A stretch of DNA of 51,775 nucleotides from Deltaproteobacteria bacterium. Lineage in GTDB: Bacteria > Desulfobacterota > Dissulfuribacteria > Dissulfuribacterales > QOAL01. Location: the NCBI GenBank assembly GCA_026986785.1, contig JALSNW010000011.1, forward strand, positions 1 to 51,775. Direction: 5' to 3'. The notes beneath the pieces are model-generated. The model had not been told where the DNA came from and searched no databases. It saw nothing but the letters and a program-made list of their open reading frames with translations. The position numbers and the translations under genes were made by a program. Positions 1-51,775 of the stretch are shown here, in pieces; the first letter of the stretch is position 1; each line of letters opens with the position of its first letter.

Positions 1-205
1 AATTAAACCCCTGTGTGCTCTTTGCCTCGTATTTTCGTCAGACTTGAGAGCCCCATAAGGGTAAAAAACTACTTTTTGACCTGGGCTCATGTCTTCATGC
101 AGGTTGTATTATTGTCTGGGCAGGTGTTCTTTGATCCTAATTCAATGATTGGCTTGGTACCTGGACATGGTGAAAAAATGCCAGCAACCAGGTTTGTGAA
201 AACTG

Positions 206-700
206 ATGGATTTTTTGGCTATAGATTTTGAAACTGCCAACTACCACAGGCACAGTGCCTGTGCTATTGGTCTTGTACGGGTGGAGAAAGGAGAGATTAC
301 TAGTGCCAGATCCAGTCTTATCAGGCCGCCGGAGAAGTGGTTCAGCTTTTCATACATCCATGGATTGGTATGGGACGATGTGCGGCATGCCCCTTCTTTT
401 TTGGAGCTTTGGCCGGAGATAGAACCCTATTTTTCCGGCATAGATTTCATTGTTGCCCACAATGCGGCCTTTGATAGGTCTGTCCTAAATGGAACATGTG
501 CCTATTATGGTATAAAGGCCCCTGTGACTGGATTTCAGTGCACTTTGCAAATGTCGAGGAAGGTGCTGGGGATCTATCCCGCAAGGCTTCCAGATGTATG
601 TAAAAGGCTCGGCATCAAGCTGGACAACCACCACGATGCCCTGTCAGATGCCAAAGCCTGTGCAGAGATCATGTTATACATCTCGGGTAGGTCGAGGTGA
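206..700 (+). CDS. DEDDh 3'-5' exonuclease (DNA polymerase III epsilon-like)
   Basis: Predicted metal-dependent 3'-5' exonuclease of the DnaQ/RNase T superfamily, 164 aa, a single free-standing domain. The catalytic set is visible: DFE near the N-terminus (D7, E9), HNAAFD (D90) and the Exo III motif HDALSD (H143, D148), which makes it the DEDDh subtype. The length fits stand-alone epsilon-like exonucleases, not a polymerase-fused form. The ATG at 206 places the first catalytic Asp at residue 7, typical for the fold, although no strong ribosome binding site precedes it. It is followed on the same strand by a membrane transporter with no obvious functional link. Family assignment is firm. The substrate (proofreading, repair or RNA turnover) cannot be told from sequence. 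Confidence 0.85.
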   Translation: MDFLAIDFETANYHRHSACAIGLVRVEKGEITSARSSLIRPPEKWFSFSYIHGLVWDDVRHAPSFLELWPEIEPYFSGIDFIVAHNAAFDRSVLNGTCAYYGIKAPVTGFQCTLQMSRKVLGIYPARLPDVCKRLGIKLDNHHDALSDAKACAEIMLYISGRSR

Positions 701-788
701 TCTCCCCCTATCTTTTCTGTTTTGAGATGCTATCCTTCCTAACGTGCAGAGCCACCTATACGAAAGAATTGGCGGGGCTGTGATTGTC

Positions 789-1655
789 ATGCCTTGGTTA
801 CCCTTGGCCCTGTTGACGGCATTGCTCGCAGCGGCAAGTGATGCGCTTACAAAGGCATTTCTTCGCCCTCTGGGTACATTCAAAATGGCTGCTGGCAGGG
901 TACTTGGGCCGATCCCCTTTCTCTTCCCCCTACTCCTGTTCCAGCACTGGCCGTCTTTGGACAAGGTGTTTTGGGAGGCCCTTTCTGCCCTACTCCCCTT
1001 GGAGACAGCAGCTCTCATTCTCTATATGGAGGCTATTCGGGTATCCCCTTTGTCTCTTACTGTGCCTTTTTTGTCCTTCAGCCCAGCGTTCATGATCTTG
1101 ACTGGTGCCGCCATCCTCGGTGAAAGGTTGAGCGTTCAAGGTATTCTGGGGATTTTTTTCATAGTCATAGGTAGTTACATGCTTCATATAAAAAGTGTTG
1201 GTGCTGGTTGGTTTGCCCCTATCTCTGCTATAATCCGAGAGAGAGGATCGATTTTGATGCTGGGCGTGGCCTTCTTGTATGCAATCACTTCGGTCTTGGG
1301 CAAGCTGGCCATAAGGCACTCCAGCCCATTGTTTTTTGCAAGCTTCTATTTTGTTGCCCATGGGGTCTTTGCAGGCCTCTTTTTGGCCATTTTTTTTCGT
1401 ATTCGTCCCTGGGTGTTGGTTTATGAATGCCCAAAGGGGATTTTCTGGGTAGGCCTTTCCCAGGCGATGATGGTCATTTTTCACATGTGGGCTATTAGTC
1501 TTGCCCCAGCAGCCTACATGATAGCCGTAAAGAGATTGAGTGTGCTTTTCGGTGTGGTGTTTGGATATCTCTTTTTCAAAGAAAGGGACCTTGCGAGCCG
1601 TCTTTTTGGAGCTACTCTCATGGCAGGAGGTGTGTTTATCATAGCATTTTCATAG
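789..1655 (+). CDS. DMT/EamA-type membrane transporter
   Basis: Polytopic inner-membrane protein of about 288 aa with roughly ten hydrophobic segments arranged as two similar five-helix halves, the pattern of drug/metabolite transporter (EamA) proteins. The first half has a GERLS-like end-of-helix motif, and the second half ends with a short Lys/Arg-rich tail typical of the family. I chose the ATG at 789 because it starts directly before the first membrane helix. A GTG at 744 would add 15 polar residues, and a GTG at 780 is also possible. The exporter or importer substrate is unknown, since DMT proteins carry amino acids, sugars, nucleotides and drugs. No partner gene nearby narrows it. Confidence 0.75.
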   Translation: MPWLPLALLTALLAAASDALTKAFLRPLGTFKMAAGRVLGPIPFLFPLLLFQHWPSLDKVFWEALSALLPLETAALILYMEAIRVSPLSLTVPFLSFSPAFMILTGAAILGERLSVQGILGIFFIVIGSYMLHIKSVGAGWFAPISAIIRERGSILMLGVAFLYAITSVLGKLAIRHSSPLFFASFYFVAHGVFAGLFLAIFFRIRPWVLVYECPKGIFWVGLSQAMMVIFHMWAISLAPAAYMIAVKRLSVLFGVVFGYLFFKERDLASRLFGATLMAGGVFIIAFS

Positions 1656-1762
1656 AACCCGAGTGGAGTTTTAGGTCGATGCCCCTTCCTTGGAGAAAGG
1701 TGGGGTGGGTTCCAGGGTATCCAGATTATGAGAAACGGGACGAGCCTCGGGCTGAAAAATGT

Positions 1763-1791
1763 TTGTCATACAAGACGGATCAGGGTATCTT
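1763..1791 (+). promoter_or_regulatory. sigma70-like promoter for the HdeD-like gene
   Basis: TTGTCA, 17-base spacer, TATCTT, about 90 bases before the HdeD-like start. The -35 matches consensus at five of six positions and the -10 at four of six. Predicted by eye only. Confidence 0.4.
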
Positions 1792-1880
1792 TAAGATGGT
1801 AACTAATTGAATATTAAAGGAAAATAATCACTTACATGCATGGGTGATTTTTGGATTCTTTGAACAGGGAGGCTTGAAAG

Positions 1881-2555
1881 ATGTTTTTTTTAGAGAGAAT
1901 AAAACATTTCCTGAAAAATGAGATGGTCAACATCAAGCTGGTCATGGAACTCATTCAGGATAAGATTCCTGAAGAATATGTGAAAAGGGATTGGCATTGG
2001 CATTTCATCCTGGGTTTCTTCTTCATCCTGGCTGGCACCATTGGGCTTCTCGCAATACCCTTTGTGCCGCTTTCTACCATATATCTTTTTGCGTGTTTCA
2101 TGATAATAGGTGGAAGCCTACAGTTTATGGAGGCGATCAATGCCAATGAAAAAAGACAGAGCAAGATACTTCACATCATTGGAGGGGTATTATACACATT
2201 TGGAGGTTTTCTCTGCCTTCTCAATCCGGTGGCTGCCTCATTGCCATTGTTATTCCTGCTTTGTGTGATGATTGCCGCCATAGGCCTGTGCCGGGCCGTG
2301 GCTGCAGTTGTGCACAAGTCTGACATAACAGATTGGAAGACAGTCCTTGCAAGTGGCCTGGAATCTGTGGGCATTGCCTTCTTGATAGGTCTTTCCTGGC
2401 CCTATTCCTCTTTGTGGATCCTTGGGCTGTTCTTGTCCGTTGATCTCATCCTCAATGGCTGGGGCAATGTCGTCATTGCCTTTGAGTCAGGCAAGGAATT
2501 CAAAGAGGTGGAACCTCCTGCATCCCCTTCTGAGCCAGGGCTTGCAGTTGCCTGA
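1881..2555 (+). CDS. HdeD-like DUF308 membrane protein
   Basis: Inner-membrane protein of 224 aa. After a polar N-terminal stretch of about 40 residues there are six hydrophobic segments in three pairs (about residues 42-85, 98-142, 155-195), the pattern of the HdeD/DUF308 family. In enterics HdeD is linked to acid resistance, but the biochemical activity of the family is not established. The start is supported by GGGAGG eight bases upstream. The C-terminus is Pro/Glu-rich and probably cytoplasmic. It stands alone between a transporter and a tRNA cluster that runs the opposite way. A role in acid or envelope stress is inferred from the family name only. Confidence 0.75.
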   Translation: MFFLERIKHFLKNEMVNIKLVMELIQDKIPEEYVKRDWHWHFILGFFFILAGTIGLLAIPFVPLSTIYLFACFMIIGGSLQFMEAINANEKRQSKILHIIGGVLYTFGGFLCLLNPVAASLPLLFLLCVMIAAIGLCRAVAAVVHKSDITDWKTVLASGLESVGIAFLIGLSWPYSSLWILGLFLSVDLILNGWGNVVIAFESGKEFKEVEPPASPSEPGLAVA

Positions 2556-2600
2556 GGCTGAAAAGACGAGAAGTAACAAGGGGATACTCCATTCCAAGAC

Positions 2601-2633
2601 AAAAAAGGGGGTTACACTGATTTATGTAACCCC
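2601..2633 (-). terminator. Rho-independent terminator of the tRNA-Val/tRNA-Asp transcript
   Basis: Perfect 9-bp inverted repeat GGGGTTACA/TGTAACCCC (2608-2616 with 2625-2633) around an 8-base loop, followed on the minus strand by a C then six U residues (2606-2601). It lies just past the 3' end of tRNA-Asp. It may also stop the HdeD-like transcript arriving from the other side, but the plus side lacks a clean U-run. Confidence 0.85.
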
Positions 2634-2645
2634 TTACAAATTTAG

Positions 2646-2723
2646 TGGCGGGGCCGACGAGACTCGAACTCGCGACCTCTGGCGTGACAGGCCAGCGTTC
2701 TAACCGGACTGAACTACGACCCC
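2646..2723 (-). tRNA. tRNA-Asp (anticodon GTC)
   Basis: Full cloverleaf on the minus strand. The 7-bp acceptor GGGGTCG pairs with CGGCCCC (one G-U pair). The anticodon loop CTGTCAC reads GTC, the T-arm has the usual GTTCGA, and CCA is encoded at 2648-2646. It is 78 bases long with one extra D-loop base. It sits 22 bases downstream of tRNA-Val(TAC) in the same direction, so the two are probably co-transcribed. Confidence 0.97.
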
Positions 2724-2745
2724 GTCTTTTTCTCTTGAAAGTCGC

Positions 2746-2821
2746 TGGTAGGCGGAACAGGGCTTGAACCTGTGACCCCCGGCTTGTAAGGCCGGTGCTC
2801 TCCCAACTGAGCTATCCGCCC
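2746..2821 (-). tRNA. tRNA-Val (anticodon TAC)
   Basis: Cloverleaf on the minus strand. The acceptor GGGCGGA pairs with TCCGCCT (terminal G-U), the anticodon loop CTTACAA reads TAC, the T-loop is TTCAAGC, and CCA is encoded. It is 76 bases long. It is the first gene after the promoter at 2841-2869. A second valine tRNA with anticodon GAC lies at 29179-29253. Confidence 0.97.
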
Positions 2822-2840
2822 TCTCTTAAAAAGCTCGTAA

Positions 2841-2869
2841 GCTATAACATTATAACAATAGGGTGTCAA
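2841..2869 (-). promoter_or_regulatory. Promoter of the tRNA-Val/tRNA-Asp operon
   Basis: On the minus strand, perfect TTGACA (2869-2864), 17-base spacer, TATAGC (2846-2841). The predicted start lies about a dozen bases ahead of the mature tRNA-Val 5' end, a typical arrangement for stable RNA genes. Confidence 0.75.
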
Positions 2870-2889
2870 GCTTTCGAGAAATTTTAGAA

Positions 2890-2919
2890 ATGACAACTGC
2901 ACAATGGGTTTGGTATAAG
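2890..2919 (+). promoter_or_regulatory. Promoter for the hybrid kinase operon
   Basis: ATGACA, 18-base spacer, TATAAG; both boxes match consensus at five of six positions. It would give a leader of about 93 bases before the start at 3019. It lies back to back with the tRNA promoter. Confidence 0.45.
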
Positions 2920-3018
2920 TAGTCTGGGCCATGAACAGCAAACTGGCGAATGAACAGGTTAGGTTTCTCCAATACGTATTCCTCTGCTTGTTGGGGGATC
3001 TTTGGTCAGGTTCAGTAG

Positions 3019-6000
3019 ATGAATGTAGAGTGGAAAAATAGAAACTTGGGAGAAGGAAAGCCCTTTGATTCCCCGTATGGAGATCTCAGACCATTCTGGA
3101 TAGTTATAATCTTGTTGCTTCCTCTGTCGTTGGCAACAGAGGAGTCTGTAGCTGCACAACAGGCGGCCATAGAACTTCGTGAAGGCATTGACCAATATAC
3201 CCTTGGCCCATATCTGTATTATCTGGAAGACCCCAAAGGACAACTTACCATTGCGGAGATTACATCCAACAAGCTCAAACACCACTTTTCCAGATCCAAC
3301 GCACCTGCTCCTGGATTTGGTTTCACCTCTTCTACCTATTGGTTCAAGTTTTCTCTCACCAACCCATTGGAGAAAAAGGTGGATCGCTATCTTGAGATAG
3401 AGTATCCACTCTTGGACCATGTGGAACTGTATGAGCCCACGCCTGTGGGTACTTACAGGGGCTATAAAGAGGGAGATCACAGAGAGTTTTCTCACAGACC
3501 TGTACTCTATAGAAATTTTGTATTCATTCTTGAAATACCTGCTGAGACAACCCTCACATATTACATAAAGGTGAAGACATCCAGTTCTCTTAATCTGCCT
3601 GCAAAGCTCTACACCCCGGCAGCCTTTATAGACAAGGTGGAAAATGAAGAGATGGCCCTGGGTATGTACTTTGGCATACTCTTCGCCATGCTTGCATATA
3701 ATATGATTCTATATATTTCTATCAGGGAATCGATATATTTGTATTATGTCTTATTTGTTACATTTAATTTTCTATTTCAGCTTGATTTGACAGGTGTCTC
3801 TTTCAAGTATCTATGGCCTTATGAACCTCACTGGGCAAATATAAGTCTACCCTTCTTCATATTTACTGCATTTTTCTTTGGCACCCAATTTACCAGGGGC
3901 ATCCTGAATACAAGAAAAAACATATGGGTGATAGATATCCTATTAAAGATATTTCTCTATCTTGCTGTCGCTGGGGCCGTAATGAGCCTTCTCGTCCCCT
4001 ACAATATCAGCATAAGGTTGGCCACACTCTTCATTATTACTGTGATTGTCCATATAGTTGCAGGTTTCATCTGCCTCCTCAGGGGATATAGACCGGCCAG
4101 ATACTATGTCTTTGCCTGGACGGTTTCCTTGGCAGGCATGGCCATTTTCGCCCTGAAGTCCTTTGGAACCATCCCCAATAATTTCTTCACCGTGTGGGGG
4201 ATCCAGATCGGTTCGGCCTGGGAGGTGATCTTGCTGTCCATCGCCTTGGCCGACAGGATCAATATATTGAGCCGGGAGAAGGAGAGGATTCAGTCTGAAT
4301 ACACGAGTAAGCTGGAGGCAGCAAACTTGAGACTCGAGGAGTTTACCAGAAATCTCGAGGAAAAGGTGGCCCAGCGAACGAGGGAACTGGAGGAATCAAA
4401 TATCCTTTTGAAGAAACAGGCCCAAGAGATGCGCATTGCCGAGGAGCAGGCTGAAAAGGCCAACAGGGCAAAATCTGAATTCCTGGCAAATATGAGTCAT
4501 GAGATCAGAACCCCTCTCAATGCCATCACAGGTGTTACAGGCCTGGCATTGGAGATGGAAGGCCTGCCTCCTAAACTAAGAGAATATCTGAAGATCATAA
4601 AGACCTCTGCCTATTCCTTGCTGGGATTGGTAAACGATATCTTGGATTTTTCTAAGATAGAGGCCGGTAGGATGGAGCTGGAAAATACAGAGTTCAGCCT
4701 TCATGAAATCGTTGAGAATCTTGCGGAGATGTTCTCCGAACAGGCATCGGCCAGGGGTGCAGAGCTTATAATAGATATCCACCCAGCAGTACCGAATCAC
4801 CTCATAGGTGATCCAATGAGACTGAGCCAGTTGCTGACCAATTTCATATCCAACGCATTGAAGTTTACCCCCGAGGGTGAGGTATTGCTGGCATGTAGGT
4901 GCGCGAGTTTGTCAGAGTCTTCTACACGGTTGGAGTTCTGTGTTGAAGATACGGGTATAGGTATAGATCCAGAGCGGTTGGATATACTTTTTGATATGTT
5001 CACCCAGGCAGATACATCCACTACCCGGAGGTTTGGTGGTACTGGTCTGGGGTTGGCAATCTGTAAAAAGATTGCTGACCTGATGGGTGGAAATATTGTC
5101 GTCAGTAGCCAGCCGGGGCAAGGTACCCGTTTTGTTTTTTCTGCGGAGTTTGAACTTGGCCAAGATCCTGGCGGCATGGTAGAGATCTGTCCTCCTTTCA
5201 AGGAGGAGATGCCAGTTGTCCTCTGCTGTAATAGCAAAAGGCTCAAGACCGCCCTCGAGAACATATTGCAGTCCGTTGGGCTCAAGAATATCGAGCATGT
5301 ACAGGGGGATTCCTTGGAGGCAGTCATGGATACCCTTGAGGGGATATCCCTGCTCATTCTGGATATAGGGATGGAGAAGGATCCAATGACAAAGGTGAAT
5401 GGTCTGACCAAACGATTCCCCAATCTATTTATTGCCATTTGTCACGGCTTTGATTTCCAGCCCCTGGAACATGCTGCGGATATGTCACGAAGGATCTTTT
5501 TCCTGTTGAAACCAGTTACCAGGGGGCCTGTTGTCAAGATGATGAACGCCATCTTTACAGAGGGTGGGCATATGGAGCAGATGTCTGAAGGCCATGAAAG
5601 GGAGCCTTTGCCTTTCAGGGGGGCACATGTGCTTCTCGTGGAAGATAACGAGATCAACCAGATGGTAGCCAGGGACATCATTACCAGGACCGGTGCCCGG
5701 GTAACCACTGCGGAAAACGGTAGAGTGGCCCTATCCTTGGCCAAGCAGGGTTTTGATATAATACTGATGGACATCCAGATGCCAGAAATGGATGGTTATG
5801 AGGCAACCATGGCCTTGAGGGCAAGGCCAGAGATGGCTCATGTGCCAATAATAGCCATGACAGCAGGTGTCTTTGAAGATGACAGACAGAGATGCTTCGA
5901 GGCTGGCATGAATGATTTTCTCATGAAGCCAGTGACCCCGGAGTCTGTCACGGCCATGTTGAAGAAATGGCTGAAATCCAGTTACGGGATCAAACGAAGA

Positions 6001-6657
6001 GGGCAGATATGGGCCAATGATGGAGAAGGCAGATCAATGCCTTCGTTGGAAGAGATTTTACAATACCTCTATGGCATAGATCGAGAAGATGCCTCAAAGC
6101 GGTTTGGGAAGAATGGTGCCCTCTTCTTGGAGGTACTTTCCAGGTTTGTTTCCCAATATTCCTCATTTGCCCAGGAGATAGAGCTCTATCTCCCCGAAGA
6201 TATTGAAAAGGTGTTGGCAGAGGTGCATACCCTCAAAGGTGTTGCAGGCAATCTGTCTGCATTGGTCCTCAAAGACCTTTGTAAGGCCCTTGAGGATGCC
6301 ATCCGGGCGGGGGATATTGATCAGGCAAGATTGATGCTGCTGAAAGTACAAAAAGAGATAGATGCAATATCAAGCTCCTTCAATGACAATAGCTCTGGTC
6401 TTCGCCCTAACGAGGACAAGGAAGTAACCAAGGAGGTGGAAGCAGGCAACCTGGTGGAGAGCGTCTTGGGGCAGCTTGACGAGATGCTATCTTTGAATGA
6501 TATCGATTCGGATCTCTTGTGGGAGAAGTTGAGGCCCTTGATTGATGGCCGGATTGGGGAACAGGACATTGAAGAGTTTGAAAGTCGGCTCGCGGACATG
6601 GATTTTGAGGAGGCAAGGGGAAAACTTCAAGAGATTAGGAGGCTTTTGAACTCATGA
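3019..6657 (+). CDS. 7TMR-DISM hybrid sensor kinase with receiver and HPt domains
   Basis: Large inner-membrane hybrid histidine kinase, 1212 aa. In order: N-terminal signal/anchor (about 25-45); periplasmic 7TMR-DISMED2-like ligand domain (about 55-195); seven-helix 7TM-DISM region (about 210-400); coiled coil (about 420-480); HisKA with [15 protein letters not shown] (H494); HATPase with intact GIGI and GTGLGL boxes; a degenerate receiver (about 735-845) that keeps LILDI and KP but lacks the N-terminal acidic pair; a full receiver with VEDNEINQ, D918 and KP; and an HPt domain with HTLKG (H1070). One protein thus holds the whole His-Asp-His phosphorelay. The 7TMR-DISM family is thought to bind small ligands, often sugars, but the ligand here is unknown. 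The stop overlaps the next start as ATGA, so the two genes are coupled. Confidence 0.9.
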
Positions 6658-8168
6658 GCCATGACTTGAAGGCAAGACCACCTGTTTTGATACAATCTCT
6701 TCTGGGGGATCTGAATCACAAGATCCGCTCCCCTCTCAATACCATAATCAACACAACGGAGCTGGTCCTGAGACAGGATCCTGATCCGCCACTCAGGAAC
6801 CATCTTAGAACCATTGAAAGGTCTGCATCTGGCCTATTGTCCCTGATCGACGATATAATTGCCCTGTCTGAAGAAGAGAGTTGTGCCTATTTTTCATCCT
6901 TTTGCCCGATATCGCTCCTGGAAGAGGTCAGGGAGGTCATAGAGATCGAAGGGCAGGCAAGGGCAATCCCCCTCCTGGCCCTTGATCTGGGTGAGGAGAT
7001 GCCAAGGCGCCTTAAGGGTCCAAGGACTATCCTGAGGTATGTTCTCATACAAATCCTGGACTACTTAGTGTCCCACCTCAGAGCCAGACAGATTCTAATA
7101 TCCCTGTCATGGGACAAGGAAGAAAGGCTTGTTCTCCAAGCCAAGGCCCTTGTGGGGCAGGGTAATGGTGTGGTGACAGAGGAGGATTTGAGGTCGCACC
7201 ACAAATTGGCCATTTGCCATAGCCTTTTACGCCATGTGGGTACTGAGCTCCGATTTGTCACTAGTGCAGAAGGTATGTCCTTCGTGGCTCCTTTCCCGGT
7301 TGAAAAGGTTGCCAACGAGGGAGGAAAGATAGTGGCTCAGGAGATGGACAAAGAACCCCCTGTGATCCTCATGGTAAATAGCGAGGGTTTTTCTACTGGG
7401 TTAATAGGGCGTCTCCTCGACATGGAGGGCTTTCCCGTCAGGAAGGAGGCGCACCTTGAAGGGGCCTTGGAATATTTACAGGCATCCAGTGGTCAATATT
7501 CGGTGGCTTGTATCTTGAATTGGCAAGATGTAAAGGACGAGAAAGATCTTGCCATAGACATCCTTCGTTCAGTACCAGGCCATGAGCAAATGCCCATAGT
7601 AATCGTGGAGATTCCAGCCATGGCAATAATGGCTCTTGCCTCCACTGAGACATCCAGAGATCTTTTGGGCCTTTTGATGAAGCCAACGAAGAGCCAAGAG
7701 GTGTTGGCAGAACTATTGAGGTTGCTAGGATGGGGTCATCTGAGTCTCAAGGGTCAAGATGTCCAGGAAAACCCCTTTCGTCAGGAGCAACATATCGTGG
7801 AAGAAAAACTTAGGGGATTGAGTGTGCTCATTGTGGAAGACGATAGGATAAACCAACAGATACTCTTGGACATATTAAAGGCCAAGGGGGTCAAATCCAT
7901 AGTGGCATCCACAGGTAGAGCTGCCCTTAAGGCCATTGAAAGAAAGAGATTCAATGCCGTATTGATGGACATCGGTTTGCCAGATCGCGATGGCTTCAGT
8001 TTGACCAAGGATATAAGGAAAAGTGTTTTGAACAGCTCTACCCCTGTCATTGCCCTGACAGCCAGTACGAGTAAAGAACAGAAGTGCTATGATGCAGGTA
8101 TGAATGCCTTTCTATCAAAGCCATATTCCCAAGAAAAGCTCCTGAGGACCCTGTGTAGATTGGTTTAG
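6654..8168 (+). CDS. Degenerate histidine kinase paralog with intact C-terminal receiver
   Basis: Soluble 504-aa protein translationally coupled to the hybrid kinase (ATGA overlap). It opens with a HisKA-like helix carrying [10 protein letters not shown] (H22), so the phosphorylatable His is present. The following HATPase-like region (about 110-220) lacks a recognisable N box and the DxGxG and GTGLGL boxes. A degenerate receiver follows (about 240-355) with no phospho-acceptor Asp. The last domain is a canonical receiver with VEDDRIN, D439 (VLMDIGLPD) and KP. The order repeats the cytoplasmic half of the upstream kinase without the HPt, so it looks like a duplicated and decayed copy. It probably cannot bind ATP and may accept phosphate from the neighbour's HPt or act as a partner in a heteromer. 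It has no DNA-binding domain. Confidence 0.8.
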
Positions 8169-8181
8169 TGAGGGTCGTGCC

Positions 8182-9834
8182 TCAGGGTACCTCGAATCTT
8201 TCGAGATGCATGGTTACGTTACCCGCTATGACATCAGCATGATTTGCATCCTGAAACTCTATGGAGATGGTACCACCAGCCCCGGCCGATATGGTTGGTT
8301 GGCCATTGTAAGGGCAGGTGGCACATGGTCCACCTGTCCAGTCGTCCAGATTTCCCAGATATACGGTAGCACCTTCTGCCAGCATATTGTGAGATGTCCA
8401 CCATCTTGCACTATGGTCCTCTCTGTAATTGTACCAGGCCAGGGCCATTTCCCCTCCACGGGCATCGAGAAAAAAACCCATACCATTATACGAAGGATCA
8501 TACCACCAGCCAGTGATATGGCGCGGATCTTCAGGCCCTGGGGCAAAGTCTGCCATAAAGGGGTGAAATGTCTTGGTGATCACTTGGCCATTTAGTAGTG
8601 TAGAAAAAGTAACTGTATCAGAGGGGGTGTTGGAGAAATGTACTACTATGGTACCAATAACACTTGAGCTTGGCGGGAAATAGGTCTCTCCCCATGTCCA
8701 TCCAGTCCAAGAATATAGATCTCCTGAAAAGTTGTCCTTGTCTGTCATCTTGCCACCTGCTGAATACCAGGTAGTTCTGCCAATGCCATCGAATACGAAC
8801 CAGGCAAGATAAATCTTGCCGTCTTTTACCTCTGTGGCAAGTCCAGTACCAGGTTCATTGGGGTCATACCACCACCCGGTAAAGCCCCTGGGGGTGTTTG
8901 ACAGCTCTGCATAATACACCCCTCTTCCACTTCCGTCCTTGGCAGACCATAAAATGGCCTTACCGTTGAAATCGAGGGAATTGATATTTTCATAACACCT
9001 GTCCGTAAGCCTTGTAATATTTGTACCATCCCAGTGATATATGTCCTCGCACTGGCCATCTGCCTTTATCCATACTATGCTGCCATCCTTCAGTATTGGC
9101 CCTATATCGTCCTCGTTGTCGTCGGTGATGTAAATGTTTTGCCCTCCTGCCCAATACATGATTTCAAAGTCTTCTCCGTCCCACTCGGTCCATGCGATGG
9201 CACCATGATCAAGGCTGGGGGTAAGATCATCTCCATCAGAATCCGTGAGCTTATTGAGGTGTTGGCCATCCCAATAGAAGAGATCATAGTTGTCATCGTG
9301 TTTCCCAACCCATGCCACCCTGTTTTCGAAAACGGATGGCTGTAAGTCATCATAGTTGTTATTGGAGACTTGAAGCTTTTTACCTGGGGTACGAAGAAAT
9401 ATCTCGGAATCCTCCCTCAAGAAATCTTCCGTGTCCTTTTCAACAAAGGCGATGTTGTCTCCATAAAGAGATATTGTGTCAATCACATCATCTTCCACCT
9501 CTTGGGTTGAATTTCCATCCCAGAGCTGTATGTCGTTACTGTCGTCAATCCAGGCCAGTTTGTTCCCCGAAGCAGAAAGGATCAAGACATCGTCATCATT
9601 GGCTATCCTCTGGACGATATCGGTGGGATCGGTTGCCTTCCACATAAATATGCCTTTGGAATAGTGGCTCCAGAAGGCATATCCTGAACCAAGGGCCACC
9701 TTGAAAAATTCATTCGGCGAGTTCGTATGGTCAAGCTGGGTTATGTCGAGCTCGGCCTGGCTATCAGAGGGTATGCCTGCCATACCAGATGAAACAACAA
9801 TGGATATCAAGAATATTCTATATAGAAATCCCAT
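8182..9834 (-). CDS. Secreted beta-propeller-like protein with two C-terminal GWWYDP domains
   Basis: Exported 550-aa protein of unknown function. It has a Sec signal peptide (about 1-27, ending near SQA). Residues about 40-310 hold at least six repeats of 40-50 residues with patterns such as VAWV-(D/G)-LFYWDG and LTDSDGDD, resembling TolB/WD40-like blades rich in Asp. Two related domains of about 110 residues follow, each opening with GWWYDP (near 318 and 441) and containing LAW(F/Y). This C-terminal domain recurs in secreted proteobacterial proteins but has no known function. The start ATG has AGGAG upstream. It is convergent with the kinase pair (13-base gap) and divergent from the cytochrome gene. 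The acidic repeats could bind calcium, which is an inference. Confidence 0.75.
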   Translation of the reverse strand: MGFLYRIFLISIVVSSGMAGIPSDSQAELDITQLDHTNSPNEFFKVALGSGYAFWSHYSKGIFMWKATDPTDIVQRIANDDDVLILSASGNKLAWIDDSNDIQLWDGNSTQEVEDDVIDTISLYGDNIAFVEKDTEDFLREDSEIFLRTPGKKLQVSNNNYDDLQPSVFENRVAWVGKHDDNYDLFYWDGQHLNKLTDSDGDDLTPSLDHGAIAWTEWDGEDFEIMYWAGGQNIYITDDNEDDIGPILKDGSIVWIKADGQCEDIYHWDGTNITRLTDRCYENINSLDFNGKAILWSAKDGSGRGVYYAELSNTPRGFTGWWYDPNEPGTGLATEVKDGKIYLAWFVFDGIGRTTWYSAGGKMTDKDNFSGDLYSWTGWTWGETYFPPSSSVIGTIVVHFSNTPSDTVTFSTLLNGQVITKTFHPFMADFAPGPEDPRHITGWWYDPSYNGMGFFLDARGGEMALAWYNYREDHSARWWTSHNMLAEGATVYLGNLDDWTGGPCATCPYNGQPTISAGAGGTISIEFQDANHADVIAGNVTMHLERFEVP

Positions 9835-9912
9835 GTCTACTCCTCTTCAGTGATTCGTTGCCATAAAGGTGATTTCATGTGGAAATACGGGAAAAGCCTT
9901 TTATGTCTTTGG

Positions 9913-9941
9913 AAACTAAACTGCCATATTTTTTGTGTCAA
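9913..9941 (-). promoter_or_regulatory. Candidate promoter for the secreted propeller protein
   Basis: On the minus strand, perfect TTGACA (9941-9936), 17-base spacer, then TAGTTT (9918-9913), a weak -10 with three of six matches, about 80 bases before the start codon. A poor -10 next to a perfect -35 can mean activator dependence, but this is only an inference. Confidence 0.35.
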
Positions 9942-10055
9942 CAAAACAGATATAAAGATCTTTGATTCAGAGGCCCTACACGCTTACCTCAATAAATTCA
10001 TGTAGAGGGGCTTTAAATATTTTGTGCGGATGAATATATTTATAGATAAATTAGT

Positions 10056-10084
10056 TTGACTCAAATATATAATTTAGTTATAGT
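10056..10084 (+). promoter_or_regulatory. Promoter of the cytochrome operon
   Basis: TTGACT, 17-base spacer, TATAGT; five of six matches in each box. It would leave a leader of about 165 bases before the cytochrome start, room for post-transcriptional control, though I see no known riboswitch motif there. Confidence 0.6.
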
Positions 10085-10254
10085 TGGCTTTTGATAAATT
10101 TGGGCAGGTAAAAAGGAGATCAGATAGGAGATTCTTAAAAGGTGTCACATACAAGAGATCGATTTTTGCCCAAAGGTTGGGAATGGCCTTCCCCATGCAT
10201 GGGATGGAGAAGGTCGACTCATGGTAAGAAGTTCATGAACAAGGGGTATTGTTG

Positions 10255-12246
10255 ATGAGATCCAAACAGATGACTTATTGCCCAGGGATTTTGGTTCTTG
10301 TTTTTGCTTTTTTGCTTTCCTTACCTGTGTTTTTTTTGGCAGATGCGTGGGCAGTCAGTGATGATGACTGCTTGAGCTGCCATGGCTCGTCCGATATCCT
10401 CGATATAAGCAAGGCTGACAGGCTCGATATGGTTGTCCCTGTAACTGGGATTAAAAAGGTATCGCCTGGAGTTACAAGCCTGTATGTCGATCAGGACAAG
10501 TATGCCTCTTCTGTCCATGGTGACTTGAGCTGTACAGATTGTCATACGGACATAACTCAGCTTCCTCATAAGCAATATCTGGCACCAGTAGATTGCAGCA
10601 TGTGTCATTCGGATATTGCAGAACAATACAAGAAAAGCCGTCACTTCAAGGTCAGCCATAAGCCATGCTGGGCATGTCACAACCCTCATGAAGAGGTACC
10701 TGTTGAACAATTGAATCAAAAGCAGCGTATATCCATATGTCTCAGGTGTCATAAGAAGACCTCACATGATTGGCTACCACAACCTGAGACCCATTTCAAA
10801 TACCTGGAGTGCACTGTTTGCCACTCTCCAAAGGCAACAAAGGGGATGTTTTTGCAGTTCTATTCCAAAAAGGATGGCAAACAGGCCCCTATTACTTATT
10901 CAGAATTCACAAAGGCCTTGGGGGCCCAGGGAAAAGATTTGTATGTAAAGATCGATCTCAACAAAGATGGGCAACTCGAACCTTTTGAGATAAAGGCGGT
11001 GTTGAAACAACTGAAAGCCGCGGGGTTGAAGGATTGTGGTCTAAGAGAACAGATACTTGTCACAAATCTCTATCACAACTTTACCTACAAGGTGAAAAAC
11101 ATCAAAGATTGTGCCATGTGTCATACCTCCATGTCCCCATTCTACAAGACTGTAGAGGCAGAAATACCGGATAAGGATGGCAGCTTCAAGAAGTATCCTG
11201 TCAGTAGGGCTTATCTGGCAAAGATGCCTCCCATTCCCAATCAACACGCCTATCTCAAATCTGTGCACGCTGAAAATGGGGTCACCTGTCTGGATTGTCA
11301 TTCCGAGTTCAAGGTGCTCAAGAAGAATGGCAAGATGGTGGTAAAGTCCCCAGGTATTGTGGTATGCGCAAATTGTCACTCGGATATAATGGACAAGTAC
11401 AAGAAGAGCCTTCACTACAGGGTTAGTAAAAAGATATGCTACAACTGCCATAATCCACACTCTGTAAAGCCCTTTAGCCAATTGACAGCCCAACAGAGAA
11501 AAGCGATATGCCAGAAATGTCATACCGATGCACTACAGCAACACAAATGGCTGTCCCAGCCAAACGTCCATTTCAGATATCTGGAGTGCACCATGTGCCA
11601 TAGCCCCAAGGCCAGCAAGGGGATCGTGTATTATTTCCGTGGAATCACTTCTGATGGCAGGGCAGTCCGCCTCGCCTACAAGGACCTCGCCACTATCCTC
11701 GGCAAACCCAAGGTGGATATTGCAGAGTATATCAACAAGGCGCAGTCTGGCAGAGTGAGTGCATTCGAGCTTGCAGCATTTCTCAAAGACCTCAATAAAA
11801 ATGTAAAAAAGACAAAGGATCTAAAATACATAGATGTAGGCGTGCACCTTATAGTGTTAAAGCCAGTACATAACTTCACAGACAAGGGCCTAAAGGCCAA
11901 AGACTGCATTGTTTGCCATTCAGCCAATGCATCTTTTTATTCCAAGGTGCTTCTCGAGATACCCCAGCGTGATGGTGGAATACAGACATTGCCTTTGGAC
12001 AAGAGTGTGCTCACAGGGGCCCATGGCATAAGCGGCGTGAGTGATTTCTATCTGCTCGGCGAACACAGATTGACCAAAAAGGATATCGAAGATCTTTGGT
12101 ATACCATCAAATCCATTGGTTACAGATGGATCGACATAATCGGTGTAATGATAATCCTTGGCGGTTTGGGTTTCGTTGGGCTTCACTCCTTGTTCAGGAT
12201 ACTCACCATCAAAAACCGTCGTAAGAGCAGGAAATATGACAAATAA
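10255..12246 (+). CDS. Membrane-anchored 13-heme cytochrome c with EF-hand insert
   Basis: Exported electron-transfer protein, 663 aa, with 13 CxxCH heme sites from residue 39 (CLSCH) to residue 551 (CIVCH). A signal peptide covers about 1-33 and one C-terminal helix (about 626-648) with a basic tail anchors it, leaving the hemes in the periplasm. Hemes 2-7 and 8-13 form a tandem duplication: each copy runs through CHSDI, CHNPH, HFKYLECTVCHSPKA or HFRYLECTMCHSPKA, then a non-heme insert, then one last heme. The insert of copy one has a canonical EF-hand loop DLNKDGQLEPFE (234-245). The matching loop in copy two (494-505) keeps only the central Gly and final Glu. I chose the ATG at 10255 because AAGGGG lies eight bases upstream; two TTG codons precede it. 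The next gene is a cytochrome b, so the pair probably passes electrons to or from the quinone pool. Confidence 0.9.
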   Translation: MRSKQMTYCPGILVLVFAFLLSLPVFFLADAWAVSDDDCLSCHGSSDILDISKADRLDMVVPVTGIKKVSPGVTSLYVDQDKYASSVHGDLSCTDCHTDITQLPHKQYLAPVDCSMCHSDIAEQYKKSRHFKVSHKPCWACHNPHEEVPVEQLNQKQRISICLRCHKKTSHDWLPQPETHFKYLECTVCHSPKATKGMFLQFYSKKDGKQAPITYSEFTKALGAQGKDLYVKIDLNKDGQLEPFEIKAVLKQLKAAGLKDCGLREQILVTNLYHNFTYKVKNIKDCAMCHTSMSPFYKTVEAEIPDKDGSFKKYPVSRAYLAKMPPIPNQHAYLKSVHAENGVTCLDCHSEFKVLKKNGKMVVKSPGIVVCANCHSDIMDKYKKSLHYRVSKKICYNCHNPHSVKPFSQLTAQQRKAICQKCHTDALQQHKWLSQPNVHFRYLECTMCHSPKASKGIVYYFRGITSDGRAVRLAYKDLATILGKPKVDIAEYINKAQSGRVSAFELAAFLKDLNKNVKKTKDLKYIDVGVHLIVLKPVHNFTDKGLKAKDCIVCHSANASFYSKVLLEIPQRDGGIQTLPLDKSVLTGAHGISGVSDFYLLGEHRLTKKDIEDLWYTIKSIGYRWIDIIGVMIILGGLGFVGLHSLFRILTIKNRRKSRKYDK

Positions 12247-12290
12247 AAGGTATCTGACATAAAGCAATGACAGAAAATTCGGGGGGATAT

Positions 12291-12923
12291 ATGACTAAGG
12301 AAAGAATATTTCTTCATCCACTACCTGTGAGGATCTGGCACTGGATTCATGCCATAGGAATCGTACTGCTCGTTCTGACGGGGATACAGCTCCATGTCCC
12401 TGGTGTAATAAGTGTGTTCGGTAGCTTCAAGACCGCAGTTGCCATACACAATTTTTGTGGTTTCCTTGTGCTTGGGGACTATTGTCTATGGCTTGGGTAT
12501 TATGTGATAACCGGGAAACTTATCAAGCTTTATGTGCCTCCTAAGACAGATATCACAAAGGGTTTGCCCCAGCAGGCAGCCTTTTATCTATACAAGTATT
12601 TCAAGGGGGAAGAGCCTCCCTTCCAGCCGTGTGCAGACGAAAAGTTCAACTCTCTTCAGAAATGTGCCTATTGTTTCATCATGTTTGTATTGGTTCCTCT
12701 CCAGATAGCAACAGGGGTGATGCTTTACAATATTCGTTTCTTCAAGCCTGTGATGGATGTTTTTGGAGGTGTGCAGGTAGTCGATGCAGTACATCTCATC
12801 ACGTCCTATTGTTTTGTATCTTTTCTGTTTGTGCATTTGTACCTGTGTACCTTGGGACACACCTTCTGGGCCCATTTCAAGGCAATGATATTTGGATACG
12901 AAGAGGTCCATACTCCGGGTTAA
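12291..12923 (+). CDS. Cytochrome b561-type membrane subunit
   Basis: Di-heme b-type membrane cytochrome of about 210 aa, similar to the cytochrome b subunits of formate dehydrogenases, Ni-hydrogenases and thiosulfate reductases. Four hydrophobic segments carry candidate heme ligands: HPLPVRIWHWIH at the N-terminus, AIHNF in helix two, DAVHL and FVHLY in the last helices. I chose the ATG at 12291 because GGGGGG lies four bases upstream; an ATG at 12267 would add eight polar residues. It lies 44 bases after the 13-heme cytochrome and is surely in its operon. The expected role is quinol oxidation or quinone reduction with electron exchange to the periplasmic cytochrome. No molybdopterin or iron-sulfur catalytic subunit is nearby. 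Confidence 0.85.
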   Translation: MTKERIFLHPLPVRIWHWIHAIGIVLLVLTGIQLHVPGVISVFGSFKTAVAIHNFCGFLVLGDYCLWLGYYVITGKLIKLYVPPKTDITKGLPQQAAFYLYKYFKGEEPPFQPCADEKFNSLQKCAYCFIMFVLVPLQIATGVMLYNIRFFKPVMDVFGGVQVVDAVHLITSYCFVSFLFVHLYLCTLGHTFWAHFKAMIFGYEEVHTPG

Positions 12924-12945
12924 TATATATGGCATTAAAGAAACC

Positions 12946-12993
12946 GACTGGCCAGCTGGCTCTATCTTCTGTAAGATTGTCATCTGGCCGGTC
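12946..12993. other. Inverted repeat downstream of the cytochrome operon
   Basis: GACTGGCCAG (12946-12955) pairs with CTGGCCGGTC (12984-12993), ten positions with one G-U pair, around a 28-base loop. It sits just after the cytochrome b stop and before the convergent kinase gene, where a terminator is expected, but no U-run follows on either strand. It may be a 3'-end RNA structure. Confidence 0.35.
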
Positions 12994-13097
12994 AACTGCC
13001 CCATTGTATTTTCACCTAAAGGGTGAAGCCAATTCGTGACACCTCTTTACATCCTCGGCAAGCTGGGAACTGCATGATCCGGGTTCAATGTAGGGCC

Positions 13098-14258
13098 TCA
13101 AATCCTGCGATGTGTTGGTTGATTTGAGAGCTTGTGTCCTCTCTTTTGTTCAACCTGCCTGGCAACTGGTTCAGATGCTGCGGGCTTAGAAGGTAGCTCA
13201 AGTATTACCAAGAGCTTGCCACCTCTTGTTCCTATCCTGATATCACCCCCATGGTCGAACATGATCTTTCGGCAAAGGGCCATCCACAGATGCGAGTGTT
13301 TGGATGGAAGAAAGGTATAGTCGGTTTCCTGAACTTGCTGTTTTTTGCCTTTATAGGGAGGTTTTACCGGGATGTCGTCATCTTGTTCTATTACGATCAA
13401 TATCTCGTCGAGACAAAGTCGGGCCTGGATCAAGAGCTTACGGCAGTCCTTGTCCATATTTTCCATGACGAATTCGACTACATGCCATAAGACCTGGGCA
13501 ATGAGTGCCTTGTCCATGACAATTACGGGCAGGTCTTCCTCAATGACGCACCTTATCTCTATATTGTGACGTCTGCCCTCGTATCTGAGACCCTTACACC
13601 AGCTCTTCATTGCCCTTACGATATCAGTAGGGGCGAAATGGGGTTTGATGGGCTGCACCTCGTCACATATGTTGGTTATTGCCTTCTCCATATCTTCTAC
13701 CGAGGCGATGATCTGCTCCATCTGTTTTCTTATGCCGTAAGGGGTTTCTGGATCCAGTATTATGCGTCTTGTGAGGCCACCTATGGTCATGAGGGGGTTT
13801 CTCAATTCGTGGGTTACCCGATATACCAACTGCCCTACCGCGATTATCTTTTCCGCAGCATTCAACCGTTCTTCGAGAATGAGCCTGTCTTCCTGGATCT
13901 CGATTATCTCCCAGAGGAGCCTGGCTCCGAGGTGATCCAGTACCTTTACCTTCCTGGGTTTTGATGCAATGATCTCCTCAAGTACCTGATCATTGCCTGT
14001 AAGCTCTATCACGAGATCCAACTCAGGATATTTGAAAAATTCCCTGTAATTGTCTGCCGTCTTGATCCCTATTTCCTCCGCAAGTACCCTGCCAGGGGCG
14101 TCGGGGCGGGGATCAGCAACCCCGATGATATGGATTTTGAGCCTTCTGAGAGGATAGGTCGTCAGAAGCCTCAAAACGTCTCTACAGCCCTTTCCACCAC
14201 CCACAAAGATGGCATTTATCGTAAGGATATTATTGGATTTCTCAGAACCCTTCTTCAA
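13098..14258 (-). CDS. Rossmann-fold domain fused to a histidine kinase-like module
   Basis: Cytoplasmic 386-aa protein with no membrane segment. Residues about 12-105 form a Rossmann-like domain: a beta strand, then FVGGGKG, a second GVADP strand end, and VIELTG further on, resembling NAD(P)-binding dehydrogenases. A helical linker (about 105-140) leads to a HisKA helix pair with VTHELRNPLM (H150). The C-terminal ATPase-like region (about 250-365) is damaged: the N box is not recognisable, EQDDDIP stands where DxGxG is expected, and LWMAL replaces GLGL. It may therefore be a pseudokinase or signal adaptor. TTG is the only usable start, because a stop lies in frame just upstream and AGAGAGG precedes it. 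It has its own promoter candidate, 216 bases beyond the end of the upstream kinase gene. Confidence 0.75.
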   Translation of the reverse strand: MKKGSEKSNNILTINAIFVGGGKGCRDVLRLLTTYPLRRLKIHIIGVADPRPDAPGRVLAEEIGIKTADNYREFFKYPELDLVIELTGNDQVLEEIIASKPRKVKVLDHLGARLLWEIIEIQEDRLILEERLNAAEKIIAVGQLVYRVTHELRNPLMTIGGLTRRIILDPETPYGIRKQMEQIIASVEDMEKAITNICDEVQPIKPHFAPTDIVRAMKSWCKGLRYEGRRHNIEIRCVIEEDLPVIVMDKALIAQVLWHVVEFVMENMDKDCRKLLIQARLCLDEILIVIEQDDDIPVKPPYKGKKQQVQETDYTFLPSKHSHLWMALCRKIMFDHGGDIRIGTRGGKLLVILELPSKPAASEPVARQVEQKRGHKLSNQPTHRRI

Positions 14259-14360
14259 AAAGCCTCTCTATTCTCGGTCAAGACGGTTCGCTATTTCAAT
14301 AACAGGACAGCGGAATGGAAACCTCTCAAGAAACAGGTATGCTATTCAATAGTTCAAGAT

Positions 14361-14405
14361 TTAACAAATGTTAATATTATATCAGGGGCAATGGTCAGAT
14401 GGAAA
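14361..14405 (-). promoter_or_regulatory. Promoter with palindromic operator ahead of the Rossmann-kinase gene
   Basis: On the minus strand, TTTCCA (14405-14400), 18-base spacer and a perfect TATAAT (14381-14376). One base further is TTAACA-N2-TGTTAA (14374-14361), a perfect 6+6 palindrome over the expected transcription start, where a repressor would block initiation. The leader to the TTG start is about 110 bases. Confidence 0.45.
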
Positions 14406-14474
14406 TAGTGAAGAGCAGGGAATGGCTATTTTTTGTTGTGGAAACAGTGGAACCTCATTTGCATGGGCAAGGTA

Positions 14475-16658
14475 TTATTTCTTTTCATCCTTTTCCATGT
14501 GGCTGGGGCCACTTATGGGTAACACGAAGCTGAAAGTACTTCCCTTGCCCGCCTTGCTCTCTACCCATATTATTCCCTCATGAAGTTCCACAAAGTTTTT
14601 ACACAGGGCGAGTCCAAGGCCTGTGCCCTTGTATCTTTTGGATCTGGATGAATCAACCTGTTCAAAGGCATCGAATATCTTGCTTAGAAATTCCGGCTTG
14701 ATACCTATGCCCGTATCCCTTACGGATATCTTCAAGAATGATTCTGAGGTACTATGCGAAAGATTGGAGATATTTTCCTTGAAAGGCCCTGGTAGGTTTT
14801 GTTCGATCCAGTTTCTCGTTACTGTCTCTGCATGGAGCTCTATGGAACCCCCATCTTTTGTGAACTTTACTGCGTTTGATACGAGATTATAGAGTATTTG
14901 TTTGAGTTTTTGTTCATCGGCTTTGATTGTTTTTGGTATATCTTCAGCTTTTATGGAGAGCCTGATTTGGTGTTTCATGGCCTTGTGCCGGATCATGGTG
15001 AGGCTGGATTGGAGTACATCCTCCACCGATACGTCGGCAAGGGCGAGTTCCACCTTGCCCGCCTCTATTTTGGACAGGTCCAGGATATCATTTATGAGGT
15101 CCAGGAGATGACGCCCACTTTCAAGTACATCCGATAGGTAATCTCTCTGTGTCTCATTTAGATCGCCGAAGTGCCTGTCGAGTAAGAGTTCTGAGAAACC
15201 AATTATGGCATTCAAGGGGGTACGAAGTTCATGGCTCATGTTTGCGAGGAAGTCGCTTTTCATCCTGGATGCCCGCTGAAGCTCTATTATACTCTTTTTC
15301 AACTGGGCTGATTTTTGTCTAAGATCCTCAAATGTCATGGCGTTGTGCACGGCCACTCCAAGTTGTCGCGTGGCATTTTCCAGGAAAGTCAGGGTATAGT
15401 CGTCCTGCTGCCTGACACCAGCAAGTACCAACACGCCAATACCTTTGCACTGGAAGCTCAGGGGATAGCCATAGACTTCCAGCGGGCTGAAGAGGCCATT
15501 GTCCGGGTCTTGGGGCCAGGTCTTGGATATCATTTCCCCTTGTTCGAATACCTGTTGGGCCAACTGGCTTCCAAGTCCCTCGAGTTGGTTGAGGATAGAA
15601 GGATTGTGAAGTCTCCATTCTTCAAGAGAAGGGGCGCAGAATGTCTTTTTAATGAATAGGCCTTGGCGGCCATTCTCCCACAAAAATACCGAGCCCCAGG
15701 TGACATTGGCCACTTCAGAGATCTGATTCAGGCACTTTTCTAACATCTCGTTTATATCGATGGAGTTCATCTGGCTGACGAGTTCTCCATAGGCCTGCTG
15801 AATCTTTTTTTGTACCCAGAGCTTCTTTTTTTGGGCCTCGCTGAGCTTCAAGGCCTCGGTCCTGAGGGCGACCTGTCTTTCCAGTTGCTCTCTGTTCATC
15901 TCCAGCCTACGGTCACGCTCCTGAATCTGCTCGAGCATGTTGTTGAACCCATCCATCAGCATGCCAAGTTCATCCGCACTTGGAGATGCCTTGACCCTGA
16001 CAGAGAAGTCCTGCCTGTTTTTCACTGTCTGTATGGTGCGGGCAAGATTCTCTATTGGCACAGAGATTATTCTCTGTAGTCTCGATGAGATGAAATAAGA
16101 AATAATTATAAGGGCGGCCATTATCCCTGAGACAATGAGGGCAAAGAGTTTGATATGGCTATAAATCCAGCGTTGGTCAGCCCTGATGAAGACCACGCCG
16201 ATGAGTTTGCCGTTCAGTTTTATAGGTCTCATCATGTCGAGATAATTCTCTGTCAGGCTCTTGGTCTGGGCTATATCGAATAGAGAATTTTTATCTGTCA
16301 GTTCCTGGACATTGCTTATCTTTATCTCTGACGGTAGCGAGGCACGGGGGTCAGTGGAAAATTCTGCAAAGAGTTCCCCCTTGGCATTGTAGATTGCCGC
16401 AGCCACTATGTGCGGTTCAACCTTCAGTGCCTCGAGGAGTTCTGTTGCCGTATCTGGGTCCTGAAAACTCAGGGCAGCGGTACTGTTTATGGCGGTAATG
16501 CCAGCGATGGCAGAGATATTGTTTATCACGGATCTTCTTATGGACAAGGCCTCATTTATTACGAATATGGCAGATATCACGATTATCATGAGGCCTGAAG
16601 TAGCCAGGATCATGATAGTAAGCTTGTTTTTGAGGGAGAGTTCAGAGAAACTTACCAT
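14475..16658 (-). CDS. CHASE8-like/HAMP/GAF sensor histidine kinase
   Basis: Inner-membrane histidine kinase, 727 aa from the ATG at 16658. In order: first membrane helix (about 12-33); periplasmic CHASE8-like domain (about 38-165, with the family pattern NSTAALSFQD); second helix (about 170-192); HAMP (about 193-246); coiled coil; GAF-like domain (about 285-435); HisKA with NMSHELRTPLNAI (H476); and HATPase with GIGI and GTGLGL boxes intact. I chose the ATG at 16658 because GAGGCAGG lies just upstream and it overlaps the YfiR-like stop by seven bases, a coupled arrangement. It is last in the operon with the receiver, TonB receptor and YfiR-like genes. It probably reads a periplasmic signal brought by the YfiR-like protein and phosphorylates the operon's lone receiver (inference). 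Confidence 0.88.
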   Translation of the reverse strand: MVSFSELSLKNKLTIMILATSGLMIIVISAIFVINEALSIRRSVINNISAIAGITAINSTAALSFQDPDTATELLEALKVEPHIVAAAIYNAKGELFAEFSTDPRASLPSEIKISNVQELTDKNSLFDIAQTKSLTENYLDMMRPIKLNGKLIGVVFIRADQRWIYSHIKLFALIVSGIMAALIIISYFISSRLQRIISVPIENLARTIQTVKNRQDFSVRVKASPSADELGMLMDGFNNMLEQIQERDRRLEMNREQLERQVALRTEALKLSEAQKKKLWVQKKIQQAYGELVSQMNSIDINEMLEKCLNQISEVANVTWGSVFLWENGRQGLFIKKTFCAPSLEEWRLHNPSILNQLEGLGSQLAQQVFEQGEMISKTWPQDPDNGLFSPLEVYGYPLSFQCKGIGVLVLAGVRQQDDYTLTFLENATRQLGVAVHNAMTFEDLRQKSAQLKKSIIELQRASRMKSDFLANMSHELRTPLNAIIGFSELLLDRHFGDLNETQRDYLSDVLESGRHLLDLINDILDLSKIEAGKVELALADVSVEDVLQSSLTMIRHKAMKHQIRLSIKAEDIPKTIKADEQKLKQILYNLVSNAVKFTKDGGSIELHAETVTRNWIEQNLPGPFKENISNLSHSTSESFLKISVRDTGIGIKPEFLSKIFDAFEQVDSSRSKRYKGTGLGLALCKNFVELHEGIIWVESKAGKGSTFSFVLPISGPSHMEKDEKK

Positions 16659-17257
16659 TGTCCTGCCTCTACATGGCCCTGGGACCACAGCACCCGGGCA
16701 ACCTTGAGAAGTTTAGAGTTGAACGATATGCCCGCCCTGCGGGCAGCCTGCATATTGATTACTATCTGGATGCGGTGTCGCCTTGGAAGCAGGCCGATGA
16801 TCCCCCCATTTTTCAAGAAGTCGTCTGTATCTCCAATGGTGAGTATGCCCCTGTCAGCAAGGTCTTTCAGAAGTCTTGGCTGGATCAGTGCCTGGGTGTC
16901 CACGAATAGTACATGACAGTCTATCATGTCAGCCGGTGAATCGATGGACTTTATGTAAAAAGGCCGGCCTCTTATCCTTTCTCCCTTTGTTATCACACGT
17001 AGGTTTTTCGCTATGTCCTTGTTACCAATGACCCCAATAATAAAGGTATCCTTGGTATGGCCAGCCTTGGGCAGGGTGATGAAGTTGGTGAGATTGTAGA
17101 TGAAGGCTGCCTTGATCTGATCTGGTTTGAATGAGGCTGCCAGGCAGCAAGACTGTGGTATCGAAAAGAAGTACGCAATAATACCAAGGCATATACAGCA
17201 GGGGAATATGGATAGTCTCCTGCAGCGTTTTCGTTTTTTGTAATTCAAAAGCTCCAC
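16652..17257 (-). CDS. YfiR-like (DUF4154) periplasmic protein
   Basis: Exported 201-aa protein of the YfiR/DUF4154 family. A long basic N-terminus and hydrophobic segment (about 17-40) look like a signal peptide or anchor. The family pattern is visible: IKAAFIYNLTNFI at the start of the domain, FIIGVIG, CHVLFVD and IGDTDDFLKNGG. In Pseudomonas YfiR is a periplasmic repressor of the diguanylate cyclase YfiN; here no cyclase is adjacent and the likely partner is the CHASE8-like kinase encoded next. The start is a GTG with GGAAGATAAC before it. It overlaps the TonB receptor stop by 13 bases, so receptor and YfiR-like protein are coupled. A start at an internal TTG overlapping that stop is possible. 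Confidence 0.85.
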   Translation of the reverse strand: MELLNYKKRKRCRRLSIFPCCICLGIIAYFFSIPQSCCLAASFKPDQIKAAFIYNLTNFITLPKAGHTKDTFIIGVIGNKDIAKNLRVITKGERIRGRPFYIKSIDSPADMIDCHVLFVDTQALIQPRLLKDLADRGILTIGDTDDFLKNGGIIGLLPRRHRIQIVINMQAARRAGISFNSKLLKVARVLWSQGHVEAGQW

Positions 17258-19275
17258 GTTATCTTCCCATAAAAGCTCCGAGGAACTTCCGAGGCAATGA
17301 ACGAACCAACATCTTTATACTCTGGATGCTGGTTATCGAGAAGATTTTGCAGCTTTAGGCTCAGGGACAGATTCTTTAGGGGATTCCAGCCAAGACGTAT
17401 ATCCAGCCTGGTATAGGCGGGGATATGCATCTCTGGAAGTTCGTCCACATAGAAGACAAAGGTATCTATCTGAAAATTGGCCGGTAGATCCATATAGCTT
17501 CTGAAAGAGATCTGATTTCGAGGGATGTTCCCTTCTCCAAGCTCCATATCGAAGACCTTTTGATCTGTGTGAAGACGAAGCTTCAACCAGGAATAGGCCA
17601 TGCTCATCTTCCACCATTCAGCAAGTTCCAGGGTACCGGATATTTCAAGGCCATATCCATCTTCATGATACTGATTCAGTATATTCAGGGGGATGATACG
17701 TCTTGCAGGTGGAGGTAGCGTAAAAAGGGGAGGCTCTGGGCTACCTTGTCTCGATGTGCGTAACCCTCTGTAAACATTGTAAAAGGTAGCTATATCGCAT
17801 GAAAATCGTCTTTGGGGCACATAGCGATATCCTGCTTCATAGGCAACCAATTCCTCGGAATCGAAATCCTTGTTGCCCCTTAGTATCACTGAGTTCAAGG
17901 TAGGTCCTGTCTTGAAGGTGCTGAGGATGAGGTTCATATCTTGGTCTGCCCGTGAGGGCGTTCTCACAGCCCTTGATACCGCGGCCCAGAGGGTTTGGTG
18001 TTGGTCAGGCTTGTAGCGAATCCTGGTACTCGGCTGTATCTCAAAGCCACTGTAGTCGTTGTGTTCCACTTTTGTCCCAAGGGTGAAATCCAACTTGTCC
18101 TGTATGATGGATATCTGATCCTGGAAGAAGGCAGAAAAGAGATTGTCTATACGACTCTTAGGCCGGAAATAAAATATCTCAGTCTGTGGTAGATTGTCAT
18201 GGATAAGGCGGTAGCCGAGCCCCCATATCACGTTGTTACGTTTGAAGGCCTGGAAAGAGTGCTGGAAGTCGAGATCCAGCGTATCTACTGCTTCTTTCAC
18301 ATAGTTTGCATCTCTTTCTGTCCTGTCATAATACCACTGGAAGCGCATATTGGAGGATGAAGAGATCCTTTTCGACCACCTGCCTATTATATTGCCGCCA
18401 ACGAGGTCTGTTTTCTGGGTGCCATAGAAATTTGAACGGCCCAAAGGACTGAATTGTACGAGTTCATAAGTCTTGCCGGTATAGATATCTCCTTGAAGGG
18501 TGAGGTCTGTTTTGGGTGAGGGTTCAAGATCCATCCTGAAGCCTGCATGGCCCAGGTCCCAGTCGTCGTGGGCATCATGGCCATTTCGTAGCTTGAAGGG
18601 CCCTCTGTTGAAATACTTTGCAAATGCCCGGTACCAACCATTTTCTCCTATTTTTCCGCCATAGCGTATGGAACCAAATCCCTGCTCGATATTGCCCCCA
18701 CCTGCATTTACAAGTCCACCCTGGGTATCCTTGGCCCTTTTGGTTATGATATTTATAACCCCGTTTACTGCATTTGCACCCCACAAGGTGGCTCCTGGGC
18801 CTCGAATTATCTCTATCCGGTCTATGTCATCGAGGAGGGTATCCTGTATGTCCCAATAGACCCCTGAAAATAACGGTGAATAGACGCTTCTTCCATCTAT
18901 GAGTACCAGGAGCTTGTCTGCAAACCAGGCATTGAACCCCCTGGAGCTGATGGCCCATTTATTACCGTCGATCTGGGCTACCTGGAGACCTGGGACCATC
19001 CTCAGTATCTCGGGTATGGATGTAAAGCCCCCCCTTCTGATATCCTCCGAGGTTATTACGAAGACAGCCGCATCAGCATCGGACAATCTCTCCTCAGTCT
19101 TGGAAACAGTGGTTATCTCAAGGGAGGCGAGCTGTTCTATGCTGAGGTTTTTAAGGTAAGTGAGGGCCTCATCAGGGTTCTTTTCATCTGCTGAACAATA
19201 TCTACAACAACCAAAGAAGAGGCACAGAACTACAGCAGTAATGCCCAGGGGGAGTGACAAAGATCTAATGCTCAT
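17245..19275 (-). CDS. TonB-dependent outer-membrane receptor (locus A)
   Basis: Outer-membrane beta-barrel receptor, 676 aa, with a Sec signal peptide (about 1-29) and a plug domain (about 50-165) showing VFVITSEDIRRGG, VLIDGRSVYSPLF and IEIIRGPGATLWGANAVNG. The barrel covers the rest and ends in Phe, as outer-membrane proteins usually do. There is no FecA-type N-terminal signalling domain. The plug resembles receptors often found beside YfiR-like and histidine kinase genes, not known siderophore receptors. It is second in an operon: receiver, 16-base gap, receptor, YfiR-like, kinase. No ExbB, ExbD, TonB or ABC transporter genes are nearby. It could import a ligand or only report it. The ligand is unknown. 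Confidence 0.88.
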   Translation of the reverse strand: MSIRSLSLPLGITAVVLCLFFGCCRYCSADEKNPDEALTYLKNLSIEQLASLEITTVSKTEERLSDADAAVFVITSEDIRRGGFTSIPEILRMVPGLQVAQIDGNKWAISSRGFNAWFADKLLVLIDGRSVYSPLFSGVYWDIQDTLLDDIDRIEIIRGPGATLWGANAVNGVINIITKRAKDTQGGLVNAGGGNIEQGFGSIRYGGKIGENGWYRAFAKYFNRGPFKLRNGHDAHDDWDLGHAGFRMDLEPSPKTDLTLQGDIYTGKTYELVQFSPLGRSNFYGTQKTDLVGGNIIGRWSKRISSSSNMRFQWYYDRTERDANYVKEAVDTLDLDFQHSFQAFKRNNVIWGLGYRLIHDNLPQTEIFYFRPKSRIDNLFSAFFQDQISIIQDKLDFTLGTKVEHNDYSGFEIQPSTRIRYKPDQHQTLWAAVSRAVRTPSRADQDMNLILSTFKTGPTLNSVILRGNKDFDSEELVAYEAGYRYVPQRRFSCDIATFYNVYRGLRTSRQGSPEPPLFTLPPPARRIIPLNILNQYHEDGYGLEISGTLELAEWWKMSMAYSWLKLRLHTDQKVFDMELGEGNIPRNQISFRSYMDLPANFQIDTFVFYVDELPEMHIPAYTRLDIRLGWNPLKNLSLSLKLQNLLDNQHPEYKDVGSFIASEVPRSFYGKITWSF

Positions 19276-19291
19276 TTTATTACTTCAGCCT

Positions 19292-19666
19292 TTAAGACGA
19301 ACCAAAATACTGCGCAATATCTTCCAGGAACGTTCTGGTGTTGATGGGTTTGCTTATATAACCATTGCATCCCGCATCTCTGGCCTTTTTTTCATCACCT
19401 TGCATGGCATATGAAGTAATGGCTATTATGGGGATATCTATAGTATCTGGATCCTGTTTAAGGATTGCTGTGGCTTCCAGACCGTCCATCCCTGGCAGTT
19501 GGATATCCATGAGAATGAGGTCGGGCCTGGCCTCTTTTGCCAATTTAATCCCTGTTTCCGCATCCTCTGCCTCGAGTACCATATGGCCTCCAAGGGTCAA
19601 GAGGGTGCGCACCAGTTTCATGTTGGTTTTATTGTCCTCGACAACCAAAACAGTCTTTTTCATCAT
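19292..19666 (-). CDS. Single-domain response regulator (CheY-like)
   Basis: Stand-alone receiver domain, 124 aa. VLVVEDNKTN holds the acidic metal-binding residues, LILMDIQLPGMDG carries the phospho-acceptor Asp (about 54), IIAIT the conserved Thr region and ISKP the conserved Lys. It has no output domain, so it must act by protein contact or as a phosphorelay intermediate. It closely resembles receivers attached to hybrid kinases. It is the first gene of the minus-strand operon with the TonB receptor, YfiR-like protein and CHASE8-like kinase, so that kinase is the natural phosphate donor. Two adjacent ATG codons exist; the first is used here. No convincing promoter was found upstream. Confidence 0.88.
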   Translation of the reverse strand: MMKKTVLVVEDNKTNMKLVRTLLTLGGHMVLEAEDAETGIKLAKEARPDLILMDIQLPGMDGLEATAILKQDPDTIDIPIIAITSYAMQGDEKKARDAGCNGYISKPINTRTFLEDIAQYFGSS

Positions 19667-19896
19667 TGAACCGAGTATCCTTCCATGAGAAATGGGGGAA
19701 ATGCCTTCTTCTCATACCGGTAACAGTTATACTACCTTCAGGGAAGTCAAAAAACACAGATTTTTAGTATAAAACAAAGTGGCTCGGTTCTTTTCATCCC
19801 TTTTTATTCAAGGCATGGATATATAAATTCCTATCGGAACAATAACCAAACTTTTAAAAAATCAGGTCAACATTTCTTGGATTGTTGCTGTATTGG

Positions 19897-19925
19897 TTGA
19901 CATGTCTTGTTCAAGAGTTTATATG
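19897..19925 (+). promoter_or_regulatory. Promoter of the UPF0149 gene
   Basis: Perfect TTGACA, 17-base spacer, TATATG (five of six matches). The predicted start lies about 30 bases before the ATG at 19960. This argues against a longer reading frame beginning at 19882, which would begin upstream of the promoter. Confidence 0.7.
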
Positions 19926-19959
19926 CCTTAAAGGTATCTGGAATTTATTAGGATCAATC

Positions 19960-20616
19960 ATGGTAAAAAAACGCAGGAAAAAACATAAAATAGGTTTGTC
20001 TCAGCAGGCATTCAATGTGTTGTCAGAGTTTTTGGATTCTGAATACACCCCGCAGAACTGTATGGATATTACTGCTGCCCATGGACTAATGACATCTTTG
20101 GTGATAGGGCCAAGACCCGTGCTTCCATCTCGGTGGCTCCCTGTACTTTTTGGGGAGACAGAGGAAAAGGCGAGCTTCATCAATCAGAAACACGCCCAAA
20201 AGATTTATCGACTTCTTTTTTCCATGTACAACGAGATTGCCAAGAAGAGGGATGGAGATGGTATTTGCGGTTTCAAACCGTTTCTTGCTGCAGCCAAGGA
20301 AGATTCCGATGAGGAGATCATAGCGGCCCTTTCCAGATGGTGTGGAGGGTTTGTAGAAGGAATTATCATGGAGATGGAGGCATGGAGCGAGCTTTCCGAG
20401 GATGAGGAAAACAACTACCTGATGGGAAACATCCTCATGTTTGGGACCAAGGAAGGGCTGAAGGAAGCCGCAAAACTCTCACGAGAGGAGCTCCTGGCAA
20501 GGCTCTCTTCTCTGCCAGACGACTTAGAGGGAATACATCGTTACTGGCTTAATAGGGAAGTACAGGATTATACGGCCTTGAGCCTTGATGGCAAGATGGT
20601 CCCACCGACCCCATAG
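19960..20616 (+). CDS. UPF0149 (YecA/YgfB-like) family protein
   Basis: Cytoplasmic protein of 218 aa resembling the UPF0149 family. Visible features are a basic start (MVKKRRKKHK), AAHGLMTSLVIGP in the first helix region, and WCGGFVEGI in the second half, matching the family's conserved HG-(F/L)-T and W-(C)-GF patterns. The C-terminal SEC-A-like zinc motif of YecA is absent. Family members are small helical proteins with poorly known function. The ATG at 19960 is chosen because it lies just downstream of a strong promoter and starts the conserved part; the frame extends 26 codons upstream. It is a single-gene transcript between two minus-strand operons. Confidence 0.8.
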   Translation: MVKKRRKKHKIGLSQQAFNVLSEFLDSEYTPQNCMDITAAHGLMTSLVIGPRPVLPSRWLPVLFGETEEKASFINQKHAQKIYRLLFSMYNEIAKKRDGDGICGFKPFLAAAKEDSDEEIIAALSRWCGGFVEGIIMEMEAWSELSEDEENNYLMGNILMFGTKEGLKEAAKLSREELLARLSSLPDDLEGIHRYWLNREVQDYTALSLDGKMVPPTP

Positions 20617-20633
20617 CCCTTTTCGGTGTTTCA

Positions 20634-21734
20634 TCACTGTTTCATCTCTCCCATGGGGTATGAGCCAAGCCATTTTAGAAAGGTGCACCCTCCCTTTATA
20701 GAGTCTATGCCTTCTTTCACGTGGCTGTCCTCTATATGGCCTGCAATATCTACATAAAAAAGATATCTCCAAGGTTCGTCCTTTACTGGCCTCGACTGGA
20801 TCTTTGTGAGATTGATACCCTTGCTCGCCAAGGGTTCCAGCAGTCTGAAAAGCGATCCTGGACGGTCTTCCAGGCTCAGGAGCAGGGATGTCTTGTCCTT
20901 CCCGCTGGGTCTTGGGCATTCATGGCCTAATATTAGGAAGCGTGTGGTGTTCCCGGCATAGTCTTCTATCCTTTTGGCAACCGTATAGAGGTTGTATGTC
21001 CTTGCAGCAAGAGGGCTTGCTATGGCTGCCACTGATTCATCTACTGCTGCCCAGCGGGCAGCCTGGGCCGTGCTGACGACTTCTTCGGTGGGCACGGCAG
21101 GAAGGTTTCTCTGTAGCCACAGCCTGCACTGGGCCAGTGCATGGGGATGGGAGAGTATGCGTCTTATCTTGTCTATCCTTCCACTTTTGCTGATGAGATC
21201 ATGGGATATCGGCATGTAGACTTCTCCACATACCTTGATCTGATAGTCGTTCAAGCCGTCGAGGGTGAGGGCTACAGTACCTTCGACTGAATTCTCCACT
21301 GGCACTACGCCAAAATCTATTCGTTTCCTCTCTACTTCCTCGAATACCTCTGTAATATTGCCTTCTGGTATAAAGGCTGGGGCATGGCCAAAGAACTCTG
21401 CAGCCGCCATATGGGTGAATGTGGTCTCTGGTCCCAAATACCCGACCCTGGCAGGCCTCTGGGCATTGCGGCATGCGGAGATGATCTCACTGAATATCAC
21501 CTGGAGCCCTTCTGGTGGGAACCTGTCTTGGTTGTATTGCAGGATATGATCTATGACCTCTTTTTCTCTTACTGCATCCAAGGGCTGGGCAAGGGACTTG
21601 GCCTTGGTCTTTCCTATCTCTTCTGCCACAGATAGTCTTTCCTGTAGGAGGGCCACCAGGTCTCTGTCTATACTGTCTATACGTGTTCGAAGCTCATTGA
21701 GTTTTTCTCTCTGTTGTTCATCAAGTTTCTGCAT
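20634..21734 (-). CDS. pheA: Chorismate mutase/prephenate dehydratase (P-protein)
   Basis: Bifunctional enzyme, 366 aa, converting chorismate to prephenate and then to phenylpyruvate, the committed steps to phenylalanine. An AroQ chorismate mutase domain occupies about 8-92 (LRTRIDSIDRDLVALLQERL). The prephenate dehydratase domain spans about 96-275, with VGYLGPETTF, VPVENSVEG and NTTRF. A C-terminal ACT domain (about 283-360) holds the phenylalanine feedback site, with LEDRPGSLFRLL and ESR replaced by QSRP. Length and order match the family. It is the last gene of the thrS to pheA run, 22 bases after merR, so phenylalanine synthesis is probably co-transcribed with phenylalanyl-tRNA synthetase. 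Confidence 0.95.
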   Translation of the reverse strand: MQKLDEQQREKLNELRTRIDSIDRDLVALLQERLSVAEEIGKTKAKSLAQPLDAVREKEVIDHILQYNQDRFPPEGLQVIFSEIISACRNAQRPARVGYLGPETTFTHMAAAEFFGHAPAFIPEGNITEVFEEVERKRIDFGVVPVENSVEGTVALTLDGLNDYQIKVCGEVYMPISHDLISKSGRIDKIRRILSHPHALAQCRLWLQRNLPAVPTEEVVSTAQAARWAAVDESVAAIASPLAARTYNLYTVAKRIEDYAGNTTRFLILGHECPRPSGKDKTSLLLSLEDRPGSLFRLLEPLASKGINLTKIQSRPVKDEPWRYLFYVDIAGHIEDSHVKEGIDSIKGGCTFLKWLGSYPMGEMKQ

Positions 21735-21756
21735 CTTTCTATTCCCTGGATGAATT

Positions 21757-22104
21757 TTATCTGGAAAGGATATTTCTGATTTCTTCGAGTTCCTTCTTTA
21801 TGTCATTGAGGATCTGGCGGTGATCGTCATGGACAGGCTCAACGGGTTCAATGGCCTCTGGCCTTGGCCGGAGAGCTCGGAGTCTCTTTTTGGCGCCAGC
21901 AATGGTGAAGCCTTCATGATAGAGGAGCCTTTTTATGAGCTTGATGGTATCAAGATCTTGTTTACGGTAAAGACGCTGTCTCGATACCCTTCTTGGTTGT
22001 ATCTGACGAAACTCCCGTTCCCAGAACCTCAGGACATGAGGTTCAACTCCCACTATCTTGCTGACTTCTCCTATCCGATAGTATTTGCGGTCCTTTTTCA
22101 GCAT
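21757..22104 (-). CDS. MerR-family transcriptional regulator
   Basis: Predicted DNA-binding protein, 115 aa. A winged-helix MerR domain covers about 8-75, with YYRIGEVSKIVG as the first helix-turn-helix, HVLRFWEREF and RLYRKQDLDTI. A short coiled coil (about 90-114) replaces an effector domain, so no metal or drug site is visible. Its start lies 62 bases inside ihfA, in another frame. The conserved YYRIGEV begins eight residues from the start, so most of the overlap is needed. MerR genes directly after ihfA are common in deltaproteobacterial pheT operons. The target is unknown; pheA directly downstream is an obvious candidate. Confidence 0.85.
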   Translation of the reverse strand: MLKKDRKYYRIGEVSKIVGVEPHVLRFWEREFRQIQPRRVSRQRLYRKQDLDTIKLIKRLLYHEGFTIAGAKKRLRALRPRPEAIEPVEPVHDDHRQILNDIKKELEEIRNILSR

Positions 22105-22387
22105 TGACCATCTTTTTCAGTAGAGGACTTGGCCGAAATGAAACAGTTTTTCTTGCAGGGATGATAATTGATTCCCCTGTAGACGGATTTATACCCTTTC
22201 TGGCATTTTTGAAAAGGGGGTAGAATGTACCAAAGCGAACAATTTTTAGCGGTTCTTCCGATGTCAACACATCTATCATATGCTCGAAGACCGCATCCAC
22301 CAGCCTCTTGCTGGAACGAACAGAGAAACCCAACTCCTCACTGATCTTTTCGGCCAATTTTATTTTAGTAAGGGTGGATCTGCCCAT
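22043..22387 (-). CDS. ihfA: Integration host factor alpha/HU-family DNA-binding protein
   Basis: DNA-bending protein of 114 aa of the HU/IHF family. The dimerisation helices lie at about 5-45. The beta arm includes FGTFYPLFKNARKG and the intercalating region NPSTGE (about 63-68). The core ends near KKMVN. About 20 more residues follow, longer than typical IHF alpha, and this tail is exactly the part that overlaps merR. The alpha call rests on its place one base after pheT, the standard pheT-ihfA order; an HU identity cannot be excluded. The ATG follows the pheT stop after one base (TGACATG), so translation is coupled. Confidence 0.88.
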   Translation of the reverse strand: MGRSTLTKIKLAEKISEELGFSVRSSKRLVDAVFEHMIDVLTSEEPLKIVRFGTFYPLFKNARKGINPSTGESIIIPARKTVSFRPSPLLKKMVNAEKGPQILSDRRSQQDSGS

Positions 22388-22388
22388 G

Positions 22389-24806
22389 TCAGCTTCTCAT
22401 CTCGGCATTGAATTTTTCAAGCAGTCTATCTACCAGGGGATTGTGAACTGCCAGTACTTCGGATTCTGCCAATGTGTGGTCTCCAGCCCGGTATATGAAT
22501 CTGAATGCCAGGCTCTTTTTGCCCTTGGGAACAGGCCTCCCTCTGTAAACATCAAAGATGAAGATGTTTTCGAGGAGATCTGACTTGGCATCTTCAATAA
22601 AGCCTAATATGTCTTGGGCCCTTACGGAATCGTCTACTATTATCGACAAATCCAGGTCAACAGCAGGGAAACGGGCCAGGGGCTTGAACCTGGTCTCCTG
22701 TGATGCCTCGTCTTTGAGTTCATTGAGGGAGAAATCCAAGAGAAAGACCTCGGACAGGATATCAAATGAAGTCAGTACCTCGGGGGCAATCTGACCGAGT
22801 GTCCCCAGTTGAATCCCCTGCTTTGATACTATATCAACACCAGTCCCTGGTATGTAGAAGGGTTCTGGTTTTGAAGAGACCTTAAAACAAGCCCCTTCCA
22901 ATCCTATGTGACAAAAAAGATTCTCTGCAAGGCCCTTCATGTCGAAAAAATCTACATCTTCCTCAGGCCATGCCCAATTCAACGGAAATCTTCTCCCTGT
23001 AATGGCACAGCAGAGCCTTTGGTGTTCATCCGGTAGGATTCCATGCCCCCTATCAATAAATATTGCCCCTGTTTCATAGAGTCGCAGATCCATGTTGCGT
23101 TTTTTCAGGTTCCTGCTAATGGTCGACAGCATTGAACAGACGAGGTTAGTCCTCATTATGGATTGGTCCTCGGCAAGGGGATTCTTGAGCTTGACTGCCA
23201 TTGTGCGTGGATCTTCTGCTGAAAGCCCAAGGGCCTGAAGTTCCTGGGGTGAGATGAAGCTGTAGGATATGATCTCACTGCATCCCTGGCCTGTGAGAAA
23301 ATGCCTTATCATATCTGTAAATGCCTTGTCCGACTCTGCAGATTTTACTATCAGGTCTCCAACCGGTGAAGTGGTGGGGATTGAGGCAAATCCGTGGAGT
23401 CTGGCCACCTCTTCCACCAGGTCGATCTCCTCCTTGAGATCTGGTCTGAAAGATGGGACGATCACCTCTATCGAATCAGTAGATCTGTTCTCTACCTCTA
23501 TCTCTATGGACTCCAGTATCTCAGCCATTGAATCGGCCTGGAGACTCGTTCCAAGAAGGATATTGGTCCGACTTGGCCTCAATGTTATTCTCTCTGGCTT
23601 GTAAGGCCTAGGGTTCTCGTCCCTTATCCCTTTGAAGATACCTCCTGCCAGGTCCAAGAAGAGATCTACTGCCCGCTTTGCTGCAAGAAGTTGTCCATCA
23701 CGGTCTACACCCCTTTCGAAGCGATAGGAGGCCTCTGAAGGGAGCTTTAGCATCTTGGCCGTCCTCCGTATGCTCCAGGGGGCGAACCAGGCACTTTCTA
23801 ACAGGATAGAGCTTGTTTTCTCTGTGACCTCTGTGTCAAGGCCCCCCATGACTCCAGCTACCGCCACTGGGCGTTTCTGATCACAGATGAGGAGCACGTC
23901 CTTGGGAAGCTTGTGTTCCTTGCCATCTAAAGTGACAATGCATTCCCCCTCTTCTGAGAGCCGCACTATGATCTTTGGGCCCTCCAATGTGTGGAGATCA
24001 AAGGCATGAAGTGGTTGGCCCATCTCCATGAGCACGTAATTTGTGATATCCACTATATTGTTTATTGGACGGACGCCACAGGCCGCAAGACGTCTGGCCA
24101 TCCAGCCAGGGGACCGTTCGACTCTAACACCGTCTATGACCGCACCCACATAACGGCGGCACAACTCGGTATCTCTGATCTCGATGGATATGTCTGGTTG
24201 AGAGACCTGTGAAACGTCAAACCCTACTTGGGGCGGTTTCAATGGGCATTTGAAAAGGGCCGATACCTCCCTTGCCACGCCAGTGATACTCAGACAGTCA
24301 GGCCGATTTGGGGTTATACCTATCTCAAAGACCAGATCCTCCATTCCTGCCACGAAGGATAGGCTTTGGCCTACCTTGGCAGATGGAAATTCTTTTGATA
24401 TGTCAAATAGATGGCCTTCATCGCCCTCCAGCATGACCTCCATGCGGGAGCAGAGCATCCCCTTTGAAACATGGCCATAGACCTGGCTTTCCTTGATCTC
24501 TTTGCCATCAGGCATCTCTGTACCCGGAGGGACGTAAATAGTGAGCATCCCCTCATACACGTCAGGGGCCCCGCAGATCACCTTAACCTCCCCATTGCCA
24601 GTCTCCACTGTACAAAGGGTGACGTCCTTGTCCTCTCTTACAGGCTCGACCCTGGAGATACGTGCTACCTGTGCCTTTTCCATCCAAGGAAAGGCGGGTT
24701 CGACTGCTTCGACTTCCAGTCCAGCCAAGGTGAGCCTTTCTGCTACCTCCATGTAATCAGCCTCAAAAGGGGCTATCTCTCTGAGCCAGGATGCCAATAC
24801 CAACAT
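22389..24806 (-). CDS. pheT: Phenylalanyl-tRNA synthetase beta subunit
   Basis: Large subunit of the alpha2-beta2 enzyme that charges tRNA-Phe, 805 aa, full length. Visible domains: N-terminal part with tRNA-binding OB fold (about 40-150, with VKVICGAPDVYEG); B3/B4 editing region (about 205-380, with NNIVDITNYVLMEMGQPLHAFD); B5 domain (about 405-475); core and C-terminal FDX-ACB anticodon-binding domain (about 710-805, with FARFPAVDLDLS-like and FDVYRG). The ATG at 24806 lies ten bases after pheS. It is co-transcribed with pheS and ihfA. Confidence 0.97.
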   Translation of the reverse strand: MLVLASWLREIAPFEADYMEVAERLTLAGLEVEAVEPAFPWMEKAQVARISRVEPVREDKDVTLCTVETGNGEVKVICGAPDVYEGMLTIYVPPGTEMPDGKEIKESQVYGHVSKGMLCSRMEVMLEGDEGHLFDISKEFPSAKVGQSLSFVAGMEDLVFEIGITPNRPDCLSITGVAREVSALFKCPLKPPQVGFDVSQVSQPDISIEIRDTELCRRYVGAVIDGVRVERSPGWMARRLAACGVRPINNIVDITNYVLMEMGQPLHAFDLHTLEGPKIIVRLSEEGECIVTLDGKEHKLPKDVLLICDQKRPVAVAGVMGGLDTEVTEKTSSILLESAWFAPWSIRRTAKMLKLPSEASYRFERGVDRDGQLLAAKRAVDLFLDLAGGIFKGIRDENPRPYKPERITLRPSRTNILLGTSLQADSMAEILESIEIEVENRSTDSIEVIVPSFRPDLKEEIDLVEEVARLHGFASIPTTSPVGDLIVKSAESDKAFTDMIRHFLTGQGCSEIISYSFISPQELQALGLSAEDPRTMAVKLKNPLAEDQSIMRTNLVCSMLSTISRNLKKRNMDLRLYETGAIFIDRGHGILPDEHQRLCCAITGRRFPLNWAWPEEDVDFFDMKGLAENLFCHIGLEGACFKVSSKPEPFYIPGTGVDIVSKQGIQLGTLGQIAPEVLTSFDILSEVFLLDFSLNELKDEASQETRFKPLARFPAVDLDLSIIVDDSVRAQDILGFIEDAKSDLLENIFIFDVYRGRPVPKGKKSLAFRFIYRAGDHTLAESEVLAVHNPLVDRLLEKFNAEMRS

Positions 24807-24816
24807 GACGTTTATC

Positions 24817-25830
24817 TCAAAACTGCTTTAGAAATCTCAGGTCGTTATCATAAAATAGCCTGATGTCGTCTATCCCATAACGAAGCATGGCGATTCTTTC
24901 TATGCCAAGGCCAAAGGCAAAGCCACTGTACTGTTGGGGATCGATATCAACGTATCTGAAGACTGCCGGGTGAACCAGCCCTGCGCCAAGGACCTCGATC
25001 CAACCTGTCTGGGAGCACACTCTGCATCCCTTGCCCCTGCACATGACGCACTGTATGTCTATTTCTGCACTTGGTTCTGTAAAAGGGAAAAAACTTGGGC
25101 GGAAACGGACAGCAGTATCCCTGTCGAAGATCTCTTGGGCAAAATGTGTCAGGATACCCTTCAGGTGAGAAAAGGACACCTCCTTGTCCACCATCAAGCC
25201 CTCTACCTGATGGAACATCGGCGTGTGGGTCACATCGGAATCACACCTGTACACCTTGCCTGGTGCAATGATCCTTATTGGAGGAGCCATCTTCTCCATT
25301 GTACGGATCTGTATGGGGGAGGTATGTGTCCTCAAAAGTACCTTGTCATCCACGTAAAAGGTATCCTGCATATCCCGCGCTGGGTGATCTGGAGGGATGT
25401 TCAGTGCCTCGAAATTATAGAAATCAAGTTCTATCTCAGGCCCTTGGGCTACTGAAAACCCCATCTTTTCAAATACATGGCATACTTCGTTTAATATTTT
25501 TGTGATGGGATGCAGATGTCCAAGGTGTAATCTGCGCCCTGGCAGGGATGGATCAAAGCCCTTGATCAACTCTGGGCCAGAGGCAAGGCCCTTCAGTGCC
25601 TCCATACGTTCGCCTATGGCCTTTTCGATCCTGGCCTTTATCTCGTTGGAGAGCTTTCCAACAATTGGTCGTTGTTCCTTAGGAAGGCCTCCAAGGGATT
25701 TCAGTATGGAGGTCAATCTGCCTTTACGTCCCAGGAATTTGATCTTCAGCCCCTCGAGGCTCTTGGGATCAGAGGCCTTTTCTATGGCCTCCATAGCCTC
25801 TTTTTCAATATCCCTGAGTTGGTTTTCCAT
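24817..25830 (-). CDS. pheS: Phenylalanyl-tRNA synthetase alpha subunit
   Basis: Catalytic small subunit of phenylalanyl-tRNA synthetase, 337 aa. An N-terminal coiled coil (about 1-85) binds tRNA. The class II core shows motif 1 near GHLHPITKILNEVC, motif 2 near LLRTHTSPIQIRTM and motif 3 GFAFGLGIERIAMLRYG. I chose the ATG at 25830, which follows the rplT stop after one base and gives the normal family N-terminus. A longer frame to 25875 would run back into rplT. The ending DNDLRFLKQF is typical. Confidence 0.97.
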   Translation of the reverse strand: MENQLRDIEKEAMEAIEKASDPKSLEGLKIKFLGRKGRLTSILKSLGGLPKEQRPIVGKLSNEIKARIEKAIGERMEALKGLASGPELIKGFDPSLPGRRLHLGHLHPITKILNEVCHVFEKMGFSVAQGPEIELDFYNFEALNIPPDHPARDMQDTFYVDDKVLLRTHTSPIQIRTMEKMAPPIRIIAPGKVYRCDSDVTHTPMFHQVEGLMVDKEVSFSHLKGILTHFAQEIFDRDTAVRFRPSFFPFTEPSAEIDIQCVMCRGKGCRVCSQTGWIEVLGAGLVHPAVFRYVDIDPQQYSGFAFGLGIERIAMLRYGIDDIRLFYDNDLRFLKQF

Positions 25831-25831
25831 C

Positions 25832-26185
25832 CTAAAGGGCAGCCTTTGCCTTTTCCACGAGATTTGAAAATACACCTGGCTCAGTTACTGCCAGATCTGC
25901 AAGGATCTTTCTATTGAGTTCGATCTTGGCCTTGGTGAGCCCGCCCATGAATTTGCTATAGGATATATCGTTTAGGCGGCAGGCCGCATTTATCCTTGTT
26001 ATCCACAAACGCCTGTAAGAGCGTTTCTTGGCCTTTCTATCTCTATAAGCGTAACAGAGGGCCTTTTCCACACTATCCTTTGCCTGGCGATAGCATCGAC
26101 TTCTCGCTCCCCTGAAACCCTTGGCAAGCTTCAGGAGCTTTTTCCTCCTCCTTCTTGCCTTGAAACCTCTTTTTACCCTGGGCAT
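25832..26185 (-). CDS. rplT: 50S ribosomal protein L20
   Basis: Ribosomal protein L20, 117 aa, with the basic N-terminal tail [16 protein letters not shown] and the helical core containing [12 protein letters not shown]20 binds 23S rRNA during early assembly. In enterics and in Bacillus it also represses its own operon by binding a leader that mimics rRNA; here such a site would lie ahead of rpmI. It sits 20 bases after rpmI and one base before pheS. Confidence 0.98.
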
Positions 26186-26205
26186 ATCTTCTACTCCTTT
26201 AAACC

Positions 26206-26403
26206 CTATGCATATGGTAGCATGCGTTTAATATGTGTCACCATCGTCTCGGAAATAACCTTGTCCCGTTTCATGTTCCTCTTTCTCTTTCTTGATTTCT
26301 TGGTGAGGATATGACTGTGACCAGGTTTGTTGAATACGAATTTGCCACTGCCTGTTTTTTTGAATCTCTTGGCAGCAGATCTCTTGGTCTTTAATTTTGG
26401 CAT
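26206..26403 (-). CDS. rpmI: 50S ribosomal protein L35
   Basis: Ribosomal protein L35, 65 aa, with the family start [17 protein letters not shown] and the basic [11 protein letters not shown] stretch. The ATG at 26403 gives the standard family start; the frame continues 29 codons upstream through unrelated residues. It lies 163 bases after infC, the largest gap inside this operon, which holds a promoter candidate and possible leader structure. Confidence 0.97.
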
Positions 26404-26498
26404 GATATCTAACCCCGTATAAAAATTTTTTCCAAAGCGGTTGAAACCTGAGAAGATCCACCGTTTTTCACAACAATCCTTTAGAGGCACAAAAGGGA

Positions 26499-26528
26499 AT
26501 TATTAACCCCAAAAGACCTTGAGGTCAA
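26499..26528 (-). promoter_or_regulatory. Possible internal promoter ahead of rpmI-rplT
   Basis: On the minus strand, TTGACC (26528-26523), 18-base spacer, AATAAT (26504-26499), each five of six matches. It would give rpmI a leader of about 90 bases. The same spot can form a small GACC-TCAA-GGTC hairpin followed by UUUU, so a weak terminator after infC is an alternative reading. Confidence 0.35.
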
Positions 26529-26566
26529 TTACTGCGACAAAGAAAATAATAAAATTTCCCTGGGTC

Positions 26567-27085
26567 TCAGGCCTTCTTAGGGGCCAGGATCATGCTCATT
26601 GCCCTGCCCTCCATGTTCGGCATATGCTCTACTGCCGCAATGTCAGCCATTTCATTGGCGATTTTCTTGAGCATTTCAAAGCCGATCTCAGGATGAACAA
26701 TCTCTCTACCCCTGAATGTGACAGTGACCTTGACCTTGTTGCCCTGATTCAGAAATTTGACGATCTTTTTTCTCTTCACATTGAGGTCATGGACATCTGT
26801 CCTGGGACGCATCTTGATCTCCTTGACCTGTATGACGGTCTGGCGTTTTTTCGCCTCTTGTGCCTTCTTGCTCTGCTCATAGCGATACTTACCATAGTCC
26901 ATGAGCCTGCATACAGGCGGATCAGCGTTTGGGGCCACCTCTACAAGGTCGAGACCCACATCCCTTGCCCTGTTCAATGCATCTTTTAGAGAAACAACCC
27001 CCAGTTGTGTGCCGTCTTCGGCGATAAGGCGTACTTCATGCGCCCTGATCCTCTCGTTAACCCTTACTCTTTGCTCTCTGGCGAT
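26567..27085 (-). CDS. infC: Translation initiation factor IF-3, probable AUC start
   Basis: IF-3, 172 aa, which binds the 30S subunit and checks start codon and initiator tRNA. The N-domain shows RVRVNERIRAHEVRLI and GLDLVEVAPNADPPVC, the linker KKAQEAKKRQ, and the C-domain VKEIKMRPRTDVHD. An ATG at 26977 would cut off the first 36 conserved residues. Reading upstream in frame, the only start that fits the family N-terminus (then AREQRVRVNERI) is AUC at 27085-27083, with GGAGGT five bases ahead. infC genes classically use AUU or related rare starts that IF-3 itself disfavours, giving autoregulation. The start lies 22 bases inside the end of thrS. Confidence 0.93.
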   Translation of the reverse strand: MAREQRVRVNERIRAHEVRLIAEDGTQLGVVSLKDALNRARDVGLDLVEVAPNADPPVCRLMDYGKYRYEQSKKAQEAKKRQTVIQVKEIKMRPRTDVHDLNVKRKKIVKFLNQGNKVKVTVTFRGREIVHPEIGFEMLKKIANEMADIAAVEHMPNMEGRAMSMILAPKKA

Positions 27086-29019
27086 ATTGCACCTCCCGTT
27101 CTTCCTCTCTCCGCCTCTGCCAAGACCTTTTCTATGAAGGATTCTATTGGCATGGCGTTCATCTTTTCCCCTCCTCTAGTCCTTGGACTTGCAGTCCTTT
27201 CTGCAACCTCCTGATCTCCAATGACTAGCATGTAGGGCACTTTTTCCATCTGGGCCTCACGTACCTTCCTGCCCAGTTTTTCATTTCTCAAATCGAGTTC
27301 TGTCCTTATCCCCGCCTCTAAAAGTCTGTGGAAAACCTCTGTGGCCCAGTCGTCCTGCCGGTCGGTGATGGTCAGCACCTTGACCTGTACTGGTGCAAGC
27401 CAAAGGGGAAATGCGCCGGCATAGTGCTCGATTAGGACGCCAAAAAAACGCTCCAGGGAACCGAGTAGTGCCCTATGCACCATGATTGGGGCATGAGGCT
27501 TGCCGTCAGCACCGGTATAATTGACATTGAATCGCTCCGGCAGGTTGAAGTCTACTTGGATGGTGGAGCACTGCCATGAGCGGTCGAGGCAGTCCTTGAT
27601 CTTGATATCTATCTTGGGCCCGTAAAAAACCCCTTCGCCCGGATCTATCTCGTATTCCAGGCCTTGTTCCTCCAGTGCCTTTTTCAGGGCGTTTGTGGAA
27701 AGCTCCCAGTTTTCATCGGTGCCCACATATTTGTCCGGCCTGGTGGATAGATATATGTCGTAACGATCGAATCCAAAGACCCTGAGCATGTACAGGGTCA
27801 TGTCAAGGATCTCGTTTATTTCCATGTCGAGTTGGTCGGGTCTACAAAATATATGGGCGTCGTCTTGGGTAAAGCCTCTAACCCTCATTAGCCCATGTAA
27901 GGTGCCCGTCCTTTCATAACGGTAGACAGTGCCGAGTTCGCACCAGCGCAGTGGCAATTCTCTGTAGCTCCTTTTACGAGAATTGTATATGGCAATGTGA
28001 AAGGGACAGTTCATGGGCTTTATCTGGTAACTCACCTCGTCTATCTGCATTGGGGCATACATGTTTTCTGCATAGAAATCCAGGTGGCCGCTGGTCTTCC
28101 ATAGATCCCTTTTGGCTATGTGGGGGGTGAAGAGTAGATCATAGCCCCTTTTGAGATGTTCGTCTCGCCAGAAGTCCTCCATAAGCTTTCTGACCATAGC
28201 CCCTTTTGGATGCCAGAGTATTAGCCCTGGGCCAATCTCTTCTTGGATGGAAAATAGATCAAGCTGTTTGCCAAGCTTTCTGTGATCCCTCTTCTTGGCC
28301 TCTTCCAACCTCTGGATGTATTGGGCAAGTTCCTTCTTGGTAAAGAAGGCCGTGCCGTATATCCGCTGTAACATGGGCCTGTTTTCATCCCCTTTCCAGA
28401 ATGCACCTGCAACGTTTATGAGTTTGAATGCAGGGATCTTTCCTGTGTCTGGAAGGTGAGGGCCTCGGCAAAGATCAACGAAGTCATCCTGTCTGTAGAT
28501 AGAGACCTGTTTCTCCCCCTGGTCTTCCAGGTCCTCAATGAGTTCTAACTTGTATTTTTCCGCCTTTGACTCGAACAGTTCCTTTGCCTCGTTCAACGGG
28601 ATCTCTTGCCGCTGGATAGGGATTGCCTTTTGGGCGAGTTCCTTCATCCTGGCCTCTATCCTTTCGAGATCTTCTGGAGAAAATGGCTCGGGTGTATCGA
28701 AGTCATAGTAAAAACCATTTTCAATTGCAGGGCCTATGGCCACCTGTGCCTCAGGATAGAGTTGTTTGACTGCCTGTGCCATGAGATGGGCAGCAGAATG
28801 GCGAAGGATCTCGAGTGCATCTGGATCTCCCAAGAATACGGGTTCTACCTGGCTGTCTCGAGTCACTGGGCTGGATAGGTCTTTCAACTCTCCGTTTACT
28901 CGTGCCAGTATCAGCCTCTTTCTCTGCTTTTTGCTCAATGTCTGGGACAAGATTTCTCCCACCTCGGTACCAGGCTCTGCTTCAAAGACTTCACCATTTT
29001 TTATCTGTATTTTTATCAT
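27064..29019 (-). CDS. thrS: Threonyl-tRNA synthetase
   Basis: Charges tRNA-Thr, 651 aa, full length. The N-terminal TGS domain occupies about 1-65. The second additional (editing) domain has HSAAHLMAQAV and IGPAIENGFYYDF (about 75-220). The class II catalytic core (about 270-540) contains MNCPFHIAIY, RYERTGTLHGLMRVRGF and HRALLGSLERF. The anticodon-binding domain is at about 545-645. It is first of the translation operon. The ATG lies about 66 bases after the terminator that ends tRNA-Val(GAC), and I see no strong separate promoter, so readthrough from the tRNA promoter may supply it. Its last 22 bases overlap infC. Confidence 0.97.
   Translation of the reverse strand: MIKIQIKNGEVFEAEPGTEVGEILSQTLSKKQRKRLILARVNGELKDLSSPVTRDSQVEPVFLGDPDALEILRHSAAHLMAQAVKQLYPEAQVAIGPAIENGFYYDFDTPEPFSPEDLERIEARMKELAQKAIPIQRQEIPLNEAKELFESKAEKYKLELIEDLEDQGEKQVSIYRQDDFVDLCRGPHLPDTGKIPAFKLINVAGAFWKGDENRPMLQRIYGTAFFTKKELAQYIQRLEEAKKRDHRKLGKQLDLFSIQEEIGPGLILWHPKGAMVRKLMEDFWRDEHLKRGYDLLFTPHIAKRDLWKTSGHLDFYAENMYAPMQIDEVSYQIKPMNCPFHIAIYNSRKRSYRELPLRWCELGTVYRYERTGTLHGLMRVRGFTQDDAHIFCRPDQLDMEINEILDMTLYMLRVFGFDRYDIYLSTRPDKYVGTDENWELSTNALKKALEEQGLEYEIDPGEGVFYGPKIDIKIKDCLDRSWQCSTIQVDFNLPERFNVNYTGADGKPHAPIMVHRALLGSLERFFGVLIEHYAGAFPLWLAPVQVKVLTITDRQDDWATEVFHRLLEAGIRTELDLRNEKLGRKVREAQMEKVPYMLVIGDQEVAERTASPRTRGGEKMNAMPIESFIEKVLAEAERGRTGGAISPESKE
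27091..27096 (-). promoter_or_regulatory. infC: Shine-Dalgarno site deciding the infC AUC start
   Basis: GGAGGT on the minus strand, five bases before the AUC at 27085. It lies inside the thrS coding region. A full-strength site at this spacing, with no AUG, GUG or UUG in the matching frame nearby, is the main evidence for the rare start codon. Confidence 0.75.
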
Positions 29020-29085
29020 GTCTTAACAAGTTCCCTGAAGATCCAGATGTGTTTCTCAAAGCTTAACGACAAATTTGGCCTGAGA

Positions 29086-29130
29086 AATAAAAAAGGCATC
29101 TGGTGCCTGTCTCACAGCCATTCAGATGCC
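29086..29130 (-). terminator. Terminator between tRNA-Val(GAC) and thrS
   Basis: AAGGCATCTG (29093-29102) pairs with CAGATGCCTT (29123-29132) around a 20-base loop. On the minus strand the stem is followed directly by a run of U (from 29094). It ends the tRNA transcript and may act as a leaky or regulated stop ahead of thrS. On the plus side a UUCUUU stretch follows, so weak bidirectional action is possible. Confidence 0.75.
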
Positions 29131-29178
29131 TTCTTTCATACATTTAATATTGGACAAAGTAAATTAAAAAAGCAAAAA

Positions 29179-29253
29179 TGGTAGGCGCGGGCGGGATCGA
29201 ACCGCCGACTTCTACCGCGTCAAGGTAGCGCTCTCCCCCTGAGCTACGCGCCT
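29179..29253 (-). tRNA. tRNA-Val (anticodon GAC)
   Basis: Cloverleaf on the minus strand, 75 bases. The acceptor AGGCGCG pairs fully with CGCGCCT, the anticodon loop TTGACGC reads GAC, the T-loop is TTCGATC, and CCA is encoded at 29181-29179. It has its own promoter at 29292-29320 and lies upstream of thrS in the same direction. Confidence 0.97.
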
Positions 29254-29291
29254 GCACCAGTAGAATTATTATTTATGATGACGAATTTGAT

Positions 29292-29320
29292 CAGATAACA
29301 GGATTTGAGGTCCCTGTCAA
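29292..29320 (-). promoter_or_regulatory. Promoter of tRNA-Val(GAC)
   Basis: On the minus strand, perfect TTGACA (29320-29315), 17-base spacer, TATCTG (29297-29292). The predicted start is about 30 bases ahead of the mature tRNA. The promoter lies in the short gap before the divergent HD gene that starts at 29336. Confidence 0.7.
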
Positions 29321-29335
29321 GAAGAGGACGAAGAG

Positions 29336-30541
29336 ATGATAAAGGCAAGTCTTATTTCAAAGGTTTTCGAGGCTGCAAGCATACAGAGATGGAATGACCA
29401 TGTCAGGCCAGTGGAGCTTACCGAACTGGACAAGCAGGCCCACAAGATGTTCATAGCCTATGTCCTTGGGAGATTCCAGGAACAGGCCCACGAAGTGAAC
29501 TGGATAAGGCTCATCGAAGGAGGCATCTTTGAATTCCTTCAAAGAGTTGTGCTTACCGATCTCAAACCCCCAGTCTTCCATTATCTCATGAAAAAGGCAG
29601 GCCCCAGCCTGAATAGGTATGTAATCTCCCAGGTGGAGAACGATCTTGCCGGGTTGAGGAGTCTGGAAAGTGGAAGACCCCTTCTGAAAGAGATGGAAGA
29701 TTTTTTGGAGGAGCGCTGGGATGGAAAGGCAGAAAGACGTATCCTCAATGCAGCCCATTATCTCGCTACTAAATGGGAGTTCGAGCTGGTCTATCATGCC
29801 TTCCCGAAGATGTACGGTATCGATGAGACGAAAAAGGAGATAGAGGACAAGATAGAGGACTATTTCGAACTCATAGGGGTACAGAAGATATTGCTTGGGG
29901 GGAAGTCCCATCATTTTATCGATCTTTGCAGCCAGCTAAAATTCCAGAAAAGGTGGTCACGTACACCCAGGATTCCTCAAACGAGCGTTCTCGGCCACAT
30001 GCTGGTCGTGGCCTTCCTCGTTTATCTCCTTACCGGTTTATTGATCAGCAATCCTTGCAGAAAAAGGATCTACAATAATTTCTTCTCTGCATTGTTCCAC
30101 GATCTTCCAGAGGTCTATACCAGAGATATCATCTCCCCTATAAAGAGACAGGTGCCTGGTTTGGATGCAGTGATAGAAGAGTATGAGAGGAAAAAGATAG
30201 AAGAAAAGGTGCTTCCCCTGCTCCCAGAGAGCTGGCATAGGGAGCTTGTATATTTTCTGGACGTCCAATTCAAGAACCGTGTGACAAGGGCTGGTAAGGT
30301 GGAGATCGTCCAGGAGATAGACACTGGCTACAACGAAGATGTCTTTTCCCCAGTAGATGGCGCCATCGTGAAGGTGGCCGACGAGCTTGCTGCCTTTTGG
30401 GAGGCAGGCCTTTCCCTTGCCCATGGAATAAGGTCACCAAACCTTACACACGCAGTGGAGGGACTGGAGGAAAAGTATTCTCATAGGCAGCCCTTGGCCG
30501 GCCTTTTTACCCAGGGCCAATTCGAGGGAATAGCAAGGTGA
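29336..30541 (+). CDS. HD-domain phosphohydrolase (YfbR-like) with an extra N-terminal half
   Basis: Cytoplasmic metal-dependent HD hydrolase, 401 aa. The second half carries the HD set: RWSRTPRIPQTSVLGH (H221), LFHDLPEVYTRD (H255, D256) and IVKVADELAAF (D349). The RW pair followed by TSVLGH resembles the YfbR-type 5'-deoxynucleotidase branch. The first half (about 1-200) is helical, with a DKQAHKMFIAYVLG segment that could be a worn HD-like or regulatory part; I do not recognise it. The ATG has GAGGACGAAGAG upstream. It is divergent from tRNA-Val and convergent with the STT3 gene. The nucleotide substrate is unknown. Confidence 0.75.
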   Translation: MIKASLISKVFEAASIQRWNDHVRPVELTELDKQAHKMFIAYVLGRFQEQAHEVNWIRLIEGGIFEFLQRVVLTDLKPPVFHYLMKKAGPSLNRYVISQVENDLAGLRSLESGRPLLKEMEDFLEERWDGKAERRILNAAHYLATKWEFELVYHAFPKMYGIDETKKEIEDKIEDYFELIGVQKILLGGKSHHFIDLCSQLKFQKRWSRTPRIPQTSVLGHMLVVAFLVYLLTGLLISNPCRKRIYNNFFSALFHDLPEVYTRDIISPIKRQVPGLDAVIEEYERKKIEEKVLPLLPESWHRELVYFLDVQFKNRVTRAGKVEIVQEIDTGYNEDVFSPVDGAIVKVADELAAFWEAGLSLAHGIRSPNLTHAVEGLEEKYSHRQPLAGLFTQGQFEGIAR

Positions 30542-30557
30542 ATATGCAAGGATGCCC

Positions 30558-32678
30558 TCATCCTGCTTGTCTTCTGGTATAGGCCTCTCCCTTTACTTTC
30601 CATATCTGGTAAAATGGGGTATGCAGGCTGACAGGCTCAAAATAGGCTGGCGTAAACATGTGGCGGAGAAAGAGCTTGTTGAATACCGATTCTGCCAGAT
30701 GATCGTCCATTGCTGAGCCAAATTGCTTTTCCACCAAGGCCTCGAAGTGAAGTCCCTTGGGCCTGTGATAGTCTCTGGTCTCCACCCTCGTGGAGTATCT
30801 CAAGAAGACCTTTTTCAAGAGGGCCCGCTTTGTTCCAAACTGGATAATGCCCTGTCTCAGGTCTACGATCATCCTTTCTCCTTCAGTGGTAACACCGGTT
30901 ATCTTGTCTCCCTTCATCTTCACCTCATAGAACGATGCATATCCAGGATGTATGCCATTATGGAGTTTGGGGTCCCATGATCCAAGCCAGTACCACCAGT
31001 AATTGGTGAGCGTCAGTCTCCAGTCCAGGAATAGGTAGACAGGACGGGCCTTCTCGGGAAAGAAGAACTGGAGCCAGTCTTCGGTGCTCCTAAGCCTGCC
31101 CTGGGGGCGCAGCCCTGCTTTTTCTATCAGCTCTTTTGCCCCATCGGGTCCTGCTGCCATTACTTTCTTGATCAGATGGAACCCCTTTGCCACGTCACCA
31201 CCGCAGGCCTTGTAGACGGTATGGGTGCCGTGATTGATCCCCCTGGTAACGAAGAATCGCATCATGTTTGCTGCAAGTCTTTCGCTACTTACGCTCATGG
31301 GCAGGCCATTGAAGACCGATCGTTCTCCTCCATGAACCTGACCATCGTTTATGGTTGCCCTCCTGGACCAGTAAATCATAGGATATCCATGGTCCCACCA
31401 GGCCCATATCACTGCATCTTTGGGTGTGATCCTCGATGCCTCGTCCATGCCAGCTATCACATAAGGGGGTTCTTTTGGCCAGAAGGTCTTGAACAGGTCT
31501 TTTTGAAAGGATGGTATTACAAAGATCAGGGCAATGACAGGTGCGGCGATGGCGCAAACCCTGTACCGTGTTTTGAGACACCATATCTGGTATATTATGA
31601 AGCCGCCACCCAGTGCAAGGGTCGGGGCCAAAAAGATCATGAACCTCTTTGCAAAGGAAAAGGAAAGAGCTGCGAGGATACCAGGTACAGCGAGATATAC
31701 CCCCTTTGTCCCTACACGCCAGAACAGAAGCCCAAGGCCTACGAAGCTGAGGACAAAGGTCTCCATGTTGTCCGTGGTCTTGTTTATGATTTCCTGCAAG
31801 GATGGTATGGCCTGTTCTGATATGGTGATACCGATATTGGGAAAGTCTCCCTGGACCTGTTTGGATATATATTTGTATGAATCTATGATGCCTCGAACCG
31901 TCCTTATGGGCAGGTTCATGCCCTTGATGGCAAAAATCCCCAGGATAGCTGTGGCAAGAATCCCAAAGAAAATGATCCCCTCCCTCTTGGCTGGCCGATA
32001 GAAGAAGATGATAGCCACTATCAGGGGAAGGAGAGAGATAACAGTGGTGACCTGGGGGGTTTGATCCCACCAGGACAAGAACAAGAGGTAATTTATTATT
32101 GCCCCCCCAAACCACCGATATCGTTTTATCCCTTCGGTCTCCCCGAATTTGATGGCAAAAAAGACCGCCAGCATGGCAAAAGTGACATTCATGCAGTCTG
32201 TGTCGAACCAGCCAAGGCTGCTTCTGTACACGTAATAGAAGGACATTATGGCAAAGAGGCCTGAAGAACATGCCATGACAGGACCGCCGTAGAATCGGCC
32301 TATGCCATAGATGGGGAAGAAGAGCAAAATGCCCAAGAAGGCAGGTGTAAGGGCCCCGATCCAGTTCAATGAATAGGTGGTCATGATCTTGACGAGATCC
32401 CCGATCGTAGAGAGTAGTGGTGGGGGTTGGGGTCGCGGCGGACAATCTGGCACGGCGCGTTTTTCATCAATGGGCATATAGGTGCCTTCTGCCATGTCAC
32501 GAGTCAGGGTCAAATAGTAATAGCCATCAAAGGTGGTGAGCAGGGGTTCTCCATGATACAGGCTTCTGTCAGGATGTCGTTGCCAGTCATGCAGATCCTC
32601 AACCCGGACGAGAAGTCCCAGGGCCAAGATTACGAGGATGAGCATGCCTTCTATCCACCACCTTGTTGTCCCTTTCAA
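30558..32678 (-). CDS. STT3/AglB/PglB-type oligosaccharyltransferase
   Basis: Integral membrane glycosyltransferase of about 706 aa, expected to move a lipid-linked glycan to asparagine in periplasmic proteins. The first acidic motif is TFDGYYY (D51), the second GWFDTD (D159, D161), and the periplasmic catalytic motif is WWDHGYP (427-433), a variant of WWDYG. About a dozen hydrophobic helices precede the soluble C-terminal domain. I chose the TTG at 32678 because AGGAGG lies six bases ahead and it begins 14 bases after glnE stops; a longer frame to 32900 runs inside glnE. No glycan-assembly or flippase genes are adjacent, so the glycan source must be elsewhere. Related enzymes occur in some sulfate-reducing deltaproteobacteria. 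Confidence 0.88.
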   Translation of the reverse strand: MKGTTRWWIEGMLILVILALGLLVRVEDLHDWQRHPDRSLYHGEPLLTTFDGYYYLTLTRDMAEGTYMPIDEKRAVPDCPPRPQPPPLLSTIGDLVKIMTTYSLNWIGALTPAFLGILLFFPIYGIGRFYGGPVMACSSGLFAIMSFYYVYRSSLGWFDTDCMNVTFAMLAVFFAIKFGETEGIKRYRWFGGAIINYLLFLSWWDQTPQVTTVISLLPLIVAIIFFYRPAKREGIIFFGILATAILGIFAIKGMNLPIRTVRGIIDSYKYISKQVQGDFPNIGITISEQAIPSLQEIINKTTDNMETFVLSFVGLGLLFWRVGTKGVYLAVPGILAALSFSFAKRFMIFLAPTLALGGGFIIYQIWCLKTRYRVCAIAAPVIALIFVIPSFQKDLFKTFWPKEPPYVIAGMDEASRITPKDAVIWAWWDHGYPMIYWSRRATINDGQVHGGERSVFNGLPMSVSSERLAANMMRFFVTRGINHGTHTVYKACGGDVAKGFHLIKKVMAAGPDGAKELIEKAGLRPQGRLRSTEDWLQFFFPEKARPVYLFLDWRLTLTNYWWYWLGSWDPKLHNGIHPGYASFYEVKMKGDKITGVTTEGERMIVDLRQGIIQFGTKRALLKKVFLRYSTRVETRDYHRPKGLHFEALVEKQFGSAMDDHLAESVFNKLFLRHMFTPAYFEPVSLHTPFYQIWKVKGEAYTRRQAG

Positions 32679-32692
32679 TGTCTGCCTCCTGT

Positions 32693-35608
32693 TCAGTTTG
32701 TCTCCAGGATATCTTGGAAGATGCGAGATACCATGTGTCGCTGTTCCTGAAATGAATCGCCTGAAACCTTTGGCCCCTTCAAATCGAGTGTCAAGTGATT
32801 GACGTTTTTTCTGTAGAGATTGTATGAAGAGATCAGGACATCTGTCTGGTCTGGGGATAATAGGTGTAACCTGCCGAGAACCTTCAATAGATCTATGCAC
32901 CCGGTAAAGAAGGTGAGCTCTCTGTGCCTAACTGCATGCAACAAGACCAGGTATTGTACCAAGAATTCTATGTCCACCATGCCTCCAGGGTCTTTTTTCA
33001 GATGAAAAAAAGGGGCTTGTCCATCTCTGCCCCTTGCAGATCTCATTATTTTCCCCCTCATGTCAAGGACCTCTTTTGCCAATCTCCTCCTACTTCTCTT
33101 CGTCCTCAAGACATCTTTTCTTGTCCTTTCAAAAAGCAGGCCAGTATTTTTGTCTCCAGCTACAAACCTTGCCCTGATCAGGGCTTGATGTTCCCATGTC
33201 CATGCCTTATTTGTTTGATATTCTTTGAACCCCCTGATGTTACTGACAAGTATGCCCTGGGAGCCATTGGGGCGAAGGCGTGTGTCTATCTCATAGAGGA
33301 CCCCCTGGCTTGTCCTTGTAGTAAGGAGAAATATGAGCCTCTGGACAAGCCGGGAGAAAAAGTAGGTACTACCTCCAGTGTCATCGTCTTGCCTTATGGT
33401 TGATGCCAGGGGATCGTACAAAAATACGAGATCGAGATCCGAGGCATAGCCCATTTCTCGTCCGCCCATCTTTCCATAGGCGATTACAGCCATACCGCAA
33501 TCATTTACTGTGACAGGTTTGTGATAAAAGCCAGGTTCCCTTTCTGTCATATATGCGAGTGCGTTTGTAAAACAGTTTTCGAGTAGGACCCGTGCCAGAG
33601 AGGTCAACATCACCCCTGTTTGTATCACATCGACCAGGTTGTCGAGATCACAGGCTGCTACCTTGAGCACCTTGCCCTTTTTCAGCCTTCTAAGCTCGTC
33701 CATGAAAAGCTCGAGATCATTTTCGTCCATGGATTGGGTGAGGGCCGAGACCTGATCCTGGAGTTCCTTTCTGGACAGTGGCATGAAAAGATTTTCAGCA
33801 TCTATCAGTTCGTCCAACAATATAGGTTGTCTCGAAAGAAGGTCTGCAATCCATCTACTCTTTGAGCAAAGGTGTACCAAGTGTAAGAGGGCCTGGGGAT
33901 ATTCCACCAGAAGCATGAGATAGATACTCCTTTGTAATACAGCCTCTATGATGCGTATGCTCCCTGAAAGGGCCTTGTCTGGATCTGATGTCTTTGTGCA
34001 TGCTGCAATGATCCTTGGCATCAACTTGTCCAGGATCTCCCTTGTCTTTCCAGGTAGCAGTTGGATTTTGGGGGATGTCCTGAGGGATGCCAAGATGGAG
34101 ATTCCAGAGGAGAATCCGAGGGATTTCAGGAAATAAAATCCCTCTTGAGCCCTTGGATCTTCCCATGCGAGTAAGTATCTCTTGGGAAGGTCTCCAGAAT
34201 TGCCTTGCTTGATCCGTGGATGGGGCCTCGTCTGGGGCATGGCCTTCTTGGCTTTGGAAAAGAGCCCGGTAAAGATCGTGTGTACATGGCGCATGTGTCT
34301 GGAAAGACAGGTGCGAAATTCAGCCCAACTGGGGAAACCAGTGGCTACGGAGAGCCTCAAGCGCCTGTCATGATTTGAAGGGAGGTGGTGTTCTTGCTGA
34401 TCTGCGTATTCCTGAAGCCTGTTCTCCACTATTCTGAGAAAGACATAGGCCTGTTTCAGCCTATTCGCTGTCTCGCTATCCAAGAGAGAAAATCTCTCAA
34501 TCTGTTCAAGTGCCTTTAACAGGTATCTTTCCTGCAAGGCAGGGATGCGCCCACCTTTGAGCAATTGAAAGGTCTGGCAAATAAACTCTATATCTCTGAT
34601 CCCGCCTGGGCCCAGTTTGATATCGTCCTCAAGGGCCTTACTGTCCTGCTCGGCAAGTATCATGGCCTTCATCTGCCTGAGGGAATCTATTGTTGAGTAA
34701 TCGAGGTATTTGCGATAGACAAAGGGCTTGAGATGTTTTATCAGCTCGTTGCCCGCCTCTATGTCACCTGCCGCAGCCCGTGCTTTTATCATTGCGTATC
34801 GTTCCCACTGCCTGCCATAGTTTTCATAATATTCTTCCGCTGCATCTGCACACAGTACCAGGGGCCCCGAGTCTCCAAATGGTCTCAATCTCGTATCCAC
34901 CCTGAATACGAAACCGTCTTCTGTGTGTTGGGCCAGGCTCCTTATGAGACGTCTTGCAAGGTGAAGAAAGAACTCCTCATTGGAGATGTCCCTCTTGCCT
35001 CCAGAGGTATGCCCTGGCTCTGGATAGGCAAAGATGAGATCTATGTCAGATGAAAAGTTCAGCTCCCTTGCCCCCAGTTTGCCCATTGCGAGGACAATCA
35101 GGTCTTGGTGCCTGCCATCTGGATAAAGGGGGGTCCCAAATTGTTTCTCCAGATCTTGATAAAGCCATTCCAGGCTTAAGCGAATGCAGATGTCGGCGAG
35201 ATTCGAGAGCTCTGAAAGGGTCTCTTCGAGATGGGCCATGCCTGTGAGATCCCTCCAAGCAATCCTGAACATCTGCCTATTCCGGAATCTTCTGAGCCTG
35301 CGCATGAGTTCTTTCTCATCCTTGGCTTCTCTAATTGTGGAGGCCGCAACCTGGTAGATGTCCTTCATTCCCATTGGTGATAGGAGCTGTCCTCTTTGGA
35401 TCAGTTTCTCCAAGAGCCCAGGCTCCTTTGCAAGAGAAGAGGTAAGAAATCGGCTGAGCGGCAGGACCTTTGTAGTTATTTCAAGGAGTTCTTTCCCAAT
35501 CGAGCCATGATTTTCAAGCTGGCTCACAAGCCCTTTCCCTTCTTCGAGCAGGGGATCTGGATAATGAGAAATCTGTCGGAAGATATAGATAGATGAATTA
35601 TTATTCAT
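32693..35608 (-). CDS. glnE: Bifunctional glutamine synthetase adenylyltransferase/deadenylase
   Basis: Controls glutamine synthetase by adding or removing AMP in response to PII and glutamine. It is 971 aa with two nucleotidyltransferase domains. The first is near residue 180, with GKLGARELNFSSDIDL; the second is near residue 712, with GKMGGREMGYASDLDL. Each is followed by a helical GlnD-PII-uridylyltransferase-like domain. Both GG/GS...DxD signatures are intact, so both activities are likely. Length is normal. The STT3 gene follows by 14 bases and may be co-transcribed. No glnA or glnB is in the window. Confidence 0.96.
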   Translation of the reverse strand: MNNNSSIYIFRQISHYPDPLLEEGKGLVSQLENHGSIGKELLEITTKVLPLSRFLTSSLAKEPGLLEKLIQRGQLLSPMGMKDIYQVAASTIREAKDEKELMRRLRRFRNRQMFRIAWRDLTGMAHLEETLSELSNLADICIRLSLEWLYQDLEKQFGTPLYPDGRHQDLIVLAMGKLGARELNFSSDIDLIFAYPEPGHTSGGKRDISNEEFFLHLARRLIRSLAQHTEDGFVFRVDTRLRPFGDSGPLVLCADAAEEYYENYGRQWERYAMIKARAAAGDIEAGNELIKHLKPFVYRKYLDYSTIDSLRQMKAMILAEQDSKALEDDIKLGPGGIRDIEFICQTFQLLKGGRIPALQERYLLKALEQIERFSLLDSETANRLKQAYVFLRIVENRLQEYADQQEHHLPSNHDRRLRLSVATGFPSWAEFRTCLSRHMRHVHTIFTGLFSKAKKAMPQTRPHPRIKQGNSGDLPKRYLLAWEDPRAQEGFYFLKSLGFSSGISILASLRTSPKIQLLPGKTREILDKLMPRIIAACTKTSDPDKALSGSIRIIEAVLQRSIYLMLLVEYPQALLHLVHLCSKSRWIADLLSRQPILLDELIDAENLFMPLSRKELQDQVSALTQSMDENDLELFMDELRRLKKGKVLKVAACDLDNLVDVIQTGVMLTSLARVLLENCFTNALAYMTEREPGFYHKPVTVNDCGMAVIAYGKMGGREMGYASDLDLVFLYDPLASTIRQDDDTGGSTYFFSRLVQRLIFLLTTRTSQGVLYEIDTRLRPNGSQGILVSNIRGFKEYQTNKAWTWEHQALIRARFVAGDKNTGLLFERTRKDVLRTKRSRRRLAKEVLDMRGKIMRSARGRDGQAPFFHLKKDPGGMVDIEFLVQYLVLLHAVRHRELTFFTGCIDLLKVLGRLHLLSPDQTDVLISSYNLYRKNVNHLTLDLKGPKVSGDSFQEQRHMVSRIFQDILETN

Positions 35609-35648
35609 GATTTATCTTTTTAATATCAATAAGTTAAAAATATTTATA

Positions 35649-35677
35649 TTGCTCACTCAGGCGTTCTTTTCTATAGT
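35649..35677 (+). promoter_or_regulatory. Candidate promoter for the second TonB receptor operon
   Basis: TTGCTC, 17-base spacer, TATAGT. The -10 matches at five of six positions, the -35 only at three. About 50 bases separate it from the GTG start at 35730. Confidence 0.4.
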
Positions 35678-35729
35678 TGTGTAGTATCGCACAAATGCTA
35701 TACCAATATTTTTATCCAGGAGAATTTAG

Positions 35730-37655
35730 GTGAGAAATAGATTCCTTATCCTGGCTTTTGCCCTGATGCTTTGGTCATCGCCGTGCCAAGCCGATATCCA
35801 AGGTAAGGAGATCCTCTTGTTTCAAGAGATTCCACGGGTGTTTTCCGCCTCCAGGCACGTGTTGACCGTGCTTGAGTCTCCAGCTACTGCCACGATAATT
35901 ACAAGACAAGATATTGTCCACAGCGGTTACAACTGTGTTGGTGCATTACTAAGATACGTAGCTGGTGTGAACTTTTTCCAGACCAGCGATGCCTGCTACA
36001 ACATAGGAATGAGGGGGGTAAATGGTCTACAGGCCAACAATGTACTCATCTTGGTGGATGGAAGGCCCATTTACTCACCTGTCAGGAATACTAACCAATG
36101 TGCCCTTATCCCAGAAGTGCCCGATGACATAGAAAAGATAGAAGTGGTGCGCGGTCCTGGATCCGTGCTCTACGGCTCCAATGCATTTTCAGGGGTGATA
36201 AATATCATAACTCGATCGCCCGAGGCTATTCACGGCGTGGAGCTTACGGGTTCAGGAGGGACCTTCAGCGACTACCTGTATAGTTTGACATCAGGAGAAC
36301 GGTTTGGCAAATGGTCTGTCAAGCTCGTCAGTGCATGGACCCAGAGAAATTCCACTCAGGAACACGATGAGCAGGTGAGGGGTATCTGGAAGATGTCCGG
36401 GGAGGTCAATTATGAAGGCAGACCTGGTAATAACTATAACTTGAGCTTCGGGTTTTCAAAGGGAAAATTGCTGGTTGCATCTGCAACTGTCCTGAATCCA
36501 TTCGATCAAGATGGTTTCGATGGTTTTTTGAGGAGCAGATTCAACTGGGACGACCTGAAGTTGGATATATGGTGGCGTCACTTCGACACCACGGGAGACG
36601 ATGTTTTTGAAGCGAGCAACCTCAAGTGGAGATTCGATCATATAGATCTCCTCTTAGAGGATAGTTTCAAATTTGGGCCCCACACTCTGATAGGTGGCAT
36701 TGAAGGGCGTTTTGCCAGCTTTGGGGCTACTACCTATGATCATTGGCACAATCAATTCATAGGTAGCCTGTTTGCAGAAAACCGCTGGAGGTTCAGCTCC
36801 AGGATAGATATCTTTACGGGCCTGCGGGTCGATTACCATACCGAGGCCCAAGAGGCCTTGTCACCAAGGCTCAGTGTGGTCTATTCCCTTGGGGAAAATC
36901 AGTCTCTGAGATTTTCTGCTTCGAGGGCATTCAATTATCCTTCTTATTTACAAAACTATGCCCTGCTTGTAACGGACCATTTCGTTCATCTGGGAAACGA
37001 AGACCTGGATCCAGAGAAGCTCACAAGTTTCGAGCTTGCCTATCAACTTTTCAATCCGAGTGGTATCTCCATGTCGAGCTCTGTTTTTTACAATTATTAT
37101 AGTGACATAATAGATATGAAACGCCGAAATGGAGACGATGACTACTATCTGACCTATGAAAACCTCTATGACATATACCAATACGGTGTCGAACTCGGGT
37201 TTCAGTACAGGTATATGAGAAATCTGCTACTTCGAGCCAATTATAGCTATGTCTGGAAGCAGAAGAAACACGGAATAACCTTTGGCCCTGTGCCTGCTAA
37301 TCAGATCAACGGCGAGATCAGATACGATTTTGACCGGGGTTTCTGGGTGGATTTCAGGCTTCATTGGCAGGACAGATCTGATTATTCCACAGGTGTTGTG
37401 ACATCGTTGTCAAATGTATCAAGCACTGTTGGTTTTTCTGGCCAATCACCGCTTTTGCCCATGCAGTCTGCATCAGAATGGCAAAAACTAGAAGGTTTCA
37501 CCATAGCTGACCTGTCTGCGGGTTTTATATCCCCAGACAAGAGGTGGAATTTTGCAGCTGCTGTACACAATCTTTTCCATAGTACCCACAGGGAATTCCC
37601 TGGAGGGTGGAATTCCGATACAACATTCACCATAAGACTCAGCGTATATTTTTAG
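35730..37655 (+). CDS. TonB-dependent outer-membrane receptor (locus B)
   Basis: Outer-membrane receptor, 641 aa. Signal peptide about 1-22. A stretch near 26-36 (EILLFQEIPRV) may serve as TonB box. The plug domain (about 40-155) has ATIITRQDIVHSG, VLILVDGRPIYSPV and IEVVRGPGSVLYGSNAFSG. The barrel ends in Phe. It is similar in plug motifs to the receptor at 17245-19275 and likewise lacks a FecA-type signalling domain. The GTG start is supported by AGGAGA seven bases ahead. It heads an operon with a solute-binding protein (8-base gap), a sensor kinase and a REC-kinase fusion, with no transporter genes, pointing to outer-membrane sensing. Confidence 0.88.
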   Translation: MRNRFLILAFALMLWSSPCQADIQGKEILLFQEIPRVFSASRHVLTVLESPATATIITRQDIVHSGYNCVGALLRYVAGVNFFQTSDACYNIGMRGVNGLQANNVLILVDGRPIYSPVRNTNQCALIPEVPDDIEKIEVVRGPGSVLYGSNAFSGVINIITRSPEAIHGVELTGSGGTFSDYLYSLTSGERFGKWSVKLVSAWTQRNSTQEHDEQVRGIWKMSGEVNYEGRPGNNYNLSFGFSKGKLLVASATVLNPFDQDGFDGFLRSRFNWDDLKLDIWWRHFDTTGDDVFEASNLKWRFDHIDLLLEDSFKFGPHTLIGGIEGRFASFGATTYDHWHNQFIGSLFAENRWRFSSRIDIFTGLRVDYHTEAQEALSPRLSVVYSLGENQSLRFSASRAFNYPSYLQNYALLVTDHFVHLGNEDLDPEKLTSFELAYQLFNPSGISMSSSVFYNYYSDIIDMKRRNGDDDYYLTYENLYDIYQYGVELGFQYRYMRNLLLRANYSYVWKQKKHGITFGPVPANQINGEIRYDFDRGFWVDFRLHWQDRSDYSTGVVTSLSNVSSTVGFSGQSPLLPMQSASEWQKLEGFTIADLSAGFISPDKRWNFAAAVHNLFHSTHREFPGGWNSDTTFTIRLSVYF

Positions 37656-37662
37656 GGGCTGT

Positions 37663-38598
37663 ATGAAAAAGATCACCTGCAGAGAATTGTTCCTATTGTT
37701 AGTGATCTTTTTCCTCTATCAGCCTTTCTTGGATGTATCAGGGGCAACCTGCAATGGCCAAAAGGCATTCATAGTTGTCTCAAACCATTTTGGACCCTAT
37801 ATTACAGCATCCAATGCCTTGGAGAAGCAGCTAAGACACAAGTGCCCAGGTCTGTTTGTAAACAAGATCTTTTTGGACCATGAAAACGACTTGAGGGACA
37901 GGCTGGGCAAGTCAGCAGTGGCTGTCTTTTTCCCTGTAGGGACCAAGGCAGCCACTGTCATCCACAATTTGTTTCCCAGGACCCCAATGGTGTTTTCTAT
38001 GGTGTTGGACCCTGCTCCTGTCCTGAGACATGACCCTTATTCATATGGTGTTGTACTCGATATACCTTATGGTCAAATCTTGAAGCGGCTTCGTATGCTG
38101 GTGCCAAATGTCTCGAGAATAGGGATGTTATATACCGATGAATCGAGAGGGATTGTCAACCGGATAATCAATGACCTGGATGGGATGGATATACGATTCA
38201 TTATCATCAAGCTCGATTCCCCGGAACAACTCCATGAGAAACTGGAAGAGAGTTTCCGCAAGGCCGATGCCCTGATTGCCATACCCGACAGTAACATCTA
38301 TAACAGTATCCTGGCACCGAGAATTATTTTTGAGGCCATTCGGCACAAGAGACCTTTCGTTGGGCTATCGAAAAACTTCACCCTCTCCGGGGCCCTGTTC
38401 TCTCTAGACTGTGATTACAAAGACGTAGGCATTCAGGCAGCCGACGTAGGGGTGGAAATACTGTCAGATCGAAGACCTGAAAAAAAGATACAATACCCCA
38501 GGAAATTTACGGGTTACCTCAACATGCATACTGCCAGGTTGATAGGATTGTCACCAGGGCCCAAGATACGAAAGGCCTTTAGGATTGTTGCATATTGA
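37663..38598 (+). CDS. ABC-type periplasmic solute-binding protein (TrpX/PF04392-like)
   Basis: Exported 311-aa protein with a signal peptide (about 1-27) and the two-lobed fold of the ABC_sub_bind family. Visible motifs are FFPVGTKAA, PMVFSMVLDP, IGMLYTDES, ADALIAIPDS and the KRPFVGLSKNF segment that usually lines the cleft. No ATPase or permease gene accompanies it. It sits between a TonB receptor and a CHASE8-like kinase, so it probably delivers a bound ligand to that kinase instead of feeding a transporter (inference). It takes the place that the YfiR-like protein has in the locus at 14475-19666. Family members bind amino acids or related small molecules; the ligand here is unknown. Confidence 0.8.
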   Translation: MKKITCRELFLLLVIFFLYQPFLDVSGATCNGQKAFIVVSNHFGPYITASNALEKQLRHKCPGLFVNKIFLDHENDLRDRLGKSAVAVFFPVGTKAATVIHNLFPRTPMVFSMVLDPAPVLRHDPYSYGVVLDIPYGQILKRLRMLVPNVSRIGMLYTDESRGIVNRIINDLDGMDIRFIIIKLDSPEQLHEKLEESFRKADALIAIPDSNIYNSILAPRIIFEAIRHKRPFVGLSKNFTLSGALFSLDCDYKDVGIQAADVGVEILSDRRPEKKIQYPRKFTGYLNMHTARLIGLSPGPKIRKAFRIVAY

Positions 38599-38634
38599 CC
38601 TGTGATGGTTTGACGGAAGAGTACTGAAAAACAC

Positions 38635-40317
38635 ATGAAGGCAAGGCTGGCACTCAAGTTCGCAGTGTTCACAACGGCTATTCTCGCTGTGAGTTTTGTT
38701 ACCCTTGGGGTGTTCTTTGTCAACAAGCAGAGAACCGTGGTGCTCCATGACCTGGAACAGCTCGCAACTGCCCTTGCTACCAATCTTGCAGCCAATAGTG
38801 CCTTTGGGATCGTTACCAGGAACAAGGACCATCTCGAAAATCTCCTCAGGTCCCTGGCCAATGTCAGGGATATAAAATTTTCATGGATAGAGGACAGGTC
38901 TGGAAAACTTTTGGCCTATTTTGGCCAGGCCCCATTGGAATTGTTCGAGGAGATACGGTTGAGATTCCATAGAAATCAGCACGATAGTGGTGGCAACAAC
39001 AGGAAGATAGATGACGGTTTTTGGCAAACCCCACAGGTCATGTTGCCCAAGAGATTCCCTGGCCTCTTGATAGCCTCAGCCCCTGTTATAGGGCCTGCGC
39101 CTGTGAGCAGGGAGGCCTTGATACTCGATTCTCACGGGAAAAAAGGTAGAAAGATAAGATTGGGGGCAGTCTTTGTCGGTATGTCTCTAAAAAGGGTGGA
39201 CAAGGATATCTTGTCTGCCAAGAAACAGTCTCTGGCTATCATATCAGTGGTGGCCCTTGTTTCTCTGGTACTGACCATCGTTGTGGTCCACGTGATCACG
39301 AGTCCGATCTACAGATTGAAGGCAGCAGCAGAACAGGTCATGGAGGGGATCAATCCCCCGTTCGTAACAGTAAGGTCAAGGGATGAGATCAGAGACCTTG
39401 CAGAGGCCTTCAACAAGATGGTCAGCCAATTGATGTCTGGTAAAGAGGCCTTGGAAAAGGCCTATGTCGAGCTTGAACGGGTGAATGCAAGCCTTGAAGA
39501 AAAGGTGGCCCAGAGGACAAAGGTGTTGCAAAATACAGTGGAAGAGTTGACTGCTGCCCGGGATGAGCTTGAGAAGGCATACAATGAGATGAAGGCCATG
39601 TATCTTGCAAAGGCGGCATTTTTGAGAACGGCTTCTCACGAACTGCGTACCCCTTTGACTGCCATAAAGGCCAATATAGATTACCTGTGGACGTATCTGC
39701 GGGATGAATTGGGAGAAGAGGCAAGAGAGATAGTCGAGGCAGTCCACAAAAATAGCAACAACATGAGGGTAATGGTGGAACAGATGTTGACAATGGTGCG
39801 TATTGATGCCGATTCCATGCCTCTGAGCCTGGAGGCAGTGAATCTCAGAGAGCTCGTAGCAGGTGCCATCTCTGAACTCAAGGGCCTTCAAGAGGGGAGG
39901 CAGACCAGGGTAGAGATCCCTGATGATCTTTATTTAGAGTGTGATAGTGTGAAGATCCACGACCTATGTTTCAACATCTTGAGTAACGCCTACAGGTATA
40001 CTTCTGAAAGCGGGATTGTAACCATAACTGCCAGGATATCCGATGATCATGTCCTGCTTACATTCAGTGACAATGGAGAAGGTATACCACCAGAGCATCT
40101 GCCCAACATCTTTGAACCATTTTATCAGGCCCATACGGAAAAAGGTGGATCAGGGCTCGGCCTGGCCATAGTCAAGGCCATAGTGGAAAAACACCGTGGG
40201 ACCATAGAGGTTGAATCTGTACTGGGCCAGGGTACAACCTTTACCATAACCATACCGAGGTTTTTCGATCATCTGAACATGGAGAAAGGCAAACGGCAAG
40301 ATGGATTCGTTGGATAA
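38635..40317 (+). CDS. CHASE8-like/HAMP sensor histidine kinase
   Basis: Inner-membrane sensor kinase, 560 aa. First membrane helix about 8-28. The periplasmic part (about 30-195) opens with a CHASE8-like pattern, NLAANSAFGIVTRN. The second helix is about 203-225, HAMP about 226-280 (TSPIYRLKAAAEQV), and a long coiled coil about 280-330. HisKA carries RTASHELRTPLTAI (H335). HATPase has the N box NILSNAYRY and intact GEGIP and GSGLGL boxes. It keeps the coiled-coil motif EEKVAQRT seen in the kinase at 3019. It overlaps the following REC-kinase by 17 bases, so the two are coupled and probable partners. Confidence 0.9.
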   Translation: MKARLALKFAVFTTAILAVSFVTLGVFFVNKQRTVVLHDLEQLATALATNLAANSAFGIVTRNKDHLENLLRSLANVRDIKFSWIEDRSGKLLAYFGQAPLELFEEIRLRFHRNQHDSGGNNRKIDDGFWQTPQVMLPKRFPGLLIASAPVIGPAPVSREALILDSHGKKGRKIRLGAVFVGMSLKRVDKDILSAKKQSLAIISVVALVSLVLTIVVVHVITSPIYRLKAAAEQVMEGINPPFVTVRSRDEIRDLAEAFNKMVSQLMSGKEALEKAYVELERVNASLEEKVAQRTKVLQNTVEELTAARDELEKAYNEMKAMYLAKAAFLRTASHELRTPLTAIKANIDYLWTYLRDELGEEAREIVEAVHKNSNNMRVMVEQMLTMVRIDADSMPLSLEAVNLRELVAGAISELKGLQEGRQTRVEIPDDLYLECDSVKIHDLCFNILSNAYRYTSESGIVTITARISDDHVLLTFSDNGEGIPPEHLPNIFEPFYQAHTEKGGSGLGLAIVKAIVEKHRGTIEVESVLGQGTTFTITIPRFFDHLNMEKGKRQDGFVG

Positions 40318-41443
40318 AGAAGTCGACCATGGACAACAGGACAAGCGGACTTTCAATGCCTTGGAATCCAGGGACAGGATACTCCTCATAGAGGATTTCG
40401 AGGACACTGTCAGGATCATCAAGAGGCTTCTTGAAAGGAATGGCTACCAAGTGGAGACCGCTTTCACCATCAACGAGGCAAAGAGATTACTCGAGACCAC
40501 GATCCTCGATGCCATAATACTCGATATAAACCTGCCGGATGGAAGTGGTCTTGATTTTTTGAAGGATCTCAGGAAGATCTATCCCGATACCCCAGTGATC
40601 ATGCTCACGGCCTACACAGAGCTGGAAAATGCTGTGCGTTCACTCCAAGAAGGGGTGGATGATTTCATCCCCAAGCCCTTTGACAATAGTTACCTCATCC
40701 ATTCCATAGCCAAGGCAGTGGAGAAGAGGCGGTTGAAGGAGAGGCTAAGGAGCTCGGAAAAGTTCAGGGTACTGGCCGAGATGGCAGCAGGTGTGGCACA
40801 TGACTTCAACAATCTTCTTCATACCATGTCCACTCATATCTATCTATTGATGAAAAAGGTCCACGTAGATGCAGACTCAAAAGGCCATATCGAGGCCTTG
40901 AAAACTGCTATTGATGATGCGGCAGAGATAGTCAAACGATTGAATACGTTGGGTAATCCGAGCCATAACGATCTGCAGATCATAGATCTTGCCGCCCTGA
41001 TCAAGGATACACTCTTGATGACGAGGCCCAAATGGCACCACGGCCCGAGACGGTATGGAAAAGAGATCGAACTCATTACCCGTCTCGACAACGATATCTA
41101 TGTCAAGGTGAATGCGTCAGAGATTAGGGAGGTCTTTACAAACCTCATCTTCAATGCGGTGGAGGCAATGCCCTCAGGGGGGCAACTCATCCTGGAGACC
41201 GTATGTAGGGGAGGCAAGGTCGTGTGTTCTATCCAGGATACAGGGGTAGGCATAGCGCCTGAACTGATAAACAGGATCTTTGACCCTTTTTTTACCACCA
41301 AGGGCAGTGGCTCTGGCTTGGGGCTTTCCATCTCTTACGCCATTATTGAAAAACACGGGGGAGAGATGACAGTAAAAAGTTACCCGGGAAAGGGTACGAT
41401 CTTTTTCATCTCCTTGCCGTTGGTAGAAGAACTATCCAATTGA
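40301..41443 (+). CDS. Receiver-histidine kinase fusion (REC-HisKA-HATPase)
   Basis: Soluble 380-aa protein. The N-terminal receiver (about 27-145) has LLIEDFED, phospho-acceptor D75 in ILDINLPDGSG, the MLTAY Thr region and the conserved Lys in FIPKPFD. The HisKA has the GVAHDFNN variant (H167) typical of NtrB-like kinases that follow receivers. HATPase has NLIFNAVEAM, GVGI and GSGLGLS boxes intact. It is likely phosphorylated by the membrane kinase whose 3' end it overlaps and then signals onward through its own kinase core. No HPt or DNA-binding output is encoded in the operon. Confidence 0.88.
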   Translation: MDSLDKEVDHGQQDKRTFNALESRDRILLIEDFEDTVRIIKRLLERNGYQVETAFTINEAKRLLETTILDAIILDINLPDGSGLDFLKDLRKIYPDTPVIMLTAYTELENAVRSLQEGVDDFIPKPFDNSYLIHSIAKAVEKRRLKERLRSSEKFRVLAEMAAGVAHDFNNLLHTMSTHIYLLMKKVHVDADSKGHIEALKTAIDDAAEIVKRLNTLGNPSHNDLQIIDLAALIKDTLLMTRPKWHHGPRRYGKEIELITRLDNDIYVKVNASEIREVFTNLIFNAVEAMPSGGQLILETVCRGGKVVCSIQDTGVGIAPELINRIFDPFFTTKGSGSGLGLSISYAIIEKHGGEMTVKSYPGKGTIFFISLPLVEELSN

Positions 41444-41458
41444 CGATCCTTGTATCCT

Positions 41459-41653
41459 TCAGCATTGTTTATGCCTGAGTAGTTCCTCTATCATCTCATT
41501 GTGGATATCCAGGATGGACATGCCTGTTTCATGGACAGTCATCCAGACACATCGTCTGAATGCCCTGTATAGATCTGGCCTTACCTGTATACTAAGGATC
41601 TCGTAGTCCTTTTCGCCTTCATCCGTGTATCTTTTATCGCTATGATTTGCCAT
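41459..41653 (-). CDS. Small hypothetical protein, possibly ribbon-helix-helix
   Basis: 64-aa protein I cannot assign. A charged N-terminus is followed by YEILSIQVRPDLYRAFRR, a strand-then-helix pattern like ribbon-helix-helix DNA-binding proteins, and then a second helix IHNEMIEELLR. It is convergent with the REC-kinase gene (15-base gap) and divergent from waaF. The ribosome binding site is weak (AGGATT, about ten bases ahead). The residue pattern looks protein-like and no alternative gene fits this 300-base gap, so I keep it with moderate confidence. If real, it could be the missing transcriptional output of the locus, which is a guess. Confidence 0.5.
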   Translation of the reverse strand: MANHSDKRYTDEGEKDYEILSIQVRPDLYRAFRRCVWMTVHETGMSILDIHNEMIEELLRHKQC

Positions 41654-41761
41654 TTGTGTTGCTAATCCTGCATATTTTTCTTAAAAGTCTTCCTGTGTCT
41701 ATGCAAACTGGTATCGATCTCGATGGCCATTATCATTTACTGCCACGGCTGAGGAAAATCA

Positions 41762-42838
41762 ATGATACAAAACATATTGATCAGGGGGACAAATTGGATT
41801 GGAGATGCCATAATGACCTTCCCGGCCATTACGTTTCTCAAAGGGCTCTTCCCATCAGCCCATCTGGATATTATGGCTAGGCCGTGGGTCGCCCAGGTCT
41901 ACAAGTGTCATCAGGCTATTCGGCAGGTCATCGTCTGCCAGCCAGGTTCTGGCCTGGCAGGGAGGATGTCAGCGCTTTACAGCTCTACAAGGAAGATAAG
42001 GTGCAAGGGTTACGAAATGGGCATAGTCTTACCAAATTCATTTGAATCGGCCCTTGTCTTCAAGTTGGCCGGTATCCCAAATATCCTCGGCTACTGCACT
42101 GATCTCAGAAGAATTCTACTCGATCGTGCAGTGCCTGTCCCTGGAGACAAGGAAGACAGGCACCATGTCTTTTACTATCTGGATCTCGTCAGGAACCTGG
42201 CAAGAGACGAGTTGAGAGTCGATCCCTCGGTATTGGAATTGGGACTATCCATCCCCAGTGAGGAAAAGGAAAAGGCCAGGCACTTTCTGCAAGGTCTCTC
42301 AAGAGACAAAGGCCTTGGAAAAGACGGCCTGTTTGTGGGATTCAATCCAGGAGCTGCCTATGGTCCTGCAAAATGTTGGCCTGTTTTAAGGTTCAGACAG
42401 CTTTCAAGGCTCCTTTTGGCCAAATTTTCCTCCAGGCTCCACATCCTGATATTCGGTACTCACAGGGAGGAGAAGATAGCTGAACAGATAAGGCAAGAGG
42501 ACCCTGAAAGGTTGACAAATCTTTGTGGGAAGACCACCCTCATGGAGGCGATTTCGTTGATCAGGGAACTGGATCTTCTCGTAACCAATGATTCTGGTCT
42601 GATGCACGTGGGGGCGGCATGCTCTGTACCATTGGTGGCAATATTTGGATCAACCAATCCAGTCGCCACTGGACCCTGGTCCAAGAATGCTACTATAATT
42701 AGCCACGATCTGGATTGTGCACCTTGTAAGAACAGGACATGTACCAGGCAGTTCCAGTGCATGTTGGGAATAAGCGCTGAAGAGGTCTTCCAGGTCTGCA
42801 GGGATAAACTCTCTTTCAAGGTCGAGGGGTTAGGATGA
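41762..42838 (+). CDS. waaF: ADP-heptose:LPS heptosyltransferase II
   Basis: GT9-family glycosyltransferase, 358 aa, adding the second heptose to the LPS inner core at the cytoplasmic face of the inner membrane. N-terminal motif LIRGTNWIGDAIMTFPA; ADP-heptose site with GFNPGAAYGPAKCWP; and TNDSGLMHVGAA followed by ALFGST-like AIFGSTNPVATGP. The ATG is preceded by GAGGAAAATCA. It overlaps gmhB as ATGA. It starts a run of heptose genes: waaF-gmhB-waaC, then hldA further on. The WaaF versus WaaC call rests on the N-terminal motif RGTNWIGDA. Confidence 0.92.
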   Translation: MIQNILIRGTNWIGDAIMTFPAITFLKGLFPSAHLDIMARPWVAQVYKCHQAIRQVIVCQPGSGLAGRMSALYSSTRKIRCKGYEMGIVLPNSFESALVFKLAGIPNILGYCTDLRRILLDRAVPVPGDKEDRHHVFYYLDLVRNLARDELRVDPSVLELGLSIPSEEKEKARHFLQGLSRDKGLGKDGLFVGFNPGAAYGPAKCWPVLRFRQLSRLLLAKFSSRLHILIFGTHREEKIAEQIRQEDPERLTNLCGKTTLMEAISLIRELDLLVTNDSGLMHVGAACSVPLVAIFGSTNPVATGPWSKNATIISHDLDCAPCKNRTCTRQFQCMLGISAEEVFQVCRDKLSFKVEGLG

Positions 42839-43410
42839 GAAAGGCCGTGTTCTTGGATAGGGATGGGACGATAAACGAGGAAGTCGAATATCTGGACGAT
42901 CTTGGTGATCTCAGGATCATAAAGGGTGCATACAAAGGGATAAGGCTTCTGAACCATGCAGGCTTCAAGGTGGTGGTGATTACAAATCAATCAGGGGTGG
43001 CAAGGGGGTTTTTTTCAGAGGAGTTTGTCAACCAGGTTCATGGGCGGCTGTCCTATATGTTGGGGCAAAGGGGGGCTGTTGTGGACAGGTGGTTGTTTTG
43101 TCCCCATCATCCAGAAGTTGGTAGCCCTCCATTCAGGAGGGTTTGTCGCTGCAGAAAGCCTGGCATTGGCCTGGTTGAAAAGGCAGCCTCTGAGCTCGAT
43201 ATCGATGTGGAAGGGTCGTTTTTCATCGGAGATTCTCTCTCAGACATACGAACCGCCTGGAATGCCGGCATGGGAAGCATTTTGGTGCTTACCGGCCATG
43301 GCAAAGCTGTCTTCGATTCCCTTTCAGACGAGGAGCTTTGCCAGATTGATTTTATCGCACATGACCTTTTTGACGCCAGCAGATGGATAGTGCAGGGCAG
43401 GAAACGATAA
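42835..43410 (+). CDS. gmhB: D-glycero-D-manno-heptose 1,7-bisphosphate phosphatase
   Basis: HAD-superfamily phosphatase, 191 aa, removing the 7-phosphate in ADP-heptose synthesis. HAD motif I FLDRDGTIN (nucleophile and acid Asp), motif II VVITNQSG, and motif IV with GDSLSDI. The zinc-binding loop is present as CPHHP followed by CRCRKPG, typical of GmhB. GAGGGG lies a few bases before the ATG, and the gene overlaps waaF by four bases. Its end overlaps waaC by 28 bases. Confidence 0.93.
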   Translation: MRKAVFLDRDGTINEEVEYLDDLGDLRIIKGAYKGIRLLNHAGFKVVVITNQSGVARGFFSEEFVNQVHGRLSYMLGQRGAVVDRWLFCPHHPEVGSPPFRRVCRCRKPGIGLVEKAASELDIDVEGSFFIGDSLSDIRTAWNAGMGSILVLTGHGKAVFDSLSDEELCQIDFIAHDLFDASRWIVQGRKR

Positions 43411-44453
43411 AACCAGAACATATCCTCATAATAAAGCTCAGTGCCCTGGGCGATGTGGTCCAGGCCTTACCAGTGCTCAGTGCAGTGAAAAAATGTTGGC
43501 CTACGACAAGGGTGGACTGGATCACGGCAGAGGTGGGTGCAGGGCTTCTAAATGGCCATCCACTCTTGGACAGGGTTATCATCTATCCGAGGAAAAGACT
43601 TGGCAGGTTGGCTGTAAATCCCCTTTCGTGGCCAATGCTTGCAAAAGAGATCTTCGAGCTATCCAGTGGGTTGAAAACCGGTTGTTACGACATGGCCCTC
43701 GATTTGCAAGGGCTTTTCAAGAGCGGTCTGATAACCCTCTTGTCTGGTGCCAGGCAACGTGTGGGTTTTGCAGGGGGTAGAGAGGCCAGTTCCTTGTTTC
43801 TTAACAGGAAGTTGCCGAAATACGACCTTGATCAGCATGCTGTGCTGAGGTATTTGAAGGCAGCAGCGTATCTGGGTGTCGATGTTGAGGAGGTAGAATT
43901 CGATCTTGGTCTCTCAGAAAAAGACCTGGACGAAGCAAGGTATTTCATTCGGGCAAGGGGGCTCGCGCCCAGGGGATTCGTCCTCCTCATCCCAGGTACC
44001 ATTTGGCAGACCAAGCGATGGAGCCTCGAGGGTTTTTCATCTGTCTCAAGGCTCATCGACAAGCGTTTTGGGCTAAAATCCCTTGTAGTGGGCTCGAATT
44101 CGGATTCCGGCCTGGCCGAAGAGATCGTTCGAAGGAGCAGGGGATCGGCACTGGATATTACCGGAAAAACCCCACTGAGGCTCTTGGCATCCCTATGTAG
44201 CTTTGCGGCTACGGCTGTCACCACCGATACAGGACCAATGCACTTGGCGGCGGCAGCTGGGTTGAGGGTCATTGCGATCTTTGGTCCTACGGCCCCTTGG
44301 AGGACTGGGCCTTTTGGCAAGGGCCATGTCATAGTAAGGAAGGGCCTGTCTTGCAGCCCTTGTTTCAAGAGACGATGCCCTACTACCAAATGTATGGCCA
44401 GCGTTACCGCCGAGGAGGTCTTGGCTGGAGTCGAAAAGATACTTTCATCGTAA
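43383..44453 (+). CDS. waaC: LPS heptosyltransferase I-type enzyme
   Basis: GT9 enzyme, 356 aa, expected to add the first heptose to Kdo-lipid A. N-terminal motif ILIIKLSALGDVVQALPVL, a WaaC-type signature; then DLQGLFKSG, IPGTIWQTKRWS and TDTGPMHLAAAAG with IFGPTAPWRTGP. The ATG lies 28 bases inside gmhB. The ribosome binding site is weak, so coupling to gmhB is likely; a slightly later non-AUG start cannot be excluded. The last part is Cys-rich (CSPCFKRRCPTTKC), common in this family. Confidence 0.9.
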   Translation: MDSAGQETIKPEHILIIKLSALGDVVQALPVLSAVKKCWPTTRVDWITAEVGAGLLNGHPLLDRVIIYPRKRLGRLAVNPLSWPMLAKEIFELSSGLKTGCYDMALDLQGLFKSGLITLLSGARQRVGFAGGREASSLFLNRKLPKYDLDQHAVLRYLKAAAYLGVDVEEVEFDLGLSEKDLDEARYFIRARGLAPRGFVLLIPGTIWQTKRWSLEGFSSVSRLIDKRFGLKSLVVGSNSDSGLAEEIVRRSRGSALDITGKTPLRLLASLCSFAATAVTTDTGPMHLAAAAGLRVIAIFGPTAPWRTGPFGKGHVIVRKGLSCSPCFKRRCPTTKCMASVTAEEVLAGVEKILSS

Positions 44454-44500
44454 TGGTCCTTGGGATCGGTTGGGCCTGGGTTGCTAAAAAATTTAATGAC

Positions 44501-44530
44501 TTGTTTTTTCATGAGCCTGTTAACTATAAT
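44501..44530 (+). promoter_or_regulatory. Promoter ahead of the Trm112-like/hldA genes
   Basis: TTGTTT, 18-base spacer, perfect TATAAT, ending 46 bases before the Trm112-like ATG. The strong -10 suggests a new transcript start after waaC. Confidence 0.5.
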
Positions 44531-44575
44531 TCCTTTCAGCTTTTTGAACAGAAACTTGTGAGCAGGGAGTATATC

Positions 44576-44779
44576 ATGGCCAAAACCATCAGTAGGGAAC
44601 TTCTGGACATACTCGCTTGTCCCAAATGCAAGGGCCAAGTCCACCTGGATGAGGAAGGCCAGGGCCTTATTTGTCAACACTGCAAACTCGTTTACGAGAT
44701 CAGACAAGGTATCCCAATCATGCTTGTGGACGAGGCAAAAGCCTTGGGAGAATTGGTTGCCAATGAAGATGGCAAGTGA
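44576..44779 (+). CDS. Trm112-like zinc-ribbon protein (YcaR family)
   Basis: 67-aa protein of the Trm112/YcaR (DUF343) family. It shows ISRELLDILACPKCKG and the second pair CQHC, so the four zinc-ligand cysteines are complete, followed by YEIRQGIPIMLVDEA. Eukaryotic Trm112 activates methyltransferases; bacterial members are small and poorly characterised and often lie beside LPS genes (as in the lpxK-kdsB region of enterics). ATG at 44576 with GGGAG upstream. Its stop overlaps the start region of hldA by 11 bases. Confidence 0.9.
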   Translation: MAKTISRELLDILACPKCKGQVHLDEEGQGLICQHCKLVYEIRQGIPIMLVDEAKALGELVANEDGK

Positions 44780-45785
44780 TCCAGAACTCAAGGAGCGGTT
44801 GAGTGCTGCCGTTGCATCCTTTTCGTCGTTGTCCATATTGGTAGTGGGTGACATAATGTTGGACCAATTCGTTTGGGGAGAGGTATGCAGGATTTCCCCC
44901 GAGGCTCCAGTTCCTGTGGTAAATGTGCAGGATGAGACCTTTCTCCTGGGCGGAGCAGCCAATGTGGCCAACAATCTTAGGACACTCGGTGCCAAGGCCT
45001 GTCTTTCTGGTATCGTAGGAGACGATTCTTTTGGTGAGATCCTTCGATCATTGGCCCAACACAACCATATCGACACCCAGGCAATGGTCGAGACCAGTAG
45101 GCCCACCACCCTCAAGACCAGGATAGTGGCCAGGGGGCAGCAGGTGGTTCGGGTAGACAGGGAAAGAAGCCACAAGGCCTCCAAGGCCACCTCTGATGCC
45201 CTTATATCCAATATGGAAGGGATATTGGATAGGTGCCAGTGCATAATCATCTCCGACTATAACAAGGGGGTGGTCTCCAAAGAGGTCATGGCCTTCCTTT
45301 CCAGCAAGGCAGAAGAGGGGGGCTTGCCTCTTCTTGTAGATCCCAAGCCCCAAAATTACCAGCTATACAGAGGGCTGAGTGTCATAACCCCGAATGAAAA
45401 AGAGGCCAAACAGATGTCAGGCCTCGAGGTGGGCCGGGAAGAAGACCTTGTCAGGGTTGCCGAGGAGATCGCCGCTGGTACAGGGGCCAAGGGTGTGCTC
45501 ATAACCAGGGGGGCCAAGGGGATGGCCCTGTGGCAGGCGGACGGCAGGATGTTTTCCATTCCCACCATGGCAAAAGAGGTCTTTGATGTAACAGGTGCTG
45601 GTGATACGGTCATATCCGTAGTGGCCCTTGGGCTTGCTGCAGGCCTGGGTATGTGTGAGGCAGCATACCTGGCCAATATAGCAGCAGGCATTGTCGTAGG
45701 AAAAGTTGGGACTGCTGCAGTGGACAGAGAAGAGCTTTTGGACGCCATCCAACAGGCGACCCTGAGAACCCCGAAGGCTTCTTGA
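44769..45785 (+). CDS. hldA: D-glycero-beta-D-manno-heptose-7-phosphate kinase
   Basis: PfkB/ribokinase-family sugar kinase, 338 aa, acting in ADP-heptose synthesis. The N-terminal GDIMLDQFVWG, the LLGGAANVANNLRTLGA substrate region, DPKPQNYQLY, ITPNEKEAKQMSG and the catalytic DVTGAGDT are all clear. Only the kinase domain is present. The adenylyltransferase half found in fused HldE is missing, so a separate hldC must exist elsewhere. I chose the ATG at 44769; an ATG six bases earlier is possible. It overlaps the Trm112-like gene. Confidence 0.92.
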   Translation: MASDPELKERLSAAVASFSSLSILVVGDIMLDQFVWGEVCRISPEAPVPVVNVQDETFLLGGAANVANNLRTLGAKACLSGIVGDDSFGEILRSLAQHNHIDTQAMVETSRPTTLKTRIVARGQQVVRVDRERSHKASKATSDALISNMEGILDRCQCIIISDYNKGVVSKEVMAFLSSKAEEGGLPLLVDPKPQNYQLYRGLSVITPNEKEAKQMSGLEVGREEDLVRVAEEIAAGTGAKGVLITRGAKGMALWQADGRMFSIPTMAKEVFDVTGAGDTVISVVALGLAAGLGMCEAAYLANIAAGIVVGKVGTAAVDREELLDAIQQATLRTPKAS

Positions 45786-45796
45786 TATCTTTTTCA

Positions 45797-46381
45797 ATGG
45801 CAGTGCAGTACAGCAGATACAGAAGACCATCCCCACCACCCCTTGCAAAATTGATTTCAGGTCTTATCCTTGCTTCTTCAGTCTCCCTCGAGGGGATACA
45901 GGGATATCTTGAAGACGTATTCGGCAAGATCACCTCAAGGACTGAGACAAGGCCTTTTGTGTGGACGAGATATTATCAAAGAGAAATGGGTGGAGGACTG
46001 GGAAGGATATTCTTGGCATTCGATACCCTGGTTACCCAGGATTGTCTGACAGACATGAAATACAAGGCGATGTCACTGGAAGACAAATGGAGATTGGATG
46101 GTCGGCGCCAGGTTAACATAGATCCTGGCATCCTTACTGCCGAACGGCTCGTATTGGCCACCACCAAGAATTTTACCCATAGAATCTATTTGGACAGGGG
46201 GATCTTTGCAGATCTCACCTTGGTATACAAGAAAGGCGGTTTCATGCCATTGGAATGGACATATCCAGATTACAGGCAGGAGTGGTCCTTGGCCTTTTGG
46301 GACATGGTGAGAAGGGATTATCTGTTAGAACTTCGGAAGTTACAGCACGATGAGAAACATCAGGGAGAAGTAGATGCTTAG
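45797..46381 (+). CDS. DUF4416 family protein
   Basis: 194-aa cytoplasmic protein matching the DUF4416 pattern: LAKLISGLILA near the start, TRYYQREMGGGL, RRQVNIDPGIL, LATTKNFTHRIYLDRGIFADLTL and EWTYPDYRQ. The function is unknown. The family is found mainly in deltaproteobacteria and some other anaerobic phyla, which supports the taxonomic reading of this window. The ATG at 45797 is used; a TTG at 45782 that overlaps the hldA stop is an alternative, with GAAGG a few bases ahead. It overlaps yicC by eight bases, so it belongs to the hldA-yicC transcript. Confidence 0.82.
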   Translation: MAVQYSRYRRPSPPPLAKLISGLILASSVSLEGIQGYLEDVFGKITSRTETRPFVWTRYYQREMGGGLGRIFLAFDTLVTQDCLTDMKYKAMSLEDKWRLDGRRQVNIDPGILTAERLVLATTKNFTHRIYLDRGIFADLTLVYKKGGFMPLEWTYPDYRQEWSLAFWDMVRRDYLLELRKLQHDEKHQGEVDA

Positions 46382-47255
46382 AAGCATGACGACCTTTGCA
46401 AGGAAGGCTGTTGCAGGCAAGGACTGGTCTGTGACTATGGAACTGAGATCGGTAAACTCCCGGTTTTTTGATGCCCGTATCCGTATTCCAAGAGAGCTTG
46501 CCAGCCTGGAGGAAAGGATACGAAAATTTCTGAAAGAGCATCTTGGCAGGGGGCGTGTGGATTTTTTCCTTCAATATGAATCCCTTGATGAGGTGCCTGT
46601 CGCCTTTATACCCAAGATAGATCTGGCAAGGAATTATTTGGAGGCAGTGGAGATGCTCTCGAATGGGTGTGATAAACCGATTGATGTGGGGATGAAGGAT
46701 CTGCTTTTTCTGCTCAAGGACGTGATAGCCTCCAGAGAAGAGGAGGTAGATACCTCAGGGGTGTGGGAAAAGATAGGCCCTGTATTGGAAGAATTGGTGA
46801 ACTCTGCTTCTGAGATGGCCAAGAGAGAGGGGGCGGCAACGGAGAATGACATCAAGATACGGCTTGCCAGGATCCAGGAACTGGCAGCAGAGATTTCCAA
46901 GAGGACGATGGAGAATTTTGAAAAACAGGCACAGGCCATGAGGGAGAGGATAGCAACCCTTATGAAGGATGTTCCTGTCGATGAGATCAGGATTGCTCAG
47001 GAGGCAGCCATACTGGCCGATCGTCTGGATATAAATGAAGAATTGGTAAGATTGGAAAGCCATATCAGCCAGTTTTACAAATATCTCGAAATGGAAGAGG
47101 ATGTAGGACGTAAGTTGGATTTTCTCGTCCAGGAGATTTTTCGAGAGGTCAATACCATGGCCTCTAAGTCGGCAGATGCTGCTATTTCCCACCACGTGGT
47201 CGAAATCAAGGCAGAGCTGGAAAAGATACGGGAACAACTTCAGAATGTTGTATAG
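46374..47255 (+). CDS. yicC: YicC-family endoribonuclease-like protein
   Basis: 293-aa cytoplasmic protein of the YicC family. It starts with MLRSMTTFAR, has ELRSVNSRFFDA, and ends with the conserved block EEDVGRKLDFLVQEIFREVNTM and KAELEKIREQLQNV. YicC of E. coli is linked to RNA turnover and fitness in stationary phase, and the related YloC is a ribonuclease. Length is normal. It overlaps the DUF4416 stop by eight bases. In many bacteria it precedes remA and gmk, as here. Confidence 0.93.
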   Translation: MLRSMTTFARKAVAGKDWSVTMELRSVNSRFFDARIRIPRELASLEERIRKFLKEHLGRGRVDFFLQYESLDEVPVAFIPKIDLARNYLEAVEMLSNGCDKPIDVGMKDLLFLLKDVIASREEEVDTSGVWEKIGPVLEELVNSASEMAKREGAATENDIKIRLARIQELAAEISKRTMENFEKQAQAMRERIATLMKDVPVDEIRIAQEAAILADRLDINEELVRLESHISQFYKYLEMEEDVGRKLDFLVQEIFREVNTMASKSADAAISHHVVEIKAELEKIREQLQNVV

Positions 47256-47275
47256 TTAGGAAAACAGGTTATTAT

Positions 47276-47383
47276 CACGGGCATGGCAGACCGGTGGGCC
47301 GATTACTCGATCTGTTTGGCTCGATAAGAGGCAATGCCCCAGTGATAGGCTCTTTGCCCTGAAATAGCCAAGGATTGCCGGTC
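47276..47383 (+). other. Possible structured leader between yicC and remA
   Basis: In the 167-base gap, CACGGGCAT (47276-47284) can pair with ATGCCC then GTG (47334-47344), and GACCGG (47289-47294) with CCGGTC (47378-47383). The two helices cross, which fits a pseudoknot. It matches no riboswitch I know. Chance pairing is a real possibility. Confidence 0.25.
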
Positions 47384-47422
47384 GTGTCAAATGACTAAAG
47401 ATTCTTGATGAGGTAAACGAAT

Positions 47423-47704
47423 ATGAGCTGTAGATGTAAGCTGTTGAATATAGGTTTTGGTAACACGGTTGTGGCAGACAGGGTGGTAGCCATTGTCAAT
47501 CCTTCTTCCGCCCCTATGAAGAGGTTGAGGGAAGAGGCCAAAAACAATAGCAAGTTGATAGATGCCACCCAGGGCCGTCGGACCCGTTCCATCGTCATTA
47601 CAGATAGTAACCATGTGATCTTGTCTGCCATCCAGGCTGAGACCATTTCCCAGCGCCTGAGTGCGGATGTCTTGACCAAGGCAGAGGAAAAGGATCCAAA
47701 ATAG
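47423..47704 (+). CDS. remA: RemA-like (DUF370) regulator
   Basis: 93-aa protein of the DUF370/RemA family. [31 protein letters not shown] and [17 protein letters not shown] are the conserved parts. In Bacillus RemA is a DNA-binding activator of biofilm matrix and osmoprotection genes and forms ring-like oligomers; its role in deltaproteobacteria is not known. The ATG has GAGG seven bases ahead. The short MSCRC start is unusual for the family, which normally begins directly before LLNIG. It lies 16 bases before gmk. Confidence 0.88.
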
Positions 47705-47720
47705 GGAGGCCTTTCATCTC

Positions 47721-48356
47721 ATGGATCGGGGAGATCTCTTTGTCATTTCTGCGCCTTCAGGGGCAGGCAAAAGCACTTTATGCAATAGACTGATGGAGAG
47801 ATTGCCTGGTCTTGTCTTCTCTGTCTCTCATACCACACGCCCTCCCAGAAAGGGCGAAGTGGACGGCAAGGATTATTTTTTCGTCAGTGAGAAGGAGTTC
47901 GAACGGCTTGTAACCAAAGGTAAATTTCTGGAATGGGCCAGGGTTCATGGACATTTCTATGGAACCTCGAGGGATCATGTCATGGAGTTTCTATCCAGGG
48001 GTATGGATGTCATCTTGGATATAGACGTGCAGGGGGCAACACAAGTCAGGGAGAAATTTCCTGGTGCTGTGACTATATTCATATTGCCTCCGTCGTGGAC
48101 GGTGCTGGAAGAGAGACTGTTGAGGCGTGGGAGCGAGGACATGGACTCTGTTCGAGTGAGGTTGCGAAATGCCTTGAAAGAAATGGAAGAGGTAGCAAAT
48201 TATACCTATACCATTGTGAACGATAAGCTTAATGAGGCAACAGACAATCTGGTGGCCATAGTTGTTGCTGTAAGGTGTAGAACAGCCAGGGTCCTCGCCT
48301 CAAAGATAGACATGACTGCTCTTCATCCAGGTCCTGATTCCTGGTTTCTCAAGTGA
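47721..48356 (+). CDS. gmk: Guanylate kinase
   Basis: Converts GMP to GDP, 211 aa. P-loop SAPSGAGKSTL (about 8-18), GMP-binding HTTRPPRKGEVDGKDYFF, and DIDVQGATQVR with the lid region after it. Length is normal. The ATG follows remA by 16 bases. The C-terminus is slightly longer than the minimal family fold. Confidence 0.96.
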   Translation: MDRGDLFVISAPSGAGKSTLCNRLMERLPGLVFSVSHTTRPPRKGEVDGKDYFFVSEKEFERLVTKGKFLEWARVHGHFYGTSRDHVMEFLSRGMDVILDIDVQGATQVREKFPGAVTIFILPPSWTVLEERLLRRGSEDMDSVRVRLRNALKEMEEVANYTYTIVNDKLNEATDNLVAIVVAVRCRTARVLASKIDMTALHPGPDSWFLK

Positions 48357-48432
48357 GAGATATGATGGTGCCCTGTTTTCAACAGCAGCCATATGGCCCC
48401 CAGGGAAGATCCTTGTGTATAAGATTTAGGGA

Positions 48433-49218
48433 ATGAGAACAGGTCGTCAGACCAAGAATTATAGCCTTACCGAGCCTGTAACCGTATGGGGGGTGCATCC
48501 AGTCGAAGAATGCCTCAAGGTGAGGCCATCTGCCTGCCAGTCCATCGTGTTGCTTCCATCCTTTGGAAGGAAAAAGAATCAGGCTCGCCTGAAACGTCTC
48601 ATGAGGGAATCGGGTGTAGAGTTTTCCCAGGTAGCCGATTTCAAAGGTCTTGGGCTTCCAGATCATGTCGTGCACCAGGGGATAGTGGCTCTTGTGAAGC
48701 CCTTTTGGTTTACAGGTCCAGAAGGACTCATTGCACAAGTCCTTCATACAGGTAAACCATTGTTGGTCTGTGACCAGATCTCCGATCCACAAAACCTCGG
48801 TGCGATCATAAGGGCATCTGCTGCTCTCGGGGCTACGGGCATAGTCTTGTCAAGACGACACTCGGCAGGGATCACAGGTACTGTGATAAAGGCCTCGGCA
48901 GGAGCCGTGTTTCACATGGATGTGGTCATGACCCAGAATATTCCCCGTGCACTCAGGGAGATGAAAGAGGCTGGTCTGTGGATCTTCGGCCTTGACGCCA
49001 TGGCCGACGTTGATATTCATCACGCGGATCTACACTCTATCCCCTTGGCCCTGGTAGCAGGCTCTGAGCAAAAAGGACTCAGGACTACGGTCAAAAAAGA
49101 GTTGGATCTCCTGGTGAAGATCCCTATGAATCCAGAAGTGGATTCACTCAATGTTTCATGCGCGGTCTCTATCGCACTATATGAATGCAATAGACAGAGA
49201 TCAGGAGTTTCAAATTGA
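48433..49218 (+). CDS. rlmB: 23S rRNA (guanosine-2'-O)-methyltransferase RlmB-like
   Basis: SPOUT-class methyltransferase of the TrmH/RlmB family, 261 aa. The N-terminal substrate-binding domain starts near VWGVHPVEECL. The knotted domain shows DQISDPQNLGAIIRASAALGA, LVAGSEQKGLR and IPMNPEVDSLNVSCAVSIALYE. RlmB methylates G2251 of 23S rRNA; assignment to this target over other TrmH-like sites is by overall similarity. The ATG lies directly after TAGGGA, so spacing is poor, but an in-frame stop just upstream excludes a longer form. Confidence 0.88.
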   Translation: MRTGRQTKNYSLTEPVTVWGVHPVEECLKVRPSACQSIVLLPSFGRKKNQARLKRLMRESGVEFSQVADFKGLGLPDHVVHQGIVALVKPFWFTGPEGLIAQVLHTGKPLLVCDQISDPQNLGAIIRASAALGATGIVLSRRHSAGITGTVIKASAGAVFHMDVVMTQNIPRALREMKEAGLWIFGLDAMADVDIHHADLHSIPLALVAGSEQKGLRTTVKKELDLLVKIPMNPEVDSLNVSCAVSIALYECNRQRSGVSN

Positions 49219-50537
49219 AGACAAACGTTTTTTACAGGATGTTCTCATCTCTTGGAGAGATCATGGCAAGTCCGGTATTGAAACGCCTTTCTTTTATTGG
49301 TGGCAAGGCCGGTGAAATATGGGAACAACGCATGGGTAACCTACCTCCTTGGATAATTCGGGCCGCCCCGTTCGACTTGTGGATCCACGGCGTGTCGGTG
49401 GGAGAGATCTCGGTTGTTCAGGCCGTGGTGGAGAGGGTGAAAAAACAGGCCCCAGAGATCAGTATAGTGGTTTCGTCTTTTACCGAGACCGGGGTGGCAA
49501 GGGCTGAAAAGGTCCTTGGGGACAGCTGCAAGATCATTGCCTATCCCCTGGACCTCCCAAGGGCTGTCGAGAGGTGTGTCTCGGTCTTGAAACCACGGGT
49601 CTATGCCTGTGTTGAAACAGAGCTCTGGCCGAACCTAATAGCCTGCGTCAAGGAACACGGGGCGCGTTCTCTCCTTTTGAATGCCCGGATTTCCCCAAGA
49701 TCATTCAGAATCTATAGAAAGATAAGGGCATTCATTGCACCGGTTCTGAAACAATTCGATCAGATTTGTGCTATTTCCCCGATTCACGCAAGAAGGCTCG
49801 AAAACCTGGGGGCGGACAAGAGCCGATTGGAGATAACAGGGAATGCGAAATATGAATTGCTCCTGGACAGGCCCGACCTGGAAAAGGCAGGCATCTTGAG
49901 AAGACGCCTGGGTATTCCTGGCAATATGAAAGTGGTGGTGTTTGGTAGTCTCAGGGGAAGAGAGCATCAGATGATCATGCCGGTCATGAAGAGGCTCTGT
50001 AAAGACAGGAGAGACATATTCATGGTGGTCGCGCCAAGACACATGGGCAAGATAGGAGATATCGAGAGGGTAGCAGGCGTAAACGGTCTCAAGTGCCAAC
50101 TTCTCAGCAAGATACTCGAAGAAGGCGACAGGCCCGATCCATATGATACTGACATTTTGCTTGTGGACAGGATGGGTTATCTTTTCGATCTTTACGGATT
50201 GTCCACCTGTGCCTTTGTGGGCGGCTCCCTCGTGCCATTTGGTGGACAAAACGTCATGGAGCCTGCGGCCTGGAGAAAACCAGTGGTATTTGGCCCTTAT
50301 ATGTTCAATTTCGAAGAGGCAGCAAGCCAACTCTTGGAAGAAGGTGGAGGGATGGAGGTCAAGGATGCCAACGGCCTTTTTTCAGTCCTGAACGAGCTCT
50401 TGCGCGACAGGGATCGTTGCAGCAAGAAGGGGGAGCTTGCCAGAAAGAGCCTTGAAGGGCTTGCTGATTCAGCGGCCACGACCCAGGCTGAGCGTATCCT
50501 ACAGTATTTGGAACTTCAACCAGGTTGTTACAAGTAG
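49215..50537 (+). CDS. waaA: Kdo transferase (3-deoxy-D-manno-octulosonic-acid transferase)
   Basis: Adds Kdo to lipid IVA at the inner membrane, the first step of the LPS inner core; 440 aa. The GT30 N-domain shows WIHGVSVGEI and VETELWPNLI with LLNARISPRS. The C-domain has FGSLRGREHQ, APRHMGKI and the donor site FVGGSLVPFGGQNVMEPAAW. The TTG start overlaps the rlmB stop (TTGA) and has CAGGAG about eight bases ahead. An ATG eight codons later is an alternative. The number of Kdo residues transferred cannot be told. Confidence 0.93.
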   Translation: MKTNVFYRMFSSLGEIMASPVLKRLSFIGGKAGEIWEQRMGNLPPWIIRAAPFDLWIHGVSVGEISVVQAVVERVKKQAPEISIVVSSFTETGVARAEKVLGDSCKIIAYPLDLPRAVERCVSVLKPRVYACVETELWPNLIACVKEHGARSLLLNARISPRSFRIYRKIRAFIAPVLKQFDQICAISPIHARRLENLGADKSRLEITGNAKYELLLDRPDLEKAGILRRRLGIPGNMKVVVFGSLRGREHQMIMPVMKRLCKDRRDIFMVVAPRHMGKIGDIERVAGVNGLKCQLLSKILEEGDRPDPYDTDILLVDRMGYLFDLYGLSTCAFVGGSLVPFGGQNVMEPAAWRKPVVFGPYMFNFEEAASQLLEEGGGMEVKDANGLFSVLNELLRDRDRCSKKGELARKSLEGLADSAATTQAERILQYLELQPGCYK

Positions 50538-50628
50538 GTGCATTTGTCTATCGAGCCTGGGTTGTGTGATTTTCTCAGGCAGTCGAAGTGCATTATCTCG
50601 TAGGGCAAGTCTGGAGACATTGTAGTCC

Positions 50629-51642
50629 TCAAAGGGGTAGCCTCGAATAGACATCTGCATCTGGCCCCAGAGTGATCCCGGCTTTGAGTTGATGGTATCC
50701 TGTATAGGCTACCATTGCAGCATTGTCGGTGCAGAATTCCTTGTTGGGGAAAAAACACCTCAGGCCCTCTGCCTTGGCCTTGACCAGCATGGTCTGCCTC
50801 AGATGTCTATTCGAGGCTACGCCTCCAACGATAGCCACGTCCTGTACACCCTTTTGCCTGGCTGCAGCCAGGGTTTTTTGAACCAATACGTCTATCACTG
50901 CCTCTTCAAAGGATGCGCAGATATCTTCTACAGGGATGTCCTGGCCTGAGTGTTCGATCTTCCTGACCTGCTGGAGTACAGAGGTCTTCAGGCCACTGAA
51001 GCTGAAATCAAAAGGAGTTGTGGGGAGCCAGGCCCTTGGAAATGGAAATCGATTCCTGCTTCCCTTCTGGGCAAGATGACCTATTATAGGGCCTCCTGGG
51101 TAGGGAAGGCCAAGGATCTTGGCCACCTTGTCAAACGCCTCTCCTGCTGCGTCGTCCCTCGTCTGCCCAAGAAGCTCGGCGTTCAAGAATCCCCTTACCA
51201 GATAAAGGCTCGTATGGCCCCCTGAAACCACGAGGCCAACAAATGGAAATCTTGGCCTCTTCTCGGCGTCTAAAAACACGGAAAGCATGTGGGCGTGAAT
51301 GTGGTTGACCCCTGTGAGTGGTTTGTCGCCTGCTATGGCTGCTGCCTTGGCGTAAGAAAAGCCAACGATCAGTGATCCTACCAGGCCTGGGCCCTGGGTT
51401 ACGGCAATGGCGTCCAGTTCACCAAAACCTATCCCAGCACTGGATAGGGCGGAGTTGATGACAGCATGTATGGCCTCCACATGTTTTCGACTAGCGATTT
51501 CAGGTACTATGCCGCCATATTCACTGTGTATCTCCACCTGGGATGCAACGATATTGCTCAATACAGTGGTGCCTTCGAGGATCACCGATGCCGCGGTCTC
51601 GTCACAGGATGTCTCTATGCCCAAAACCAATCGATTATTCAT
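50629..51642 (-). CDS. tsaD: tRNA N6-threonylcarbamoyladenosine transferase subunit TsaD
   Basis: Catalytic subunit for t6A37 formation in ANN-decoding tRNAs, 337 aa. LGIETSCDETAAS at the start, metal-binding HIHAH (H114, H118), VSGGHTSLYLV and the C-terminal GGVASNRHLR with FCTDNAAM are all present. Length is normal. The ATG at 51642 lies five bases after the stop of the partial upstream gene. It is convergent with waaA; the 91-base gap between them holds no clear terminator. Confidence 0.96.
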   Translation of the reverse strand: MNNRLVLGIETSCDETAASVILEGTTVLSNIVASQVEIHSEYGGIVPEIASRKHVEAIHAVINSALSSAGIGFGELDAIAVTQGPGLVGSLIVGFSYAKAAAIAGDKPLTGVNHIHAHMLSVFLDAEKRPRFPFVGLVVSGGHTSLYLVRGFLNAELLGQTRDDAAGEAFDKVAKILGLPYPGGPIIGHLAQKGSRNRFPFPRAWLPTTPFDFSFSGLKTSVLQQVRKIEHSGQDIPVEDICASFEEAVIDVLVQKTLAAARQKGVQDVAIVGGVASNRHLRQTMLVKAKAEGLRCFFPNKEFCTDNAAMVAYTGYHQLKAGITLGPDADVYSRLPL

Positions 51643-51647
51643 TCCAT

Positions 51648-51775
51648 CTATCCCCTGCCCTGTTTCATATTATCATAACCATTCATGAGTTCCTCGAATT
51701 CGGCACTTATCTCCTCTATTTCAGATCCTATCCGTTCCCAAGATCGATACAGCCTGTCCAGTTCCTGCTTAACCT
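51648..51775 (-). CDS. 3' end of an upstream gene, C-terminal coiled coil (possible ABC-F ATPase)
   Basis: Only the last 41 codons are inside the window. They encode a charged helix with ELDRLYRSWERIG and EIEEISAEFEELM, ending in TAG at 51648. Such a tail is common at the end of ABC-F ATPases, but many coiled-coil proteins end this way, so the identity is uncertain. It is in the same direction as tsaD and five bases from it, so the two are probably co-transcribed. Confidence 0.5.
   Translation of the reverse strand, partial: VKQELDRLYRSWERIGSEIEEISAEFEELMNGYDNMKQGRG

Follow-up and report, generated by a model that had tools for sequence, protein, structure and literature searches.

A tandem-duplicated, 13-heme CbcA-like cytochrome c with predicted EF-hand inserts in a bacterium of the order Dissulfuribacterales

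Locus features

The window (i.e., the whole stretch of 51,775 nucleotides that was analysed) contains an open reading frame for a CbcA-like, tandem-duplicated 13-heme cytochrome c of 663 aa on the forward strand (10255-12246), starting with ATG and with an in-frame TTG at 10249. All features of this protein described below lie on the same strand. The 13 CxxCH motifs are located at residues 39, 93, 114, 138, 162, 186, 286, 345, 371, 395, 419, 445 and 551. A probable signal sequence (residues 1-33, 10255-10353) was recognized by direct reading of the hydrophobic N-terminus. The motif of heme 1 (residues 39-43, 10369-10383) is not part of the duplicated modules. The alignment of module R1 (hemes 2-7, residues 88-322, 10516-11220) with module R2 (hemes 8-13, residues 338-589, 11266-12021) runs motif by motif, with 41.5% identity over 236 aligned residues. 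The 13 motifs and the two six-heme copies described in the initial annotation are confirmed. The non-heme insert of about 100 residues that it had placed before the sixth heme of each copy was also found, the gap between the fifth and the sixth heme measuring 100 residues in R1 and 106 residues in R2. A C-terminal transmembrane helix is located at about residues 625-650 (12127-12204), as in single-copy homologues; a helix is predicted at 625-662 in the full-length model, and the single-copy homologues align there too.

Insert 1 (residues 191-285, 10825-11109) is composed of a beta hairpin, a helix, the EF-hand, a strand and a conserved histidine, His274 (11074-11076). Its EF-hand loop, DLNKDGQLEPFE (residues 234-245, 10954-10989), is intact. 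Insert 2 (residues 450-550, 11602-11904) has the same predicted secondary structure and contains a degenerate loop, NKAQSGRVSAFE (residues 494-505, 11734-11769).

The next gene (12267-12923, +) encodes a CbcB-like b561-type membrane cytochrome b of 218 aa (Ni_hydr_CYTB, E=2e-23). The two cytochromes are encoded by separate reading frames and not by a fused one of the CbcL type. Histidine kinases and a kinase/response-regulator hybrid are located on both sides of the cytochrome pair (3019-8168, +; 13098-16688, -). A 550-aa protein with a signal-like N-terminus and repeated GWWYDP segments, with no Pfam match, is encoded at 8182-9834 (-). Elsewhere in the same genome, a 128-aa ORF (contig C47, 2950-3126; loci L001 and L002) gives two EF-hand matches that narrowly miss the family cut-off. 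The genome carries dsrA with a score over the curated cut-off, and the organism is therefore probably a sulfate reducer.

Family assignment

Searches of the protein against Pfam and NCBIfam gave general multiheme matches, with the specific models far under their cut-offs; the DmsE/decaheme SO family model TIGR03508 scored 86.6 bits against a curated cut-off of 192.2. The family profile A4, built from an alignment of R1 modules of which the R1 of the window is itself a member, gave the window protein 410 bits. Pairwise identities to single-copy homologues are 21-39%, and an independent search gave E values down to 2e-35. Whole-genome searches revealed tandem 13-heme homologues with 71, 69 and 46-48% identity, more distant tandem forms, and many single-module homologues with 7 or 9 hemes.

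The CbcB-like protein is 42-47% identical to CbcB-like proteins of Geobacter. In the wide loci (leaving out L074, which ends at a contig end), a CbcB homologue, 38-78% identical to that of the window, lies directly 3' of the EF-hand cytochrome nearly always; many of the counted homologues were found via CbcB, so that adjacency there is given by construction, which does not apply to the wide loci. Scanning named genomes with the CbcB alignment A3 yielded 500 relatives; the 80 that were kept include Geobacter argillaceus, Geobacter sp. AOG1, Malonomonas rubra and a Seep-SRB2 record. The gene order in G. argillaceus (L117), i.e., 7-heme EF-hand cytochrome, b-type cytochrome, 12-heme cytochrome, monoheme cytochrome and membrane protein, is that of the published cbcABCDE (Cbc5) cluster (PMC10470525, PMC11434368).

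On the basis of the homologues, the adjacent CbcB and the matching order in L117, the gene is assigned by sequence as a tandem-duplicated CbcA homologue, and the pair with the next gene as a CbcBA-type complex. Homology of the heme modules, the adjacent CbcB and the C-terminal anchor are as in CbcA; the number of hemes is 13 (1 + 6 + 6) and not seven, and the protein is therefore called a duplicated homologue and not CbcA in the strict sense. CbcBA has been described as a membrane-bound oxidoreductase linking quinones and periplasmic cytochromes, and quinone-linked electron transfer is known for the complex of Geobacter (PMC10553843).

Predicted fold of the inserts

Loop 1 together with the following isoleucine (residues 234-246) fits PROSITE pattern PS00018 fully. 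Loop 2 does not fit; position 1 is changed from D to N, positions 3 and 5 are A and S, and E12 is kept. The initial reading of a perfect EF-hand loop in the first insert and of its skeleton only in the second was thus correct. The Pfam EF-hand models score 16-17 bits on loop 1, with cut-offs of 25-26 bits, so that automatic annotation would miss the EF-hand.

The structure of module R1, predicted with 50 homologues, has a mean pLDDT of 84, with 95-96 in the loop blocks. It contains a helix at residues 229-233, the loop, and a helix at 243-255 (196-200 and 210-222 in model numbering), and position 8 forms a one-residue bridge. The EF-hand is preceded in the model by a strand and a helix; they could be the remnant of a degenerate partner EF-hand. 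The full-length prediction has a mean pLDDT of only 57 and is weak beyond the inserts; both inserts are locally good and show equal elements, with values of 80-90 over residues 461-530. Insert 2 thus appears, as modelled, to keep its fold despite the lost ligands.

With the R1 model as query, Foldseek found nothing significant in the PDB (no match with E < 0.001), and entry 28pb (see below) was absent from the structural matches listed for this model, the library extending up to 8 April 2026. In a second structural comparison (VIA) the best match was NrfB of E. coli (Z 5.2, rmsd 3.4, 106 aligned), followed by other multiheme cytochromes at Z of about 4-5; the likeness to NrfB may reflect common heme packing and nothing beyond it.

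Conservation of the EF-hand in the family

The family set comprises 102 distinct proteins with 120 inserts, whose members are mutually related, so that their number is not one of independent events. PS00018 fits 93 of the 120 inserts, where shuffled inserts (a match in 0.09% of cases) predict 0.11; the other 48,513 aa of these proteins, outside the inserts, contain one match. All four ligand positions (D at 1, N, D or S at 3, an accepted residue at 5, E or D at 12) are kept in 107 inserts. The most conserved non-heme columns of the insert are H274 (119/120), D234 (117/120) and E245 (111/120). Position 8 of the loop is I, V or L in 119 inserts, and the rest of the insert is variable.

Over the helix-loop-helix, profile A4 matches calmodulins with E values of about 1e-6 to 5e-6; a calcium-binding protein is matched with E=5.6e-8. 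The profile also matches PDB entry 28pb, with the loop DTNNDNYISLAE, over its entire length (E=8.6e-120). Read in isolation, the low Pfam scores of the single window protein would suit an accidental 12-residue pattern in one acidic insert; the number of fitting inserts over the shuffled expectation, the profile match to calmodulin and the predicted helix-loop-helix leave this explanation with practically no probability, and a chance origin is excluded by the conservation among homologues and the shuffling. Structure prediction, family conservation and the profile match agree that the EF-hand is a real fold: the model gives a helix-loop-helix and no other fold at this place, and the homologues conserve the acidic positions.

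The EF-hand is therefore, as judged from sequence, a widespread built-in part of the CbcA family and no peculiarity of the window protein; the homologues exclude a unique build. The initial annotation knew of no described cytochrome of this kind. That statement holds for the EF-hand, of which no description in CbcA was found in the literature, with a prior mention in Joshi et al. 2021 being possible; it does not hold for the family, which is named, has been studied genetically in Geobacter and has a solved homologue in 28pb, whose depositors may already know of the EF-hand. A literature search on the EF-hand with multiheme cytochromes also found nothing; the one paper that combines an EF-hand with a c-type cytochrome deals with PilY1 and a noncanonical cytochrome c (PMC8833165). 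CbcBA as a kind of complex is thus already known, and the EF-hand in CbcA is apparently undescribed in the literature searched. The EF-hand, conserved and located between two hemes, would represent a metal site that has been overlooked in the CbcA family, since a lone loop frequently falls short of the Pfam cut-off.

Duplication and loop loss

In the module tree, the R1 and R2 modules of the window's tandem group are placed in separate groups; a clade with support 99 unites the R2 module of the window with that of L042. The R1 of a second 13-heme group is placed on a branch of length 1.5. In the order of the window, the tandem form was found in three of 46 genomes, belonging to three families.

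Both loops are intact by ligand positions in L043 and L051-L054, so that the second loop of the window protein was lost after the duplication, as the initial annotation had proposed. Within its tandem group, a decayed second loop occurs only in the window, in L042 (= L004) and in L005, where the first loops are canonical; the decayed loops are spelled differently (NKAQSGRVSAFE, DRAGSGRISALE and EKNSNGKVSAFE, respectively). L055 shows the opposite pattern, with a weakened first loop (H at position 3) and an intact second one. The same tandem homologue (L055:5417-7477, also L019) has 12 CxxCH motifs; in place of the missing one stands CGTRCH, which may be a heme site of the CX3CH type.

Ligand-free or shortened remnants of their only EF-hand are present in betaproteobacterial homologues (e.g., L121, L132, L136, L140) and in two from Nitrospirae (L084, L125), all of which keep the conserved histidine. 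With ligands lost in separate lineages, the sequences indicate that the loop was probably lost several times over in the family, and the basic function does not depend on the site in some lineages. Nine-heme CbcA homologues with a decayed loop and the histidine kept (L121, L132, L136, L138, L140, L153, L156, L157) are mostly betaproteobacterial (Rhodoferax, Polaromonas and kin) and are natural no-calcium controls.

Other variants of the CbcA subunit were observed. In G415 (L056:5884-7644, also L021), a 7-heme EF-hand CbcA and CbcB are naturally fused into one chain of 587 aa. In L133 (2277-4991; a Thermodesulfobacterium geofontis MAG), L083, L101 and L148, the encoded CbcA homologues contain 25 or 17 CxxCH motifs and one EF-hand insert. 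The 13-, 17- and 25-heme forms are variants of the CbcA subunit and show how it gets lengthened; in the 17- and 25-heme forms this took place through additional heme motifs, and in more than one lineage.

Proposed role of the loop

The reading that is preferred here, and held to be likely, is that of a tandem-duplicated CbcA of a CbcBA-type complex in which the R1 loop constantly binds one calcium ion as a structural clamp. The protein would be the periplasmic multiheme subunit, and electrons would pass between the menaquinone pool, via the adjacent cytochrome b, and periplasmic cytochromes. The calcium ion held by the intact R1 loop would stiffen the helix-loop-helix, then the strand and His274, before the last heme of the module, and would thereby fix the packing of the module's last two hemes. 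In R2 the fold would be kept and the ligands lost, with calcium binding probably absent or weak. The analysis directly supports the homology, the pairing of the genes, the conserved ligand pattern, the predicted fold and the loss after duplication. Calcium as the ion, its constant occupancy, the quinone link and the direction of electron flow are presumed, and His274 is probably an axial ligand of a neighbouring heme. The wide range of affinities among single EF-hands and the lineages that lost the ligands speak against this reading.

The fold may instead hold another ion (magnesium, manganese or a lanthanide) or dock CbcB or a periplasmic partner, the metal being incidental. In favour of this, the R2 fold of the window's clade is predicted with good local confidence although its ligands are gone, so that the fold may serve a purpose of its own. 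Conservation speaks against it: outside the heme motifs, loop positions 1 and 12 and one histidine are the most conserved columns of the insert, and 107 of 120 inserts keep all four ligand positions. This reading is considered very unlikely.

Calcium occupancy might also shift the redox potential or the geometry of the module's last two hemes and so gate the flow of electrons between CbcB and periplasmic carriers, an idea of the initial annotation; in the clade of the window, one half only would respond. The position of the EF-hand between two hemes, before a nearly invariant histidine that is a probable axial ligand, would suit such gating, as would an intact and a decayed loop in one protein, which is expected if the halves are tuned apart. 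Periplasmic calcium, however, follows the environment, and concentrations in marine or sediment water are often in the millimolar range. In a periplasm exposed to it, a canonical loop should usually be occupied, which favours a constant structural site over gating. Most tandem relatives outside the clade have both loops intact, and the decayed copy is R2 in the clade and R1 in L055, which argues against a designed asymmetry. Gating is thus considered unlikely, and calcium binding in one half as the functional point, as put forward in the initial annotation, is not upheld, the asymmetry being limited to the clade and reversed in L055.

That the quinone-side cytochrome of the widespread CbcBA complexes contains a calcium-responsive switch is likewise quite improbable; if it did, calcium would tune the flow of electrons to extracellular acceptors or syntrophic partners, and the halves of the tandem form could be tuned apart by losing one loop. 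CbcBA-type complexes serve in low-potential iron reduction in Geobacter and have been proposed to act in the syntrophic methane oxidation of Seep-SRB2. With natural variants that have two, one or no loops, a solved homologue and the tractable genetics of Geobacter, the site, for which the structural clamp is the preferred reading, is directly testable.

Comparison with known systems

CbcA of Geobacter shares with the window protein an N-terminal heme followed by a six-heme module, the EF-hand insert before the last heme, the C-terminal transmembrane helix and the adjacent b-type CbcB; an equal EF-hand is present in the Geobacter loci L088, L092, L104, L117 and L118. The window protein differs in that the six-heme module is present twice, no 12-heme CbcC is adjacent and the membrane-proximal EF-hand loop has decayed. 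The CbcBA of Seep-SRB2 (PMC10553843) is a further close system. In G041, a genome of the window's order that appears to be Seep-SRB2, an EF-hand CbcA homologue is likewise combined with an adjacent CbcB, but it has 9 hemes and one EF-hand, without duplication of the module. PDB entry 28pb, named 'Cytochrome c', matches the family profile with the full length of its soluble part of 278 residues, including the EF-hand loop, and contains a single module.

In CbcL-type c/b fusions a multiheme c domain acts with a b-type membrane domain, as in the pair of the window, where the genes are unfused; a fused form with the EF-hand exists (L056), and a fused 7-heme form (L077) is without the insert. NrfB, DmsE and NrfH are weakly alike in the heme part by profile, far under the curated cut-offs, and their structural scores are in the range of common arrangements. 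With the calmodulin superfamily the family of the window protein shares the 12-residue loop with D at position 1, N or D at 3, D or N at 5, a hydrophobic residue at 8 and E at 12, and the flanking helices; it differs in having one complete EF-hand per module, set inside a cytochrome.
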